Of a stretch of DNA of 64,000 nt, positions 1 through 64,000 are shown piece by piece. A program made the translations under genes and the position numbers. Origin of the DNA: Budvicia diplopodorum (lineage in GTDB: Bacteria; Pseudomonadota; Gammaproteobacteria; Enterobacterales; Enterobacteriaceae); contig NZ_WOYF01000001.1 in the NCBI RefSeq assembly GCF_009800925.1, positions 434,001 to 498,000 of the forward strand. Reading direction: 5' to 3'. Positions within the stretch are counted from its first letter, which is position 1; each line of letters begins with the position of its first letter. Below the pieces are notes generated by a model that was not told the origin of the DNA, searched no databases, and was given only the letters and a program-made list of their open reading frames with translations.

Positions 1-431
1 CCGTCTCTGACGGCTTCATACAGGCCAACCTTGACCTTGGCGACCTTCTCACCCGCCATAGCGCCCAACGCGATAAACAGCTCGTCAGGATCGCCATTAC
101 ACAGCGGAGCCTTACGGTAATCCGCGGTTTCAGGCAGGCGACCGTCCAGCTCGGCCAGCGCACAGCTGGTGCCAAAGGCCACCGACGGTAACGCGCTTTC
201 AAAAGCCTGATCGCCGGTTACCCAGCTGTGCAGCCAGCCTAGCGTTGCTTCTTCAGCCTCTTCCAGCGTTTCATGCGAAAACTCCGGCAAAGGTGAAATC
301 TCACCCCATCCCTGTTTGCCATCCTGCGTCAGGCACATTAGCAGGCCATCGCGGGTTTTCAGCCGCTGATTGCGCAGAATTACGCCCGCCTCCATCGGCA
401 GGCTAAAGCGATAAAGTTCGACTTTGCGCAT
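1..431 (-). CDS. menC: o-succinylbenzoate synthase MenC, 5' part
   Basis: Only the N-terminal 143 or so residues are in the window; the gene runs off the left edge. The protein starts [20 protein letters not shown] and carries the N-terminal capping domain typical of the enolase-superfamily dehydratase that converts SHCHC to o-succinylbenzoate in menaquinone synthesis. The catalytic barrel residues lie outside the window. The start codon overlaps the menB stop codon by one base, so the two are translationally coupled in the same operon. The family and neighbours leave little doubt. Confidence 0.93.
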
Positions 432-1288
432 TATGGATTACGCTTAAATTTGCTGAAGTCAGGCTGACGCTTTTCATTAAACGCGTTACGCCCTTCCTGA
501 CCTTCGTCGGTCATGTAAAACAGCATCGTGGCGTTACCGGCTAACTCTTGCAGACCGGCCTGACCGTCACAGTCAGCGTTCAGCGCGGCCTTAAGGCAAC
601 GCAGCGCCATTGGACTGTTTTGCAACATTTCACGACACCAGCGTACGGTCTCTTTTTCTAAGTCAGCAACGGGAACCACGGTGTTCACCAGCCCCATGTC
701 TAACGCTTCTTTCGCGTTGTACTGGCGGCACAGAAACCAAATTTCACGGGCTTTCTTCTGGCCGACAATACGCGCCATATACGAAGCACCCCAGCCACCG
801 TCGAAAGAACCGACCTTAGGACCGGTCTGGCCAAAAATAGCGTTTTCTGCCGCTACCGTTAGGTCGCACAGCATGTGTAATACGTGACCGCCGCCGATAG
901 AATAACCGGCAACCATCGCTACCACAGGCTTAGGACAGGTACGGATCTGGCGCTGAAAGTCCAGCACGTTAAGGTGATGAACGCCGCTGTCATCCTGATA
1001 GCCGCCGTAGTCGCCGCGAACTTTCTGATCGCCGCCTGAACAGAACGCTTTCTCACCTTCACCGGTTAAAATAATGGTGCCAATATTGTCATCATAGCGG
1101 GCATCGGCCAGCGCCTGAATCATCTCTTTAACCGTAACCGGGCGAAATGCATTGCGCACTTCCGGGCGGTTGATGGTGATTTTAGCAATACCGTCGGCGG
1201 ACTTGTGATAACGGATATCCTGATAACCTTCGGAGCAATCCAGCCACTCAATCGGGGCGTACAGTTCTTGTTCACTTGGATAAAGCAT
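431..1288 (-). CDS. menB: 1,4-dihydroxy-2-naphthoyl-CoA synthase
   Basis: 285-residue crotonase-fold enzyme that closes the naphthoquinone ring from o-succinylbenzoyl-CoA in menaquinone synthesis. The sequence is nearly collinear with E. coli MenB (same length), including the oxyanion-hole region [15 protein letters not shown] and [15 protein letters not shown]. The Gly in QTG, where other classes have Asp, points to the bicarbonate-dependent type I enzyme. An in-frame ATG nine bases further upstream exists, but the AAGGA ribosome site is nine bases before the ATG chosen here and this start matches the family. It follows menH with a two-base gap and overlaps menC by one base. Confidence 0.97.
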
Positions 1289-1290
1289 AG

Positions 1291-2076
1291 TTAGCATTCC
1301 TTCAAAAATGAAAGCAACCGTTCGGCAAACCCTGCAGGATTCACTGAATGGGCATTATGACCCGCAGCGTTTACCATACGCAGCGGAAAACCATTGTCGC
1401 GAGCAATTTGCTGAAACTTCACATCCTGCTCACCACAGAGATAACAAAAGGGTATATTCCGGCATTCAACTAACCGCTGAAGTTCTTCAACCAGCCAAGG
1501 CTGATGCCCCAAAGAGGTGGCCTCCAGCATATGGGCAACGGCAGATCCGCTATTGTGGCTACGACGCATAATTAGCCGACTGCGTGCCGGTTCGCTTAAT
1601 TCGGCAAATACCGGCTGGCGATACCACTCAGACAGCGCGTCTGGCAGCGGCAGACGGCGGAATTTATCGGCCCACTGGCGATCGTGTTCCAGACGGGCTT
1701 CGCGCTCATCAAAACGGCGCAGCCCGGGGTTTCCCCCTTCAATCGCTAACCCTTTGAGACCCGCACTGTCACCAAAACAGGCGTGATACATCGCGCTGCG
1801 CCCACCCAATGAGTAGCCGATTAACACGTAGTGGTGAATATTATAGGCCAATAGCGTTTCGCCGATCTGCTGGCTTAACGCCGCGAAGGCATCTTGACTA
1901 TTTAATGACTGCGAGCCACCGTGCCCCGGTAAATCTAGCGTAATGCAGGACCACTGGCTAAAGTAGGGTAATACTGAAGCCCAGTCTTCACCGCTTCCCA
2001 GCAGGCCATGAATAAACACCAGCCACGGGCGTTGCTGATTATCACCCGATGCAGGATAACATTTTGCCGCCAGCAT
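1291..2076 (-). CDS. menH: SHCHC synthase MenH
   Basis: 261-residue alpha/beta hydrolase-fold lyase that removes pyruvate from SEPHCHC, the step after MenD in menaquinone synthesis. The nucleophile elbow GYSLGG places the catalytic Ser at about residue 89; an HG oxyanion motif ([12 protein letters not shown]) lies near residue 23, and the C-terminal His is in NAAGHNAH. Length is close to the E. coli protein (252). The start codon overlaps the menD stop by one base, as expected for the menD-menH pair. Confidence 0.95.
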
Positions 2077-3749
2077 CAGAATGCCGCCGCGTCGTTAACC
2101 AGCTGGCGTAAGGCTTCGGCGCCATCGTGCGGCGCAACCCGCAGTTCAAGCAGCAGCACGCCCTGCCGGTTCCAGCGTTGCTGAACGGTTGCCAACAGGC
2201 TATTCCAGTCCTGCGGGCAAGCGTAGTCTAAGCCAAACATTGCCGCCGCATGTTCAAAATTAAGATGGTGAGGCATGCGGTAAAAGCGCTCTCTTTCCGC
2301 TTCCGGCGTGGGCAGCAGCGAAAATATCGAACCACCGTTATTATTCACCACAATCAATACCGTTGGCGCAGTGCACTGGCTGATTAATGCCAGCGCGTTT
2401 AAATCATATAGCGCAGAAATATCGCCAACCACCGACAGCATCGGTTGATTGGCAGCGCGCTGAACCCCGGCGGCAGTGGAGAGCAAACCGTCGATACCGC
2501 TGGCTCCGCGATTGCTATACACCGGATAACCCACCGGCAGCTGCGCCAGTGCGTCAATCAGTCGCACAATCAGGCTATTACCGGCAAAAAATAACCCGTT
2601 TTCCGGCAGTAACGCGGGCAGCCTGCTGGCCAGTTGGGCTTCACCAAACGATGACTCCAAACGTTCAGCGACCCGTTGGTGCGTTTGATTGGCTATGTTA
2701 CTCAACGGCGCGGCCCATGGCTGATGCTTAACCGCCGGATGAAGCGCCAGCCAATGGCCGATATCAGCCACTAAGCGACGCCCCCGATGGTTAGCCGGAT
2801 CCAGCCGGCCTTCGATATGATCAATCAGCCAGTATTCCTGCGGTTTGCAGCTCGCCTGCCACTGCGATATCCGCTTACCCGTCAGGCTAGCGCCAAACTG
2901 GATCACCATGTCACACTGTTCTAGCAGCCGCTGAGCCTGAGGATTATTCAACCACAGATCGGCACAGGGCAACGGTTGGCCGGAGCTGGAAAGCACATCG
3001 CCTAACAGCGGCCACCCCAAGGTTTCGGCCCACTGAGCGACCAGTTTTCCCTGTTCAGCACTCATCCGTGCGGCAATCACCACGCCACGACGGTTCTGCC
3101 ACTCAGGCCAGTCATTCTGGCGCACGGCCACGCCGTTGCTGCCACCGCACAGCCAAGGCTTGTGCCCTTGCCACCAGTCGCCTAAACCGGCAGACCACGA
3201 AGCATAGGCTAACTCATCGCCGCCGTATAACGGCTCAGCAAACGGGCAATTAACGTGCAAAGCGCCCTGTTTCAGGACTGACATCGCGTTGTCGAGCGTA
3301 GAAGCCAGCCACGCAGCAGGAATATCGGGCGTCGGCCGAGGTAAAGAGAGGGTTGCCGTTGGGTGATGAGAAAAAATACCGTCCTGACGAATCGCCTGAT
3401 TGGCCCCGCAGTCAATCAGCTCTGGCGGGCGATCTGCGGTGAGTAGCACCAAACGTTCACCGGTCAGGCTAGCTTCAATCAGCGCAGGATAAAGATTAGC
3501 TACGGCGGTACCGGAAGTGACAATCACCGCCACCGGCTGACCTGTCACTTTTGCTAAGCCTAAGGCCAAATGCCCGAGGCCACGCTCATCAAAGTGGGTA
3601 TGACAGGTTATTTTGGCGTTGGCTGCCGCTTCTAGCGTCAGAGAGGTAGACCGTGAACCGGGTGCAATACAAACATGCTGAACCCCGTGGCGGGTTAATG
3701 TTTCTAACAGCACTGCCGCCCAGCGGCGGTTAAACACACTAATTGACAT
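2076..3749 (-). CDS. menD: SEPHCHC synthase MenD
   Basis: 557-residue thiamine-diphosphate enzyme joining isochorismate and 2-oxoglutarate, the committed step to menaquinone. Visible marks are the N-terminal pyrimidine-domain Glu in [13 protein letters not shown] (about residue 55) and the C-terminal cofactor and metal motif beginning [12 protein letters not shown] and ending [12 protein letters not shown]. Length equals the E. coli enzyme (556). In E. coli menF lies directly upstream; here three unrelated genes intervene, so menD probably has its own promoter in the 200 bases before it. Confidence 0.97.
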
Positions 3750-3952
3750 GGTGGGCCCACCGAAGACAAACTTAATTAGTTGATTTTAATGAAATAATAG
3801 AATCAGGTATTGGACACTATGGTACACCAACCGCCAGACATCGACAATAAATCGAAATAGGCATATTAGGCCGTTATAGAAACGCGTTGATTTATAAGTA
3901 AATACAAAAATAAAAATTCAATCAACGGACAGCGGGTGAATAAAAACGGGCC

Positions 3953-4408
3953 TTAGCTGACCACTTTCTTATACGCCCCATACAGTAGGCGAATCACTTT
4001 CAGCACCACCAGCTGCACCACCATGATGATGAAAAAAATTAAGCCCGCCTGCCTTCCTATTTTGCAGTAATTCCAGTCACAGGATAGCTCTGACTCATCA
4101 AGGCAAAAGACGCCGTTAACGTTATGGTCAATAGCCAGATCCATATACAGATAGCTGGCAATAAGCGCACTAAAAAGGGTCAGATAAAGAATAAACCGAG
4201 ACTTCAGCTGAAAGTATAAGTCGCTAAACATATAAACCATAAAAATGGCTGGAACCAGCAGCTTTATACCGTGTGAAAAATAGAAGAAAAATGTGGGATT
4301 AAGGTGAACGGACAAAAAGTCATTAAAATAATAGGTTATACACAACAAAATGAGCCATAGGCTTACGCTCAGCGGGTGGAATAATCTCTTTATTAACCTA
4401 GTTATCAT
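3953..4408 (-). CDS. unknown four-helix inner-membrane protein
   Basis: 151 residues, not recognised. The protein begins with a basic stretch (MITRLIKRLF) and has four hydrophobic segments at about residues 14-33, 42-62, 72-91 and 121-143. A Cys-containing loop lies between helices 3 and 4 (FCLDESELSCDWNYC). It is rich in Phe, Leu and Tyr, and the DNA is more AT-rich than neighbouring genes, which suggests recent acquisition. It lies between menD and yebB on the same strand. A GGTGGAAA sequence just before the ATG could serve as the ribosome site. Function cannot be stated. Confidence 0.7.
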   Translation of the reverse strand: MITRLIKRLFHPLSVSLWLILLCITYYFNDFLSVHLNPTFFFYFSHGIKLLVPAIFMVYMFSDLYFQLKSRFILYLTLFSALIASYLYMDLAIDHNVNGVFCLDESELSCDWNYCKIGRQAGLIFFIIMVVQLVVLKVIRLLYGAYKKVVS

Positions 4409-4548
4409 TTTCCACCCAATAAGCCTGAATGAGACACTTTAATACTATAGCTAATTGGTCACAGTATGGGCAACAACAAACGCTTGTTTAATCAGTATTA
4501 AACCTGATATATACGTATTCTCATCGGCCTTTTTTTACGGTGATTGAC

Positions 4549-5154
4549 TTAACGTTGATACCAGTCAGGCCGATTCTCTGCGGCCTCAGGGTGACTATTA
4601 AATACCGAGAACAGCGACGGAAAGAACCATAGGCTGGCAGGCGTAACGGTTTTGCGCTCCCAAGGAATAGACCCCATAAACCACAGGTGCCAGAACTGTA
4701 ATCGGGCATCAGGATTATTACTGAGCAGCGTATTGAAGGTTTCCACTTTGCCTATCGGTACCGATAACGCGTCGCGGTAAATATCAAACACAAATTTAGA
4801 ACAAAACTGGCGCGATGATTCATATTTGAAGCCGGTGTGATACAGCACGTTAAGCCGTTCTGGAACCTGCTCAACAATCGCCCGTTTTTGAGCTTCACTC
4901 AGCCCGCCGTTCAGCCGACGAATGCCATAGCGCCCGTCAACGGAACGCGCAATAAACTTACTCAACGTCGTCGTCTGGGACAGCGGTACTTTACTCTCGG
5001 CCACGATATAGTCTTCACCGTCATGGCCGATAATAATGCCAACGTGGTTACTCCAGCAGGCCGATGCCGCTGAAACCTGACGAAACAGAAGATTACCAAT
5101 ACAGGTAAACACCACATCACCCACTTCATACGCTACTGGATATTCAACGTTCAT
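4549..5154 (-). CDS. yebB: YebB family permuted papain-like protein (DUF830)
   Basis: 201 residues, closely matching E. coli YebB (200), a DUF830 protein of unknown role related to circularly permuted NlpC/P60 cysteine peptidases. The His in [12 protein letters not shown] (near residue 37) and the Cys in [12 protein letters not shown] are the expected catalytic pair in permuted order; the C-terminal block [14 protein letters not shown] is also conserved. Three consecutive ATG codons follow an AAAGGA site; the third has correct spacing and gives the family start. A longer reading frame upstream (to 5307) would overlap yjbB and is not needed. E. coli yebB lies elsewhere, so this location is unusual. 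Confidence 0.85.
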
Positions 5155-5303
5155 CATCATTCCTTTGCTAATAAGCCATTGTTTAAATAACCAAATTCTC
5201 CATAAACTAGCGAATAACCAAGAGTGAATCAACGAAGACGACAAACCTTTACTTTGGCTGACATATTTATCAGTTCCCGCAGTTATTGATACTGCACAAC
5301 GCC

Positions 5304-6926
5304 TCAATCCGCCCGTTCATCATCATTCACTTCCAGCACATAGTACGCTACCGCACCGAATAAAGAGTTGAGCCGGGTCATATCGGCCAATAGCCCCATA
5401 TGCAGCGAACTGGTTTCCAGACTCTGAACGTCCTGCTGATGCAGGCGATCGACGTGGGCATGGGAATAACGCTGGCTGTGTAAACGAAACCTATGCTTAG
5501 CCCGGCGCAGGCGCTTAGCATTATCCACATCGCCGGTAAGAAAAACCGACATTGCCAAATCGAGATTTTTCACTAACCGCGCGTGCTGGGTATTCAGCTC
5601 TATCGCCCCTTCGGCGGAAAACGAACGGCGGGCAATCAGCGATTTAGATGAAACGTCGGACGTCATACGCTCAATAATATCGCCAGCCTGCTCGAGGTTA
5701 ACCACGGTATCAATAATCTCAGCCCAGCGGCGTGAATCCTCTTCGCTCAGCTCGTCCTGTTCAATACGTGCCAAATACAGCTTAATGGCACCAAACAGCA
5801 TATCCACTTCATCTTCCAAATGGCTGACCTCCCGCTTTTTATGGGGATCGCCTTTCATCACTTCATTAAAGCCGTTTAGCATCTGTCCGATAACATCGCC
5901 CAAGCGTAACGTTTCGCGCACGGTATTAGACAAAGCCAGTGAGGGCGTATCTAAGGCAGAAGTATCGAGATAGCGCGGAGCCAGCGGCGCATCAACCGAT
6001 AAATCATTGGGAATCAGCCAAGTGGTCAACCGGGCCATCGGCGCCACAAACGGCAGCATCAGCAAACAGCGCAGTAGGTTATAAACCACGTGGAAGTAGA
6101 TAACGACCTCGGCGGTACGCAATGGATACGGCTTGATCCATTCGCTCAATGCGCCTATCCACGGCAGCACCAGCAAACAGCCGATAGCTTTAAATAATAA
6201 GCTGCCCAGCACCAACCGCCGGGATACTGCCCCCTGTCCCCGACTGCTCATCAGCGCCAGAAATCCGCTGCCTAGGTTGGAACCGATAACAATCGATAAG
6301 GCAATATACAGCGAAACCATACCGGTCGCGGCCAGCGTTGCGGTCAGCAATACGGCGGCTAGGCTGGAATAGCTGACTATCGCAAACAGTGCGCCGATCA
6401 GCAGGGCAAGGATCACATCGCTGGCCAGAGAAGAAAAAACCACCTGAACGGCAGAAGCCTGAGCGATCGGTTCTGCCGCAGCAACAATGAGCTGTAGCGC
6501 CTGAAGAATTAAGCCAAGGCCGATAGCCACGCGCCCCATCTGGCCAACGCGGCTTTTGCGCTGGCTAAGAAAGGTCATCACGCCAAACAGAATAAGCAGC
6601 GGGGATAGCCATGAAAGATCGAAGGTCAGCACCCGGGCCATCAGGGCAGTACCCACGTCTGCGCCCAGCAGTATCACTAGCCCGGGAGAGAGGGAAATTA
6701 ACCCCTGAGAGACAAAAGAGATCGTTAATAATGCCGTGGCATTACTGCTCTGAACCAGCGCGGTCACGCCGATACCGGCAATAAACGCCTGCCACTTCCT
6801 GTGTATGCTCACGCTTAATATGCGGCGCAGATCGCTGCCGTACACCCGCATAATGCCGGTACGAACAATATGAGTGCCCCATACCAGCAGGGCAACGGAA
6901 GAAAGAAGGTGAAGCAGCGTCAACAT
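5304..6926 (-). CDS. yjbB: Na+/phosphate cotransporter family protein YjbB
   Basis: 540-residue inner-membrane carrier matching E. coli YjbB (543), which exports phosphate when overexpressed. The N-terminal 300 residues hold the two inverted PNaS repeats with their signature loops [10 protein letters not shown] (about residue 60) and [12 protein letters not shown] (about 215), plus [16 protein letters not shown]. The C-terminal 200 residues form a PhoU-like cytosolic helical domain ending [14 protein letters not shown]. It sits between menF and menD, unlike in E. coli. No convincing Pho box was found in the 340 bases upstream. Confidence 0.93.
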
Positions 6927-7267
6927 AGTAATTTCCTGTTATTCAACGACGAATAAACAGCCTGTGCCGTTGAACGATATTACGTCGATTCATCAACGAA
7001 TAGCCCCGATAGAAAATACGGCAGCCTGTCGCATAGGTCGATAAACCGAACGTTATTCACGAGTGACAATGACTCAAATGATAATAGCCTGCGAAGGCAA
7101 ACGTAGTTTGAGTTTTGCTAGCCTGATAATTTTAGCCTCCCTGAATTCCGGTCAAGCCAAGCGCCGAATGGGTCATTCGGCTTGAAAGAAAAATGCGTAG
7201 CTGAAAATTAGTGATACTAAGAAGTATAGGAGCAGAATCGAATCAGGGATGGTTGCGTTTTTCTGTG
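6927..7267. other. menF-yjbB intergenic region
   Basis: 341 bases without a credible gene. It contains a hairpin at 7159-7184 (an AAGC..CCGAAT arm pairing with ATTCGGCTT) that has no adjacent T-run on either strand, so it is not a clear terminator, although it lies downstream of menF. The part nearest yjbB must hold that gene's promoter; no motif stands out. Confidence 0.6.
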
Positions 7268-8587
7268 TTACTCATCTTGCTCTAATAACGTTCTTAATCC
7301 GGCGGCCTTATTCTCTATTTCTAGCCACTCCTGCTGCGGGTCTGAACCGGCAACGATACCGGCTCCGGCGTACAGATGAACGTTATTGCCTTCCACTAAC
7401 GCGGAACGTAGCGAAACGGCAAACTCGGTTTGATTGAGGGATAAATAACCCGCGGAGCCCGCGTACCAACCACGGGTAAAGGGTTCCTGACGCAGAATAA
7501 ACTGGCGGGCCGGTTCACGAGGAAGCCCCGCAACCGCGGCCGTAGGCTGTAGGCGCTGTAGGCTATCTGCATCATCAACCGTTGCAAGCTCGGCATGAAT
7601 GCTGCGACGCAGGTGCTGTACCTTGCGCAAACGAACAATCTCAGCGGGTAAAACGTCTATTGCCAACGTTCCGCCCTGCAGGCGTTGGCAAATATCGTCA
7701 ACTACCAGCAGATTTTCATGCTGGTTTTTCTTGTCCTGCATCAGCCAGTCGCCCAGCGCTTTGGCTTTCTGATTATCCGGTGAACCCGAAGCAGTACCGG
7801 CCAGCGCTTCGGTTTTTAACTGGTTACCCACGCGCAAAAACAGGCACTCAGGAGACGATCCCAAAAATGCCCTATCCCGGTCCATTCTCATCATAAAATG
7901 AAAACAGTGATGGTTAACCTTGGCGCTGGCATTCAGAAACGCGGCCGGATTGAGCGGCTCATTAAGAGATAAGGTTGAACGACGGGCCAGTACTACTTTT
8001 TCAAATGAACGGTTACGAATAGCTTCCAGCGCTTGTTCCAGCAATGAACACCACCCCGGCTTATCGGGCAAATGGGTAACGCCGTTAATTTTTACGTTCA
8101 GCGCAGCCAGCGGTTCACTGGTGGTCAGCCGTGCCAGACACTGCTCAGCCAGCGCGATGTCGTCAGCTAAAGAGGTTTCACTGTATAGATTAACCACCAG
8201 ACGTTCGCCATCTCTATCGCGCAGTAGCTCGATGCGAGGCAAAAACAGCGCGCTCTTTGGCGTATTGGCCGAAGGGATTTCAACCTGATCGAAGGTGTTC
8301 AGCCCCCAAATGCGCATATCGGCAACGCTGTTATTCACCAGAAACTGATGGGCAGACTCGGCGTCATTAAAGCGGATAACTTCACCGCACACCGCCGCCT
8401 CTTCGAGATCGTCGCGCTGACGCCAGTAAAATTGAGGAAATATTGGCTGAGCCGCTAACCAGCTCAGCAAGGAAGAGCGTTGTTGAAGCGTTAGGGGAAT
8501 GGTAATACGCTCCCTGCCTGGACCCGGACGAGCAACGTCTTGTAAACGTTGATGCAGTTGCTTTACCAGCTCAGAAATTTGCTTCAC
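7268..8587 (-). CDS. menF: isochorismate synthase MenF
   Basis: 439-residue chorismate-utilising enzyme making isochorismate for menaquinone. The conserved elements are EKVVLARRS with the general-base Lys, FLGSSPECL, TEALAGTASGS, QPTAAVAGLPR and YAGSAGYLS, all in family order. I chose the GTG start because it follows GAGAGG by five bases and gives the E. coli MenF length (431) and N terminus; an upstream ATG at 8692 would add 35 poorly conserved residues. The gene is separated from menD by yjbB, yebB and an unknown gene, breaking the usual menFDHBC order. Confidence 0.93.
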   Translation of the reverse strand: MKQISELVKQLHQRLQDVARPGPGRERITIPLTLQQRSSLLSWLAAQPIFPQFYWRQRDDLEEAAVCGEVIRFNDAESAHQFLVNNSVADMRIWGLNTFDQVEIPSANTPKSALFLPRIELLRDRDGERLVVNLYSETSLADDIALAEQCLARLTTSEPLAALNVKINGVTHLPDKPGWCSLLEQALEAIRNRSFEKVVLARRSTLSLNEPLNPAAFLNASAKVNHHCFHFMMRMDRDRAFLGSSPECLFLRVGNQLKTEALAGTASGSPDNQKAKALGDWLMQDKKNQHENLLVVDDICQRLQGGTLAIDVLPAEIVRLRKVQHLRRSIHAELATVDDADSLQRLQPTAAVAGLPREPARQFILRQEPFTRGWYAGSAGYLSLNQTEFAVSLRSALVEGNNVHLYAGAGIVAGSDPQQEWLEIENKAAGLRTLLEQDE

Positions 8588-8704
8588 TACAACCTCTCGT
8601 CCAAAACTAACTGTATAAAATTTGCCATAAGCCTCAGGAAACGGATTATACGGCGGATCGCGCTGAAAAACAGGTAAAAAAATACCGACCACCGGCCTAG
8701 TGCA

Positions 8705-8846
8705 GTCGGTTAAGCATTCTTACATCATGCGGCCTTATTATGTCGTACTATGTCGTCATCCCGGCGAAAGCCGGGACCTAGGTTTTAGCTAACAAATTAG
8801 CGCTTGGCTTAAAGACCGAGCCCCGGTTTTCACCGGGGTGACGAAG
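8705..8846 (+). repeat. dispersed intergenic repeat, long copy (142 bp)
   Basis: Non-coding element between menF and nuoN with a second, shorter copy at 40740-40827 on the opposite strand. Shared parts, in order: GTCGGTTAAGCATT with the following 25 bases, the palindrome TCCCGGCGAAAGCCGGGA (8759-8776), and the palindrome CCCCGGTTTTCACCGGGG (8821-8838) followed by TGACGAAG. This copy has about 44 bases between the two palindromes and about 10 before the first that the other copy lacks. Placed at the 3' end of nuoN, its GC-rich hairpins may protect or end the transcript. Confidence 0.8.
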
Positions 8847-8873
8847 AGGAGAGAACAACAATAATCAAGCAGA

Positions 8874-10331
8874 TTACATCGGCAACGCATGTTTCACTAA
8901 TGCGATCAGCGGCTCCGGATACAAACCAAGCACCACCACCGCAATAGCAGACAGCAGAACAACAACGCCGCCGGCGGTTAATGCCCAGTTACTTGGCGTA
9001 TCGCGGCGCAGCGTTTTCGGTGCGCTCAGGTATAGGCTGACCATCACTCTCAGGTAGTAGTACAAGCCAATCGCACTACCCACCACCACCGCACCGGTTA
9101 ACCACCACAGTTCAGCGCTAACGCCGATAGCAATAACGTAGAACTTACCGATAAAGCCTAAGGTCATCGGTATACCGGCCAAAGACAGCATCATCACGGT
9201 TAATACCGCAGACAGAATCGGCTTATGCCAGAACAGCCCACGATAGGAGAACAGTGATTCTGCGTCCGGGCCGCTATACGGGCTAGACATCAGGCTAACT
9301 ACGCCAAAGGCACCCAGACTGGCAAACAGATAACCGGCCAAGTACACATTAACGCTTTCAATAGATAGTCCGGTATGGCTTTGAACCGCAATCAGCGCCA
9401 CCAGCAAATAGCCTAAGTGAGCAATTGAAGAGTAACCCAGCATACGCTTAATGTTACTCTGGCTGATGGCCATAATATTACCGAACAGAATGGAACAGAA
9501 CGCAATCACGGCCAGCACCAAACGAACGGATTCACCGTCAGAGACCGGCGCGTACAGAAACATACGCACTAAGGCACCGAAAATAGCAATCTTACTGGCG
9601 GTTGCCAAAAAGGTTGATACCGGCGCAGGCGCGCCCTGATAAACGTCCGGCGTCCACAGCTGGAACGGAACTAACGACAGCTTAAAGCCAAAGCCAACCA
9701 GCATCATACCCAGACCGGCCAGCAGCAGCGGCTGATGCAGTGACGCATCGCTCATGCTGTGCCCCAGCGTGGCGAAAGAGAGGCTACCTGTTCCGGCATA
9801 CAGCAGCGCCATACCAAACAGCAGGAAGGACGAAGCCGCCGCCGACAGCAGCATGTACTTGATTGCCGCTTCCAGCGATCGACGCTGACGGTATGCATAG
9901 CCCACCAGCCCAAACAGCGGCAGGGAGATCAGCTCAATACCGATAAACAGCGAGGCTAAATGGTTAGCGCTGGCTAACAGCAGGCCACCCAGTGCCGCAA
10001 TCAGGACTAAAAGATAAAACTCTTCTTTATTATCCGGATAGCCGCTCAGCCACGGGTAGGCAAAGGTACAGGTTGCCAGACTGGCCAGAAGCACTAGCCC
10101 GGTGAAGAAAGAGGAAAAACCGTCCACCCGAAGCAGCGGAGTCACATCCATTGGAGGCTGCTGCCCGACGAAAAACAGCGAGAGCAGAGCAACGTTGAGG
10201 CCAATAACCGCAATGGTTGCATTAATGAAGTGGTCGCGTCGCCACGCAATGGAAAGCATCACGATTACCACGGTTAATCCAACGATTAACAGCGGTAACA
10301 GAGCGATCATATGTTGTGCAGTTAAAGTCAT
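8874..10331 (-). CDS. nuoN: NADH-quinone oxidoreductase subunit N
   Basis: 485-residue antiporter-like membrane subunit of complex I, the same length as E. coli NuoN, with about 14 transmembrane helices. The conserved proton-channel Lys-containing helix region [19 protein letters not shown] and [17 protein letters not shown] are present. It is the last gene of the nuo operon, six bases after nuoM, and is followed by a hairpin-rich repeat. Confidence 0.97.
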
Positions 10332-10337
10332 GGCGAT

Positions 10338-11867
10338 TTACATTCCTATAGACATTTCTGGAGAAACGGGAGCCGCAGCGCTAAACCACTGCTGGATTGT
10401 GTTCACCGCAGAATAAGACGTATCCAGAATCGGCTGAGGGTAAACGCCTAACAAAACTAACAGCACCACCAACAGCATAACCATAAGCAGTTCACGAAGG
10501 TTCATACCGGCAATTGGCGTATCCGACTTAGGCGCACCGTAGTAAGCGCGCTGCATCATAACCAGTGAATAGATTGATGCGAAGACCAGACCAAAAGTTG
10601 CAATAACGGTAATGACAGGCACTACGCTATAGCTTCCGAACAGAATCATAAACTCACCGACGAAGTTACCGGTTCCCGGCATACCCAACGTCGCCACGGC
10701 AAAAAACAGCGACAGCGCAGGCAGATAGCGAATACGTTTCCATAAACCGCCCATCTGGCGCATATCACGAGTATGTAAACGCTCATACAGTTGACCACAG
10801 ATAATAAACATACCGGCGGCCGACAGGCCGTGTGCAATCATCTGCACCACCGCACCTTGGTAAGCCAACAGGCTGCCGCTGTATATTGCAATCATCACGA
10901 ACCCCATGTGGGATACGCTGGTATAAGCAATGAGGCGCTTAATATCGGTCTGAATAAAGGCCATCCACGCGCCGTAGAAGATACCCACAATGCCCAACCA
11001 CATCGCGATCGGGGCAAAGGCGTGAGAAGCTTCAGGAAACAGCGGCAGGCAGAAACGTAGCATACCGTAGGCCGCCGTTTTCAGCAGGATACCCGCAAGG
11101 TCAACGGAACCGGCGGTTGGTGCCTGACTATGGGCATCCGGTAACCACCCGTGTAGCGGCACCACCGGCATTTTAACCGCAAAGGCAATAAAGAAGCCCA
11201 GCATGATGACGTACTGCGCGCCGTACGACATTTCTGTATTCAGCAAATCTTCATAACCGAAGGTTAAAACGCCGGTCGCCTTGAAGTGCACAAATACCAG
11301 TCCAATAATGGCGATCAGCATGATCAAACCGCTGGACTGGGTATAGATGAAGAACTTGGTTGCCGCCGTGATTCTGGTTTTACCGTCTGACGCTTTGTGC
11401 CCCCACAGCGCAATCAGGAAGTACATTGGAACCAGCATCATCTCCCAGAAGAAGAAGAACAGAAACAGGTCCATTGCCAGAAACACGCCCATCACGCCGC
11501 CCAGAATCCACAGCAGGTTCAAATGGAAGAACCCTTGGGAACGCTGGTCTTCTGACCATGAGCAAAGAATAGCCAACACGCCTAAGAACGCGGTCAGGAC
11601 TACCATCAGTAACGACAGGCCGTCTAGTGCGAGAGATATCTTAATGCCGAGGCTTGGAACCCAGTCCACCGAGAACGAATCCAGCCATAAAGACTTAGGT
11701 GCCGAGAACGTAAACCCGGTGGTCATCCACAGATAAATAGATAAAACCAGCGTTAGCCCCATTGCGATCAACGCAATCCAGCGAGGCACCTGTTTACCTA
11801 AGCGCTCGCTCGGCCAGCAAAGAAAACCGCCGATAAAGGGTAAAAGAATTAGCCAAAGTAGTAGCAT
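10338..11867 (-). CDS. nuoM: NADH-quinone oxidoreductase subunit M
   Basis: 509-residue antiporter-like proton-pumping subunit of complex I, exactly the E. coli length, with about 14 membrane helices. The family motifs FFFWEMMLVPMYFLIALWG (with the coupling Glu, about residue 144) and KMPVVPLHGWLPDAHSQAPT, then TDIKRLIAYTSVSHMGFV, are intact. A 73-base AT-rich spacer with repeated AATAAGCTTT-like words separates it from nuoL, the largest internal gap on this side of the operon. Confidence 0.97.
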   Translation of the reverse strand: MLLLWLILLPFIGGFLCWPSERLGKQVPRWIALIAMGLTLVLSIYLWMTTGFTFSAPKSLWLDSFSVDWVPSLGIKISLALDGLSLLMVVLTAFLGVLAILCSWSEDQRSQGFFHLNLLWILGGVMGVFLAMDLFLFFFFWEMMLVPMYFLIALWGHKASDGKTRITAATKFFIYTQSSGLIMLIAIIGLVFVHFKATGVLTFGYEDLLNTEMSYGAQYVIMLGFFIAFAVKMPVVPLHGWLPDAHSQAPTAGSVDLAGILLKTAAYGMLRFCLPLFPEASHAFAPIAMWLGIVGIFYGAWMAFIQTDIKRLIAYTSVSHMGFVMIAIYSGSLLAYQGAVVQMIAHGLSAAGMFIICGQLYERLHTRDMRQMGGLWKRIRYLPALSLFFAVATLGMPGTGNFVGEFMILFGSYSVVPVITVIATFGLVFASIYSLVMMQRAYYGAPKSDTPIAGMNLRELLMVMLLVVLLVLLGVYPQPILDTSYSAVNTIQQWFSAAAPVSPEMSIGM

Positions 11868-11940
11868 GGCGTTTTATGTCCTTTATTTGAATAAGCTTTA
11901 TTTAAATAAGCTCTAAAAGCTTTCATTTTCAGTTATTCAG

Positions 11941-13788
11941 TTAAACCAACAACAACAGAGCCAATACGACCACTGCACCCAAGCCCATTGACGCAACGTA
12001 CCAACGCAGCAGGCCATTTTCACTGACTGCCAGCGTACGGTTACTCATTCGAGTAATAACCGCGGTGACGTTCATCAGTGAGTTCAGTGGATCACGATGT
12101 AATAATTTGGCAACGGCCAGATAAGGTTTGACAAATACCTTGTCGTACAGCCAGTCAAAGCCCCATGCGTTATACCACCAGGTAGAGAGCAATTGGCCCG
12201 GCGCACTTCGTGCAATGCTGGTAACCAGCTGACGTTTACCAAGATACAGCGCAGCGGCCAGTATGATACCCACCGTGGCAACGCCGCCGGAAATCATCTC
12301 CAGCATCAGCTTGCCCTCTTCGCCAAACTCATGAACCGGCAGCACGCCGTTCAGTGGCAGAGCAACAAAAGCGCCCACCGCGGTCGATAAAACCAACAGC
12401 ACGATTAACGGTAAGTTATGAGAAATACCGCCAACGGAATGCGCTTCGGTTTTAGCTTCGCCGTGGAACACAATAAAGATCATGCGGAAGGTATACAGCG
12501 AGGTCAGGAATGCCCCGACTAAGCCGGCCAGCATCAGATTAAAGTGGCCTGATGCATAGGCATCAAACAAAATTTTATCTTTACTGAAGAAGCCTGACGT
12601 CACCACCGGTAGCGCAGACAGCGCCGCACCGCCCACCAGAAAGCAAACATAAACCAATGGGATCTTCTTGCGAAGGCCGCCCATTTTGAAGATGTTCTGC
12701 TCGTGGTGACAGGCCAGAATCACCGAGCCCGAGGAGAGGAACAGTAAGGCTTTAAAGAACGCATGGGTCATTAAGTGGAATATTGCCGCATCCCACGCCT
12801 GAACGCCCAAAGCCAAGAACATATAGCCCAACTGGCTCATGGTGGAATAGGCTAAAACCCGTTTGATATCGGTCTGAACCAGCGCGGCAAAACCGGCCAG
12901 CAGCAGCGTAACGCCGCCGATAACCCCAACCAGATTCAGCACTTCCGGCGCCAGCAGGAACAGCCCGTGAGTACGCGCTATCAGATAGACACCGGCGGTG
13001 ACCATGGTGGCCGCATGGATTAATGCAGAAACCGGCGTCGGACCGGCCATCGCATCGGCTAACCACGTTTGTAACGGTAGCTGTGCCGATTTACCCACCG
13101 CGCCGCCCAGCAACATCAGGGTGGCCCAGTTCATCGCCGTAGAACCAGCGGCAAACTTCTGCGGCGCTAGCTCCATCAGGGTACGGATATCCAGCGTACC
13201 GAATTCGGTAAACAGGATAAACAGACCGATAGCTAAGAACACGTCGCCAACGCGGGTCACGATAAAGGCTTTCATCGCTGCCGCACCGTTTTTCGGATTA
13301 GTGTAATAGAACCCGATTAACAGGTAGCTGCACAGCCCTACCCCTTCCCAACCCAGATACATCAACAGTAAGTTATCGGCCAGAACTAAAATAACCATGC
13401 TGGCGATAAACAGGTTGGTGTAAGCAAAGAAACGGGAATAGCCCTCTTCTCCACGCATATACCACGAAGCATACAGGTGGATTAAGAAACCAACGCCCAC
13501 CACCACGGACAGCATGGTGACAGACAGGCTATCAAGAGTCAGGGTTACGCTGATATTAAAATTATCAACCGACATCCAAGTCCAGAGCACCTGTCTGGAA
13601 ACCTCTGAATTATCGCCCTGAGCCACAAAGTTATACACTATCCACGCCGTGACTAATGCCGCTAAGCCGATAGAACCCACACCAACGGTAGCTGAGGTGT
13701 TTTCACACCAGCGGCCGCGGGAGAAAGCCAGCAGTAAGAAGCCCAGCAGTGGTAGCAAAATGGTTAAATACAATAGGTTATGGTTCAT
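11941..13788 (-). CDS. nuoL: NADH-quinone oxidoreductase subunit L
   Basis: 615-residue distal proton-pumping subunit of complex I (E. coli 613), with 14 core helices plus the C-terminal lateral helix that spans NuoM and NuoN. Motifs include [20 protein letters not shown] with the channel Glu (about residue 144), [19 protein letters not shown] and [18 protein letters not shown]. The start overlaps the nuoK stop by four bases (ATGA), giving translational coupling. Confidence 0.97.
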
Positions 13789-14087
13789 CCGCGCATCTCA
13801 CTGACAGAATCAATATTCAGGGTTTGACGACGACGATGAAGCTGTAGCAACAGAGCAAGACCAATACTGGCCTCTGCTGCTGCAAGGCTAATAACCAGAA
13901 TGTACATCACCTGTCCATCCGGCTGTTGCCAAAAGCTACCCGCCACTACAAACGCCAACGCTGCGGCGTTAATCATGATTTCTAAGCTAATCAGCATAAA
14001 TAACAAATTACGGCGAATCAGCAATCCGGTCAGGCCTAGCACGAATAAAATCGCAGCCAGAATCAGACCATGTTCCAATGGGATCAT
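13785..14087 (-). CDS. nuoK: NADH-quinone oxidoreductase subunit K
   Basis: 100-residue, three-helix membrane subunit of complex I, identical in length to E. coli NuoK and homologous to MrpC. Both conserved membrane Glu residues are present, in [15 protein letters not shown] (about residue 36) and [14 protein letters not shown] (about residue 72). It overlaps nuoL and nuoJ by four bases each. Confidence 0.97.
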
Positions 14088-14656
14088 GCTTGTTCCTCCG
14101 CTCTGCTACTGTCTTTAGTGCTGTCTTTAGCGCTTTCTTTATTGCTTTGTGCATCAGCGCTCTTATTTTCGCGCCCCAGATGGTAGGCAACCACAATGCC
14201 CGCAAGCAGCAGCATTGAAGCCAGCTCAACGGCAAGAACGTAAGGCCCAAACAGGCTGATACCAACCCGCTTCGCATCCACCATCTCACCCGTAATCGCG
14301 CTACCGCTGCCGGACACGCTAAGAATAGCCACCCACAGAATGATCAGTAGAACAAAACACAGTAGCGCCGGGCCAATCCAAACGCTCGGTTTCAGCCACT
14401 CACGCTCTTGCTCTGCCACTGAGTTGCCCAGATTTAGCATCATGACAACGAAAACGAACAGCACCATGATGGCACCGGCATACACAATAATCTCAAGCGC
14501 ACCGGCGAAGTAAGCGCCCAGCGAGAAAAACACGCCAGAAATCGCTAACAGTGACACGATTAAATAGAGTAATGCGTGTACCGGATTGGTATGGCTTATC
14601 ACCCTTAGCGTTGCCAGAATGGCGATGGCCGCTGAAATATAAAATGCAAATTCCAC
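14084..14656 (-). CDS. nuoJ: NADH-quinone oxidoreductase subunit J
   Basis: 190-residue membrane subunit of complex I with five helices; the conserved pi-bulge helix region [19 protein letters not shown] is present at about residues 60-78. The polar C-terminal tail ([19 protein letters not shown]) is a little longer than in E. coli (184 in total) and is encoded by imperfect 12-base tandem repeats around 14104-14148. It starts 11 bases after nuoI. Confidence 0.97.
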
Positions 14657-14667
14657 GCTAAGCTCCT

Positions 14668-15210
14668 TTAGGGTAATAGACCTTTGAGGTCAATCGGTTT
14701 AGATTCATTTTCCGCTTCACCCTTAGCTTTACCGTCAATAGACATACCGGACATGCGGTAGAAACTATATTCAGGGTATTTACCCGGACCCGAGATCAGT
14801 AAATCTTCTTTTTCGTACACCAGATCTTGGCGCTTAAAATCAGCCATTTCAAAATCGGGCGTTAACTGAATCGCCGTAGTCGGACAAGCTTCTTCGCACA
14901 TACCGCAGAAAATGCAGCGTGAGAAGTTGATGCGGAAAAACTCCGGATACCAGCGGCCATCCTGCATCTCTGCTTTCTGTAATGAGATACAGCCAACGGG
15001 ACAGGCAACGGCACACAGGTTACAGGCTACGCAGCGCTCTTCACCGTCAGGATCGCGGGTCAGAACGATACGGCCACGGTAACGAGGCGGTACATAAATA
15101 GGTACGTCAGGATACATTCTGGTATCACGCTTATGGAAAGCGTGTAAGAAAACAATCCATAGACTGCGCAGTTGGGTACCAAAGCCAACCACTAACTCTT
15201 TTAACGTCAT
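14668..15210 (-). CDS. nuoI: NADH-quinone oxidoreductase subunit I (2x[4Fe-4S])
   Basis: 180-residue ferredoxin-like subunit of complex I, the E. coli length. Two complete cluster motifs, [12 protein letters not shown] (about residues 60-71) and [12 protein letters not shown] (about 99-110), bind clusters N6a and N6b, which relay electrons toward N2 on NuoB. It sits between nuoH and nuoJ with short spacers. Confidence 0.98.
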
Positions 15211-15226
15211 GGTTAATCTCTCTCCC

Positions 15227-16204
15227 TTATTGCGCTCTGAGAAGAATCACTGCCGCAGTTACCAGCAGGTTCAACAGGGTCAACGGTAAACATACGCGCC
15301 AGCCAAAGGCCATTACCTGGTCATAACGCGGACGAGGTAATGAAGCACGCACCAAAATAAACATCATCATGAAGAACCCGGTTTTCAGCGCAAACCACAG
15401 AATCGGTGGTAAGAACGGCCCCTGCCATCCGCCAAAGAACAGCGTTACGATTAAGGCAGAAATGGTCACGATACCAACATACTCACCGACGAAGAACAGA
15501 CCGAACTTCATGCCTGAATATTCAATATGGTAACCGTCGGCGATTTCCTGCTCGGCTTCCGGTTGGTCAAACGGATGGCGGTGACATACCGCAATACCCG
15601 CAATCACAAAGGTACAGAAGCCAAAGAACTGCGGAACAACAAACCACAGGTCAGCCTGAGCGGCGACGATATCGCGCATATTGAACGAACCGGTGACGGC
15701 AACAATCCCCATCAGCGACAGGCCTAAGAACACTTCGTAGCTTAGGGTCTGAGCCGAGGCACGCATGGCGCCAAGCAGTGCGTATTTATTGTTACTTGAC
15801 CAACCGGCGAACAGCACCGCATACACCGCCAGACCGGCCAGCATAAAGAAGAACAGTATGCCGATGTTCAAGTCTGAAACGCCCCACGTAGGCGTTACCG
15901 GAACAATAGCAAAGGCCAGCAGCATGGAGCTGAAGGCGATCATCGGTGCCAGCGTAAAGATCATCTTGTCAGAGAAATTAGGTACCCAGTCCTCTTTAAA
16001 GAACATCTTGATCATATCTGCAACGATCTGCAGCGATCCGAATGGCCCTACTCGGTTGGGTCCGTAGCGATCTTGAAACAGAGATAGCAGGCGGCGCTCG
16101 CCAAAACTCATCAACGCGCCGCAGGTTACCACTACCAACAAAATGACCACGGCCTTACCGACTGAAATCAAGATATCTGCCGTTTCCGGAGCTAGCCAAC
16201 TCAT
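15227..16204 (-). CDS. nuoH: NADH-quinone oxidoreductase subunit H
   Basis: 325-residue membrane subunit with eight helices that forms much of the quinone pocket and the link to the peripheral arm. Conserved cytosolic loops are [36 protein letters not shown] with its acidic follow-up, and the [19 protein letters not shown] block. Length equals E. coli. The start overlaps the nuoG stop by four bases. Confidence 0.98.
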
Positions 16205-18942
16205 AGCGTTGCCTCCCTCAGATTTTCGACGCGCTCGCCGGCTAAAACAGGGGAAATGCCCGGTAAACCTAACGGTAATCCGATCAAACCTTGTTCCAGA
16301 GACTCACTGATTTTTACCGGCAGCGTCAGGTCTGTACCTGAGCAGCTAAAGGCAACCAATGAACCAGCGCTAACGCTTAACGCCGCTGCATCCTGTGGAT
16401 TGAGCATCACATAGGCCTGCGGCATACGCTGTTGAATCACGTCTGAACGCTGAGACATTTCATCACTACCAAACAGGTGATAGTAAGGAGCTACCCGCCA
16501 GCCGTTTTCGACCTTCACCGGCGCTTTGGTTACGGCATCGAAATAGGCCAGAGAAGCATCGCTCTGCGGCTCAATTAAGCGAATTCCCGGGTCACCGGCA
16601 CGCAGGCTGCCGCCCACTTCAGACTGGAATTTATTCCACGCCTGCGGTGAGTTCCAGCCAGGTGCCCAGGCAAACGGAATCTGCTGACGATTGGCTTCCG
16701 GTGCGCTGTAGCCTTCCATAGAATAGGCAAATGCGGTGTCGTTATCTTTAGGCTGGCGTTTTTCATGCACGTTAACGTCGGCCAACATCGCGGTACGGCC
16801 GCTGTAACGATGCGGTTCACGGGCAATTTTCATGCCGCGAATGCGGAAAGACGCATCAGGAGCCGCATTGACCATACCGGCGAGTTCAGGAAACGCGTCG
16901 GCACAGGCGGCGATCACGTGATCGAGCAAAGTCCAGTCCAGTTGACGGCTGCTATACACGCTTTGCAGCGAATGTAACCAGCGCCAGCTTTCGAGAATGT
17001 AGATCTTGTTTGCCGGGTCTTTATCGTAGAAGGACGGTTCGTAAACCTGAAAGAACCGCTGAGCGCGGCCTTCTTGGTTAACTAAGGTACCGTCGCTTTC
17101 GGCAAAGCTCGCCGCAGATAAAATCAGCGTCGCCTTATTCATTATTGCCGTGCGCTGATGGTCAACCACAATCAGGTTTTCAACTTTGGCTAACGCGGCA
17201 TCGATGCGGGCGGCAGAAGCATGACGATAAAGGTCATTTTCCATCACAATCAGGGTGTCCGCTTCGCCGTTTTCAATCTGGGCCAGTGCGTCATTGATTG
17301 AGCTGCCGCCCATCATTGCCACACCCATGCTGTTCGACTCTGCCGCCACAAAGGTGATGCCGGTTTCTATACCTTTTTGCTTCAGGGCTAAAGCGATGTT
17401 AGCCGCAGCCTGAATGATATCGTCGCTGGCCGCGCCGCAGCCGGTGACAATCAGCGGCTTCTTGGCGCCAGAAAGCGCTTGAGCAATGATATCCACTTTT
17501 CCGTTCAACGAAGTCGGTAGTTCAGACGCGTTCGGCGCTTTACCGTCAATGGCGTGAGCAATCGCAAAGCCTAAGCGTGCCTGCTCTTCAACCGAAGCAC
17601 AGTAGTTCCACGCCGCAATATCATCCAAACGGGTTTTATCTACGTTAGTGGTAAACAGCGGGTACTTAGCGTGCTGGCCGATATTCTGAATGGCGGCGAT
17701 TTGCCAGTCGGCCACGCGCTGTGCGGCGGCCATTTCGCGAGCCTTGCCTTTCACTGCCTGACGCAGAGCCAGTGCGATACGAGCGCCGGTTTGAGTCACA
17801 TCTTCACCCAACACCAACACCGCGTCGTAGCTCTCCATTTCACGCAGCGAAGGCGTATAAATTCCGCTTTCACGCAGCACTTTTTGCATCAGTTGAACGC
17901 GGGCCAATTCACCGGCATTCATGCCGGTTGAGAAGTTCTCAGCGCCCACCAACTGACGTAAAGCGAAGTTACTTTCTAAGCTGGCGCGCGGTGAACCGAT
18001 ACCGATAGTTTTCTTCGACTGACGTAAAACGTCTGCCGCACCCTGCATCGCCTGCTCAGGGTTAAGATTCACCCAGTCCTGACCGCGCAGTTGCAGTGGA
18101 TGGCGCGGCCTATCTTTCGAATTCACATAGCCATAGCCGAAGCGGCCACGGTCACACAGGAAGTGGTGGTTTACCGTTCCGTTATAGCGGTTCTCGATGC
18201 GGCGAAGTTCGCCATAACGCTCGCCGGGGCTAGTATTACAGCCGACGCTGCACTGTTGGCAAATGCTCGGTGCGAACTGCATATCCCATTTACGGTTATA
18301 GCGTTCTGAGTGGGTCTTATCGGTAAATACGCCGGTAGGACACACTTCAACCAGGTTGCCGGAGAATTCACTTTCTAACGTGCCGTCTTCAGGGCGGCCA
18401 AAGTAAACGCTGTCGTGAGAGCCGTATACGCCAAAGTCTTCGCCGCCCGCATAATCTTTATAATAGCGAACGCAGCGATAGCAGGCGATACAGCGGTTCA
18501 TTTCATGGTTAATGAAAGGCCCCAAGTCCTGATTGTTGTGCGTACGCTTATTAAAGCGATATTTGCGGAAGCTATGACCGGTCATGACGGTCATATCCTG
18601 TAAATGACAGTTTCCGCCCTCTTCACAGACTGGACAGTCGTGAGGATGGTTTACCATCAGAAACTCCACCACCGCTTCGCGGAATTTCTTGGCTTCTTCA
18701 TCTTCAATAGCAATATAGCTACCGTCAGATGCCGGAGTCATACAAGACATCACCAAACGCCCGCGTTTATCATCAGGCCCTTGGAATTGCTTAACCGCAC
18801 ATTGGCGGCAAGCGCCGACGCTACCTAACGCCGGATGCCAGCAAAAGTAAGGAATATCGAGGCCAAGTGAGAGACAAGCCTGCAGCAGGTTGTCAGCTCC
18901 ATCAACTTCGTATTCTTTGCCGTCTACATGAATCGTTGCCAT
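16201..18942 (-). CDS. nuoG: NADH-quinone oxidoreductase subunit G
   Basis: 913-residue iron-sulfur subunit of complex I (E. coli 908). The N-terminal 2Fe-2S ferredoxin domain has [17 protein letters not shown]; a His/Cys cluster site follows in [17 protein letters not shown]; then a 4Fe-4S pair ([17 protein letters not shown]) and the N7 cluster site [13 protein letters not shown], followed by a molybdopterin-oxidoreductase-like C-terminal domain without catalysis. The ATG that begins [13 protein letters not shown] is used because it matches the family and lies ten bases after GGGAAG; an upstream extension of nine codons is not conserved. Confidence 0.97.
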
Positions 18943-19039
18943 AGTCAGCATGCTTCCCGTAGCCCGCAACTGCGGGCATATAACTTAGAAAATTCGTTAC
19001 CAGATATCGTCTCTATATGCTCTGAGCTTATAGAGCTGA

Positions 19040-20407
19040 CTACCAACGCTGCTTGAGCAGGTTTGGTTGGATACCGGCGATAGCGTTCAGATTATTAAAG
19101 GTTTTAACTTTGATGCCCGCTTCAAACTCTTCGCGGAAATACTTAATCGCACTTTGCAGCGGCTCAACGGCTCCCGGCGCAAGGGCACAGAAAGTATGAC
19201 CCGGCGACAGGAAGCGACACAGCTGTTCAAGGGTTTCAACGTCACCCGGCTGGCCTTCCCCGCGCTCTAAGGCGGTTAAAATTTTCACGCTCCACGGTAA
19301 ACCGTCGCGGCAAGGCGTACACCAGCCGCAGGATTCGCGCGCGAAGAACTCTTCAATATTGCGGGTTAACCCGACCATATTGATTTGGTCATCAACCGCC
19401 ATGGCTAACGCCGTACCTAAACGGCTCCCTGCTTTGGCAATATTGGCAAAATCCATCGGTAAGTCGAGATGCGCATCGGTCAGGAAGTCCGTACCTGCAC
19501 CGCCCGGCTGCCAAGCCTTAAGCTTCAGGCCATCTTGCATACCACCGGCGTAGTCTTCCAGCAGCTCACGCGCGGTAATGCCAAACGGTAACTCCCACAG
19601 GCCCGGATTTTTCACCCGGCCGGAGAAGCCCATTAGCTTAGTGCCCGCATCCTGACTCTTACCGGCAGACAGTCCGCGATACCACTCTGGACCATGCTCG
19701 ATAATTGACGGCACGTTACACAGCGTTTCGACGTTATTAACGCAGGTAGGCTTGCCCCACGCGCCGGACGTAGCCGGGAACGGTGGCTTAGAGCGCGGAT
19801 TAGCGCGGCGGCCTTCAAGGGAGTTGATCAGCGCGGTCTCTTCACCGCAGATATAGCGCCCTGCACCGGTATGAACAAACAGCTCAAAATCGAAGCCGCT
19901 GCCCAAAATATTTTTACCGAGGAACCCGGCCTTTTTCGCTTCGTCGATCGCTTTACGCAGATTCTCAGCGGCTTCAATGTATTCGCCGCGCAGGAAGATA
20001 TAGCCACGGTAGGCTTTAAGCGCAAAAGCACCGATTAGCATGCCTTCAACCAGCAGGTGAGGTAATTGCTCCATCAGCAGGCGGTCTTTATAGGTGCCCG
20101 GCTCCATTTCATCCGCATTACACAGAATGTAACGAACGTTCATGCTTTCGTCTTTTGGCATCAGGCTCCACTTCAAACCGGTGGAAAAACCTGCACCGCC
20201 GCGACCGCTCAGACCGGAGTCTTTGACGGTTGAAACGATGTCATCCGGAGACATGCCCTTCAGCGCCTTTTCAGCACCGACATAGCCGCTCTTAGCGCGA
20301 TACTCATCAAACCATACCGGCTGCTGGTCAGCGCGCAGACGCCAGGTTAACGGATGCTGCTCTTCAGTAAGAATGCGTTGAGTTCCTAACAAAGTTGGCC
20401 CGCTCAT
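19040..20407 (-). CDS. nuoF: NADH-quinone oxidoreductase subunit F (NADH and FMN site)
   Basis: 455-residue flavoprotein subunit that oxidises NADH (E. coli 445). The NADH/FMN-binding loops [14 protein letters not shown] (about residue 66) and [19 protein letters not shown] are intact, and [10 protein letters not shown] with the later Cys in [13 protein letters not shown] binds the N3 cluster. The start overlaps the nuoE stop by four bases. About 95 bases separate it from nuoG. Confidence 0.98.
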
Positions 20408-20889
20408 TGATATTGCTCCAGTAGTTTCTCAATATCTTCCGGCTTCAGATGCTCGTGAGTGTCTTCATCCACCATCATGCTAGGCCCTTTATCACAGTTA
20501 CCTAAACAGCAGGTCGGTAACAGCGTAAAGCGCCCGTCAAAGGTGGTCTGGCCCGGTTTAATGTCGAGCTTTCTCTCAAGAGCGGCCTGAATTCCCTGAT
20601 ATCCATTGATATAGCACACCACGCTATCGCAGTAGCGAATCACGTGACGGCCAACCGGACGACGGTAAATCTGGCTATAAAAAGTCGCAACGCCTTCAAT
20701 GTCACTGGCGGGAATGCCCAGCACATCGGCAATCGCAGTAATCGCACCGTCCGGGACCCAGCCGCGCTTTTTCTGCACGATCTTCAGCGCTTCAATCGAT
20801 GCGGCACGCGGGTCTTCGTAATGATGTTTCTCGTGCTCAATAGCGTCGAGTTCTTCGGCGCTCAGCGTGAAAATTTCTTTATCGGTCAT
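20404..20889 (-). CDS. nuoE: NADH-quinone oxidoreductase subunit E
   Basis: 161-residue thioredoxin-like subunit (E. coli 166) binding the N1a 2Fe-2S cluster through CDSVVC (about residues 87-92) and [14 protein letters not shown] (Cys at about 128 and 132). It works with NuoF and NuoG in the NADH-oxidising module. Two bases separate it from nuoCD, and it overlaps nuoF by four bases. Confidence 0.97.
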
Positions 20890-20891
20890 AG

Positions 20892-22706
20892 CTAGCGATC
20901 CACGTCTGACATAACAAAATCAATGCTGCCCAGATAGACAATTAAGTCTGAGACTAAACAGCCACGAATGACGGACGGGATCTGCTGCAGGTGTGCATAG
21001 CTTGGCGTACGAACCCGAGTACGGTAGCTCATGGTGCCGCCGTCGCTGGTTAAGTAGTAGCTATTGATCCCTTTGGTTGCTTCCACCATTTGGAAAGACT
21101 CATTGGCCGGCATAATCGGACCCCATGATACCTGTAGGAAGTGGGTAATCAGGGTTTCAATGTGCTGTAACGAGCGCTCTTTCGGCGGAGGCGTAGTAAG
21201 CGGATGATCGGCTTTAAACGGCCCTTCAGGCATGTTGTCTAAACACTGCTGTAAGATGCGCAAGCTCTGGCGCAGCTCTTCAACCTTGAGCATCACGCGG
21301 TCATAGCTGTCGCCGTTATGGCTGACCGGAACTTCGAAGTCAAAGTTTTCGTAGCCTGAATAAGGGCGAGCTTTACGGATGTCAAAATCGATACCCGTTG
21401 CGCGTAGCCCAGCACCGGTTACGCCCCACGCCAGCGCTTCTTCTGCGCTGTACTGGGCAACGCCGATGGTACGGCCTTTCAGAATGGTATTTTTCAGTGC
21501 GGCTTTAACGTAAGACTCCAGACGCTTTGGCATCCAGTTTAAGAACTCACGCAATAGCCCGTCCCAACCTCTCGGCAGGTCGTGCGCAACGCCGCCAATG
21601 CGGAACCAGGCCGGATGCATACGGAAACCGGTAATGGCTTCTACAATGTCATAAATACGGGCGCGGTCGCTAAAGGCGTAGAATACCGGCGTCATGGCGC
21701 CGACGTCCTGAATATAGGTAGAGATATACAGTAAGTGACTGTTGATACGAAATAGCTCAGACAGCATCACGCGGATCGTTTTTACGCGATCCGGAACTTC
21801 AATACCGGCCAGTTTTTCAACGGCTAATATATAAGGCATTTCGTTAATGCAGCCGCCAAGGTATTCGATACGGTCGGTAAACGGAATGTAGCTGTGCCAC
21901 GACTGGCGCTCACCCATTTTCTCGGCACCGCGGTGGTGGTAACCGATATCCGGCACGCAGTCGATAATCTCTTCACCATCCAGCTGCAAAACGATACGGA
22001 ATGCACCGTGAGAAGACGGATGGTTAGGCCCCAGGTTCAGGAACATGAAGTCTTCATTTTGGGTGCCGCGCTTCATGCCCCACTCTTCGGGCTTGAAGGT
22101 CATGGCTTCCATTTCCAGATCTTCTTTGGCTTTGGTCAATACAAAGGGATCGAACTCGGTAGCACGGGCAGGATAGTCTTTACGCAGCGGGTGCCCTTCC
22201 CAGCTGTCCGGCATCATGATGCGGCGCAGGTTCGGGTGGCCATCGATAGTGATGCCAAACATTTCCCACGTTTCACGCTCATACCAGTTAGCGTTCGGGA
22301 ACAGTTTGGTGACGGTCGGTACGTGAAGATCGTTTTCTGCCAGCGCCACTTTCAACATAATGTCTTTGTTGCGCTCGATTGAAATCAGGTGGTAGAAAAC
22401 GGAAAAATCCGCCGCCGGTAAACCGTTGCGGTGGGTACGTAAACGCTCATCAACGCCGTGTAAGTCAAACAGCATGACGTAAGGCTTAGGCTGTTTGCGT
22501 AAAAAGGTCAGGATTTCTAAAAGTTGCTCACGCTTCACCCACACCACCGGAATACCGGTACGGGTAGGCTGAACGGTAAAGGCATCTGGCCCAAAACGAT
22601 TGCGCAGTTCACCGATTACCGGATCATCAAGATGATCCCGGGTTCCCCACGCAGGTTGGGCGAGCTCTTGCGTCATTGGATCTGTCATATTGTTTTCGCC
22701 GCTCAT
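20892..22706 (-). CDS. nuoC: NADH-quinone oxidoreductase fused subunit C/D
   Basis: 604-residue fusion of the 30-kDa (NuoC, about residues 1-190) and 49-kDa (NuoD, about 215-604) subunits, the arrangement typical of Enterobacterales. NuoD carries the quinone-site motif [13 protein letters not shown] with the conserved His residues and the [18 protein letters not shown] helix. The first ATG gives [10 protein letters not shown]; a second ATG six codons later also fits, so the start is uncertain by 18 bases. Confidence 0.96.
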
Positions 22707-22739
22707 TACTCAAAATAAATTCGGGTGTTGCTTCAATAG

Positions 22740-23414
22740 TTAAATTTCGTCTGGCGTACGCAGATTAGTTACCGCAATACGCTCACCGCGCTTGCGCTCT
22801 TTTTCTGACTGCATATCTGCGCGATACACGCCCTGCTCACCCACAACCCATGAAAGCGGACGACGCTCTTTACCAATCGATTCTTGTAATAATAATAGCG
22901 CTTGCATGTAGGCTTCAGGGCGAGGCGGACAGCCGGGAATATAAACGTCAACCGGTAAAAATTTATCAACGCCCTGAACCACGGAATAAATATCGTACAT
23001 GCCGCCCGAGTTTGCACAGGCGCCCATTGAGATAACCCACTTAGGCTCAAGCATTTGCTCATATAAACGCTGGATTACCGGTGCCATTTTGACAAAACAG
23101 GTACCGGCAACCACCATGAAGTCGGCCTGACGCGGAGAAGCACGCAGCACTTCGGCACCAAAGCGTGAAATATCGTGAACGGCGGTAAACGACGTTACCA
23201 TTTCAACGTAACAACAAGAGAGGCCAAAGTTGAAAGGCCAAAGAGAGTTTTTACGCCCCCAGTTAACGACATCGTTCAGGGCGGTGTCGAGCTTGCCCAT
23301 ATAGATACCTTTATGGACATCTTGCTCTAGAGGATCGGCGACGATTTCCTGCTTTTGGAGCGGATAACGATCGTTTTCACCGTCAATATCTACGCGAGTG
23401 AGCGTATATTTCAT
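22740..23414 (-). CDS. nuoB: NADH-quinone oxidoreductase subunit B
   Basis: 224-residue subunit holding the terminal N2 cluster next to the quinone pocket. Ligands are the adjacent Cys pair in [10 protein letters not shown] (about residues 67-68), the Cys in [13 protein letters not shown] and that in [11 protein letters not shown]. The ATG after GAGG with seven-base spacing is taken as the start; a TTG two codons upstream is less likely. It lies 15 bases after nuoA. Confidence 0.98.
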
Positions 23415-23429
23415 CTTCAAGCCTCGCTG

Positions 23430-23861
23430 TTACTGAAAATTGCTAGGAGTATTATTTGTGTTTTTTAGCTGGCGTTTGGAGCGCTGAGGCGTCCAGTCAA
23501 GTGCACCAATGCGCACTAAATAAAACAGTCCGGCTAAAAGAACAAAAATGAAAATGGCAGCTTCGATAAAGCCAATCCAGCCGCTTTCACGAACGGAGAC
23601 CGACCATGCAAACAGATAGAGGGCTTCAACATCGAAGATGACGAAAAACATGGCAACCAGATAGAATTTAGCAGAAAGGCGCAGTCGCGCTGACCCTACC
23701 GCATCAATACCCGATTCATAAGGCGTATTCTTGGTTCTTGCCCTGGCACGTCCACCGAGGAAGTACGCACCAACCAACATTAAGGCACACAGGCCCAGCG
23801 CTACGACAAGGAATACGGCAAAAGCCCAATGATGGGCAGCAACTTCAGTACTTGTAGGCAT
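23430..23861 (-). CDS. nuoA: NADH-quinone oxidoreductase subunit A
   Basis: 143-residue first subunit of the operon with three membrane helices (E. coli 147). The family loop around [20 protein letters not shown] and the acidic helix [16 protein letters not shown] are intact. As the promoter-proximal gene it is preceded by a 1-kb non-coding stretch, where the nuo promoter should lie. Confidence 0.97.
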
Positions 23862-24016
23862 ATGCTCTTACTACTCTTAAAAATAGTATTTACCGGATTA
23901 CTTTGCTTAGCCAATCCGATGACTATGTCGATTAAAGGGAAAAAAACGTCCATACCCAAAAGCGGTTCATTATCTTATGCAATGATTAGTGTGGCGCCCT
24001 ACTCTTTTAGGTAACA

Positions 24017-24036
24017 TTTTGTCAACGTCGACAAAA
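24017..24036. promoter_or_regulatory. inverted repeat upstream of nuoA
   Basis: TTTTGTC and GACAAAA arms, perfectly complementary, around a six-base spacer AACGTC, about 155 bases before the nuoA start. The size suits a dimeric repressor or activator. No known regulator consensus was recognised, so the role is open. Confidence 0.3.
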
Positions 24037-24376
24037 CATTTATCAATACAAGTCACAAAAAGAACTCAATAACCTCTGCTACCAACTAAATCGAGTCAGC
24101 AAAATAAATAGAGCGACTCAACCAGCCCGCTATTTTGACAGAAATAGATATTTTTATCACCTCTGTAACAGGTTTTTTTCTTTGAGGCAGAGCACAGGAA
24201 TAAACATTTCTTACATAAAAATAGATAAATACATAAATTTCTCAGTCATTGGTTTTGTGTGTCACTGCATCTTTTTAAGCATAGACGGTGATGTGCTGTT
24301 CGCATAGCTAAACGACCAACGATCGAAAAAAATTTTAGCATAAAGAAAGGCGGCGATTAGCCACCTTTCTAATACA

Positions 24377-24478
24377 TTACGATAACATTAAAGCGTTAGG
24401 CCAGCCCAAATCGACAAAGCTCATCGCTACGTTGATTATTGCGGCCATGACCGTAGGAATAACCGGTAATACAAACAT
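24377..24478 (-). pseudogene. remnant resembling a DUF2798-type small membrane protein
   Basis: A 33-codon frame reads MFVLPVIPTVMAAIINV followed by AMSFVDLGWPNALMLS and a stop. A frame change just after the stop continues VLERWLIAAFLYAK to about 24330. The order hydrophobic helix, F-V-x-L-G-W, then R-W-L-x-A-F resembles my recollection of the first and second helices of DUF2798 proteins (usually about 75 residues). No ribosome site precedes it, and it has a stop codon five codons upstream. Could be chance. Confidence 0.3.
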
Positions 24479-24747
24479 TCTTTGAATAGATTAACCATAA
24501 TGAGTTACTTCACCTGATTTATCCGGCTAAATACTAAACAATCATCGGTAAAAATGCGTATAAACCAATGAATAACCTTATCCGGCTCAACGATCAATAA
24601 TGGGCTTAATGATACTTTATGGTTTTAACATCCATTAAATAAGTTAAATACAGTCATATAATTCACAAAAATCGCATCACACCCGAATAATTACATATTT
24701 TATGCTAAATCTATTGCGTTAACTTTATCAATCAAGGAGTATCCACC

Positions 24748-24816
24748 GTGACAGGCAATAGCATGGTTTTTTCATCAATCATTGAGATAAAAACCAATTT
24801 TACTCTTAGCATCTAA
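24748..24816 (+). CDS. possible short leader peptide (22 codons)
   Basis: A GTG codon eight bases after AAGGAG opens a frame reading VTGNSMVFSSIIEIKTNF and ending TLSI, 125 bases before the BrnQ-family gene. The ribosome site is strong for an intergenic region, but there is no run of branched-chain codons as in attenuator peptides, and no clear terminator/antiterminator pair follows. Function unknown; may not be translated. Confidence 0.25.
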   Translation: MTGNSMVFSSIIEIKTNFTLSI

Positions 24817-24940
24817 CGTTGAATGCCATATGAAGCGCTTATTGCCATAAAAATGAATAATTCAGTCCCATACTCGTCACTTACGCTCAGCTTTGGCGTA
24901 GTAAATATGGCGTTTTTGGTTGAAAAATAAAGGAAAAATC

Positions 24941-26323
24941 ATGAATCAGCGTTTAAGCCTGGCCGATACCATCGGCTTAGGTCTAATGACTTTCGCCTTC
25001 TTTTTGGGTGCAGGAAATATTATTTTTCCCCCGTTAGAAGGCCAGCTAGCCGGTAGCAATGTGTTATACGCCATGCTCGGGTTTTTAATGACTGCCGTAG
25101 GTCTCCCTCTGGTTTCTATTATTGCCGTGGCCCGGGTTGGCGGTGGTTTACCCGCGATGACCACCGATCTGCCGAAAGGTACCGGAACCTTCGCTGCCAT
25201 ATTACTGTTTATTATCATCGGCCCGGCATTTGCCACGCCGCGAACCGGCCTGGTCGCTTATGAAATGGCCATCAAGCCGCTATTAGGCAGCTACAATATT
25301 GCCGACAGCCAATTCTATATATCGGCGCTAAACGTTACGCTGGACCGAACTCAGGCTATCATTACGACGCTGTTCTTTGTTGTGACGCTGATGTTTTCAT
25401 GGAGCCGGGGAAAGCTGATTGATAACATCGGAAAAATACTCACTCCTGCGCTATTTTTACTGCTTATTTGTCTGGCAGTCGGCGTGGCTGTCGCACCACA
25501 GGGTGATATTATTGCCCCAGTGGAAAGCTATAAAGACACGGCATTCAGCAAAGGTTTTATCGGTGGCTATAACACCATGGATACCTTCGCCGCACTGATG
25601 TTTGGCATGCTGTTAGTTGACGTACTTCGCGGTAAAGGCGTTACCGAACAAAGCGCTACCTACAAATATTTAGTGATCGCCGGTTTCATTGCCGCAGCAG
25701 GATTAGCCTTTGTCTACATATCCCTCTTCTGGCTGGGAGCAACATCGTCAACGGTTGCACCAGACGCCGCTAACGGCGGAGTAGTTCTGGCGGCTTACGT
25801 TCAGGCGCTTTTCGGGCAACCGGGGCAATGGATTCTGTCGTGGGTTGTTATGCTGGCCTGTTTAACTACGGCGGTAGGACTAGTAAGCGCCTGCGCTGAT
25901 TACTTCTCAACGCTAACGCCATTACGCTATCGCCAGTGGGTGATTCTGCTTTGTATTATCTGCGCTACGGTGGCTAACGTTGGTTTAAGCCAGCTGATAG
26001 CCCTGTCAGTACCGGTTTTATTAGCGCTATACCCGCTGACTATTGCGTTAGTAGCCCTCACCTTCATTCGTCGTTGGTTGCCAAACCCTAAGTACGCGTT
26101 TCGTACCGTTATGTTTGTCGCGCTGATTTTCAGCCTGCTAGACGGCATTCGTGGCATTGAAGCGTTGAAAAACGTAGGATGGATTAAATACCTGCTTGAT
26201 GCCCAAACCACGTATATGCCTTTGGCCGATCAGGGAATGGCGTGGGTGCTGCCGACGGCAATTATTATGGCGCTGTCGTTCCTGATTCCGGCGTCTAAAA
26301 AGCCGGTGCTGGAAAATCAATAG
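24941..26323 (+). CDS. brnQ: branched-chain amino acid carrier, BrnQ family
   Basis: 460-residue inner-membrane carrier of the LIVCS family with about 12 helices. The signature FFLGAGNIIFPP (about residue 20) and GGYNTMDTFAALMFGMLLVD match BrnQ, which imports Leu, Ile and Val with Na+ or H+. Identity to E. coli BrnQ looks moderate and the location next to nuo is not that of E. coli brnQ, so this may be a paralogue. The ATG after AGGAAA is chosen. A strong terminator follows at once, so it forms a single-gene unit. Confidence 0.85.
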   Translation: MNQRLSLADTIGLGLMTFAFFLGAGNIIFPPLEGQLAGSNVLYAMLGFLMTAVGLPLVSIIAVARVGGGLPAMTTDLPKGTGTFAAILLFIIIGPAFATPRTGLVAYEMAIKPLLGSYNIADSQFYISALNVTLDRTQAIITTLFFVVTLMFSWSRGKLIDNIGKILTPALFLLLICLAVGVAVAPQGDIIAPVESYKDTAFSKGFIGGYNTMDTFAALMFGMLLVDVLRGKGVTEQSATYKYLVIAGFIAAAGLAFVYISLFWLGATSSTVAPDAANGGVVLAAYVQALFGQPGQWILSWVVMLACLTTAVGLVSACADYFSTLTPLRYRQWVILLCIICATVANVGLSQLIALSVPVLLALYPLTIALVALTFIRRWLPNPKYAFRTVMFVALIFSLLDGIRGIEALKNVGWIKYLLDAQTTYMPLADQGMAWVLPTAIIMALSFLIPASKKPVLENQ

Positions 26324-26350
26324 CCCAGCAAAAAGCCTTATTTGATGGTA

Positions 26351-26377
26351 AAAAGCAGCGGAAACGCTGCTTTTTTT
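26351..26377 (+). terminator. rho-independent terminator of brnQ
   Basis: AAAAGCAGCG, loop GAAA, CGCTGCTTTTTTT: a perfect stem with a tetraloop and a seven-T run, 28 bases after the brnQ stop codon. Confidence 0.93.
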
Positions 26378-26393
26378 ACTTTTCAGCCCTTCT

Positions 26394-26518
26394 GTATATA
26401 CATATCCCTATTTACCCCGATAAAACGCCAAATAATATTTTTATTGAGGAAATATCCATCATCCACTTGTAAAGGCGTATATCCGAATGTAATATTCACC
26501 ATATACAATGGTATATAC
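26394..26518. promoter_or_regulatory. GTATAT-type palindromes upstream of alaA
   Basis: Four occurrences of GTATAT/ATATAC lie in the 145 bases before the alaA start: the self-palindrome GTATATAC at 26394-26401, a half site at 26477-26482, and the inverted repeat ATATACAATGGTATAT at 26501-26516, whose right arm is itself part of GTATATAC (26511-26518). The last ends 19 bases before the start codon, across the likely promoter or leader. Because AlaA here carries an antitoxin-like DNA-binding domain, these are candidate autoregulatory operators. Confidence 0.4.
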
Positions 26519-26537
26519 AAAAATAAGGAAGCGTAGT

Positions 26538-28040
26538 ATGACGATCTCAAACGAATGGATAGACCTTGCATCGTTTAAAAGCGGTAACTCTCAGGCACTA
26601 CGTTTAAAGAAAGAGCTATTAGACGCCGCACCAGCCTTCGCTTCCGGTGCCACCCTACGGTTATTATCCGACAGTACTGGCATTATCGTCGCGTCAGAAG
26701 AAAACCAAACTGAATCTAAAAGCGATAACCCGATGGTAACCGCCATGCTGGATGCCGCCGAGCACAGCCTGACGGCGCCTAAAATCATTCAAACCGGCGG
26801 CAAAGAGTCACCCGCAGTTGGTAATAATAAAGCCATCGAGAAATCCAGAAAGCTGGACAACGTTTGCTATGACATTCGCGGACCGGTCCTAAAAGAAGCT
26901 AAGCGCCTGGAAGAAGAAGGCAATAAGGTTCTTAAGCTGAATATCGGTAACCCCGCCCCTTTCGGCTTTGAAGCTCCCGATGAAATTTTGGTCGACGTGA
27001 TCCGTAATCTGCCTACCGCTCAGGGTTACTGCGACTCTAAAGGTTTATACTCCGCCCGCAAAGCCATTATGCAACACTATCAGGCTCAGGGAATTATGGA
27101 CATTACCGTTGAGGATATTTATATCGGCAACGGTGTGTCCGAATTAATCGTGCAGGCGATGCAGGCTCTGCTAAATATTGGCGATGAAATGCTGATCCCG
27201 GCTCCCGACTATCCGCTTTGGACCGCCGCAGTTTCGCTTTCCGGTGGCAATGCCGTTCACTACATGTGCGACGAAGAAGCCGACTGGTTTCCGGATATCG
27301 ACGATATCCGCAAAAAGATTACCCCACGTACCCGCGGCATTGTGGTGATTAATCCAAACAACCCTACGGGCGCGGTTTACAGCAAAGAACTACTGATGGA
27401 AATCGTTGAGCTCGCCAGAGAACATAATCTGATTATTTTTTCCGATGAGATATACGATAAAATTCTTTATGACGACGCTCAGCATCACCCGATTGCCGCG
27501 CTGGCTCCGGACGTTTTAACCATTACCTTTAACGGCCTGTCTAAAACCTATCGGGTTGCTGGCTTCCGCCAAGGCTGGATGGTGTTAAGCGGCCCGAAAA
27601 AGCATGCAAAAGGCTATATTGAAGGTCTCGAAATGCTGGCGTCGATGCGCCTGTGTGCCAACGTACCAATGCAGCATGCTATTCAAACGGCGCTGGGCGG
27701 GTACCAAAGCATCAGTGAATTTATTCAACCGGGCGGCCGCCTGTATGAACAGCGTAATCGTGCGTGGGAACTGATCAATGATATACCGGGTGTATCCTGC
27801 GTGAAGCCGCGCGGTGCGCTGTATATGTTCCCGAAGATTGATGCGAAGAAGTTTAATATCCAGAATGACCAGAAGATGGTGCTTGACCTGTTATTACAGC
27901 AAAAAGTTTTGCTCGTGCAGGGTTCTGGCTTTAACTGGCCTTATCCGGATCACGTCCGAATTGTCACGCTACCGCACGTTGCCGAACTGGAAACCGCTAT
28001 CGGCAAGTTTGGTAAGTTCTTAGAAACCTATAGTCAATAG
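26538..28040 (+). CDS. alaA: alanine aminotransferase AlaA with N-terminal VapB/AbrB-like domain
   Basis: 500 residues. From about residue 99 (AIEKSRKLDNVCYDIRG) to the end it follows E. coli AlaA (405 residues), a PLP class I aminotransferase making alanine from pyruvate and glutamate; the PLP Lys is K336 in FNGLSKTYRVAGFRQG, and NPNNPTGAVYS is present. Residues 1-52 are extra: ASFKSGNSQALRLKKEL closely resembles the swapped-hairpin DNA-binding core of VapB/MazE-type antitoxins, and a low-complexity linker (53-98) follows. There is no ATG, GTG or TTG in frame at the usual AlaA start, so the extension appears to be translated. Start chosen at the ATG ten bases after AAGGA; an ATG ten codons upstream (26508) is possible. 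No toxin gene is adjacent. Confidence 0.92.
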   Translation: MTISNEWIDLASFKSGNSQALRLKKELLDAAPAFASGATLRLLSDSTGIIVASEENQTESKSDNPMVTAMLDAAEHSLTAPKIIQTGGKESPAVGNNKAIEKSRKLDNVCYDIRGPVLKEAKRLEEEGNKVLKLNIGNPAPFGFEAPDEILVDVIRNLPTAQGYCDSKGLYSARKAIMQHYQAQGIMDITVEDIYIGNGVSELIVQAMQALLNIGDEMLIPAPDYPLWTAAVSLSGGNAVHYMCDEEADWFPDIDDIRKKITPRTRGIVVINPNNPTGAVYSKELLMEIVELAREHNLIIFSDEIYDKILYDDAQHHPIAALAPDVLTITFNGLSKTYRVAGFRQGWMVLSGPKKHAKGYIEGLEMLASMRLCANVPMQHAIQTALGGYQSISEFIQPGGRLYEQRNRAWELINDIPGVSCVKPRGALYMFPKIDAKKFNIQNDQKMVLDLLLQQKVLLVQGSGFNWPYPDHVRIVTLPHVAELETAIGKFGKFLETYSQ

Positions 28041-28059
28041 CGCCACGGTTCATGCATAT

Positions 28060-28080
28060 GGCGGTGATAGCTTCACCGCC
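28060..28080 (+). terminator. hairpin after alaA
   Basis: GGCGGTGA, loop TAGCT, TCACCGCC followed by ATTATTAT, 20 bases after the alaA stop. The stem is strong and the T-run weak, so termination may be partial. Confidence 0.6.
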
Positions 28081-28181
28081 ATTATTATCGGATGAATAAA
28101 TTCCCACTTTCAATTTGCACTTCGCGCCATAACTCCCCACAATCAAGCCTTCTTTTTGTTGTTTGCTCCATCGAGGTCATT

Positions 28182-28787
28182 ATGAGCCAGAACCAAAGCC
28201 ACTTTTTTGCCTATTTATCACGACTAAAGCTAATTAGCCGCTGGCCTCTGATGCGTAATGTCCGTACTGAAAATGTCTCAGAGCATAGCCTTCAGGTCGC
28301 CTTCGTTGCGCATGCGCTGGCGGTGATTAAAAACCGGAAATTTAACGGCAACGTCAATCAAGACAGGGTCGCCCTGCTGGCGATGTACCACGATGCCAGC
28401 GAAGTGCTCACCGGCGATCTGCCCACGCCTATCAAGTACTACAACCCCCAGATTGCCCACGAATATAAAAAAATTGAAAAAGTCGCACAACAAAAGCTGA
28501 TTGAAATGCTGCCTGAAGAAATTCAGGAGGACTTCCGCCATATTCTGGATGATAGCTATTACACTGAAGATGAAAAACTGGTGGTCAAACAGGCTGACGC
28601 GTTGTGCGCCTATCTGAAAAGTCTGGAAGAGCTGTCAGCCGGAAACAACGAATTTAAGCTGGCTAAAAAGCGGCTGGAAAAAACTCTAAAGCTCAGAGCC
28701 AGCCCGGAAATGGACTATTTTATTAAGGTATTTGTCCCGAGCTTCAGCCTCTCGCTAGATGAAATTAGTCAAGATAGTCAGATGTAA
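28182..28787 (+). CDS. yfbR: 5'-deoxynucleotidase YfbR
   Basis: 201-residue HD-domain phosphohydrolase (E. coli 199) that dephosphorylates deoxynucleoside 5'-monophosphates. Metal ligands are H35 in [11 protein letters not shown] and H70-D71 in [10 protein letters not shown], with a later Asp in [11 protein letters not shown]. The ATG after GAGG is used; an in-frame upstream ATG at 28092 adds unconserved residues. It follows alaA as in E. coli. Confidence 0.95.
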
Positions 28788-28803
28788 CCCCTCGCAAGAG
28801 ATA

Positions 28804-28836
28804 CCTTCAGAAGCTATGAGCATATCGTTCTGAAGG
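28804..28836. terminator. hairpin between convergent yfbR and ABC permease genes
   Basis: CCTTCAGAA and TTCTGAAGG arms (nine perfect pairs) with a 15-base loop, in the 62-base gap between convergent genes. No long T-run on either side; probably a bidirectional barrier. Confidence 0.5.
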
Positions 28837-28849
28837 TTATCCGGATGTA

Positions 28850-30013
28850 TCAGTTCTGCGCTCTTAATGCCTGAGCTGGCGAATAACGGTAGGTCGTCAA
28901 CGCCGGAATCAGTAGGATCAAACCTAAAATACACCAGAGCGACAGAATGAATAATCCATCGCTGCCGGTCAGGGTCACCGGTAACTTCATGCCATAAAGC
29001 ATCGAGACGCGAGAAGATATCCATAACGCGGCTAAATATCCGGTTCCGACCCCGAGAATGATGCCACTGGTGACCATAGACATCAGCCCAATCCAGACTA
29101 AACCGACAATACCACGGCGCGGCGCGCCAAAGGCTCTCAGCGCTCCCAACTGACGTTTGCGTTGTTCAAGATGAATAACCACCACCAGCAGCATAGCAAT
29201 AACCACCAGAATTTGGGCTCCAATGGCTATCGATGAAATCACCTGACGCGCATCTCCCAGCGTACTGTACAAACGGGTCAGTATTTCGGCCGGGAAGACT
29301 GCCTGAGTTTCACCGCCCCGATATTGAGATCTTAACTGATAGGCTCCGGCAATCGTTTTGGGCTTAACCACCACCGCCGACACCCCGGGCATATTTTCGC
29401 CCTGCGCCTCTTGGTGATGTAATTCCCACACGGCTTCAATCGGAACCAATATTGCTTTATCCCACGCGTCGTTGGTGGCCGATAGAATACCGGTCACAGT
29501 GTAGGACGCATGTTCATGCTGATGGGCACCCTCCATACCGATCTGACCGTGTACCGGTACCACTTTATCGCCGATGGATAAGCCGGTTGAGGCACCGACA
29601 ATCGCATCCTGTCGCCGGTTAAAAACGCCGGAACCGGTGACAGCCTGTTGTCCAATAAGATGGTTATCAACCCCGATAACCGGCATCCCCATATAGCTAT
29701 CGCCCAACGCAATAGGCGCAGCGCGCTCGACCAAAGGATGACGTTTAAGCGCCGTAAGATACTTGCCTGACAGCAATGGTAAAGCGGATGGCTGGAGAAA
29801 TACCGTTGACAGTACCAGTTGGGTTTCGCTTCCGGCAGCGCCAATAATCAAATCAAAACGATCGGCGGCTCGGGCACTTCCTTCACGCAGTGCCCGTTCC
29901 TGCAAATTGATGACCATACTAAAGGCCACTGCGGCGGCGATTAGCAGGACTAATACCACCGCGCCGCCCCATAATCGCCTAAAGTCAGCGTAAATGATTT
30001 TCAACGGGATCAT
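28850..30013 (-). CDS. FtsX/MacB-type ABC transporter permease
   Basis: 387 residues with the FtsX architecture: one N-terminal membrane helix (about 16-36), a large periplasmic domain (about 40-255), then three helices (about 258-280, 305-330, 352-372) ending YRYSPAQALRAQN. The cytosolic coupling segment RKRQLGALRAFGAPRRGIV is typical. The periplasmic domain contains an HQHEH cluster (His164, 166, 168) that could bind metal. Such permeases drive mechanical or lipoprotein and efflux work rather than import. It overlaps the ATPase gene by four bases. The substrate is unknown; a link to metal supply for the phosphatase two genes upstream is speculative. Confidence 0.85.
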   Translation of the reverse strand: MIPLKIIYADFRRLWGGAVVLVLLIAAAVAFSMVINLQERALREGSARAADRFDLIIGAAGSETQLVLSTVFLQPSALPLLSGKYLTALKRHPLVERAAPIALGDSYMGMPVIGVDNHLIGQQAVTGSGVFNRRQDAIVGASTGLSIGDKVVPVHGQIGMEGAHQHEHASYTVTGILSATNDAWDKAILVPIEAVWELHHQEAQGENMPGVSAVVVKPKTIAGAYQLRSQYRGGETQAVFPAEILTRLYSTLGDARQVISSIAIGAQILVVIAMLLVVVIHLEQRKRQLGALRAFGAPRRGIVGLVWIGLMSMVTSGIILGVGTGYLAALWISSRVSMLYGMKLPVTLTGSDGLFILSLWCILGLILLIPALTTYRYSPAQALRAQN

Positions 30014-30699
30014 AGTCGTTTTCCTACGGTTGAATCCTGAATCGGGCGACCGGCATCCAGCAAAATATGACGACGCACGGTCTGAGATAACCGTAAATCA
30101 TGAGTAATACAAATCAGCGTCGCTTTGGATTCAGATGCCAGACGAGTAAGAAGCTTAATCACCTGCATGCCATTCTCGGCATCAAGGCTGGCGGTCGGCT
30201 CATCGGCAATAATAATGGGTGGAGACTGCAACAACGCCCGGGCAATGGCGACGCGCTGTTTCTCACCTCTGGAGAGTAAATCAACTGAAGTACCGTTATG
30301 CTCAACGCCCAATCTGGCGAGTAGCGCCTTCGCCTTTATTTTTAACGCTGCGGGTAAACGCCAGTGATAAAATTTTAGCGGAAGTAAAACGTTATCCAAC
30401 GCACTCAGGCCGGGATAAAGATGGAAATCTTGCATCACTAACCCAACGTTAGTGGCCCGCCAGCGATCCAACTTAGACTCAGAATAAGCGCCAATATCAA
30501 TACCGTCCCAGAAGACCTGCCCGCGTGCGCAGCGTTCCAACCCGCTGATGGCATTAACTAACGTGGTTTTTCCACTGCCAGAAACACCGCTAACCGCAAC
30601 CTGCAAACCGGAACGAATCACCAGATCGGGAATTTCCAGTATCGGCTCTGGCGTTCCATTGAACCGGACGCTCAGATGATTGATAAACAGTTCAGACAT
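30010..30699 (-). CDS. ABC transporter ATP-binding protein (MacB/LolD-like)
   Basis: 229-residue ATPase with Walker [10 protein letters not shown] (about residues 38-46), Q-loop [10 protein letters not shown], signature LLSRGEKQR (a variant of LSGGQ), Walker [10 protein letters not shown] and the switch His in ICITHD. It partners the FtsX-type permease, whose start lies inside its 3' end. Belongs to the LolD/MacB/FtsE group by sequence. Confidence 0.9.
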
Positions 30700-30713
30700 T
30701 CTATCCTCCCGGA

Positions 30714-31199
30714 TTATAGCGAGCTGAATTCAGCATTACGTAAACGTAGCTGGCTGATAAAGCCGGTTTCAGGATCTCGCCACGAACCATATTCCAGCGT
30801 TCCTTTCACCCGTATCATGCTGTTGTTTTGCACAAAGGTCTGACGTTCAGATAAATAGATCACTAAGATATCCTCGGGCCAGTCAGCGTCAGAAGAGCAA
30901 AAGGGACAGATCGCCATTGGCATTTTAGTTAATACAAAGAACTGAGATTCCGCTTTTAACGGCGGTGCCATAAATCCCTTAATTTCAACTTCACTACCGG
31001 CCAGTTTTTTAACCTCGTCTGAAAAAGTCAGGCCTAGAACGCCAACGTGGCTATAGAACCGATCGAACGTCAGGCTGGGCAATGCTTGCCCTTGGGCAGG
31101 CACTAGCCACAGGAAGAAAGCCAGTAGCATCGACGAAAAGAGAGAACGATAGAGAGAGCCGGAAAATCTCCAGCTCTGATTAAGGTAAGCCATTATCAT
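30714..31199 (-). CDS. secreted protein with C-x2-C motif, unknown
   Basis: 161 residues. A basic N terminus and a hydrophobic stretch (about 18-34, ending before PAQGQA) look like a signal peptide. The mature part has EIKGFMAPPLKAESQFFVLT and ICPFCSSDADWPED (Cys98, Cys101) then VIYLSERQ, and a beta-rich end (MIRVKGTLEYGSW). The pattern recalls DUF3299-like periplasmic proteins that occur beside FtsX-type ABC transporters in zinc-responsive Vibrio operons (from memory, unverified). It begins four bases after the phosphatase stop codon, so it belongs to the same transcript. Confidence 0.8.
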   Translation of the reverse strand: MIMAYLNQSWRFSGSLYRSLFSSMLLAFFLWLVPAQGQALPSLTFDRFYSHVGVLGLTFSDEVKKLAGSEVEIKGFMAPPLKAESQFFVLTKMPMAICPFCSSDADWPEDILVIYLSERQTFVQNNSMIRVKGTLEYGSWRDPETGFISQLRLRNAEFSSL

Positions 31200-31202
31200 C
31201 GG

Positions 31203-32960
31203 TCAGCCTTGGCGGTTGCCGTGCCCCAGAGACAGGGCGTCCGCAATTACCCGAAATATTTCCGTATTGTCCATATAGCCACGAATACGTTCAGAGCCGG
31301 GGCCTGAAGCCTGTACTACCATGTCATCAACCGAATGAACGCCGGTATCCGCACTGCGAGGGAGATTTCCAGTGCGTAGTACGGCACCCGGAATATCTTT
31401 ATAAGCCGCATTGGCAATATATTGGCCTTTCTCATTCTGAATGGCAGGGACAAACCGGCCTTCCAGCTTCGGCCGAAAGGTTTCATAGTAGTCAGGGAAA
31501 TTATTGAAGAACACGGCGAGCCGTTTAGTGACATCCACTTTATCCGGATAGCCATCTGCGTTAGCGTCCTGATAGTTCGGGTAACCGGCCGTTTCATACA
31601 CGCCAACTTTTTCTCGCATATCGGTTCCTGGCTTGTTGTCATCAACCGTACCGATAATCGAAATGCCGTGAGTATGATCGCCGGTCACAATGATCATGGT
31701 ATCAGGGTGAGTTTCAGCGAATTTTTTCGCGATAGCCACTGACCGATCCAACATGATGGTATTGTAGATGGCCCGCTCCCAGTCGAGCGGATGGGAAGTT
31801 TTATCAATCAGTGCAGATTCAACCATCAAAAAGAATCCATTGTCATTCTTCGCCAGAACGTCCAGCGCGGTTTGAGTCATTTCGGTCAAGTCAGGCTGAT
31901 CGGGAAACTTTTTAGCCACATCATTGTTAAGAAAACGACGATCTAACACATCATCCATATTGCCGGTGTGAAATAGCCCTAGCAGTTTGTCAGCCTTCGC
32001 GCCGTCACGTTTTAGCGACGTTGCATCGGTGACCAATTGATAGCCGTCTTGCTGGAAGCGTTTAATATAGTTGATGTCGTCTTTACGCTTAGAACCCGGC
32101 GTGGTTGACGGTAAGAAATAGGCCGATCCCCCGCCCAATATCACATCGGGTTTGACATCGTAAAGCATACCGACAATTTCGGCTTTGTCGGCTCTTCTGC
32201 GAGTATGGGAAACCACCGCCGCTGGCGTTGCATCTTCTAACTCTGCATCGCTGACAATACCGACTGACATTTTCGTGGTGCGCTTAATTAACTCACCTAA
32301 GGTTTCCTGCTTAGGGTGGTTCAGCGAATTTTCCGCCCGGCTAACGTAAACGCCCAGCGCATTGACTCCAGACTTATGCCCGGTCATGTAAGCGCTCATC
32401 GTATTGGCACTGTCTGCGGCAATAGAGTCCGTGCTTGATGTACCAATAAAGGCCATGTTGGGTAAATCATCTATGGCTAAACGCCCGTTGGCCTTCCCTT
32501 CAGTAATCCCCTTAGAGAGAATCCGCGCCCCTGTCCGGTGCGCAACGGATAAACCATCGCCAATAAATAGAATGACGTTTTTTGCCTGCCGTTTCTCCGG
32601 CGTTTGGTAAACGTTCCAGTTCACTGAACTCTTGTTATCACCAGAACTTACTTCGATTTTGTATTCACCGGGCGCGGTTAAATCAACATTTTTTACTACC
32701 AGAGCAGAGACGTTCTTACCATCTTCATTCTTAATAAACTCTTCGGTCTGGTTCCAGACCTGCTTGTAATCTGCTCCATTCACTAAGATTTTAATGCCGT
32801 CAGGGTTAACGACTTCATCAAACTCCACCTTGAAGTCAAATTTCCCGCCCGTTAGCATCGTCGCGCGATCGATGGGATAGATAGTTTGTGCGAAGGCTGA
32901 ACCGGTAAAAAATACCGGCGTTAGCGCAAAAGTGATAGGAAGTAACCAGCGTGCTTTCAT
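31203..32960 (-). CDS. periplasmic alkaline phosphatase with N-terminal extra domain
   Basis: 585 residues, longer than E. coli PhoA (471). A signal peptide covers residues 1-24 (cleavage after GSAFA). Residues 25-120 form a beta-rich, Ig-like region that PhoA lacks. The phosphatase domain begins about residue 126 with NVILFIGDGLS (metal Asp135); the phosphorylated Ser184 is in AADSANTMSAYMTGHKSG; other metal ligands sit in VESALIDKTSHP and IVTGDHTHG. It would release phosphate from organic esters in the periplasm using zinc and magnesium. It leads a four-gene operon with the Cys protein and ABC transporter. A weak Pho-box-like site lies 52 bases upstream. Confidence 0.93.
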   Translation of the reverse strand: MKARWLLPITFALTPVFFTGSAFAQTIYPIDRATMLTGGKFDFKVEFDEVVNPDGIKILVNGADYKQVWNQTEEFIKNEDGKNVSALVVKNVDLTAPGEYKIEVSSGDNKSSVNWNVYQTPEKRQAKNVILFIGDGLSVAHRTGARILSKGITEGKANGRLAIDDLPNMAFIGTSSTDSIAADSANTMSAYMTGHKSGVNALGVYVSRAENSLNHPKQETLGELIKRTTKMSVGIVSDAELEDATPAAVVSHTRRRADKAEIVGMLYDVKPDVILGGGSAYFLPSTTPGSKRKDDINYIKRFQQDGYQLVTDATSLKRDGAKADKLLGLFHTGNMDDVLDRRFLNNDVAKKFPDQPDLTEMTQTALDVLAKNDNGFFLMVESALIDKTSHPLDWERAIYNTIMLDRSVAIAKKFAETHPDTMIIVTGDHTHGISIIGTVDDNKPGTDMREKVGVYETAGYPNYQDANADGYPDKVDVTKRLAVFFNNFPDYYETFRPKLEGRFVPAIQNEKGQYIANAAYKDIPGAVLRTGNLPRSADTGVHSVDDMVVQASGPGSERIRGYMDNTEIFRVIADALSLGHGNRQG

Positions 32961-33011
32961 ACATCTCTCCTGATGTTTTGATTTTTTCAGGGGAAATATT
33001 ACCTACGCCAG

Positions 33012-33027
33012 ATTTCAATTTTATGAA
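33012..33027 (-). promoter_or_regulatory. weak Pho-box-like sequence upstream of the phosphatase
   Basis: On the minus strand the sequence TTCATAAAATTGAAAT agrees with about 12 of 16 positions of the PhoB half-site pair GTCATAAAACTGTCAC, 52 bases before the phosphatase ATG. The second half-site is poor, so PhoB control is only suggested. Confidence 0.25.
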
Positions 33028-33060
33028 GAAAATATGTCTGAATTATGTATATCTAAATTA

Positions 33061-33141
33061 CGTGGGGTTGCAGTGAGGAGCTACGGTGAGAAGTTACAAT
33101 TAGAAGCTACCAAGAGGAGTTACGGCAAGGCTGTAACTCCA
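33061..33141. repeat. four 13-bp tandem repeats inside an inverted repeat
   Basis: Four head-to-tail 13-mers at 33077-33089, 33090-33102, 33103-33115 and 33116-33128 share the pattern G(G/A)AG(C/T)TAC followed by four variable bases and A. They are bounded by CGTGGGGTTGC at 33061-33071 and GTAACTCCACG at 33131-33141, which can pair. The last unit GGAGTTAC also pairs with GTAACTCC. It lies between hxpA and the phosphatase promoter; no coding frame uses it. Confidence 0.75.
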
Positions 33142-33216
33142 CGTAAAAAGCGATTTCAGAATGGGAGCGAACGAAGCCTACGCCTCCCAAACATTAAACC
33201 ACTCGATTCATAAAGC

Positions 33217-33867
33217 TTACCCAAACTTCACGCTGGCAATGCCATCGGCATATTCAACAACCATGTGTTCTAGGGAGTCTAAAACTTTATCAACGCGCGT
33301 TAAATCAGGCGTTTTTTCCGGGGCAACGGCAATCACCAGACAGCCAGCAGCCAGCCCGGAAGCAATACCGGCAGCCGCATCTTCAACAACGATGCATTCG
33401 GCCGGTAAAAAGCCTAAACGCTCTGCGCCTATCAGATAAGCGTCCGGCTCCGGTTTACCGCGGGCAACCATCTCGGCGGTGACAAAAACGTCAGGAAAAG
33501 GAATGCCTGCGGCCTTACAGCGGGCATGGGCAATCGGAATAGTCCCTGAAGTCACTATCGCCCAAGGTACGCCCAGCGTATTCAAACGGTTTAATAGCTC
33601 AATCGCGCCGGGTAAAGCAACAACGCCTTCAGTATCGCTCGCTTCAATCTGTTCCAGCCGTTTAAACTCTTGCTGAATTACCTCTTCACTTTGACCGGCC
33701 ATAAAGTGACGCAAGGAGGTAATCGCCTGCTTACCGTGAATAAAATTTAAAACATCCTGCGGATTCACGTTTAAGCGCTTGCCAAAGTCCAGCCATGCTC
33801 GCTCAACTACGGCTAAAGAACTAACCAACGTGCCATCCAGATCGAATAAGAAACCTTTACAATTCAA
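33217..33867 (-). CDS. hxpA: HAD-family sugar phosphatase HxpA (YfbT)
   Basis: 216 residues, the same length as E. coli YfbT/HxpA, a hexitol/sugar-phosphate phosphatase of the beta-phosphoglucomutase-like HAD group. Motif I FLFDLDGTLVSS, motif II VTSG, the conserved Lys in ARGKPEPDAY and motif III VVEDAAAGI are all present, as is the family block IHGKQAITSLRHFMAG. It has the gene order yfbT-yfbU seen in E. coli. Confidence 0.93.
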   Translation of the reverse strand: MNCKGFLFDLDGTLVSSLAVVERAWLDFGKRLNVNPQDVLNFIHGKQAITSLRHFMAGQSEEVIQQEFKRLEQIEASDTEGVVALPGAIELLNRLNTLGVPWAIVTSGTIPIAHARCKAAGIPFPDVFVTAEMVARGKPEPDAYLIGAERLGFLPAECIVVEDAAAGIASGLAAGCLVIAVAPEKTPDLTRVDKVLDSLEHMVVEYADGIASVKFG

Positions 33868-33948
33868 TTTAGCTCTCTCATAAACAAAGAAAAATCAAAA
33901 AAAACAGGCCTGACGATCCGCTATCAGCAAACTGTCAGAGACCGGATA

Positions 33949-34455
33949 TCAGGCATTAATGATTTGGGAAATCTCAATCGCGCACAGGTGATACTGACGC
34001 GGGCAAGACTGCCAGATCGCCAGCATGCGCTGATATTTTTCCCACATTTTAGTCTGGGAGTTAAAACCGTGAGTACCGGAATCAAAGTGGGTATAGCGCC
34101 CTTCCGTATTCACCAGAAAACGCACATAGCTTAAATAGCGGGCTTCAGTCGCGGCATCAAAGCCGAGAAAATGAGTACGACGCTCGTCAATTTCTGCCTT
34201 GTCCTTCAGGTTATCCCGTAGGTTTTCCAGCGAAACGCCCAAAGCATGATACATTTCCATAATATTAATAATGGTACGGCAAGTCTCTTCCGTAAGTTCA
34301 CCAAATTCACGTTCTAATTCATTCATCTGCAAACCAAAGCCGCGTTCAACAATGGTCTGTAAACGACGATAGCGCTCGCCGTTTTCCGGATCTAACATCG
34401 TCATCATTTTGTACTGGTTTGAAAGAATTAACCGTTGAGCATTAGTCATTTCCAC
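33949..34455 (-). CDS. yfbU: UPF0304 family protein YfbU
   Basis: 168 residues (E. coli 164), conserved helical protein of unknown function. It starts [18 protein letters not shown] as in E. coli, and [17 protein letters not shown] and [18 protein letters not shown] are the strongly conserved blocks. Four residues are inserted near residue 80 relative to E. coli. Likely cytosolic. Confidence 0.95.
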
Positions 34456-34781
34456 GATAACAACTCCTGAGATTTAAAAATAAAAGCAAATCTTTATGTG
34501 AATATACCTTAATTAAGCCGAGTTGCTTGGCGCCGACTGGATAAGCCGAATAGCGCGCGACCAATGACACCGGAAGCTTGACGAATGACAGAAATAAAAG
34601 GTTATCACCCATGCCTAGAGGATGTCATATTGCGCAATAGAGTGGTACTGATTCGTCGAAATTTTTCTCTATCTGGAGTTAATGGCAGGTAATTAAACAG
34701 AAATAGTAGTAGCCATCTGAACTGAGGCTCAGACAGCCACTCATTAGCGGTTACAAACAAAAACGCGACCGGCCACGCAGC
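34456..34781. other. yfbV-yfbU intergenic region
   Basis: 326 bases with no gene. It contains a sequence at 34503-34591 whose two ends loosely resemble ERIC ends (TATACC near the start, AGCTTGA then ATGAC near the end), but the ERIC core is missing. Otherwise only the presumed yfbU promoter is expected; nothing else stands out. Confidence 0.5.
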
Positions 34782-35234
34782 CTATAGCTCATCTAAAAAA
34801 GTTTTATCTAACTGCTTAAACGCACGGTCCAGTAGATCGGCCAAATTCTGGTAGGTAGGTTCCTGCTCTAACGGTGCCATGACCTGCCCAGCCTCAGACA
34901 ATTTTCCCCTGATATCCTGAAACCATTGATTTAATGACGGCGGCAGCTTAGACACAGCACGATTTCCTAACCACCATAACCCTTGCATCGGCAAACTACA
35001 GGCAATCATGGCGGTGGTAATCGCCGGACCAAGCTGACCACTCATTGCAACCTGCCATGCCAGAGTAAAAATAGCTATAGGTGGCATAAAGCGCACGCCG
35101 AAACGGGTAACGCGGGTGATGCGGTTCTCAGGAAAAATCACGGCTAAACGCTTATCGTTTGGCCATGTTTTCATATAGTTTTGTCCGCATTGAAATATCT
35201 GAACCCAGCGAATCGGACCTGATGAACGTAGCAT
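34782..35234 (-). CDS. yfbV: UPF0208 membrane protein YfbV
   Basis: 150 residues (E. coli 151). It has two membrane helices at about 46-65 and 69-88 ([16 protein letters not shown], then a segment ending [13 protein letters not shown]) and a conserved cytosolic C terminus ending [13 protein letters not shown]. coli YfbV has been reported to limit the range of MatP action around the Ter region; that role is not visible in sequence. The ATG chosen gives the family length; an upstream ATG at 35309 would add 25 unconserved residues. Confidence 0.9.
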
Positions 35235-35632
35235 TTTATTTGCCGCCTTTGTTACAGAATAATCGAATATGTGTATGCCGAATCGATCGGTAGTACAATA
35301 CGAATTCAAAAAAATTAGTAAAATTTAAAATAAACGCACAAGAAACTTGATGTAGTTTAATAAATATCAATTTATTTTGTATTTTAGTTTTATTTTTACC
35401 GGGTCAGGCAGTATTCTAGCACCGTCCCTACGGCTGAGTGTTTGCTGTGTATAAAATGATACCAATAAGCCACTTTTAGGCAAATTGTGTACAATAAAGA
35501 TCGATACGCGGGTGCGCAACTTATAGTCATTAGTAAGGGTGATGTACGTCATAAATCCCCTCCTGATACTTATGTTACGCTTACCCTACTTTACGCTTTT
35601 TCAATTATGAATAAATTAAATAGGTACTTCTT
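35235..35632. other. yfbV-ackA divergent promoter region
   Basis: 398 bases, AT-rich, between divergent yfbV and ackA. The half near yfbV is very AT-rich (35330-35400). TACAAT at 35489-35494 is a possible -10 for ackA, without a good -35. No gene or repeat seen. Confidence 0.5.
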
Positions 35633-36835
35633 ATGTCGAGTAAGCTAGTTCTGGTTCTTAACTGCGGTAGTTCTTCTCTGAAATTCGCCATCATTGATGC
35701 TGCCAATGGAGATGAACACCTTTCTGGTTTAGCCGAGTGTTTCAATCTGCCTGAAGCCCGTATTAAATGGAAAATGGACGGAGGCAAACACGAAGAAGCA
35801 CTTGGAGACGGCGCTGCACACAGTCAGGCTCTGAATTTCATCGTTAATACTATTCTGGCCCAAAAACCTGAACTGTCAAACAGCCTTACCGCTATCGGCC
35901 ACCGCATTGTACACGGTGGCGAGCAATTCACTCAGTCAGTCATTATCAATGATGATGTTTTAAAAGGTATTCAAGCCGCCTCTCCGTTTGCACCACTGCA
36001 TAACCCGGCCGGCCTGATCGGTATTGATGAAGCGTTCAAAGCGTTCCCTTCGCTGAAAAATAAAAACGTGGCCGTTTTTGATACCGCTTTCCATCAAACC
36101 ATGCCTGAAGAATCCTATCTTTATGCTCTACCGTACAATCTGTATAAAAAGCACGGTATTCGCCGTTACGGTTTCCACGGCACCAGCCATTTCTACGTCA
36201 GCAACGAAGCGGCTAAAATGCTGAACAAGCCGGTAGAAGAACTGAACATCATTACCTGCCACTTAGGCAACGGTGGTTCAGTTGCTGCTATTCGTAACGG
36301 TAAATGCGTTGATACTTCTATGGGTCTGACTCCGCTGGAAGGTCTGGTTATGGGTACCCGCAGTGGTGATATCGATCCTGCTATCATTTTCCATCTGTAC
36401 GACGTGATGGGTCTGAGCATGGAACAAATCAACAAGATGCTGAACAAAGAATCTGGTCTGCTAGGTTTGACTGAAGTCACCAGCGACTGCCGTTACGTTG
36501 AAGATAACTATGCACAAAAAGAAGATGCCAAACGCGCAATGGATGTGTTCTGCCACCGCTTAGCGAAATACATCGGTTCTTACACGGCGCTGATGAACGG
36601 GCGTCTTGATGCGGTAGTGTTCACCGGCGGTATCGGTGAGAACGCGGCCATGGTTCGCGAACTGAGCCTGGCTAAATTAGGCCTGTTAGGCTTTGACATT
36701 GACCACGAGCGTAACCTTGCGGCCCGCTTTGGCAAATCAGGAAACATTGCTAAAGATGGCACTCGTCCAGCCCTGATTATTCCGACCAACGAAGAGTTGG
36801 TCATCGCTCAAGACGCCTCTCGTCTTACAGCGTAA
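35633..36835 (+). CDS. ackA: acetate kinase
   Basis: 400 residues, the E. coli length. It interconverts acetate plus ATP and acetyl phosphate plus ADP. ASKHA-fold signatures are [11 protein letters not shown] (residues 9-19), [33 protein letters not shown] and GTRSGDIDP, with FTGGIGENA near the C terminus. The following gene is pta, but a terminator-like hairpin and an ERIC element separate the two. Confidence 0.98.
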
Positions 36836-36843
36836 AAACTACT

Positions 36844-36878
36844 AACACCGTCAGCATCATGCTGGCGGTGTTGTTTTG
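36844..36878 (+). terminator. terminator-like hairpin between ackA and pta
   Basis: AACACCGTCAGCA, loop TCA, TGCTGGCGGTGTT (one mismatched pair) followed by GTTTTG, eight bases after the ackA stop. It should attenuate read-through into pta. Confidence 0.75.
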
Positions 36879-36887
36879 ACGAAAGCA

Positions 36888-36996
36888 TATACCCAACGTA
36901 ATTGGCTCTATAGCCAGAGAGCAAAATCCGATGAGCTTACTCAAGTAAGTGATTTCGGTGAGCAACGCCGCTACAGCGTCAAGTATCAAGGGCCAT
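36888..36996 (+). repeat. ERIC-type element, short form
   Basis: 109 bases starting TATACCCAACGTAATT and ending AAGGGCCATA, with the ERIC core CCGATGAGCTTACT then CAAGTAAGTGATTTCGGTGAG. It lacks the GCAGGAAGGCGGCAAG segment of the 127-bp form. Placed in the ackA-pta spacer, it would be transcribed and fold into a long hairpin; it ends 21 bases before the pta start. Confidence 0.88.
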
Positions 36997-37016
36997 AACC
37001 CAGAAGAGGTTTAGTC

Positions 37017-39161
37017 GTGTCTCGTACAATTATGTTAATCCCTACCGGCACCAGTGTTGGTCTGACAAGCGTCAGCCTGGGTGTTGTTCGCGCTATGGAG
37101 CGCAAAGGCGTTCGTTTAGGCGTATTTAAACCCGTTGCACAATCACGTACCGGCGGCGATGTGCCTGACCAGACAACCACCATCATTCGTGCTAACTCAA
37201 CGGTTTTCACCGCTGAACCGCTGAGCATGAGTTATGTAGAAAGCCTGCTGAGCAGCAATCAGCAAGACGTCTTAATGGAAACCATCGTTGAGCGTTATCA
37301 GGAATGTGCAAAGAATTCCGAAGTTATTTTGATCGAAGGCTTAGTCCCTACTCATAATCACCAGTTTGCTAATGCGCTTAACTATGAAATTGCCAAAACC
37401 CTTGGCGCTGAAATTGTTTTCGTTATGGCGTTAGGTACTGACTCTCCGGCCCAGTTAAAAGAGCGTATTGAATTAGCGCGTTCTAACTTTGGCGGCGTCA
37501 AAAATGAGCATATCACCGGCGTTATTATTAATAAGTTAAATGCCCCGGTTGATGAGCAAGGCCGCACTCGCCCTGACCTATCCGAGATGTTCGATGATGC
37601 AGCCAAGCCAGCAATTAGCGTGGTTGATACCGCTCAATTATTTACTAATTCCACCCTGCCAATCTTAGGCTGCATTCCGTGGAACTTAGACCTGATTGCA
37701 ACCCGCGCTATCGATATGGCCCATCACCTGAAAGCCAAAATCCTTAATGAGGGTCAAATCCGTACCCGTCGGATTAAAGCGATCACATTCTGTTCCCGCA
37801 GCGTGCCGAACATGTTGGCGCATTTCCGCCCGGGTTCACTGTTAGTCACCTCAGCCGACCGCCCTGACGTATTAGTATCAGCCTGTCTGGCAGCCATGAA
37901 CGGCGTTGAGATTGGTGCGGTATTACTTACCGGTGGCTATGAAATGGACGAGCGCATTCATAAGCTGTGTGAGAAAGCCTTCCAAACCGGCCTGCCGGTA
38001 TTTATGGTTGAAACCAACACGTGGCAAACCTCGCTTTCGCTGCAAAGCTTCCGTCTTGAAGCCCCTGCGGACGATCACGAGCGTATTGAATCGGCACAAG
38101 ACTATATTGCCAGCCACATTAACAGCGAGTGGATCGACACCCTGACGGCGAACTCTGAAGGTTCACGCCGCATGTCTCCACCGGCATTCCGTTATCAGCT
38201 GACTGAACTGGCCCGTAAGGCCGCCAAGAGTGTGGTTCTGCCTGAAGGTGAAGAACCGCGTACCATTAAAGCAGCCACCATTTGTGCTGCCCGTGGTATT
38301 GCCCGATGTATTCTGCTGGGTAACCCGGAAGAAATTAAACGCGTTGCGGAAGCTCAGGGCGTTGAACTGGGTAAAGGCATTGAGATTATCGATCCGGATC
38401 GGGTTCGCGAACAGTACGTTCCGCGCTTAGTTGAACTGCGTAAAAGCAAAGGTATGACCGAAGTGGTTGCCCGTGAACAATTACAGGACAACGTCGTGCT
38501 GGGTACGCTAATGCTAGAACAGAGCGAAGTTGATGGTTTGGTATCAGGCGCAATCCACACCACGGCAAACACCATCCGCCCACCGTTACAGTTAATCAAA
38601 ACTGCGCCGGGAAGCTCTTTGGTTTCGTCGATCTTCTTTATGCTGTTACCAGAGCAAGTGCTGGTTTACGGTGACTGTGCGATTAACCCGGATCCGACCG
38701 CCGAGCAACTGGCTGAGATTGCTATTCAGTCTGCTGACTCTGCAGCAGCCTTTGGCGTTGAGCCTCGCGTTGCGATGATCTCTTACTCTACGGGAACCTC
38801 TGGTACCGGTAGCGACGTAGATAAAGTACGCGAAGCAACCCGAATTGCTCAGGAAAAACGCCCGGATCTGATTATTGATGGCCCGTTACAGTACGATGCC
38901 GCCATCATGGAAGACGTTGCCAAATCTAAAGCACCGAACTCGCCGGTTGCAGGTAAAGCCACGGTGTTTATTTTCCCTGACCTGAATACCGGTAATACCA
39001 CCTATAAAGCCGTTCAGCGTTCAGCCGATCTGGTTTCTATCGGTCCGATGCTACAGGGCATGCGCAAACCGGTTAATGACCTGTCTCGCGGTGCATTAGT
39101 AGATGATATTGTTTATACCGTTGCGTTAACGGCTATTCAGGCGGCTCAAAACGAAGCTTAA
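37017..39161 (+). CDS. pta: phosphate acetyltransferase
   Basis: 714 residues, equal to E. coli Pta, the long form. It converts acetyl-CoA and phosphate to acetyl phosphate. The N-terminal 370 or so residues are a P-loop-like/DRTGG regulatory part ([15 protein letters not shown] at the start), and the C-terminal 330 are the catalytic domain with [15 protein letters not shown] and [19 protein letters not shown]. The start is GTG, seven bases after AGAGG. A bidirectional terminator follows. Confidence 0.97.
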
Positions 39162-39230
39162 TGGCTGATTGACTTAAAGGCTAAACGAAACTTCGGCTTA
39201 GCCTTTAACAAAATCAATACCGCACGCAAT

Positions 39231-39272
39231 AAAAAGAGCCGGTATCTTTAACAGATACCGGCTCTTTCTTTT
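39231..39272. terminator. bidirectional terminator between pta and yfcD
   Basis: Perfect 15-bp stem AAAGAGCCGGTATCT / AGATACCGGCTCTTT with loop TTAAC, flanked by A-run and CTTTT. It serves convergent pta (plus) and yfcD (minus). Confidence 0.95.
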
Positions 39273-39281
39273 ACGCTTTAT

Positions 39282-39818
39282 TTAAGCCATGTTGCCTACG
39301 GCCTCTTCAGGATTGCGCGTCAGCCACAGCTCCAGCGCTTTAAGAGTGTCTGGCGTAAACTCAGCGGCACGGGCATTAATTTCATCAACCGTCAGCCAGT
39401 AAACGCTATCTATCTCTTGTTCCTGTAGCGCGAACGGCCCGTGGGATACGCAGCTAAACAGCGCGGCCCAAACCATACAGTCGTCAGACTCATAGTAGAA
39501 CATGCCGTGATCGGCTAAAGGCACGTCGGCAATACCCAGCTCTTCTTCTGCTTCCCGACGGGCTGAAGCCAGCATCTCTTCCCCCTGCTGAACCACACCG
39601 CCCGCCGTTGCATCTAACCATCCGGGGAAGAAATCTTTGCTTTCAGTACGCCGCTGAACCAGAATTTGCCCCATGCCATTATGCACCACAATATAAGTGG
39701 CCCGGTGGCGCAAATTCTGCCGTCGCATTTGTTGACGGGTGACCTGAGCCATAACGTTATTATCTTCATCAACAACGTCTACCCACTCAACGAACTCTGT
39801 CTGGCTTTGTTCTACCAT
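39282..39818 (-). CDS. yfcD: Nudix hydrolase YfcD
   Basis: 178 residues (E. coli 180). The Nudix box begins GGVVQQGEE and ends [11 protein letters not shown] at about residues 72-94, giving the Mg2+-binding REAEEEL core. Similar in fold to isopentenyl-diphosphate isomerase, but the substrate of YfcD is not established. It lies 13 bases downstream of yfcE, probably in one transcript, as in E. coli. Confidence 0.93.
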
Positions 39819-39831
39819 CTATAAAAACCTT

Positions 39832-40377
39832 TCATAAAGATGTCTGAACAACGGATTCTGCCTGCTGCAAACTAAGCACTTGCAGCACACCATCAGTCAG
39901 CATACCGAAACTTGTTGGATACCCGCCCTTAGGCAAACTGGCAGATCCCGGATTAAATAAATAGATATTCCCCTGCTTTTCAGCCTTAGGGATATGCGTA
40001 TGACCATAAACCAATACGTCACCGGCGCGAAGCGAAGGACGCTTTTCCGGATTATACAAATGCCCATGGGTCAAAAACAGCCGCCGGTTATTCGTCAAGA
40101 CCTGTTGCCAAGAAGCGTCAATCGGGAAGTCTAATAACATCTGGTCAACTTCGCTATCGCAATTGCCCCGAACGGCAATAATTCTATCAGCAAACCGGTT
40201 AAGTTGCAGCGCTACTTCCGCCGGATTATAACAATCCGGTAACGGATTGCGCGGACCATGATAAAGCAAATCACCTAAAAGTATTAGCCAATCAGCGCCC
40301 GTACGTTCAAATTGATTTAAAACCTGTTCAGTTGCAGATAAAGAGCCGTGCAAATCAGAGGCAAATAACAATTTCAC
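39832..40377 (-). CDS. yfcE: metallophosphodiesterase YfcE
   Basis: 181 residues (E. coli 184), MPP-fold phosphodiesterase acting on bis-pNPP in vitro, usually Mn2+-dependent. Metal motifs are FASDLHGS (residues 5-12), LGDLLYHGPRN, VRGNCDSE and THGH/YGHTHIP. I chose the GTG start seven bases after GAAGGA because it matches the family N terminus; an ATG 14 codons upstream is possible but has a poor ribosome site. Confidence 0.9.
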   Translation of the reverse strand: MKLLFASDLHGSLSATEQVLNQFERTGADWLILLGDLLYHGPRNPLPDCYNPAEVALQLNRFADRIIAVRGNCDSEVDQMLLDFPIDASWQQVLTNNRRLFLTHGHLYNPEKRPSLRAGDVLVYGHTHIPKAEKQGNIYLFNPGSASLPKGGYPTSFGMLTDGVLQVLSLQQAESVVQTSL

Positions 40378-40849
40378 TGGCCTATCCTTCTGAGACTTTT
40401 GAGCCATGGCTGACTTCATCAGATATTACCGCCAAGGCTCAAATAAAACAAAACGCGTCAGGCTATTGCGAGCGTCATAAACATAACGCAGTCAACCTGA
40501 AACCCGAGAATTGTACCTGATTAGCGTCATTTTTAATGCCGAAATGTGCCGATAAAACCGAAATATGTCACTGTCCTTAGGCTCATCACACAATGAAAAA
40601 AACCGGACAGTGCCGGGAAATCTTATAAAAATGGTGGTGTGGCAAAAATATTAATCAAGGGGAAGTCGTAATACCGGACAGCTCGGGGCAATCAACATAC
40701 CTGAAATGGTAATCAGCTTGATGATCATCGGCAGCTTCCCTTCGTCACCGCGGTGAAAACCGGGGTCCCGGCTTTCGCCGGGATGGCGGCATGGTAAAGC
40801 CATATGATGTCAAAATGCTTAACTGACGGGCATTAATGCGGGGAAGTCG
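40378..40849. other. cupin-yfcE intergenic region
   Basis: About 470 bases without a supported gene. It holds the short copy of the dispersed repeat (40740-40827). A 25-codon minus-strand frame starting MIIKLITISG between about 40650 and 40730 has no convincing ribosome site and was not called. Confidence 0.6.
40740..40827 (-). repeat. dispersed intergenic repeat, short copy (88 bp)
   Basis: Second copy of the element at 8705-8846, read on the minus strand: GTCAGTTAAGCATTTTGACA and following bases, then CATCCCGGCGAAAGCCGGGA joined directly to CCCCGGTTTTCACCGCGGTG and ACGAAG. About 44 bases between the palindromes and 10 before them, present in the long copy, are missing. It lies just downstream of the cupin gene, and its stems could end that transcript. 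Confidence 0.8.
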
Positions 40850-41266
40850 CTATTTTTTATCCAGTTCAACCAGCTTTTTTTCATCAGCATCGGCAACAAA
40901 AATGGCTAATAGCTTTGCAGGTTCGGTTTTACTGGCATTATCACTCATCTTATGGTGCGCTCCCGGCGCTTCCTGCCAGCTATCACCGGCTTTATAAACC
41001 ATAGCTTTGCCGTCATCAAGCTGGCTACGAATGGCACCAGACAGAACATAGCCAACGACAAAAGCTTGGCCATGACGATGAACCGGCGTAGTCCCACCCG
41101 AAGGGTAATCTACTATCAGCGCGGTCATGGTCTTGCCGGGTACGTTAGGAATGGCATATTGAAATGCCGGGCTTATGGTTTCACGACCGCCGGAGTTTCC
41201 ATGCGCCACAGCGCCAAAACTGGCGACGATCAGCGCAGCAGATAACAGTAATTTATTCAAATTCAT
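40850..41266 (-). CDS. secreted cupin-domain protein
   Basis: 138 residues. A signal peptide covers about residues 1-22 (MNLNKLLLSAALIVASFGAV, cleavage near AHG). The rest is one cupin barrel with metal-type ligands His63 and His65 in PVHRHGQAFVVGYV, and a later His pair in APGAHHKMSD. Function unknown; similar periplasmic cupins occur beside oxidoreductases and stress genes. It is 36 bases downstream of the azoreductase remnant, probably in one operon. Confidence 0.85.
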   Translation of the reverse strand: MNLNKLLLSAALIVASFGAVAHGNSGGRETISPAFQYAIPNVPGKTMTALIVDYPSGGTTPVHRHGQAFVVGYVLSGAIRSQLDDGKAMVYKAGDSWQEAPGAHHKMSDNASKTEPAKLLAIFVADADEKKLVELDKK

Positions 41267-41302
41267 ATTTAATTCCTTCTCATGTTCCCTAGCGATTGTT
41301 TA

Positions 41303-41967
41303 TCAGGCCATTTCGGTTTGTTTAACGTTGGCAAACAGTTTTGCCCACTGGGCGACAACGGCGTCTAAATCGTGGTGTGCCCGAACCAAAGCCGCCTCGC
41401 GTGACGCCTCATCTGAAAACTGCAAAGGCTGTGCATCAACAAACTGTGGCGCATCGACACCAATAAAGGCGAAAGAGGATTTCAGTACCGGCGTCATGGC
41501 ATCCATCCATGCAAAAGGACTTTCACCGCGCAGATCGGCACCGCGAGTCGTGATGAACAGAACTTTTTTATCTACCATTCGCCCTACAGTGGTACCGTTT
41601 TCCAGTAAATCGTAAGTCACTCCGGTGCGGGTAATCGCATCGATAAAGGTCTTAAAGGTCGATGGAATGGTCCAGTTATACATTGGCATTGCATAGACTA
41701 AGGCATCGGCCGCAAGTACCCGCTCACACATCGCATCGGACGAAGCTAATACACGATGCATCGCCTCAGTACGCTGCGCTTTCGGCGTGTAGGTTGCCTG
41801 AGCAAATTCGGCGGATACGTGAGGCTGAACGTCTTCCGTCACGTCCAGATAGTCAATGTCTAGCGCAACGCCGTGCTGGCCAGCTGTTCAACAAAATAGC
41901 GGCCTAATGCCCGGGAGTTAGACCATTTGTGATATTTAGAACTTGCATCAATGTGTAACAGTTTCAT
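41303..41967 (-). pseudogene. azoR: FMN-dependent NADH azoreductase, frameshifted
   Basis: The ATG at 41967 (after AGGAAATCTA) opens MKLLHIDASSKYHKWSNS and stops at a TAG (41860-41862) after 35 codons. The other frame picks up at about 41883 as GQHGVALDIDYLDVTEDV and continues 190 or so residues through MYNWTIPSTFKTFIDAITR and VLFITTRGADLRGESP, which match AzoR-family flavodoxin-fold quinone/azo reductases. Together they make one full-length protein of about 221 residues split by a net one-base frame change near CAGCTGGCCAGC. Either a recent mutation or a sequencing error. Intact, it would reduce quinones or azo compounds with NADH. Confidence 0.88.
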
Positions 41968-42003
41968 TAGATTTCCTGAGGCCAAATCGTTTAGCTCATT
42001 CAT

Positions 42004-42044
42004 TATACTTTAACTACGATAATTTTTGTCGTAGTTAAAGTATA
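42004..42044. promoter_or_regulatory. 16-bp perfect inverted repeat, likely operator for the azoreductase
   Basis: Arms TATACTTTAACTACGA (42004-42019) and TCGTAGTTAAAGTATA (42029-42044) around a nine-base AT spacer, 37 bases before the azoreductase start. It is not followed by a T-run and so is not a terminator. The Rrf2-type regulator encoded immediately upstream is the natural candidate to bind it. Confidence 0.6.
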
Positions 42045-42090
42045 GAAATATCCTCAGCTCTGCAATAACTTTTTGATCTGTTTTGCTAAT

Positions 42091-42132
42091 GGTGAAAACA
42101 ACAACGCCCGAACGTGATGTCGGGCGTTGTTG
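42091..42132 (-). terminator. terminator of the Rrf2 regulator gene
   Basis: 13-bp perfect stem CAACAACGCCCGA / TCGGGCGTTGTTG with an eight-base loop, followed on the minus strand by TTTTC, 34 bases after the regulator's stop codon. Confidence 0.85.
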
Positions 42133-42165
42133 ATTAATCAATGACTTTATCCCATTAAAAGCACG

Positions 42166-42702
42166 CTAAGCCTTAGCGCTGCCGGGAGATAAACGCCGGG
42201 CAGATGGCCTTTCATCAAACCACTTAACTATTTGAACCGCATAGTCATCTCTGACCTTAGGCGCCACCTCAGCAGCTATATCGGCTAAGGTATATTTAGC
42301 CAGCGCTTTTTGCATCTGCTCTTGAGCATCGAGCATCACTGCATGTATAGAACACACTCCGCTGGTCGCCCACTCTGGCGCATTCCCCTCAAATACGGCG
42401 CAGCGGGCACGGATCTCTTTACACTCAAACAGGGCCTTCTGACCATCTATCGCCACCACGACCTCATTCACCGTAATTTCACCGGCAGGCTTGGCTAACA
42501 TAAATCCGCCCTTCGCGCCTTCGGTTGCCACAACAAGGCCAGCTTTATGCAGTTTAGTGAACACTTTAGCCAGAAACTCAGCGGGAACCCCCTGCAGTTC
42601 AGCCAGATCGCGAACGTTAGCTTCTGCAACGCCGGGCAACGGCTTAGTCAGATACAGCAAACAGTGTAAAGCGTATTCAACGCCGCTACTAATATGGGAC
42701 AT
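42166..42702 (-). CDS. Rrf2-family transcriptional regulator
   Basis: 178 residues. The winged helix-turn-helix occupies about residues 1-75 (VEYALHCLLYLTK, GVPAEFLAKVFTKLHKAGLV, GAKGGFMLA). Three Cys (94, 101, 117) in the spacing seen in Fe-S Rrf2 sensors follow, in LFECKEIRARCAVF and TSGVCSIHAVM. The C terminus is longer than in IscR. The second ATG is chosen for family fit; one five codons upstream is possible. It lies upstream of the azoreductase and cupin genes on the same strand and probably senses redox or electrophile stress to control them. Confidence 0.88.
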   Translation of the reverse strand: MSHISSGVEYALHCLLYLTKPLPGVAEANVRDLAELQGVPAEFLAKVFTKLHKAGLVVATEGAKGGFMLAKPAGEITVNEVVVAIDGQKALFECKEIRARCAVFEGNAPEWATSGVCSIHAVMLDAQEQMQKALAKYTLADIAAEVAPKVRDDYAVQIVKWFDERPSARRLSPGSAKA

Positions 42703-42895
42703 ATATAATTCCGACAAAAATAATCTTAGTTAAGCCTAAGGGTTTTTAGTCGCCCAATCAAGGAGGATGACGATATGCAAAACCAAAAAAATAATAAAGT
42801 TGTGAGCAACAAGAATATTTTAGCGTCACTATCCGCTATGATTATTAATAAATTCACAACGGTTAACCCCTCTCGACTGCTTCAGGAGCTCACCC

Positions 42896-43798
42896 ATGCA
42901 TATCCTTATTACTGGCGCAACGGGGCTAATTGGTAGCCACTTAACCCGAGATTTGTTATCTCATTTCCACCGGGTCACTATCCTTACCCGTCATCCTGAA
43001 CGAGCAAAAACGCTGTTTGCCGATAGCGTTGAATATCTCAACTCGTTAAATCATCTCAAATCGCTTGATGGCTTTGACGCCGTTGTGAATCTGGCCGGTG
43101 AACCTATCGCCGATAAACGCTGGACGCCACTGCAGAAGAAGCGCTTGTGCAACAGCCGCTGGGAAATTACCGCTCAGCTCAGTAACCTGATTCAGCAAAG
43201 CAAACAGCCTCCGGCGGTTTTTATTTCCGGCTCAGCCGTTGGTTACTATGGCGATCAGGGGCAAAGCATTGTGACCGAAGAAGAGATGCCCCACCCTGAA
43301 TTTACCCATACGCTCTGTCAACGCTGGGAAGACGAGGCGCTAAAGGCCAAAAGCGCTCATACCCGCGTTTGCCTGTTACGCACTGGCGTAGTGCTGGCGG
43401 CACAGGGCGGAGCCTTAGCCAAAATGTTACCCATATTTAAGGTAGGCCTCGGCGGCCCGTTGGGATCTGGCCAGCAATATATGCCGTGGATCCATATTCA
43501 GGACATGGTCGACGGCATCCGGTTTTTACTGACTACTCCCGGCCTCAGCGGCCCGTTTAATATGGTCTCACCTTATCCGGTGCACAATGAACTATTTACC
43601 GATCAGCTGGCTTCAACGCTGGATCGACCACACTTCTTCCGTACGCCAGCATGGGTGATTAAATTACTAATGGGAGAATCATCGGTATTAGTTTTGGGTG
43701 GGCAGCATGCGCTACCGAAGCGGCTGGAAGATGCTGGCTATCGCTTTAAATTTTCCATGCTGGAAAAAGCGCTGGAGAATTTATTTCCTAAGCCTTAA
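42896..43798 (+). CDS. yfcH: TIGR01777 family epimerase YfcH
   Basis: 300-residue short-chain dehydrogenase-like protein (E. coli 297). The NAD(P)-binding loop [16 protein letters not shown] is at residues 4-19; [14 protein letters not shown] contains the Ser and Tyr region, and [18 protein letters not shown] is the family signature. E. coli YfcH has no established function. Gene order relative to yfcE and ubiX resembles E. coli, apart from the inserted cassette. Confidence 0.93.
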
Positions 43799-43807
43799 GC
43801 CACTAGC

Positions 43808-43832
43808 TGACCGACGGGCTCGCCGTCGGTCA
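43808..43832. terminator. hairpin between convergent yfcH and ubiX
   Basis: TGACCGACGG, loop GCTCG, CCGTCGGTCA: ten perfect pairs, ten bases after the yfcH stop, in the gap before ubiX. No T-run, so efficiency is uncertain. Confidence 0.55.
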
Positions 43833-43853
43833 CAGTATGAAAATCGGTGGTGA

Positions 43854-44423
43854 TTACTGACCTTCCCAGCGGGTAAACAGATCTTTTTCCAACTGAATAT
43901 CAAACTGATCCAGAACCCGGTTAACCGTTTGATCAATAATATCCTGTACGCTTTCAGGACGGTGATAAAACGCCGGTACCGGCGGCATAATTACCGCCCC
44001 CAGTTCGGCGGCCCGAGTCATTAAGCGTAAATGCCCCAAATGCAGCGGAGTTTCCCGCACGCACAGCACTAATGGTTTACGTTCTTTTAATGTGACATCC
44101 GCCGCTCTGGTCAGTAGATCGTCAGTATAGCTATTCACCACGCCGGACAGCGTTTTCATTGAACAGGGTAAAATCACCATACCGTGGCAACGAAAAGATC
44201 CGGAAGAAACGGAAGCCGCGATATCCCGCACATCATGAACCACCGAGGCCAGCTGGGTCACATCCCGCAGGCTGAAATCGGTCTCTAAGGCTAACGTTTG
44301 ACGGGCAGCATTGCTGATAATAAGGTGAGTTTCGACCTCATCACAATGCTGCAGAACCTGCAGTAACCGCACGCCGTACGCAGCACCGCTGGCTCCCGAT
44401 ATTCCGATAATTAAACGTTTCAT
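43854..44423 (-). CDS. ubiX: flavin prenyltransferase UbiX
   Basis: 189 residues, the E. coli length. It attaches a dimethylallyl group to FMN to make the prenylated cofactor of the decarboxylase UbiD in ubiquinone synthesis. FMN-binding loop IGISGASGAAYGVRLL at the N terminus, VILPCSMKTLSGVVNSY in the middle, and RAADVTLKERKPLVLCVRE are the family blocks. In the gene order purF-ubiX as in E. coli. Confidence 0.96.
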   Translation of the reverse strand: MKRLIIGISGASGAAYGVRLLQVLQHCDEVETHLIISNAARQTLALETDFSLRDVTQLASVVHDVRDIAASVSSGSFRCHGMVILPCSMKTLSGVVNSYTDDLLTRAADVTLKERKPLVLCVRETPLHLGHLRLMTRAAELGAVIMPPVPAFYHRPESVQDIIDQTVNRVLDQFDIQLEKDLFTRWEGQ

Positions 44424-44563
44424 GATAGCAAGCTCTTATCGTTCTGAATTTGTTGATGACTTTGCCGCAATTAGTCTCGTTAATCAATAGCAAAGCCAAT
44501 ACGCTTCATATACAGATCGATATCTGACGGTAACCGCGCTGAACCTCAGCAATATCGGCTCAG

Positions 44564-46081
44564 TTACCCTTCGTTATACAGCTCCAGATTTTCTGCATTA
44601 TGATGATCGATATTGGCCTTCACATCGTCGTTGCGTAAAGAATCCAGATAATCGAGGTAGTTTTGATCGATGTCTTTAGTAACATAAATTCCGTCAAACA
44701 CCGAGCATTCAAATTGCTCAATATCGTGATTATCATCGCGAACGGCTTCGATTAAATCACTCAGATCCTGAAATATTAGCCCATCAGCACCGATGATTTT
44801 TGCAATTTCATCAACCTCACGCCCGTGAGCAATCAGCTCGTTGGCGCTTGGCATATCGATACCGTAAACGTTTGGAAAGCGAACCTCTGGGGCAGCCGAC
44901 GCCAGATACACCTTCGTCGCTCCGGCATCACGGGCCATTTCAACAATCTGCTCAGAGGTGGTACCGCGCACAATAGAATCATCCACCAGCAGAACGCACT
45001 TACCTCGGAACTCGGCCCGGTTAGCATTGAGTTTACGGCGCACCGACTGACGGCGGGCCTGCTGCCCCGGCATAATAAAGGTCCGGCCAACGTAGCGGTT
45101 TTTCACAAAACCCTGACGATACGGCTTATCCAGAATCCGGGCTATTTCCAGCGCAATATCGCAAGAGGTTTCAGGAATAGGAATAACGACGTCAATCTCC
45201 AAATCTTCCCACTCACGGGCAATTTTTTCACCCAGCGTGGTTCCCATACGAACCCGAGCGCTATAAACCGAGATCTTATCCATAAACGAATCTGGCCGGG
45301 CAAAATAGACATACTCGAACAGGCAAGGATGATTTTGGGGGTTGTCCGCACACTGCTGGGTAAACATCTGGCCCTGTTCCGTCACGTAGATAGCTTCACC
45401 CGGCTCAACGTCACGCATAAAGTCAAAGCCTAACGTGTCCAGCGCCACGCTCTCAGACGCGACCATATGCTCGATACGGCCATCGTCGAGAGTTCGCTTA
45501 CCAATCACTAAGGGCCGAATGCCGTTAGGATCTCGAAACGCCAGCATACCGTGGCCGATAATCATCGCTACGCAAGCATAAGCTCCGCGAATTAACTTAT
45601 GCGTATTGCGCACTGACGTGAAAACGTCTTCGGGTTTTAGCGGATAGTGACGGAAATTGTCGAGCTCACTGGCCAAAATATTCAGCAAAACTTCAGAATC
45701 GGAAGTGGTATTAATATGCCGACGGGCGACTTCAAAAATCTTCTTTTTCAGCTCGTGGGCGTTAGTCAGGTTACCGTTATGGGCCAGAGTAATGCCGTAG
45801 GGGGAGTTAACGTAGAACGGTTGGGCCTCAGAGGCGGTAGAACCACCAGCGGTAGGATAGCGCACGTGGCCAATCCCCATATTGCCCTGTAGCCGCTGCA
45901 TGTGCCGCATTTCAAACACATCTTTGACCAACCCGTTGGCTTTTCTGAGGCGAAAGCAGTTATTCTCATCAATAGTGACAATGCCTGCGGCATCTTGCCC
46001 ACGGTGCTGGAGCACCGTGAGCGCATCATAAATGGATTGGTTAACAGGTGTAAAACCAACAATACCGACAATACCACACAT
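44564..46081 (-). CDS. purF: amidophosphoribosyltransferase
   Basis: 505 residues, the E. coli length. First committed step of purine synthesis, PRPP plus glutamine to phosphoribosylamine. Cys2 (MCGIVGIVG) becomes the N-terminal glutaminase nucleophile after Met removal, with no propeptide; the PRPP loop is [14 protein letters not shown] (about residue 366). It lies 49 bases after cvpA and is expected to share the PurR-controlled cvpA promoter. Confidence 0.98.
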
Positions 46082-46130
46082 GCTGTCTTTTCCTCATCAG
46101 TATCACCGCACTCCCACCTGACGATTGTGT

Positions 46131-46628
46131 CTATTGCGTAGGGTGAGGCAAGAAACTCGACGTGCTTTGCAAGTAGTCAAAAAACCACTTGATGATGTGA
46201 CTAAATTGCGGGATCAACTGAGACTGAGTCCAGTCAGCAGTGTGTGAGAATGATGTAAATGAATCGAGGAAAAACAGCAGAGCCGCAACAACCAATACGC
46301 CGCGTAATGCGCCAAAGCAAACACCCAACACGCGATCGGTACCGGAAAGTCCGGTGTGTTTAACCAAAGAGCCAATCACATAGTTAACAATCGCACCCAC
46401 AATTAACGTAGCAATAAATAGCGCCGCAATCGCAATTCCATTACGAACCAGCTGATCTTCAAACTGCGTAAAGTAGACGGTCAGATAGGGGTAAAACTGA
46501 CTGGCAACAAAAAACGCAGCGATCCAGGTAATCAATGACAGAGCTTCTCGGACAAATCCACGAATCAGGCTCACCAGCGAAGAGAACGCAATCACGCCGA
46601 TAATCACATAATCAACCCAAATCAACAT
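46131..46628 (-). CDS. cvpA: colicin V production protein CvpA
   Basis: 165 residues (E. coli 162), inner-membrane protein with four helices (about 1-20, 30-50, 65-85, 105-125). The block LIRGFVREALSLITW and GTDRVLGVCFGALRGV are diagnostic. Needed for colicin V export and for envelope stress tolerance in some enterics; the molecular role is unclear. An ATG four codons upstream exists (46640); the one chosen fits the E. coli start. A PurR box lies about 90 bases upstream. Confidence 0.94.
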   Translation of the reverse strand: MLIWVDYVIIGVIAFSSLVSLIRGFVREALSLITWIAAFFVASQFYPYLTVYFTQFEDQLVRNGIAIAALFIATLIVGAIVNYVIGSLVKHTGLSGTDRVLGVCFGALRGVLVVAALLFFLDSFTSFSHTADWTQSQLIPQFSHIIKWFFDYLQSTSSFLPHPTQ

Positions 46629-46711
46629 ATGTACATCCATGTATTCGTATCACGACACTTCATAAAATCAGCCTATAAATATTGCGCTGTCTGATTTGCA
46701 GCGCATTCTAT

Positions 46712-46760
46712 CAGAAAAAGAAAACGTTTGCGTAGTGTAATTACGCCTTAAGCAAACGTT
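46712..46760 (-). terminator. dedD terminator overlapping PurR boxes
   Basis: On the minus strand AACGTTTGC (46752-46760, including the dedD stop codon) pairs with GCAAACGTT (46723-46731), followed by TTCTTTTTC. The loop is long (20 bases), so efficiency may be moderate. Both arms are also PurR-box cores. Confidence 0.6.
46718..46733 (-). promoter_or_regulatory. PurR box of the cvpA-purF operon
   Basis: Minus-strand ACGCAAACGTTTTCTT fits the PurR operator consensus (ANGCAANCGNTTNCNT) and lies about 90 bases before the cvpA start, as in the E. coli purF operon. Purine corepressor-bound PurR should repress here. Confidence 0.9.
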
Positions 46761-46765
46761 ATCGT
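46750..46765 (+). promoter_or_regulatory. second PurR-box-like sequence in the dedD 3' end
   Basis: AAGCAAACGTTATCGT matches the PurR consensus at all but one fixed position and lies 32 bases from the first box (start to start) in inverted orientation, overlapping the last codons and stop of dedD. A second operator is plausible; chance constraint from the dedD coding end and hairpin is the alternative. Confidence 0.5.
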
Positions 46766-47556
46766 ACGGTACTAAATGCTTTAACTTCACCATTTAATCC
46801 ACTGAGCCTATTTAGCTCAGGAAGTGCCGCTTCTAGCTTTTGCCTTGACGGATCCGGGCCAACCACTACCCGAGTCACTTTTCCCTGAACGGGCACTGTC
46901 GGAACGGTATAAACCCGATAGCCTGATAGCTTAAGCGTGGCGACAATTTCATTCACTTTATCGGCATTTTTCAATGCGCCAAGCTGAACGATAAACGCCT
47001 GACCAACCGGAGGCTTCTCTTTCGGCTTTTCAGCTTCAGCTGGTTTAGTTTCAGCTGGTTTAGCCTCAGCAGGCTTAGTTTCAACCGGTTTGGTCTGAAC
47101 GGGCTTAGCTTCAACTGGCTTAGTCTGAACAGGTTTAGTCTCAGCAGGTTTTGGCTTAGCTTCAGCCGGCTTAGATTCCACAGGCTTAGGCTCTACGCGC
47201 CTAGATTCCGCCGGTTTGGTCTGCTCCGTTGGGGCTGGAGGAACGACGTCAGGATTAGCCGGAGCCGAATTATTACCCGCCGTGGTTGACGCTAACGGTG
47301 GTGATTCAACCCTACTCGCATCCGGTTGCCCATTCCCTGCCGTTTGCGTAGCGCCGTTTTCCGGCGGCAACGAGTGATTTACCGTTGGTAAAATCTCGGC
47401 ATTTTGATCGTCTCCTTCTTTAGGCACTATGGGAATAGAGGCGAACTCGTCTTCATAATGCTTTTTCTTACCATCAAACAGGCTGGGAAGGATAATTACG
47501 CCGACGGCAACAATCACCACGGCACCAATCAGCCTGTTCTGAAATTGACTAGCCAC
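46759..47556 (-). CDS. dedD: cell-division SPOR-domain protein DedD
   Basis: 265 residues (E. coli 220). One membrane helix at about 8-26 (NRLIGAVVIVAVGVIILPSLF), a long Pro/Lys/Glu linker (about 60-185), then a C-terminal SPOR domain (AFIVQLGALKNADKVNEIVA to the end) that binds denuded septal peptidoglycan. The linker is enlarged by KPVET/KPAEA-type five-residue repeats encoded by 15-base tandem repeats. Its first codons overlap the end of folC by eight bases. Confidence 0.95.
   Translation of the reverse strand: MASQFQNRLIGAVVIVAVGVIILPSLFDGKKKHYEDEFASIPIVPKEGDDQNAEILPTVNHSLPPENGATQTAGNGQPDASRVESPPLASTTAGNNSAPANPDVVPPAPTEQTKPAESRRVEPKPVESKPAEAKPKPAETKPVQTKPVEAKPVQTKPVETKPAEAKPAETKPAEAEKPKEKPPVGQAFIVQLGALKNADKVNEIVATLKLSGYRVYTVPTVPVQGKVTRVVVGPDPSRQKLEAALPELNRLSGLNGEVKAFSTVR
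47030..47225 (-). repeat. 15-bp coding tandem repeats in dedD
   Basis: A run of roughly a dozen imperfect 15-base units (theme GGTTTAGTTTCAGCT on the plus strand) encodes the KP(V/A)(E/Q)(T/A)K linker of DedD. In-frame unit gain or loss would change only linker length, so the tract is likely to vary between strains. Confidence 0.8.
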
Positions 47557-48829
47557 ACTGTTCTCCTTTCTCTAACTCCAGCGCTTCCATAACGTGCGCT
47601 ACAGTATGGAATGAGCCGCAAACGATAATGACATCCTGAGGCTTGGCGTCCTTCAAGGCCTGCTGCCAGGCATGAATAACGTCAGCAAAGCTGCTCGATC
47701 CGGGTAAATATTGTGCCAACCGTTCGGCCTTCGCACCGCGCGGCCCGTCAAGCGACGCACAGTACCAAACGTCCACTAACGGTTTAAGCAACGCCAGCGT
47801 GCCTTCGATATCTTTATCGGAAAGCATACCAACGACAGCATATATTTTTCCCCCACGATCCGGCAATGCAGCAAGGCGCTCGGCCAAATAGCCAGCAGCA
47901 TGAGGGTTATGAGCAACGTCTAATATTCTGAGGGGCGATTCGCCTACCGTTTGGAAACGCCCCGGCAAAGAGGCCTGATTAAGCCCTTGAATAATGGCAC
48001 TGTCGCTGATCTTCAGAGATGAATAATGCAACGCCGCCAGCGCCGTCGCCGCGTTCGCTACCGGCACATTCGGTAGCGGCAAACGTTCAAGCCTGCGGTT
48101 ACCCGACTGCCAGCACCACTCACCCGATAGGGAATTTAGCTCAAATGACCACTCATAGCCACGCCGGTAAAGCGGTGCGTTAAGCCCAACGGCAACGTCA
48201 CAAATGGTAACGGGCATATCCGGCTCACCGACAACGGCAGGTTTGCCTGCTCGAAAAATACCCGCCTTCTCCCGGCCGATACTTTCACGATCGCAACCCA
48301 GCCAGTCGGTATGATCCAGCGCAATGCTGGTCACCACGGCCACATCAGCATCGACAATATTTGTCGCATCCAGACGCCCGCCTAACCCGACCTCTAAAAT
48401 AACAACGTCCAGCCCGGACTGTTTGAACAGCTGGAGCGCCGACAGCGTGCCGTATTCAAAATAGGTTAAGGAGATATCTCCTCGTCCCTTTTCAATTAAA
48501 GCAAAAGCCTGAGTATGTTCATGCTCTGCCAGTTCCTGCCCCTGAATTCTAACTCTTTCACTATAGCGAATCAGATGAGGGGAACTATAAACGCCGACCC
48601 GATAGCCTTGAGCCATCAGAATAGTTTCCAGCGCCCGGCAGGTGGTGCCTTTACCGTTAGTACCGGCAACGGTAAAAATATAAGGGGCGGGCCTGAACAA
48701 CCCGAGATTATCGGCCACAGTACGAACGCGATCTAACCCTAATTCAATCGCTTTAGCGTGTAGATGCTCAAGATAGTAAAGCCACGAAGCAAGAGGCGAC
48801 GTGGCTTGAGGTATATCCAGATCTTTCAT
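47549..48829 (-). CDS. folC: dihydrofolate/folylpolyglutamate synthase
   Basis: 426 residues (E. coli 422), Mur-ligase family enzyme adding glutamate to dihydropteroate and folates. The P-loop FTVAGTNGKGTTCRALE is at about residue 53; DVVILEVGLGGRLDATN and ALDHTDWLG are the omega-loop and metal blocks; LDVAHNPHAAGYLAERL is in the C-terminal domain. Lies between accD and dedD as in E. coli; overlaps dedD. Confidence 0.97.
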   Translation of the reverse strand: MKDLDIPQATSPLASWLYYLEHLHAKAIELGLDRVRTVADNLGLFRPAPYIFTVAGTNGKGTTCRALETILMAQGYRVGVYSSPHLIRYSERVRIQGQELAEHEHTQAFALIEKGRGDISLTYFEYGTLSALQLFKQSGLDVVILEVGLGGRLDATNIVDADVAVVTSIALDHTDWLGCDRESIGREKAGIFRAGKPAVVGEPDMPVTICDVAVGLNAPLYRRGYEWSFELNSLSGEWCWQSGNRRLERLPLPNVPVANAATALAALHYSSLKISDSAIIQGLNQASLPGRFQTVGESPLRILDVAHNPHAAGYLAERLAALPDRGGKIYAVVGMLSDKDIEGTLALLKPLVDVWYCASLDGPRGAKAERLAQYLPGSSSFADVIHAWQQALKDAKPQDVIIVCGSFHTVAHVMEALELEKGEQCG

Positions 48830-48867
48830 GATTCCCGTTCACTTAGCTACGGTTTCATTTTTTTCAA

Positions 48868-48891
48868 CCCGGTAGCAAAAAAGCAACCGGG
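48868..48891. other. hairpin between accD and folC
   Basis: CCCGGT and ACCGGG arms around AGCAAAAAAGCA in the 91-base accD-folC gap. On the transcript the loop is U-rich, but no U-run follows the stem, so a terminator is not clear; a processing or stability element is possible. Confidence 0.35.
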
Positions 48892-48920
48892 CTGTGCGTT
48901 TATCATTAGCGGCTAACTAA

Positions 48921-49829
48921 TCAGGCATGTTTTGCATCATTTGAAGAGGCATCAGATTGAATCTGCGCTCCTTCAAACGGCTGCGGCTGATTAGTCAATT
49001 TGGCTAAAATGCTGGCTAAGCGCGGGCGCATTTCCGGACGGCGTACAATCATATCAATCGCACCCTTTTCAATCAGGAATTCACTACGCTGGAAGCCCGG
49101 CGGTAACTTCTCACGCACCGTTTGTTCAATAACCCGAGGACCAGCAAAGCCGATCAGCGCTTTTGGTTCAGCAACGTTAATGTCGCCCAACATCGCTAAA
49201 CTAGCAGATACTCCGCCCATGGTCGGGTCAGTTAACACCGAAATATAAGGCAAACCCTGCTCTTGCATTTTCGCTAATGCCGCACTGGTTTTGGCCATTT
49301 GCATCAGTGAAAACAGCGCTTCTTGCATACGGGCACCGCCGCTGGCAGAAAAACAGACCAGAGGACAATTGTCTTTCAGCGCTTGCTCAACGCCGCGAAC
49401 AAAACGGGCACCGACAACCGACGCCATCGAACCGCCCATAAATGAAAACTCAAACGCCGCAACAACGACAGGCATTCCGTAAAGTGTGCCTTTCATTACA
49501 ACCAGCGCATCTTTTTCATCCGTTTCTTTCTGTGCAGCAGACAGACGGTCTTTATATTTTTTAGAGTCTTTAAACTTAAGCAGATCTTTCGGCTCAAGCT
49601 CGCTACCCAGCTCGGTGTCGCTTCCTTTATCAAGGAAGCTGTGTAAACGCACGCGGGCGGTCATTCGCATGTGGTGATCGCACTTAGGACAAACGTCTAA
49701 ATTACGATCTAATTCGGCGCGGTAAAGCACCTGCCCACAGCTGTCGCACTTAGTCCATACTCCCTCAGGAATCGTGGCCTTACGCGTTGGCGCGCTACTT
49801 TTACTTAAAATTCGTTCAATCCAGCTCAT
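48921..49829 (-). CDS. accD: acetyl-CoA carboxylase carboxyltransferase subunit beta
   Basis: 302 residues (E. coli 304). The N-terminal zinc ribbon C27-D-S-C30 and C46-P-K-C49 is intact, then a crotonase-fold carboxyltransferase domain with [27 protein letters not shown] and [17 protein letters not shown]. With AccA it transfers the carboxyl from biotin to acetyl-CoA, starting fatty acid synthesis. The E. coli protein also binds its own mRNA through the zinc finger. Confidence 0.98.
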
Positions 49830-50015
49830 TGATGACCTTTCTGTTTGAACCTAGCATAATGCTGGTCTGTTATTCAAACGGATATCTATCCGTTGCGACA
49901 ATCAGTGTCTGACACGGATAAGCCGCCCATTAAACCATATTGGCCCGATAGAGTGGACTAAAAACTTATCGGAGCCGTTCATTCTCTCATAGCCGTAAAA
50001 TAATACATTGAATTA

Positions 50016-50678
50016 TTATGAATTATTGTTTTTTCCAGCCGTGCGCCTGTGGCGTAAAACTTCAATTACTCCCGGCAGTATTGAGATAATAATAATCGCT
50101 ACTATCAATAACTTTAAATTTTCTTGTACGATCTTCAAGTCGCCAAAAATATATCCTGCGTATGTGAATAGCACAACCCACACCACCGCGCCGATCACAT
50201 TATAGGCAGCAAAATGGCGATAGCTCATATGCCCCATTCCGGCGACAAAGGGAGCAAAAGTGCGAACAATCGGAACAAAGCGGGCCAGAATAACCGTTTT
50301 GCCGCCGTGTTTTTCATAAAACGCATGGGTTTTATCGAGGTAACTTTTGCGAAATATTTTAGAGTTCGGATTTCTGAACAGTTTTTCACCAAAAATCCGG
50401 CCAATGGTATAGTTAACCGCATCCCCCAAGATGGCGGCGGCGATCATGAGAACAACCATGGCATGCACATTAATATCGTTGGTCGGTAGCGCCGATAGCG
50501 CACCAGCAACGAACAATAATGAGTCTCCCGGTAAAAATGGCGTCACGACTAGCCCAGTTTCACAGAATAAAATCAGAAATAAAATACCGTAGACCCAAAT
50601 ACCGTAGTCGGCAAAAATCTGAGCCAAATGCACGTCAATATGCAGAATAAAGTCAATTAGAAAAGTGATGTATTCCAT
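50016..50678 (-). CDS. dedA: DedA family membrane protein
   Basis: 220 residues (E. coli 219), SNARE-associated/VTT-domain inner-membrane protein. The acidic and basic signatures F(L)[10 protein letters not shown] (about residue 49) and [20 protein letters not shown] are present. The family supports undecaprenyl-phosphate and phospholipid transport and proton-motive force. It lies 13 bases downstream of truA. Confidence 0.95.
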
Positions 50679-50691
50679 AGAAGGTTATCAA

Positions 50692-51507
50692 TCATCCACA
50701 AAGGTTGTTATCTAAAAATAGCGGGCCAAAAGAAACTGCAGGTAGATTAAATTGGTCCGGGTAATCGACTGAAACTAAGTATAGACCTTCAGCTTTGCCA
50801 GTGGCGGCAGCCAGCTTACGATCCTTTGCGGCTAGCAGCTCAGCCATCCAGCTTTCATGTTGATTACCACAGCCAATCTCTAACAGGCTACCTACTATAT
50901 TTCTTACCATATGGTGTACAAAAGCATTGGCTTTTATATCTACCACCACATAGTTACCCTGCCGCGTCACCTTTAAATGTTTCACATTTCGCCAAGGCGT
51001 ACGCGATTGGCACTGAACCGCACGAAAAGAAGTAAAGTCATTTTCACCCAGTAAACACTGCCCTGCCCGGTGCATACGCTGCTCATCAAGCTGCAGATGA
51101 AAGTGCGTAACCCCATGGCTCAATATGGCAGGACGAAAGCGGTGGTTATAAATAATATAGCGGTATCGGCGGGCCGTTGCACTAAATCGGGCATGAAATT
51201 CACTATCAACCTCTTTAACCCAGCGCACGGCGATATCTGAAGGTAAGTTAGCATTTACCCCCATTGTCCAGGCAACCTCTTTACGAACAGCATGAGTCTC
51301 AAAGTGTACAACCTGGCCGGTAGCATGAACGCCAGCGTCGGTTCTGCCGGCACAAAAAACGCCGATTGGTTCATTCGCTACCTGAGTCAGCGCTTGCTCC
51401 AAATGCCCCTGAACGCTGGCAACGTCTTGCTGGCGCTGCCAGCCATAGTAACGGCTGCCGTCATACTCTATACCGAGCGCAATCTTGATTTTGCCTTCGG
51501 CGGACAT
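50692..51507 (-). CDS. truA: tRNA pseudouridine(38-40) synthase TruA
   Basis: 271 residues (E. coli 270). Catalytic Asp lies in [15 protein letters not shown] (about residue 58), and [12 protein letters not shown] and [15 protein letters not shown] are conserved. It modifies U38-40 of tRNA anticodon stems. The start overlaps the usg stop codon by one base, the arrangement known from E. coli usg-truA. Confidence 0.97.
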
Positions 51508-52517
51508 TAGTACATATACTCCTGAACCATCAGCTCGGCCGTTTTAACCACCATTAACGCCCCGCCAAAGCGGACATTATCAGCCACCGACCAGAACTGA
51601 ATAAGCTCAGGAATACCATAATCATTTCTTAAACAGCCAACGCTTAAGTGTGGATTTCCCGTCGCATCGCCAACCTGAGTAGGATAATCATCACTCTCAC
51701 TAATCTGAATGTCATCGGCGTTATCCAGCGCATCGGCCGCTTCCTGAGCCGACAGCGGGCGCAGGCCTTCCAGATGAACTATTTGAGCATTGCCATAAAA
51801 TACCGATGACTGAATGCACGACACCGAAATAGGAAGCCCACTGTCTTGTAATACTTTACGCACTTCATTCACTAAACGGCGCTCTTCTTTTACGCTACCT
51901 TCGGAGTCAGGCAGTAACGGTAATAAATTGAACGCTAGCTGTTTGGGAAAGAAACCCTCTTCTACCGGTAACCCGTTCAGTAAGCGCGCACTTTGCCCGG
52001 CCAAATCGTCAACGGCAGCCTTGCCATGAGCAGATGCTGCGAGCATCACCGTCACCTGCAGGCGAGCCAGATCGGCAAGATCGGACAACGGCTTAATGGC
52101 GGTTAAAAGCTGGCTGGTTAAGCTGTCAGCAACGGCAACGATATTACGGTTACGATACTCAGCAAGCGCCTGAGGATTCACATCCGGTACGACTAAAGGC
52201 ACATCGGGTTCCAGAGAAAACAGCCCGCTATTATCAATGACCAGACAGCCATTATTAGCGGCTTCTTCGGCGTACAGATTCGCAGCCTGAGGACCGGCAA
52301 CGAAAAATGCTAGTTGGGCCTGTGACCAGTCAAATTGGGCGGCATTCTGAACAATAATACTTTTACCGTTATAGCGAATAGTTTCACCAGCGGTACGCTC
52401 ACTGGCTAAAAGGTAGAGCTCTCCGACCGGGAAATTACGCTCTTCCAATAACTCAATTAACGCTTCTCCCACTGCTCCGGTGGCACCAAGTACGGCAATT
52501 TGCCAACCATCAGTCAT
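51507..52517 (-). CDS. usg: aspartate-semialdehyde dehydrogenase-like protein Usg
   Basis: 336 residues (E. coli 337). It has the ASADH fold with the NADP loop [16 protein letters not shown] at residues 8-23, but the catalytic Cys of true Asd is replaced: the site reads [12 protein letters not shown]. As in E. coli Usg, dehydrogenase activity is therefore not expected. Function unknown; co-transcribed with pdxB and truA. Confidence 0.95.
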
Positions 52518-52633
52518 GCTGAATTCTCCGAAAAATAACCATAAGTCGATCCGAGGCGAGATTGTCCGCAGCTTTAGCCGCGGAAAAAACGCCGTAATAT
52601 AACGCTGAACTACATGAACTATGTCCGATGGAA

Positions 52634-53761
52634 TTAAATCAGTTTGGTGCTGAACCCTAGCTGTTGCAGTAATGCCTGACTGTTTGCATTATCGCACTCA
52701 ACGGTCAGCGAAGACCATTCCCGACGTTCGATATACTCTTTGCGTAAGCGGTCAAACTCGCCGGGCTGACCGGCAACCGCTCTCAGCGGAGCATCATCAC
52801 GGCGGACATCATACACCAGATGAATCAATCGTTTGAGCCTGCTCTCGTCCAATTCACCATTTAATGTAATCCGGTTGAACTCGGCTTCAGGCAGCAGAGA
52901 GGATAATTCAATACTTTTTGGCTGCCCGATATGCTGGCTGAACGCTTGATAAATTTGAGTAGTACCGCGCGCTTTACCCTCAAGGGAGTAACCGGCAATA
53001 TGCGGTGTGCCAACATCAACCAGTGCTAACAGCGGCAGCAGTAGCTCAGGCTCCTGTTCCCACACGTCCAGAATCGTACTGAGATTTTTGCCCTGCTCCA
53101 GCGCATTGAGCAACGCTTGATTATCAACGACTGCCCCGCGTGAGGCATTGATCAATATACGCCCTTCCGGCAATGCTGACAGTAAATCAGCATCTACCAT
53201 ATGATAGGTTTTATCTTGCCCTTCACGATAAAGCGGAGTGTGGAAGGTTAAAATATCGGCCTCTTTAACCAGTTTATCCAGTGGCCAAAAGGTTTCACTA
53301 CTGTCGACACGCGCCCTTGGCGGATCGCACAGTAGCGTATTAACCCCCAACGCGTTTAAACGAGCGTTTAAACGGGAACCCACGTTGCCGACGCCGATAA
53401 TCCCCACCGTTTTATCTTTTAACGAAAATCTATCCCGCTCGGCTAGCATCAGTAGCGCTGAAAACACATATTCAACCACAGCAATCGCATTACAGCCGGG
53501 CGCACCGGAAAAACCGATCCCTTGCTGCGTGAGCCATTTATCATCTACGTGATCCGTTCCTGCCGTTGCGGTACCAACAAAGCTAACCTTAGAACCCGCC
53601 AGCAATGCCTGATTCACTTTGGTAACTGAACGTACCATTAAAGCATCGGCATCGGCCAGCACGGAGCTATTTAGCTGTCGACCGGCAACTAAACGCACAT
53701 CCCCCAACTGCCCGAATAGCGTTTGGGCGTAGGGCATATTTTCATCAGCCACAATTTTCAC
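52634..53761 (-). CDS. pdxB: erythronate-4-phosphate dehydrogenase
   Basis: 375 residues (E. coli 378), D-2-hydroxyacid dehydrogenase family enzyme of pyridoxal phosphate synthesis. NAD loop [16 protein letters not shown] (about residue 120), catalytic Arg in [15 protein letters not shown] and His in [17 protein letters not shown] are present; a C-terminal dimerisation domain follows. Upstream, E. coli has flk and fabB; here an ERIC element and queC follow, so synteny ends at this gene. Confidence 0.97.
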
Positions 53762-53917
53762 GTTATTTTTCTCTTATGCATTCCGGCTAAGCGCCAGAGG
53801 GTTCATATTGTTGAGACGACCCATCGCAAAACATGGCATCATAGCCGCGTTATCAGCCCTAGCGAACAATATAACCAAGTTAGGCGTACGGGCCGTTTCG
53901 GTAATACCGAGCTATTA

Positions 53918-54044
53918 TATACCCAAAATAGTCCGAGTTGCAGGAAGGCGGCAAGTGAATAGAGCCCGATGAGCATACTGGAGTAAGTGATTCGGGTATA
54001 CCTACGTAGCCAACGCACCTGCAGCTTGAACTATTAGGGGTATA
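53918..54044. repeat. ERIC element, full 127 bp
   Basis: Exactly 127 bases from TATACCCAAAATAGTCCGAG to AGGGGTATA, with the ERIC blocks GTTGCAGGAAGGCGGCAAGT, CCGATGAGCATACTGGAGTA and AGCCAACGCACCTGCAGCTT. It lies between divergent pdxB and queC, where the order of genes departs from E. coli. Confidence 0.95.
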
Positions 54045-54153
54045 ACCCCCCTTAGCCCATTTATTGGGCGTAAATATTCAGTAATCAGGTATGAGGCACA
54101 TGCCCTACCAATAAAAACAAAAGTCAGCATCGCGTTAAATTTATGGAGCTTAC

Positions 54154-54843
54154 ATGAAGCGTGCAGTGGTAGTTTTCAGCGGCGGACAAGATTCAACAAC
54201 CTGCCTTATTCAAGCGCTCAAGCAATATGATGAAGTGCACTGCGTCACTTTTGACTATGGTCAACGCCATCAGGCTGAGATTGATATCGCCCGGGAACTG
54301 GCAACAAAGCTTGGCGTTACCGCGCATAAAGTGATGGACGTACGGCTCCTGAATGAACTGGCTATCAGTAGCCTGACCAGAGACAACATTCCAGTCCCCA
54401 AAGCCGCCGACGATGGGATCCCCAATACCTTTGTGCCCGGCAGAAATATCCTGTTTCTGACGCTGGCCGCTATTTATGCCTATCAGATAAAATCTGAAGC
54501 GGTGATCACCGGCGTTTGTGAAACTGACTTCTCTGGTTATCCGGACTGCCGTGATGAATTTGTTAAAGCGCTCAACCATGCCGTTTCATTAGGAATGGCC
54601 TACAACGTTCGGTTTGAAACTCCGCTAATGTGGCTGGATAAAGCCGAGACTTGGGCTTTAGCCGATTATTACGGTCAACTGGACCTAGTTCGCCAGCAAA
54701 CCCTAACGTGCTATAACGGCATTCAAGGTGACGGCTGCGGCGAATGCCCTTCCTGCCATTTGAGAGCCAACGGGCTTACTCATTATTTAGCCAACAAGCC
54801 GAACATCGTTAGCCAGCTCAAAGCTAAGCTGGCGCTAGAATAA
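54154..54843 (+). CDS. queC: 7-cyano-7-deazaguanine synthase QueC
   Basis: 229 residues (E. coli 231). ATP pyrophosphatase loop [12 protein letters not shown] at residues 7-18; the zinc site uses Cys in [20 protein letters not shown] at about 188-205. It makes preQ0 for queuosine tRNA modification. I saw no preQ1-type riboswitch in its 110-base leader. Confidence 0.97.
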
Positions 54844-54883
54844 CGAGCACATTGGTTTTCTCCATACTGTTTCATATCGATAT

Positions 54884-54917
54884 GCCGCATATCACACCAG
54901 CCGGTGAAATATGCGGC
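54884..54917. terminator. hairpin between convergent queC and ybaV
   Basis: GCCGCATAT and ATATGCGGC arms with a 16-base loop containing a further CAC/GTG pair, between two converging genes. No T-run; weak or rho-assisted termination. Confidence 0.5.
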
Positions 54918-54932
54918 CCGCTTAGTAGAAAA

Positions 54933-55310
<378 letters not shown>

Positions 55311-55372
55311 TCACAGAACCCGTACATTGCCAATATTGAGAACAACCAACAATCGAGAGATTTCAGATATGC

Positions 55373-55396
55373 AAAAGGCCACCGAAGTGGCCTTTG
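55373..55396 (-). terminator. ppiD terminator
   Basis: Minus strand AAAGGCCAC, loop TTCG, GTGGCCTTTTG: stable tetraloop stem 47 bases downstream of the ppiD stop codon. Confidence 0.75.
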
Positions 55397-55442
55397 AATA
55401 GAAGCAAGCTATTACAAAAATTTGCGAAGCTTATTGCACATT

Positions 55443-57329
55443 TTACTGTGCTTCACCGATGTCACCCATCTTAATTTTCGCCTGCTGACGAAGATTACTG
55501 ACTAGTGAATCTAGAATAACTCCGCTAGTTTGCTTCACAAGCTCATCGCTAAAGGCTTTCGCCTCTTCACCGGTTAACGTCCCGCTATGAACTGCATCGA
55601 GAGCAACTAACACAACTTCGTCATCTTTATTGGTTGAGACGCCATAAGTCGGTTTATTATCTTTAGGCAGAGCCAGAGCAAACGTGCTTTCAGCCAGTTG
55701 GGCGTCGTCTGAGCGACGGGTGATAACCTGCTTGTCGCCAAACTTAACGTTAGCTGCGCTAAGGGCTTCATTGCCTTTATCGGAGCTTAACGCCACCAGC
55801 AGCTTATCAGCCTGCTCGCGCGCCATTTTCATCACGTTCTGACGCTTTAATAACGCCGTAATATCAGCAGAAACTTGCTCAAATGGTTTAATCGCTTCCG
55901 GGCGATGTTCAGCAATACGCAGTACAAAGGCGCGGTCGCCTTCAACGGTAATCACATCAGAGTTCCGGCCCGGAGCGCCGTTAGTACCAAACAGGGAACC
56001 GCCAAAGATTTCCTGAGCGATTTCAGGGTATGAGAGCGCTTTTGGAATATTGTCACGAGTAAACCAGTCGCTTTCAACCGCTTTAAGACCGGACGCCTTC
56101 TCTGCATCGGCCAGAGACAAATTATTACTTCCGGCACCGTCAATCAGCTTAGCCTGCAAGTCTTCATATTTGTTATATGACTTCTCCTGAAGCAGATTCT
56201 GAGTGATTTCCTTCTTCACGTCATCAAGCGGCTTTTGTTGCTCCGGCTGAGTATCATTCAGGCGCACAACTAAATAGCCTAAATCAGAATGGATAAGGTC
56301 AGAAATTTGGCCTTTCTCCGTTAGTTTCGCTTTGGCGATATCATCAGTGACTGCGCTGGCTTCTAGCCATCCGAGCTCACCGCCTTTAGCCGCGGAGTCT
56401 TTGTCTATCGATTTTGCTTTAGCTACGTCAGCAAAGTTTGCACCGGTCTTTAATTGCTCCAGAACAGACTTCGCGTCACTCTCTTTCTCCAGCACAATAA
56501 TACTGTAGTTAAAACGCGGCTTTTGCATATACATCGGTTTGTTTTTTGCGTAGAAATCAGCAATTTCCTGAGCGGTAACGGTGAGACCGTCCGTCAGCGA
56601 TGCCGCATCAACCTCAATATAGTTCACTCTGACGCTTTCAGGCGCAGTGAAGCGGTTCTTGTTCTGCTCATAGAAGTCTTTAACTGCCTGTTCAGAAGGC
56701 TCTGCCGTTTTCTGAGCGGCCAATGCAGCCATATCGATGTTAGCGGTACGTATATCGCGCTTTTGGTCAATCAGAGCAATAATCGATTGGGCTTCAGACG
56801 GTAACGCAAAGTTAGTACCGGAATAGCCTTCAAGCAGTTGCTGAGTCAGAAGCTGTTTACGCATCAGTTCAGCATACTGTGGAGGCTGATACTGGAACTG
56901 GTTAAGCAACTTCAAATATTTATCGTTATCAAACTTACCGTTGGTCTGAAATTCAGGAGATGACTGAATAGCCAATCGCACCTGATCGTCGCCGATAGCC
57001 AAACCAATTTTTGCTGCATATTGGTCAAGCAAAACGTCATTGATCATTCGATTCAATACTTGCTGACGCATTTGCTTCATATAGCCTTCATTCGAGGCTA
57101 ATTGGGAGAATTGATCGCCTAGCTGTTGTTGTAAACGACTACGTTCACCGGCTAAAGCCTGTTCAAAATTCGCACGGCCGATTTCTTGTCCGTTGACTTC
57201 GGCGGCATACTGTTGAGAACCACCACTGAGGTAGCCGCTAACGCCGGTCAAAACAAACGATACGATAATCATGGCCAAGATAACTTTAAGTACGACGTGA
57301 TTGGCGGCCGCACGTAGATTGTCCATCAT
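55443..57329 (-). CDS. ppiD: periplasmic folding chaperone PpiD
   Basis: 628 residues (E. coli 623). One N-terminal membrane anchor (about 12-34, VVLKVILAMIIVSFVLTGVSGYL), a SurA-like N-terminal chaperone domain (about 35-220), a parvulin-like PPIase domain (about 265-360, with FADVAKAKSIDKDSAAKGGE and LGWLEA), and a C-terminal helical part. It works with YfgM near the Sec translocon on proteins emerging in the periplasm. Parvulin catalytic residues are poorly kept, as in the E. coli protein. Confidence 0.96.
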   Translation of the reverse strand: MMDNLRAAANHVVLKVILAMIIVSFVLTGVSGYLSGGSQQYAAEVNGQEIGRANFEQALAGERSRLQQQLGDQFSQLASNEGYMKQMRQQVLNRMINDVLLDQYAAKIGLAIGDDQVRLAIQSSPEFQTNGKFDNDKYLKLLNQFQYQPPQYAELMRKQLLTQQLLEGYSGTNFALPSEAQSIIALIDQKRDIRTANIDMAALAAQKTAEPSEQAVKDFYEQNKNRFTAPESVRVNYIEVDAASLTDGLTVTAQEIADFYAKNKPMYMQKPRFNYSIIVLEKESDAKSVLEQLKTGANFADVAKAKSIDKDSAAKGGELGWLEASAVTDDIAKAKLTEKGQISDLIHSDLGYLVVRLNDTQPEQQKPLDDVKKEITQNLLQEKSYNKYEDLQAKLIDGAGSNNLSLADAEKASGLKAVESDWFTRDNIPKALSYPEIAQEIFGGSLFGTNGAPGRNSDVITVEGDRAFVLRIAEHRPEAIKPFEQVSADITALLKRQNVMKMAREQADKLLVALSSDKGNEALSAANVKFGDKQVITRRSDDAQLAESTFALALPKDNKPTYGVSTNKDDEVVLVALDAVHSGTLTGEEAKAFSDELVKQTSGVILDSLVSNLRQQAKIKMGDIGEAQ

Positions 57330-57475
57330 AGGGTGATAACACTCCGCTGTAATAGGCTAAACCATGAAACCTTGTAATAGCGGCTAAACGCCGACAGGTT
57401 TGCATTTCTACCAGTGCAGCATGTTGCTTAGCACAGGTAATGGTTATGGGTTTATGATCACCTTAAAAAAGGCAT

Positions 57476-57503
57476 AAAAAAAGCGCATCTTAAAGATACG
57501 CTT
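57476..57503 (-). terminator. hupB terminator
   Basis: Minus strand AAGCGTATCTT, AAGATGCGCTT then a seven-T run: a rho-independent terminator 83 bases after the hupB stop codon. Confidence 0.9.
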
Positions 57504-57585
57504 ATATTCTATCAGTTCATTGCGATTAGGTAATGCTTTAGCGCTAAAAATAATAAGCGCAATAAAACAATAACCGACAAAGAAC

Positions 57586-57858
57586 TTAGTTAACTGCGTC
57601 TTTCAGTGCTTTACCAGCACGGAATGCAGGAACTTTCGCTGCTGCGATTTTAATTTCTTTGCCAGTTTGTGGGTTGCGGCCAGTACGCGCAGCGCGCTCA
57701 CGAACAACAAATGAACCAAAACCAACTAAAGCAACCTGATCTCCGCTCTTCAGCGCTTCAGTTACAGCTTCAATGATTGCATCTAACGAACGGCCCGCTG
57801 CAGCCTTAGAAATATCTGCTCCCGCAGCAATTTGGTCGATCAGTTGTGACTTATTCAC
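57586..57858 (-). CDS. hupB: DNA-binding protein HU-beta
   Basis: 90 residues, the E. coli length and nearly the same sequence ([20 protein letters not shown] at the start; [16 protein letters not shown] forms the DNA-clasping arm with its intercalating Pro). It is a nucleoid architectural protein forming dimers with HU-alpha. Between lon and ppiD as in E. coli, with its own promoter likely in the 120 bases after the lon terminator. Confidence 0.98.
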
Positions 57859-57982
57859 TATTAAATCCCCTTTACGATAAATTGTCGTCCCTGATCATCG
57901 ATAGGGATACGACGCCACTGCTGTTATATCAGGCAAGACCTGCCATAGCAAGTCATCTTGACACCTTAATTTAACGGCACAT

Positions 57983-58015
57983 AAAAAAACTGGCAAGAGA
58001 GAATACCCTTGCCAG
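57983..58015 (-). terminator. lon terminator
   Basis: Minus strand CTGGCAAG, ten-base loop, CTTGCCAG and a seven-T run: rho-independent terminator between lon and hupB. Confidence 0.93.
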
Positions 58016-58046
58016 CACCAGTTTTATCTAGAATATTTGCTGTCTG

Positions 58047-60404
58047 TCACTGTTTTGGGCTAACAGGCTGCGCACCGAAGGCCGGATTGACCAACGCAAG
58101 CGCCAATACTTCCTCAATTCGCTCCACGGGGTGGATGTCCAAATCGGCAATAATGTTGTCTGGAATGTCTTCCAAGTCGCGCTTATTCTCAAAAGGAATC
58201 AGAACCGTTTTGATTCCCCCCCGGTGAGCAGCCAGCAATTTTTCTTTCAGGCCACCAATGGGAAGCACGTGCCCGCGCAGCGTAATTTCACCGGTCATCG
58301 CCACATCAGCACGCACCGGGTTACCTGTTAAGCAAGACACTAACGCAGTACACATTGCGGTACCGGCACTTGGGCCATCTTTTGGCGTAGCGCCTTCAGG
58401 TACGTGTACGTGAATGTCGCGTTTTTCATAGAAGTCGGCATTGATGCCTAACTTCTCTGCTCTGGCGCGAACCACGGTTAATGCAGCCTGAATGGACTCT
58501 TGCATCACTTCACCCAGCGAACCGGTATAGGTTAGCTTGCCTTTACCGGGAACACAGGCCGTTTCGATAGTCAGTAAGTCGCCACCAACTTCGGTCCATG
58601 CCAGACCGGTAACCTGCCCGATGCGATTTTCGCTGTCTGCACGGCCGTAGTCAAAACGTTGAACGCCTAAAAACTCTTTTAAGTTATCGCCGTTAACGGT
58701 GATGTGCTTAATGCTCTTATTCATCAACAGCGTTTTAACCGCTTTACGACAGACTTTAGAAATTTCACGCTCCAGGCTACGTACGCCAGCTTCGCGGGTA
58801 TAGTAACGAATCATTGACACAATCGCCGAATCATCGACGGTTAACTCACCTTTTTTCAGTGCGTTACGCTCAAGCTGTTTCGGTAATAAGTGCTGCTTAG
58901 CAATGTTTAGCTTTTCATCTTCGGTATAACCCGACAGGCGAATCACTTCCATACGGTCCAATAACGGTGCAGGAATATTCATCGAGTTAGAGGTTGCCAC
59001 AAACATTACGTCAGACAGGTCGTAGTCCACTTCTAAATAGTGATCGTTAAACGCCACGTTTTGCTCTGGGTCCAACACCTCTAACAGTGCTGATGCCGGA
59101 TCGCCGCGCATATCCGAAGACATCTTATCAATCTCATCAAGCAGGAACAGCGGGTTTTTAACCCCGACTTTTGCCATTTTCTGAATCAATTTACCCGGCA
59201 TTGAACCAATATAAGTCCGGCGATGACCGCGAATTTCAGCCTCATCACGAACGCCACCCAGCGCCATACGAACGTATTTACGTCCGGTAGCATTAGCAAT
59301 GGACTGGCCCAAAGAGGTTTTACCCACGCCCGGAGGCCCGACTAAGCAAAGAATAGGCCCTTTGATTTTGCTAACGCGGCTTTGAACTGCCAGATACTCA
59401 AGAATACGATCTTTGACTCGGTCGAGCCCATAGTGATCGGTATCGAGAATTTCCTGCGCTTTGTTCAGATCCTTTTTTACTTTACTACGGGCATTCCACG
59501 GAACTTGAATCATCCAGTCGATATAGCCGCGTACCACCGTTGCCTCTGCGGACATCGGTGACATCATTTTTAGCTTTTGAAGCTCAGCCTCAGTTTTATC
59601 ACGGGCCTCTTTTGGCATCTTGGCCGCTTCGATTTTGCGCTTCAGCATTTCGTTCTCATCGGGCGCATCGTCCATCTCACCCAACTCTTTTTGAATGGCT
59701 TTCATTTGCTCATTCAAATAGTACTCACGCTGGCTTTTTTCCATCTGCTTTTTGACCCGATTACGGATCCGTTTTTCAACCTGTAGCAGATCGATTTCTG
59801 ATTCCATCATCGCCATTAAAAATTCCAGACGTTCGCCTACGTCCGTCATTTCCAAAACGGTTTGCTTATCGCTGAGCTTCAAGGACATATGGGCAGCAAT
59901 GGTGTCGGCCAAACGCGCTGGATCTTCAATACCGTTCAGCGAAGTCAGAACTTCCGGCGGGATCTTTTTATTCAGCTTGATATAACCGTCAAACTGATTG
60001 ATTGCCGTACGAATCAGTACTTCTTGCTCTTGCTCATCAATGCCGACGCTGGATAAATATTCTGCCTGTGCGGCAAAATGCTCGCCGTTATCAGCAAGCG
60101 TAGTAATTCGGGCACGCTGAATTCCTTCAACCAGTACTTTCACCGTACCGTCTGGTAATTTCAACATTTGTAGAATAGAAGCCACGGTTCCCACAGCGTA
60201 AAGATCGTTAACGCCCGGCTCATCCTGAGTGGCATCTTTCTGAGCCACCATGAGAACTTTCTTGTCCTGCTCCATAGCAGCTTCAAGACAGCGAATAGAT
60301 TTTTCTCTACCAACAAATAATGGGATAACCATGTGCGGATAAACCACTACGTCTCGTAATGGCAGTGCCGGAATTTCAATGCGTTCGGAACGCTCAGCAT
60401 TCAT
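58047..60404 (-). CDS. lon: ATP-dependent protease Lon
   Basis: 785 residues (E. coli 784). N-terminal substrate-binding LON domain (about 10-200), AAA+ module with Walker [10 protein letters not shown] (about residue 357) and Walker [11 protein letters not shown], and the C-terminal peptidase domain with the catalytic Ser in [11 protein letters not shown] (about 679) and Lys in [13 protein letters not shown] (about 722). Degrades misfolded and regulatory proteins. A conserved heat-shock promoter lies upstream. Confidence 0.98.
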
Positions 60405-60487
60405 AGAGCTCTCTCTTTGTTAGTTTTTCACCCAAAAATATTGGTTGAAAAAGGATATTCGCCATTAACGTAATACTATAGAAGAGT

Positions 60488-60515
60488 ATATGGGGACAAT
60501 TAAGGTACATTCAAC
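60488..60515 (-). promoter_or_regulatory. sigma-32 heat-shock promoter of lon
   Basis: Minus strand -35 GTTGAATG and -10 CCCCATAT separated by 12 bases, with the same boxes as the E. coli lon promoter; about 84 bases before the lon start codon. Predicts heat induction through RpoH. Confidence 0.9.
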
Positions 60516-60740
60516 GGTAGAATTAGATAAAAAAATAGGATAGTTGAAACCTGTTCCAGTCATGTTTGATAGCGCGCGCGTTATCCGCAAAGACCGAAGC
60601 CATTAATCTCCCTTACTTAATCTATACAGTAGAATAAAGATTAACAAAATCAATATGTAAAATAGGCCAAATTTGTATTTTTCCTATTCTAACCTTCAGT
60701 CACAGCGCTCATTTCTACCGGTACGGAATAACGCGATAAG

Positions 60741-60777
60741 AAAGGCCCGATAAACGTTTCGGTTTATCGGGCCTTTT
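60741..60777 (-). terminator. clpX terminator
   Basis: Minus strand AAAGGCCCGATAAAC, short loop, GTTTATCGGGCCTTTC: a 15-bp perfect stem just after clpX; could work in both directions. Confidence 0.88.
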
Positions 60778-60795
60778 AACTGCAGTGCTAAATCG

Positions 60796-62064
60796 TTATT
60801 CGCCTGAAGCCTGAGCTTCGGGTTTTCCATAGATTAGTAACGGCTCTGAATTAGATTCAATCACCGATGCATCAATAACGACTTTTTCAACGTTTTCCAG
60901 CGATGGAATTTCATACATCGTATTCAACAGTGCAGCTTCAACGATAGAACGCAGACCACGAGCACCGGTCTTACGTGACATTGCTTTCTTCGCGATAGCC
61001 ACTAGCGCTTCGTCTCGGAACTCAAGCTCTACGTTCTCAAGATTGAACAGCGCCTGATACTGCTTGGTTAACGCATTCTTAGGTTCATTCAGAATCTGAA
61101 TCAGCGCCTGCTCGTCGAGCTCACCCAAGGTGGCAACAACCGGCAGACGGCCGATAAACTCTGGTATAAGACCAAATTTAATCAAATCTTCAGGCTCAAC
61201 CTGTCTAAACAGTTCGCCTTCCGTTGCTTTATCAGAATCTTTCTTAACCGTGGCAGCAAAGCCAATACCCGTTCCGGTTTCAACGCGCTGACCGATGACT
61301 TTATCTAAGCCGGCAAATGCACCGCCGCAAATAAATAGGATCTTGGAGGTATCAACCTGCAAAAACTCCTGCTGCGGATGTTTACGCCCGCCCTGTGGAG
61401 GAACTGCAGCAATGGTACCTTCGATCAGTTTCAGTAAAGCCTGTTGTACACCTTCACCGGATACGTCACGGGTAATGGATGGATTATCTGACTTACGAGA
61501 GATCTTATCGATTTCATCGATATAAACGATGCCCCGCTGAGCTTTTTCAACGTCGTAATCACATTTTTGCAGCAGCTTTTGAATAATATTCTCAACGTCT
61601 TCACCTACATAACCAGCCTCGGTTAAGGTAGTGGCATCGGCCATAGTGAAAGGAACGTCAAGCAGACGGGCCAACGTTTCTGCCAGCAGCGTTTTACCGC
61701 TACCGGTTGGGCCAATCAGCAGAATATTACTTTTAGACAGCTCAACGCTACTGTTGCTAGAGCTACGCAAGCGCTTGTAGTGATTATAAACCGCTACGGC
61801 TAACACTTTCTTAGCCTGCTCCTGCCCGATGACATAGTCATCCAGGTGGTGACGAATTTCATGCGGAGTCGGGAGCGCGCTACGATCTTTATGCGGCACT
61901 AACTCTTTGATCTCTTCACGAATAATATCGTTACATAAGTCGACACATTCATCGCAGATATACACTGACGGCCCAGCGATTAATTTGCGAACTTCATGCT
62001 GGCTTTTACCACAGAAAGTGCAATACAGCAGCTTTCCTGAACCGTCTTTGCCCTTATCTGTCAT
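60796..62064 (-). CDS. clpX: ClpXP protease ATPase subunit ClpX
   Basis: 422 residues (E. coli 424). N-terminal zinc-binding domain with Cys15, Cys18 and a second pair in [13 protein letters not shown]+ module with Walker [13 protein letters not shown] (about residue 119), Walker [12 protein letters not shown], pore loop GYVGEDVE and the ClpP-docking IGF-type loop. Unfolds substrates, including ssrA-tagged proteins, into ClpP. Lies 132 bases after clpP. Confidence 0.98.
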
Positions 62065-62196
62065 TAGTAAACCTCATAGATTTAATCTTAATTCTGTGCA
62101 TCCTGCTTGGCTGACCTTCTTTAGCAATAGCATGCCGCTATGATGATACGTTTTGGATCGAGCAACGGCATCAATGTCGCTTATCAAACATCACGA

Positions 62197-62820
62197 CTAT
62201 AAACGATTAACCAAAACTTCATCAACTAAACCGTATTCCATTGCTTCTTGTGCGGATAAGAATCTGTCACGGTCGGTATCACGCTCAATGGTTTCCAACG
62301 GCTGGCCGGTATGTTTAGCCATCAGCTCATTCATCAGTCGTTTAGTTTTTAAAATTTCTTCTGCATGAATCTGAATATCAGAAGCCTGCCCGCGGAAACC
62401 GCCTAAAGGCTGGTGGATCATGACGCGCGCATTAGGCTGACAGAAACGTTTACCTTTAGCGCCGGCCGCTAATAGGAAAGATCCCATTGAACAGGCTTGG
62501 CCCAAGCATAGAGTGCTAACGTCCGGTTTAATGAACTGCATGGTGTCATAAATCGACATGCCAGAAGTAATAACGCCGCCCGGCGAATTGATATAAAGGA
62601 ATATATCTTTTTCTGGGTTTTCGGCTTCTAAAAATAGCATTTGAGCCACAATCAGGTTAGCCATATTGTCTTCAACTTCACCGGTTAAAAATATAATTCG
62701 TTCTTTTAACAGGCGAGAAAAAATATCAAAGGAGCGCTCTCCGCGGGAAGTCTGTTCAACGACCATCGGCACTAGAGCCATATTTGGTGAAAAATTATCT
62801 TGATTGCCACTGTAAGACAT
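62197..62820 (-). CDS. clpP: ATP-dependent Clp protease proteolytic subunit
   Basis: 207 residues, the E. coli length, including a short N-terminal propeptide ([14 protein letters not shown]). Catalytic Ser in [14 protein letters not shown] (about residue 111), His in VMIHQPLGG (about 136) and Asp near 185. Forms the tetradecameric chamber used with ClpX and ClpA. Confidence 0.98.
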
Positions 62821-62836
62821 TACGGTCCCCTAATAG

Positions 62837-62869
62837 AAAAATGGCCCGGAAACAAAGAGTCCGAGCCAT
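62837..62869 (-). terminator. tig terminator
   Basis: Minus strand ATGGCTCGGA, nine-base loop, TCCGGGCCAT (one mismatch) then TTTTC, between tig and clpP. Separates the two transcripts in part, as in E. coli. Confidence 0.75.
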
Positions 62870-62925
62870 AATTAGCAGAAGAGTAGAGACTAAGTCAACT
62901 ATCTAACCTGCTCTCGAAAGAAGCA

Positions 62926-64000
62926 TTATGCAGCCGGAGTCTGATTCATCAGTTCGCTGAAGGTTGTTGCTTTTTCGGTTACTTTAGCTTTAGCAAGCAG
63001 CGTTTCAATCGCTTCTTCTTCTAAGGCTACGTTACGCATATTGTTCATCAGCTCTTTATTTTTGCTGTAGAACTCGATTACTTCTTGCGGATCTTCATAC
63101 GCAGAAGCCATCTCTTCAATTAATGCGTTAACGCGTGACTGATCGGCTTTCAATTCATTTTTACTGATGACTTCGCCTAACAGCAAACCAACAACAACGC
63201 GACGCTTAGCCTGCTCTTCAAACAGTTCGCGAGGTAATTCCATCGCTTGCTGCTGATTGCCGCCGAAACGCTGAGCCGCCTGCTGGCGCAGAACGTCGAT
63301 TTCACCGTCAACTAATGCAGAAGGGACATCGATTTCGTTAGCGGCGATCAGACCATCAATAACCTGAGTTTTAACGCGGTTACGGATGGCACCTTTCAGC
63401 TCGCGATCCATGTTTTTACGCACTTCAGCCTTTAAGCCGTCAAGGGTACCGTCAGCTACGCCGAAACGAGAGATGAACTCTGGAGTAAACTCTGGGAGCT
63501 CACGCGCTTCAACTTTCTTTATAACTATAGCAAATTTAGCCGCTTTGCCTTTCAGGTTTTCAGCGTGGTAGTCTGCCGGGAATGCTACGTCAATCGTGAA
63601 CTCGTCACCGGTTTTGTGACCAACAACGCCGTCTTCGAAGCCTGGAATCATGCGGCCTTGGCCCATGGCCAGAACGAAATCGGTCGCTTTACCGCCTTCA
63701 AACTCTTCACCATCGATGGATCCGATGAAATCAAGCGTAATACGGTCTTCGGTCTGTGCGGCCGCATCGCTATCTTTCCACGTTGCCTGCTGCTTACGCA
63801 GGGTATCCAGCATTTCCTGAACGTCTGCGTCGCCAATTTCAACAACAGGTTTTTCAACCTCGATGCTTTCTAAATTTTTAAGCTCAACCTGCGGATAGAC
63901 TTCAAACTCAACGGCATAGCTGAAATCTTCGCCCAGCTTGTATTCACCCGGCACGTACTTAGGAGCACCGGCTGGATTAATTTTTTCTTTAACGATAGCA
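62926..64000 (-). CDS. tig: trigger factor, 3' part
   Basis: 358 codons are in the window; the ribosome-binding N-terminal domain lies beyond the right edge. The frame stays open to the last base ([20 protein letters not shown]), so the internal ATG at 63954 is not the start. The FKBP-type PPIase domain ([20 protein letters not shown], then [18 protein letters not shown]) and C-terminal chaperone arms, ending [13 protein letters not shown], are present. It is the ribosome-associated folding helper. Confidence 0.97.

Follow-up and report, generated by a model that had tools for sequence, protein, structure and literature searches.

Few enzymes bring a DNA-binding domain of their own, and the classical example is the trigger enzyme PutA, a proline dehydrogenase whose DNA-binding fold is a ribbon-helix-helix. 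PutA binds promoter DNA directly (PMC9132996). The MocR regulators, such as GabR and PdxR, join a GntR winged helix to a class I aminotransferase-like domain and are often autorepressors (PMC5320631). A different kind of self-control is found in toxin-antitoxin modules. VapBC of Shigella flexneri represses its own operon via inverted repeats over the -10/-35 region (PMC3384007), and the Kis-Kid module does the same. Some antitoxins, such as VapB-1 of nontypeable Haemophilus influenzae (NTHi), bind DNA well only together with their toxin (PMC3302801).

Here, we describe an alaA gene from Budvicia diplopodorum that resembles each of these systems in part. It lies in a stretch of 64,000 nucleotides (contig NZ_WOYF01000001.1, positions 434,001 to 498,000), hereafter the window, and codes for a VapB-like domain, a linker, and the alanine aminotransferase AlaA (Table 1). 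Like PutA, the product is an enzyme with what appears to be its own N-terminal DNA-binding domain, which would act on its own locus, although both the DNA-binding fold and the enzyme are different. Like GabR and PdxR, it places a predicted DNA-binding domain before a dimeric fold-type I aminotransferase; unlike the MocR proteins, in which a GntR winged helix is paired with an aminotransferase part that serves as a sensor, it joins a VapB-type domain to a full AlaA orthologue. With the antitoxins S. flexneri VapB, E. coli MazE, and Kis it shares domain homology, the GNSxA.R contact motif, and a putative inverted-repeat operator over the -10 box of its own promoter. It departs from them in having no toxin partner gene, in being joined to a complete metabolic enzyme, in carrying lysine (Lys24) in place of the conserved proline of the RLP motif, and in having a linker where antitoxins have a toxin-binding tail. 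We found no description in the open-access literature of an AbrB/VapB/MazE domain fused to an aminotransferase or to a working housekeeping enzyme.

Table 1. Features of the fused alaA locus, in window coordinates
Feature	Position	Strand	Basis
brnQ, branched-chain amino acid permease gene; upstream neighbour in a transcription unit of its own	24941..26323	+	ORF; also upstream of fused alaA in loci L031-L035
Terminator-like hairpin after brnQ	26350..26375	+	Sequence scan
Putative -35 box TTGTAA (TTGCCA in most relatives)	26467..26472	+	TTG and 17-nt spacer in 10/10
Putative operator arm 1, GTATATCC, inside the promoter spacer	26477..26484	+	Invariant in 10/10
Putative -10 box TAATAT (TAGGAT/TAGCAT in relatives; TAGAGT in the metagenome-assembled genome)	26490..26495	+	Sequence comparison
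Putative operator arm 2, ATATAC (inverted), at the predicted transcription start	26501..26506	+	Invariant in 10/10; arm spacing 16-17 nt
Further half-sites; in the window a perfect palindrome, GTATATAC	26511..26518	+	At least one more ATATAC/GTATAT downstream in 10/10, at varying distance
Shine-Dalgarno-like AAGGA	26525..26529	+	AAGG or AGG kept at the same place in ten sequences
Fusion gene (VapB-like domain, linker, AlaA; 500 aa)	26538..28040	+	ORF and homologue comparison
VapB/MazE-type swapped-hairpin domain, residues 4-53	26547..26696	+	hhalign over residues 12-52, probability 96.6; reverse HMM search
DNA-contact loop and hinge helix (by homology), SFKSGNSQALRLKKELL, residues 12-28	26571..26621	+	pN 0.003 versus pS 0.708, 45 pairs
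Conserved short helix (predicted), NPMVTAMLDAAEH, residues 64-76	26727..26765	+	pN/pS 0.24; helix at 65-77 in low-confidence models
Variable linker, residues 77-99	26766..26834	+	pN/pS 0.56; length variation
Complete AlaA, residues 100-500, catalytic Lys336 (E. coli Lys240)	26835..28037	+	4CVQ alignment; active-site comparison
yfbR, downstream neighbour	28182..28787	+	ORF; order kept in relatives

The fused gene and its N-terminal domain

The gene is a single uninterrupted reading frame. Residues 100-500 of its product match E. coli AlaA over the full length (PDB 4CVQ; E 1.4e-247), with about 99 additional residues in front. Identical counterparts of Tyr15, Ile17, Arg18, Tyr68, Tyr129, Tyr210, Lys240, and Tyr333 (E. 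coli numbering; PMC4094517) are invariant in six fused proteins, and by sequence the AlaA part appears to be a catalytically complete enzyme with all checked active-site residues kept. An earlier examination of the window (the sequence-only reading) had proposed that the two parts are made as one protein, since the usual start position of AlaA offers no in-frame start codon, and that E. coli AlaA lacks the extension. The sequence comparison supports both proposals: in nine of ten distinct homologues, the expected AlaA start position contains none of ATG, GTG, and TTG (L122 has GTG), and E. coli AlaA, which has no DNA-binding domain, begins at the equivalent of residue 97. Moreover, the start at 26538 and its Shine-Dalgarno-like element are conserved across the ten homologues. 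The start codon is GTG in Budvicia aquatica (L031 5001) and ATG in the other members read. A longer frame beginning at 26508 was rejected; its start is not conserved and falls within the operator region.

Profile comparisons support the membership of the N-terminal domain in the VapB/MazE/AbrB antitoxin family, as the sequence-only reading had suggested from motif likeness. The comparison set comprised 12 VapB/MazE proteins, six of them encoded beside VapC, PIN, or MazF genes, which were collected with a hybrid query sequence built for that purpose alone. Against this set, hhalign returned an E value of 6.6e-10 for the pair and a score of 53.7, while 200 column shuffles averaged 10.0 and reached 18.95 at best, so that none of the 200 equaled the real score. 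The tool's own comparison agrees (probability 95.1). In the reverse direction, a VapB/MazE HMM searched against the 4,171 ORFs of the loci recovered the fusions at E values of 7e-6 to 1.7e-4, with the next clearly unrelated ORF at 1.4; the remaining matches were small antitoxin-like ORFs, several of which adjoin PIN or MazF genes.

Searches with a single N-terminal sequence were less sensitive. Pfam gave no match, with PF04014 missing single sequences, and neither PADLOC nor phmmer against the PDB gave a usable one. All NCBIfam matches of single sequences fell below the cut-off, and every one was to a VapB or addiction-module antidote model. By the refuting condition that the sequence-only reading had set itself, taken narrowly as a profile match of one sequence, the assignment would fail because Pfam is negative, but the more sensitive forward and reverse profile tests overturn that verdict. 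An hmmsearch of the domain profile against the PDB placed VapB chains at E values of 0.5-1.6, intermixed with ribosomal S7, and was not counted as evidence. AlphaFold models built on six-row alignments were too poor to use (mean pLDDT of 55 for the domain and 36 for the full length); the AF2 monomer of the domain displayed a strand-helix-strand-strand order and nothing further, and Foldseek found no meaningful match for these models. A GntR-type winged helix was not indicated, as the Pfam search of the fusion yielded no GntR match. Relative to VapB, the domain is about 5 residues longer after the helix; this difference and Lys24 are points against the reading proposed below.

Distribution, neighbourhood, and constraint

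The family Budviciaceae is small, and its members are bacteria of gut and water. When 392 genomes of the GTDB family were searched in six frames with a profile, the extension was detected in 10 genomes from 5 of 154 genera: Budvicia aquatica, Limnobaculum allomyrinae, Pragia fontium, Leminorella grimontii, and one metagenome-assembled genome (MAG) are among the carriers, and all belong to Budviciaceae. Within two carrier genera, every genome examined has the extension (4/4 and 2/2). Overall, all ten Budviciaceae genomes examined carry it and no other sampled genome does; in a second sample of 395 genomes spread over the order, it was found solely in the window's own genome. On the tree, the ten fused AlaAs group in a single clade with 100/98 support, and one gain suffices. 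No strong stand-alone relative of the domain was detected among the 395 genomes of the order, and a search of plasmids and phages for a stand-alone ancestor found none. Under the best explanation, a single event in a Budviciaceae ancestor would have joined the domain to the front of an intact AlaA, with no toxin gene next to it.

In the window and its relatives, the gene order is brnQ-alaA-yfbR, with all three genes in the same direction. The order has changed along with the fusion, in that brnQ now stands next to alaA; lrhA is the neighbour of alaA in E. coli. In all Budviciaceae loci read, brnQ is directly upstream of alaA, and it sits between alaA and lrhA wherever lrhA was seen. In Pragia, a glycosyltransferase gene (L033 1358-2452) lies between nuoA and brnQ, where the loci of Budvicia, Limnobaculum, and Leminorella have lrhA upstream of brnQ.

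None of the six loci (the window and relatives) has a toxin gene among brnQ, alaA, and yfbR, in keeping with the earlier claim that no toxin adjoins the fusion. This bears on the idea that AlaA passively carries a domain that still works as an antitoxin, neutralizing a VapC or MazF toxin from another locus. The homology of the domain is indeed to antitoxins, and toxins of the VapC/MazF type occur in Leminorella genomes and in the MAG. However, neither PIN/VapC nor MazF gives a match over the cut-off in the window's own genome or in most of the others (PIN in 2/10 and MazF in 3/10 of the fused genomes), a separate antitoxin-like ORF lies near most of the toxin loci that were found, and conservation is lowest in the segment that follows the DNA-binding domain, with which antitoxins grip their toxin. 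Because no toxin gene adjoins the fusion, and because matches over the cut-off are lacking in the window's genome and few among the fused genomes, we regard a toxin-neutralizing role as highly improbable.

Selection was assessed with ten distinct fused genes in 45 pairs. The strongest constraint in the protein falls on residues 12-28 (pN/pS 0.004), compared with 0.073 for the whole domain, 0.047 for AlaA, 0.24 for the helix at residues 64-76, and 0.56 for the linker, all of which are rough ratios because synonymous sites are near saturation. Asn17, Arg22, and Lys25 are invariant among the fused proteins. When matched through the GNS-x-A-x-R motif, Asn17 and Arg22 correspond to the MazE DNA contacts Asn11 and Arg16 (PMC4803016), and Lys25 corresponds to S. 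flexneri VapB Lys18, which was modelled close to the DNA backbone (PMC3384007). The presence of the extension in all ten Budviciaceae genomes, together with near-zero amino acid change at residues 12-28 against saturated synonymous change, indicates that it is more than a chance addition to AlaA, and constraint this extreme argues that the cell produces the domain and makes use of it. Residues 64-76, just after the domain, follow the pattern (N/D)P(M/L)(V/I).AMLD.A and are possibly a remnant of, or a replacement for, the toxin-binding helix of an antitoxin.

These results also bear on whether the extension is removed or bypassed, by an internal start near residue 70 or by proteolysis, such that little fusion protein exists. 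An in-frame ATG is present at residue 70/71 in all ten sequences (residue 70 in the window gene), and the variable linker may be sensitive to proteases. Nevertheless, a shorter internal product is unlikely because this Met has no visible Shine-Dalgarno sequence, the extreme constraint lies upstream of it, and a domain that had been separated could still repress. We give this possibility very little credence.

The promoter region and a candidate operator

Upstream of the fused alaA, our analysis adds a feature that goes beyond the claims of the sequence-only reading, namely a conserved, predicted promoter-operator region. All ten fused genes share the pattern TTG-N3-N17-TAG.AT, with inverted arms flanking the -10 box. 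Of the 42 columns in this block, 22 are invariant (mean pairwise identity of 78%), while the preceding 49 columns include none (46%). A strict sigma-70 scan did not call the window's own promoter, where the -35/-10 match is weak, and so the promoter assignment rests on conservation. The candidate operator can be narrowed to about 30 bp.

The first arm is absent upstream of alaA in those unfused relatives that could be read. This absence weighs against the proposal that the VapB-like dimer domain is only an extra dimerization or stability module for AlaA and that the operator belongs to another regulator. The palindrome could indeed serve a different regulator, and the N-terminal arm of E. coli AlaA is part of the dimer interface. 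Yet the strongest constraint is on the DNA-contact loop and helix and not on the core strands, and the operator accompanies the fusion only. We therefore judge a purely structural role unlikely.

Pattern searches then bear on how far control might extend. A strict search of six genomes located the alaA site in each, together with two further matches, both within coding sequence; a relaxed search yielded no second site conserved upstream of a gene, and most of its other matches were inside reading frames, although searches of this kind would miss degenerate sites. The two extra strict matches and most of the relaxed ones were dismissed as chance, as they fall within reading frames and have no conserved place upstream of a gene. 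Across seven genomes, the alaA site is the sole conserved match upstream of a gene. A trigger enzyme that conveys alanine or pyruvate status to a wider regulon would fit the PutA- and MocR-like architecture of an enzyme with a DNA-binding domain, and the window's own genome does contain a second intergenic match, GTATAT-N20-ATATAC (G000 C10:36535-36566; L124), downstream of a response-regulator gene. That match is absent from the other genomes searched, and the sequence evidence points to control of alaA itself, which leaves targets beyond its own promoter distinctly improbable.

Probable autorepression of alaA

We propose that the VapB-type domain, its toxin lost, probably now acts as a built-in autorepressor of alaA. 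Negative autoregulation is the best reading because the layout of the putative operator is that of AbrB-type antitoxins and the contact surface is preserved in the fused domain. DNA binding by the domain is supported indirectly, through the conserved operator-like inverted repeat in its own promoter. E. coli AlaA is a dimer, and its first ten residues build part of the interface (PMC4094517). Dimerization of the fused AlaA would bring together two copies of the VapB-type domain, as the swapped-hairpin fold requires; the dimer would then bind the inverted repeat GTATATCC-N16/17-ATATAC around the -10 box and block RNA polymerase, such that AlaA would repress its own synthesis. The NTHi VapB-1 precedent counts against autorepression to some degree, as the fusion locus has no toxin that might assist binding.

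The least certain step is the last one, in which a substrate or cofactor in the enzyme's active site would shift DNA affinity through the N-terminal arm. A domain attached at this arm would be kept dimeric and could sense the state of the substrate, and its position beside the dimer interface and the active-site "plug" hints at possible control by substrate. The sequence-only reading had envisaged a PutA-like coupling of alanine or pyruvate status to transcription, which the fusion may provide. In such a scheme, the domesticated antitoxin domain would be a ligand-gated autorepressor, with the state of substrate or PLP setting promoter occupancy via the N-terminal arm; we offer this tentatively, as a possibility with somewhat less than even chances. 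If autorepression by the fusion is true, a piece of a selfish toxin-antitoxin module would have been turned, in Budviciaceae, into a one-gene feedback circuit for amino acid metabolism.
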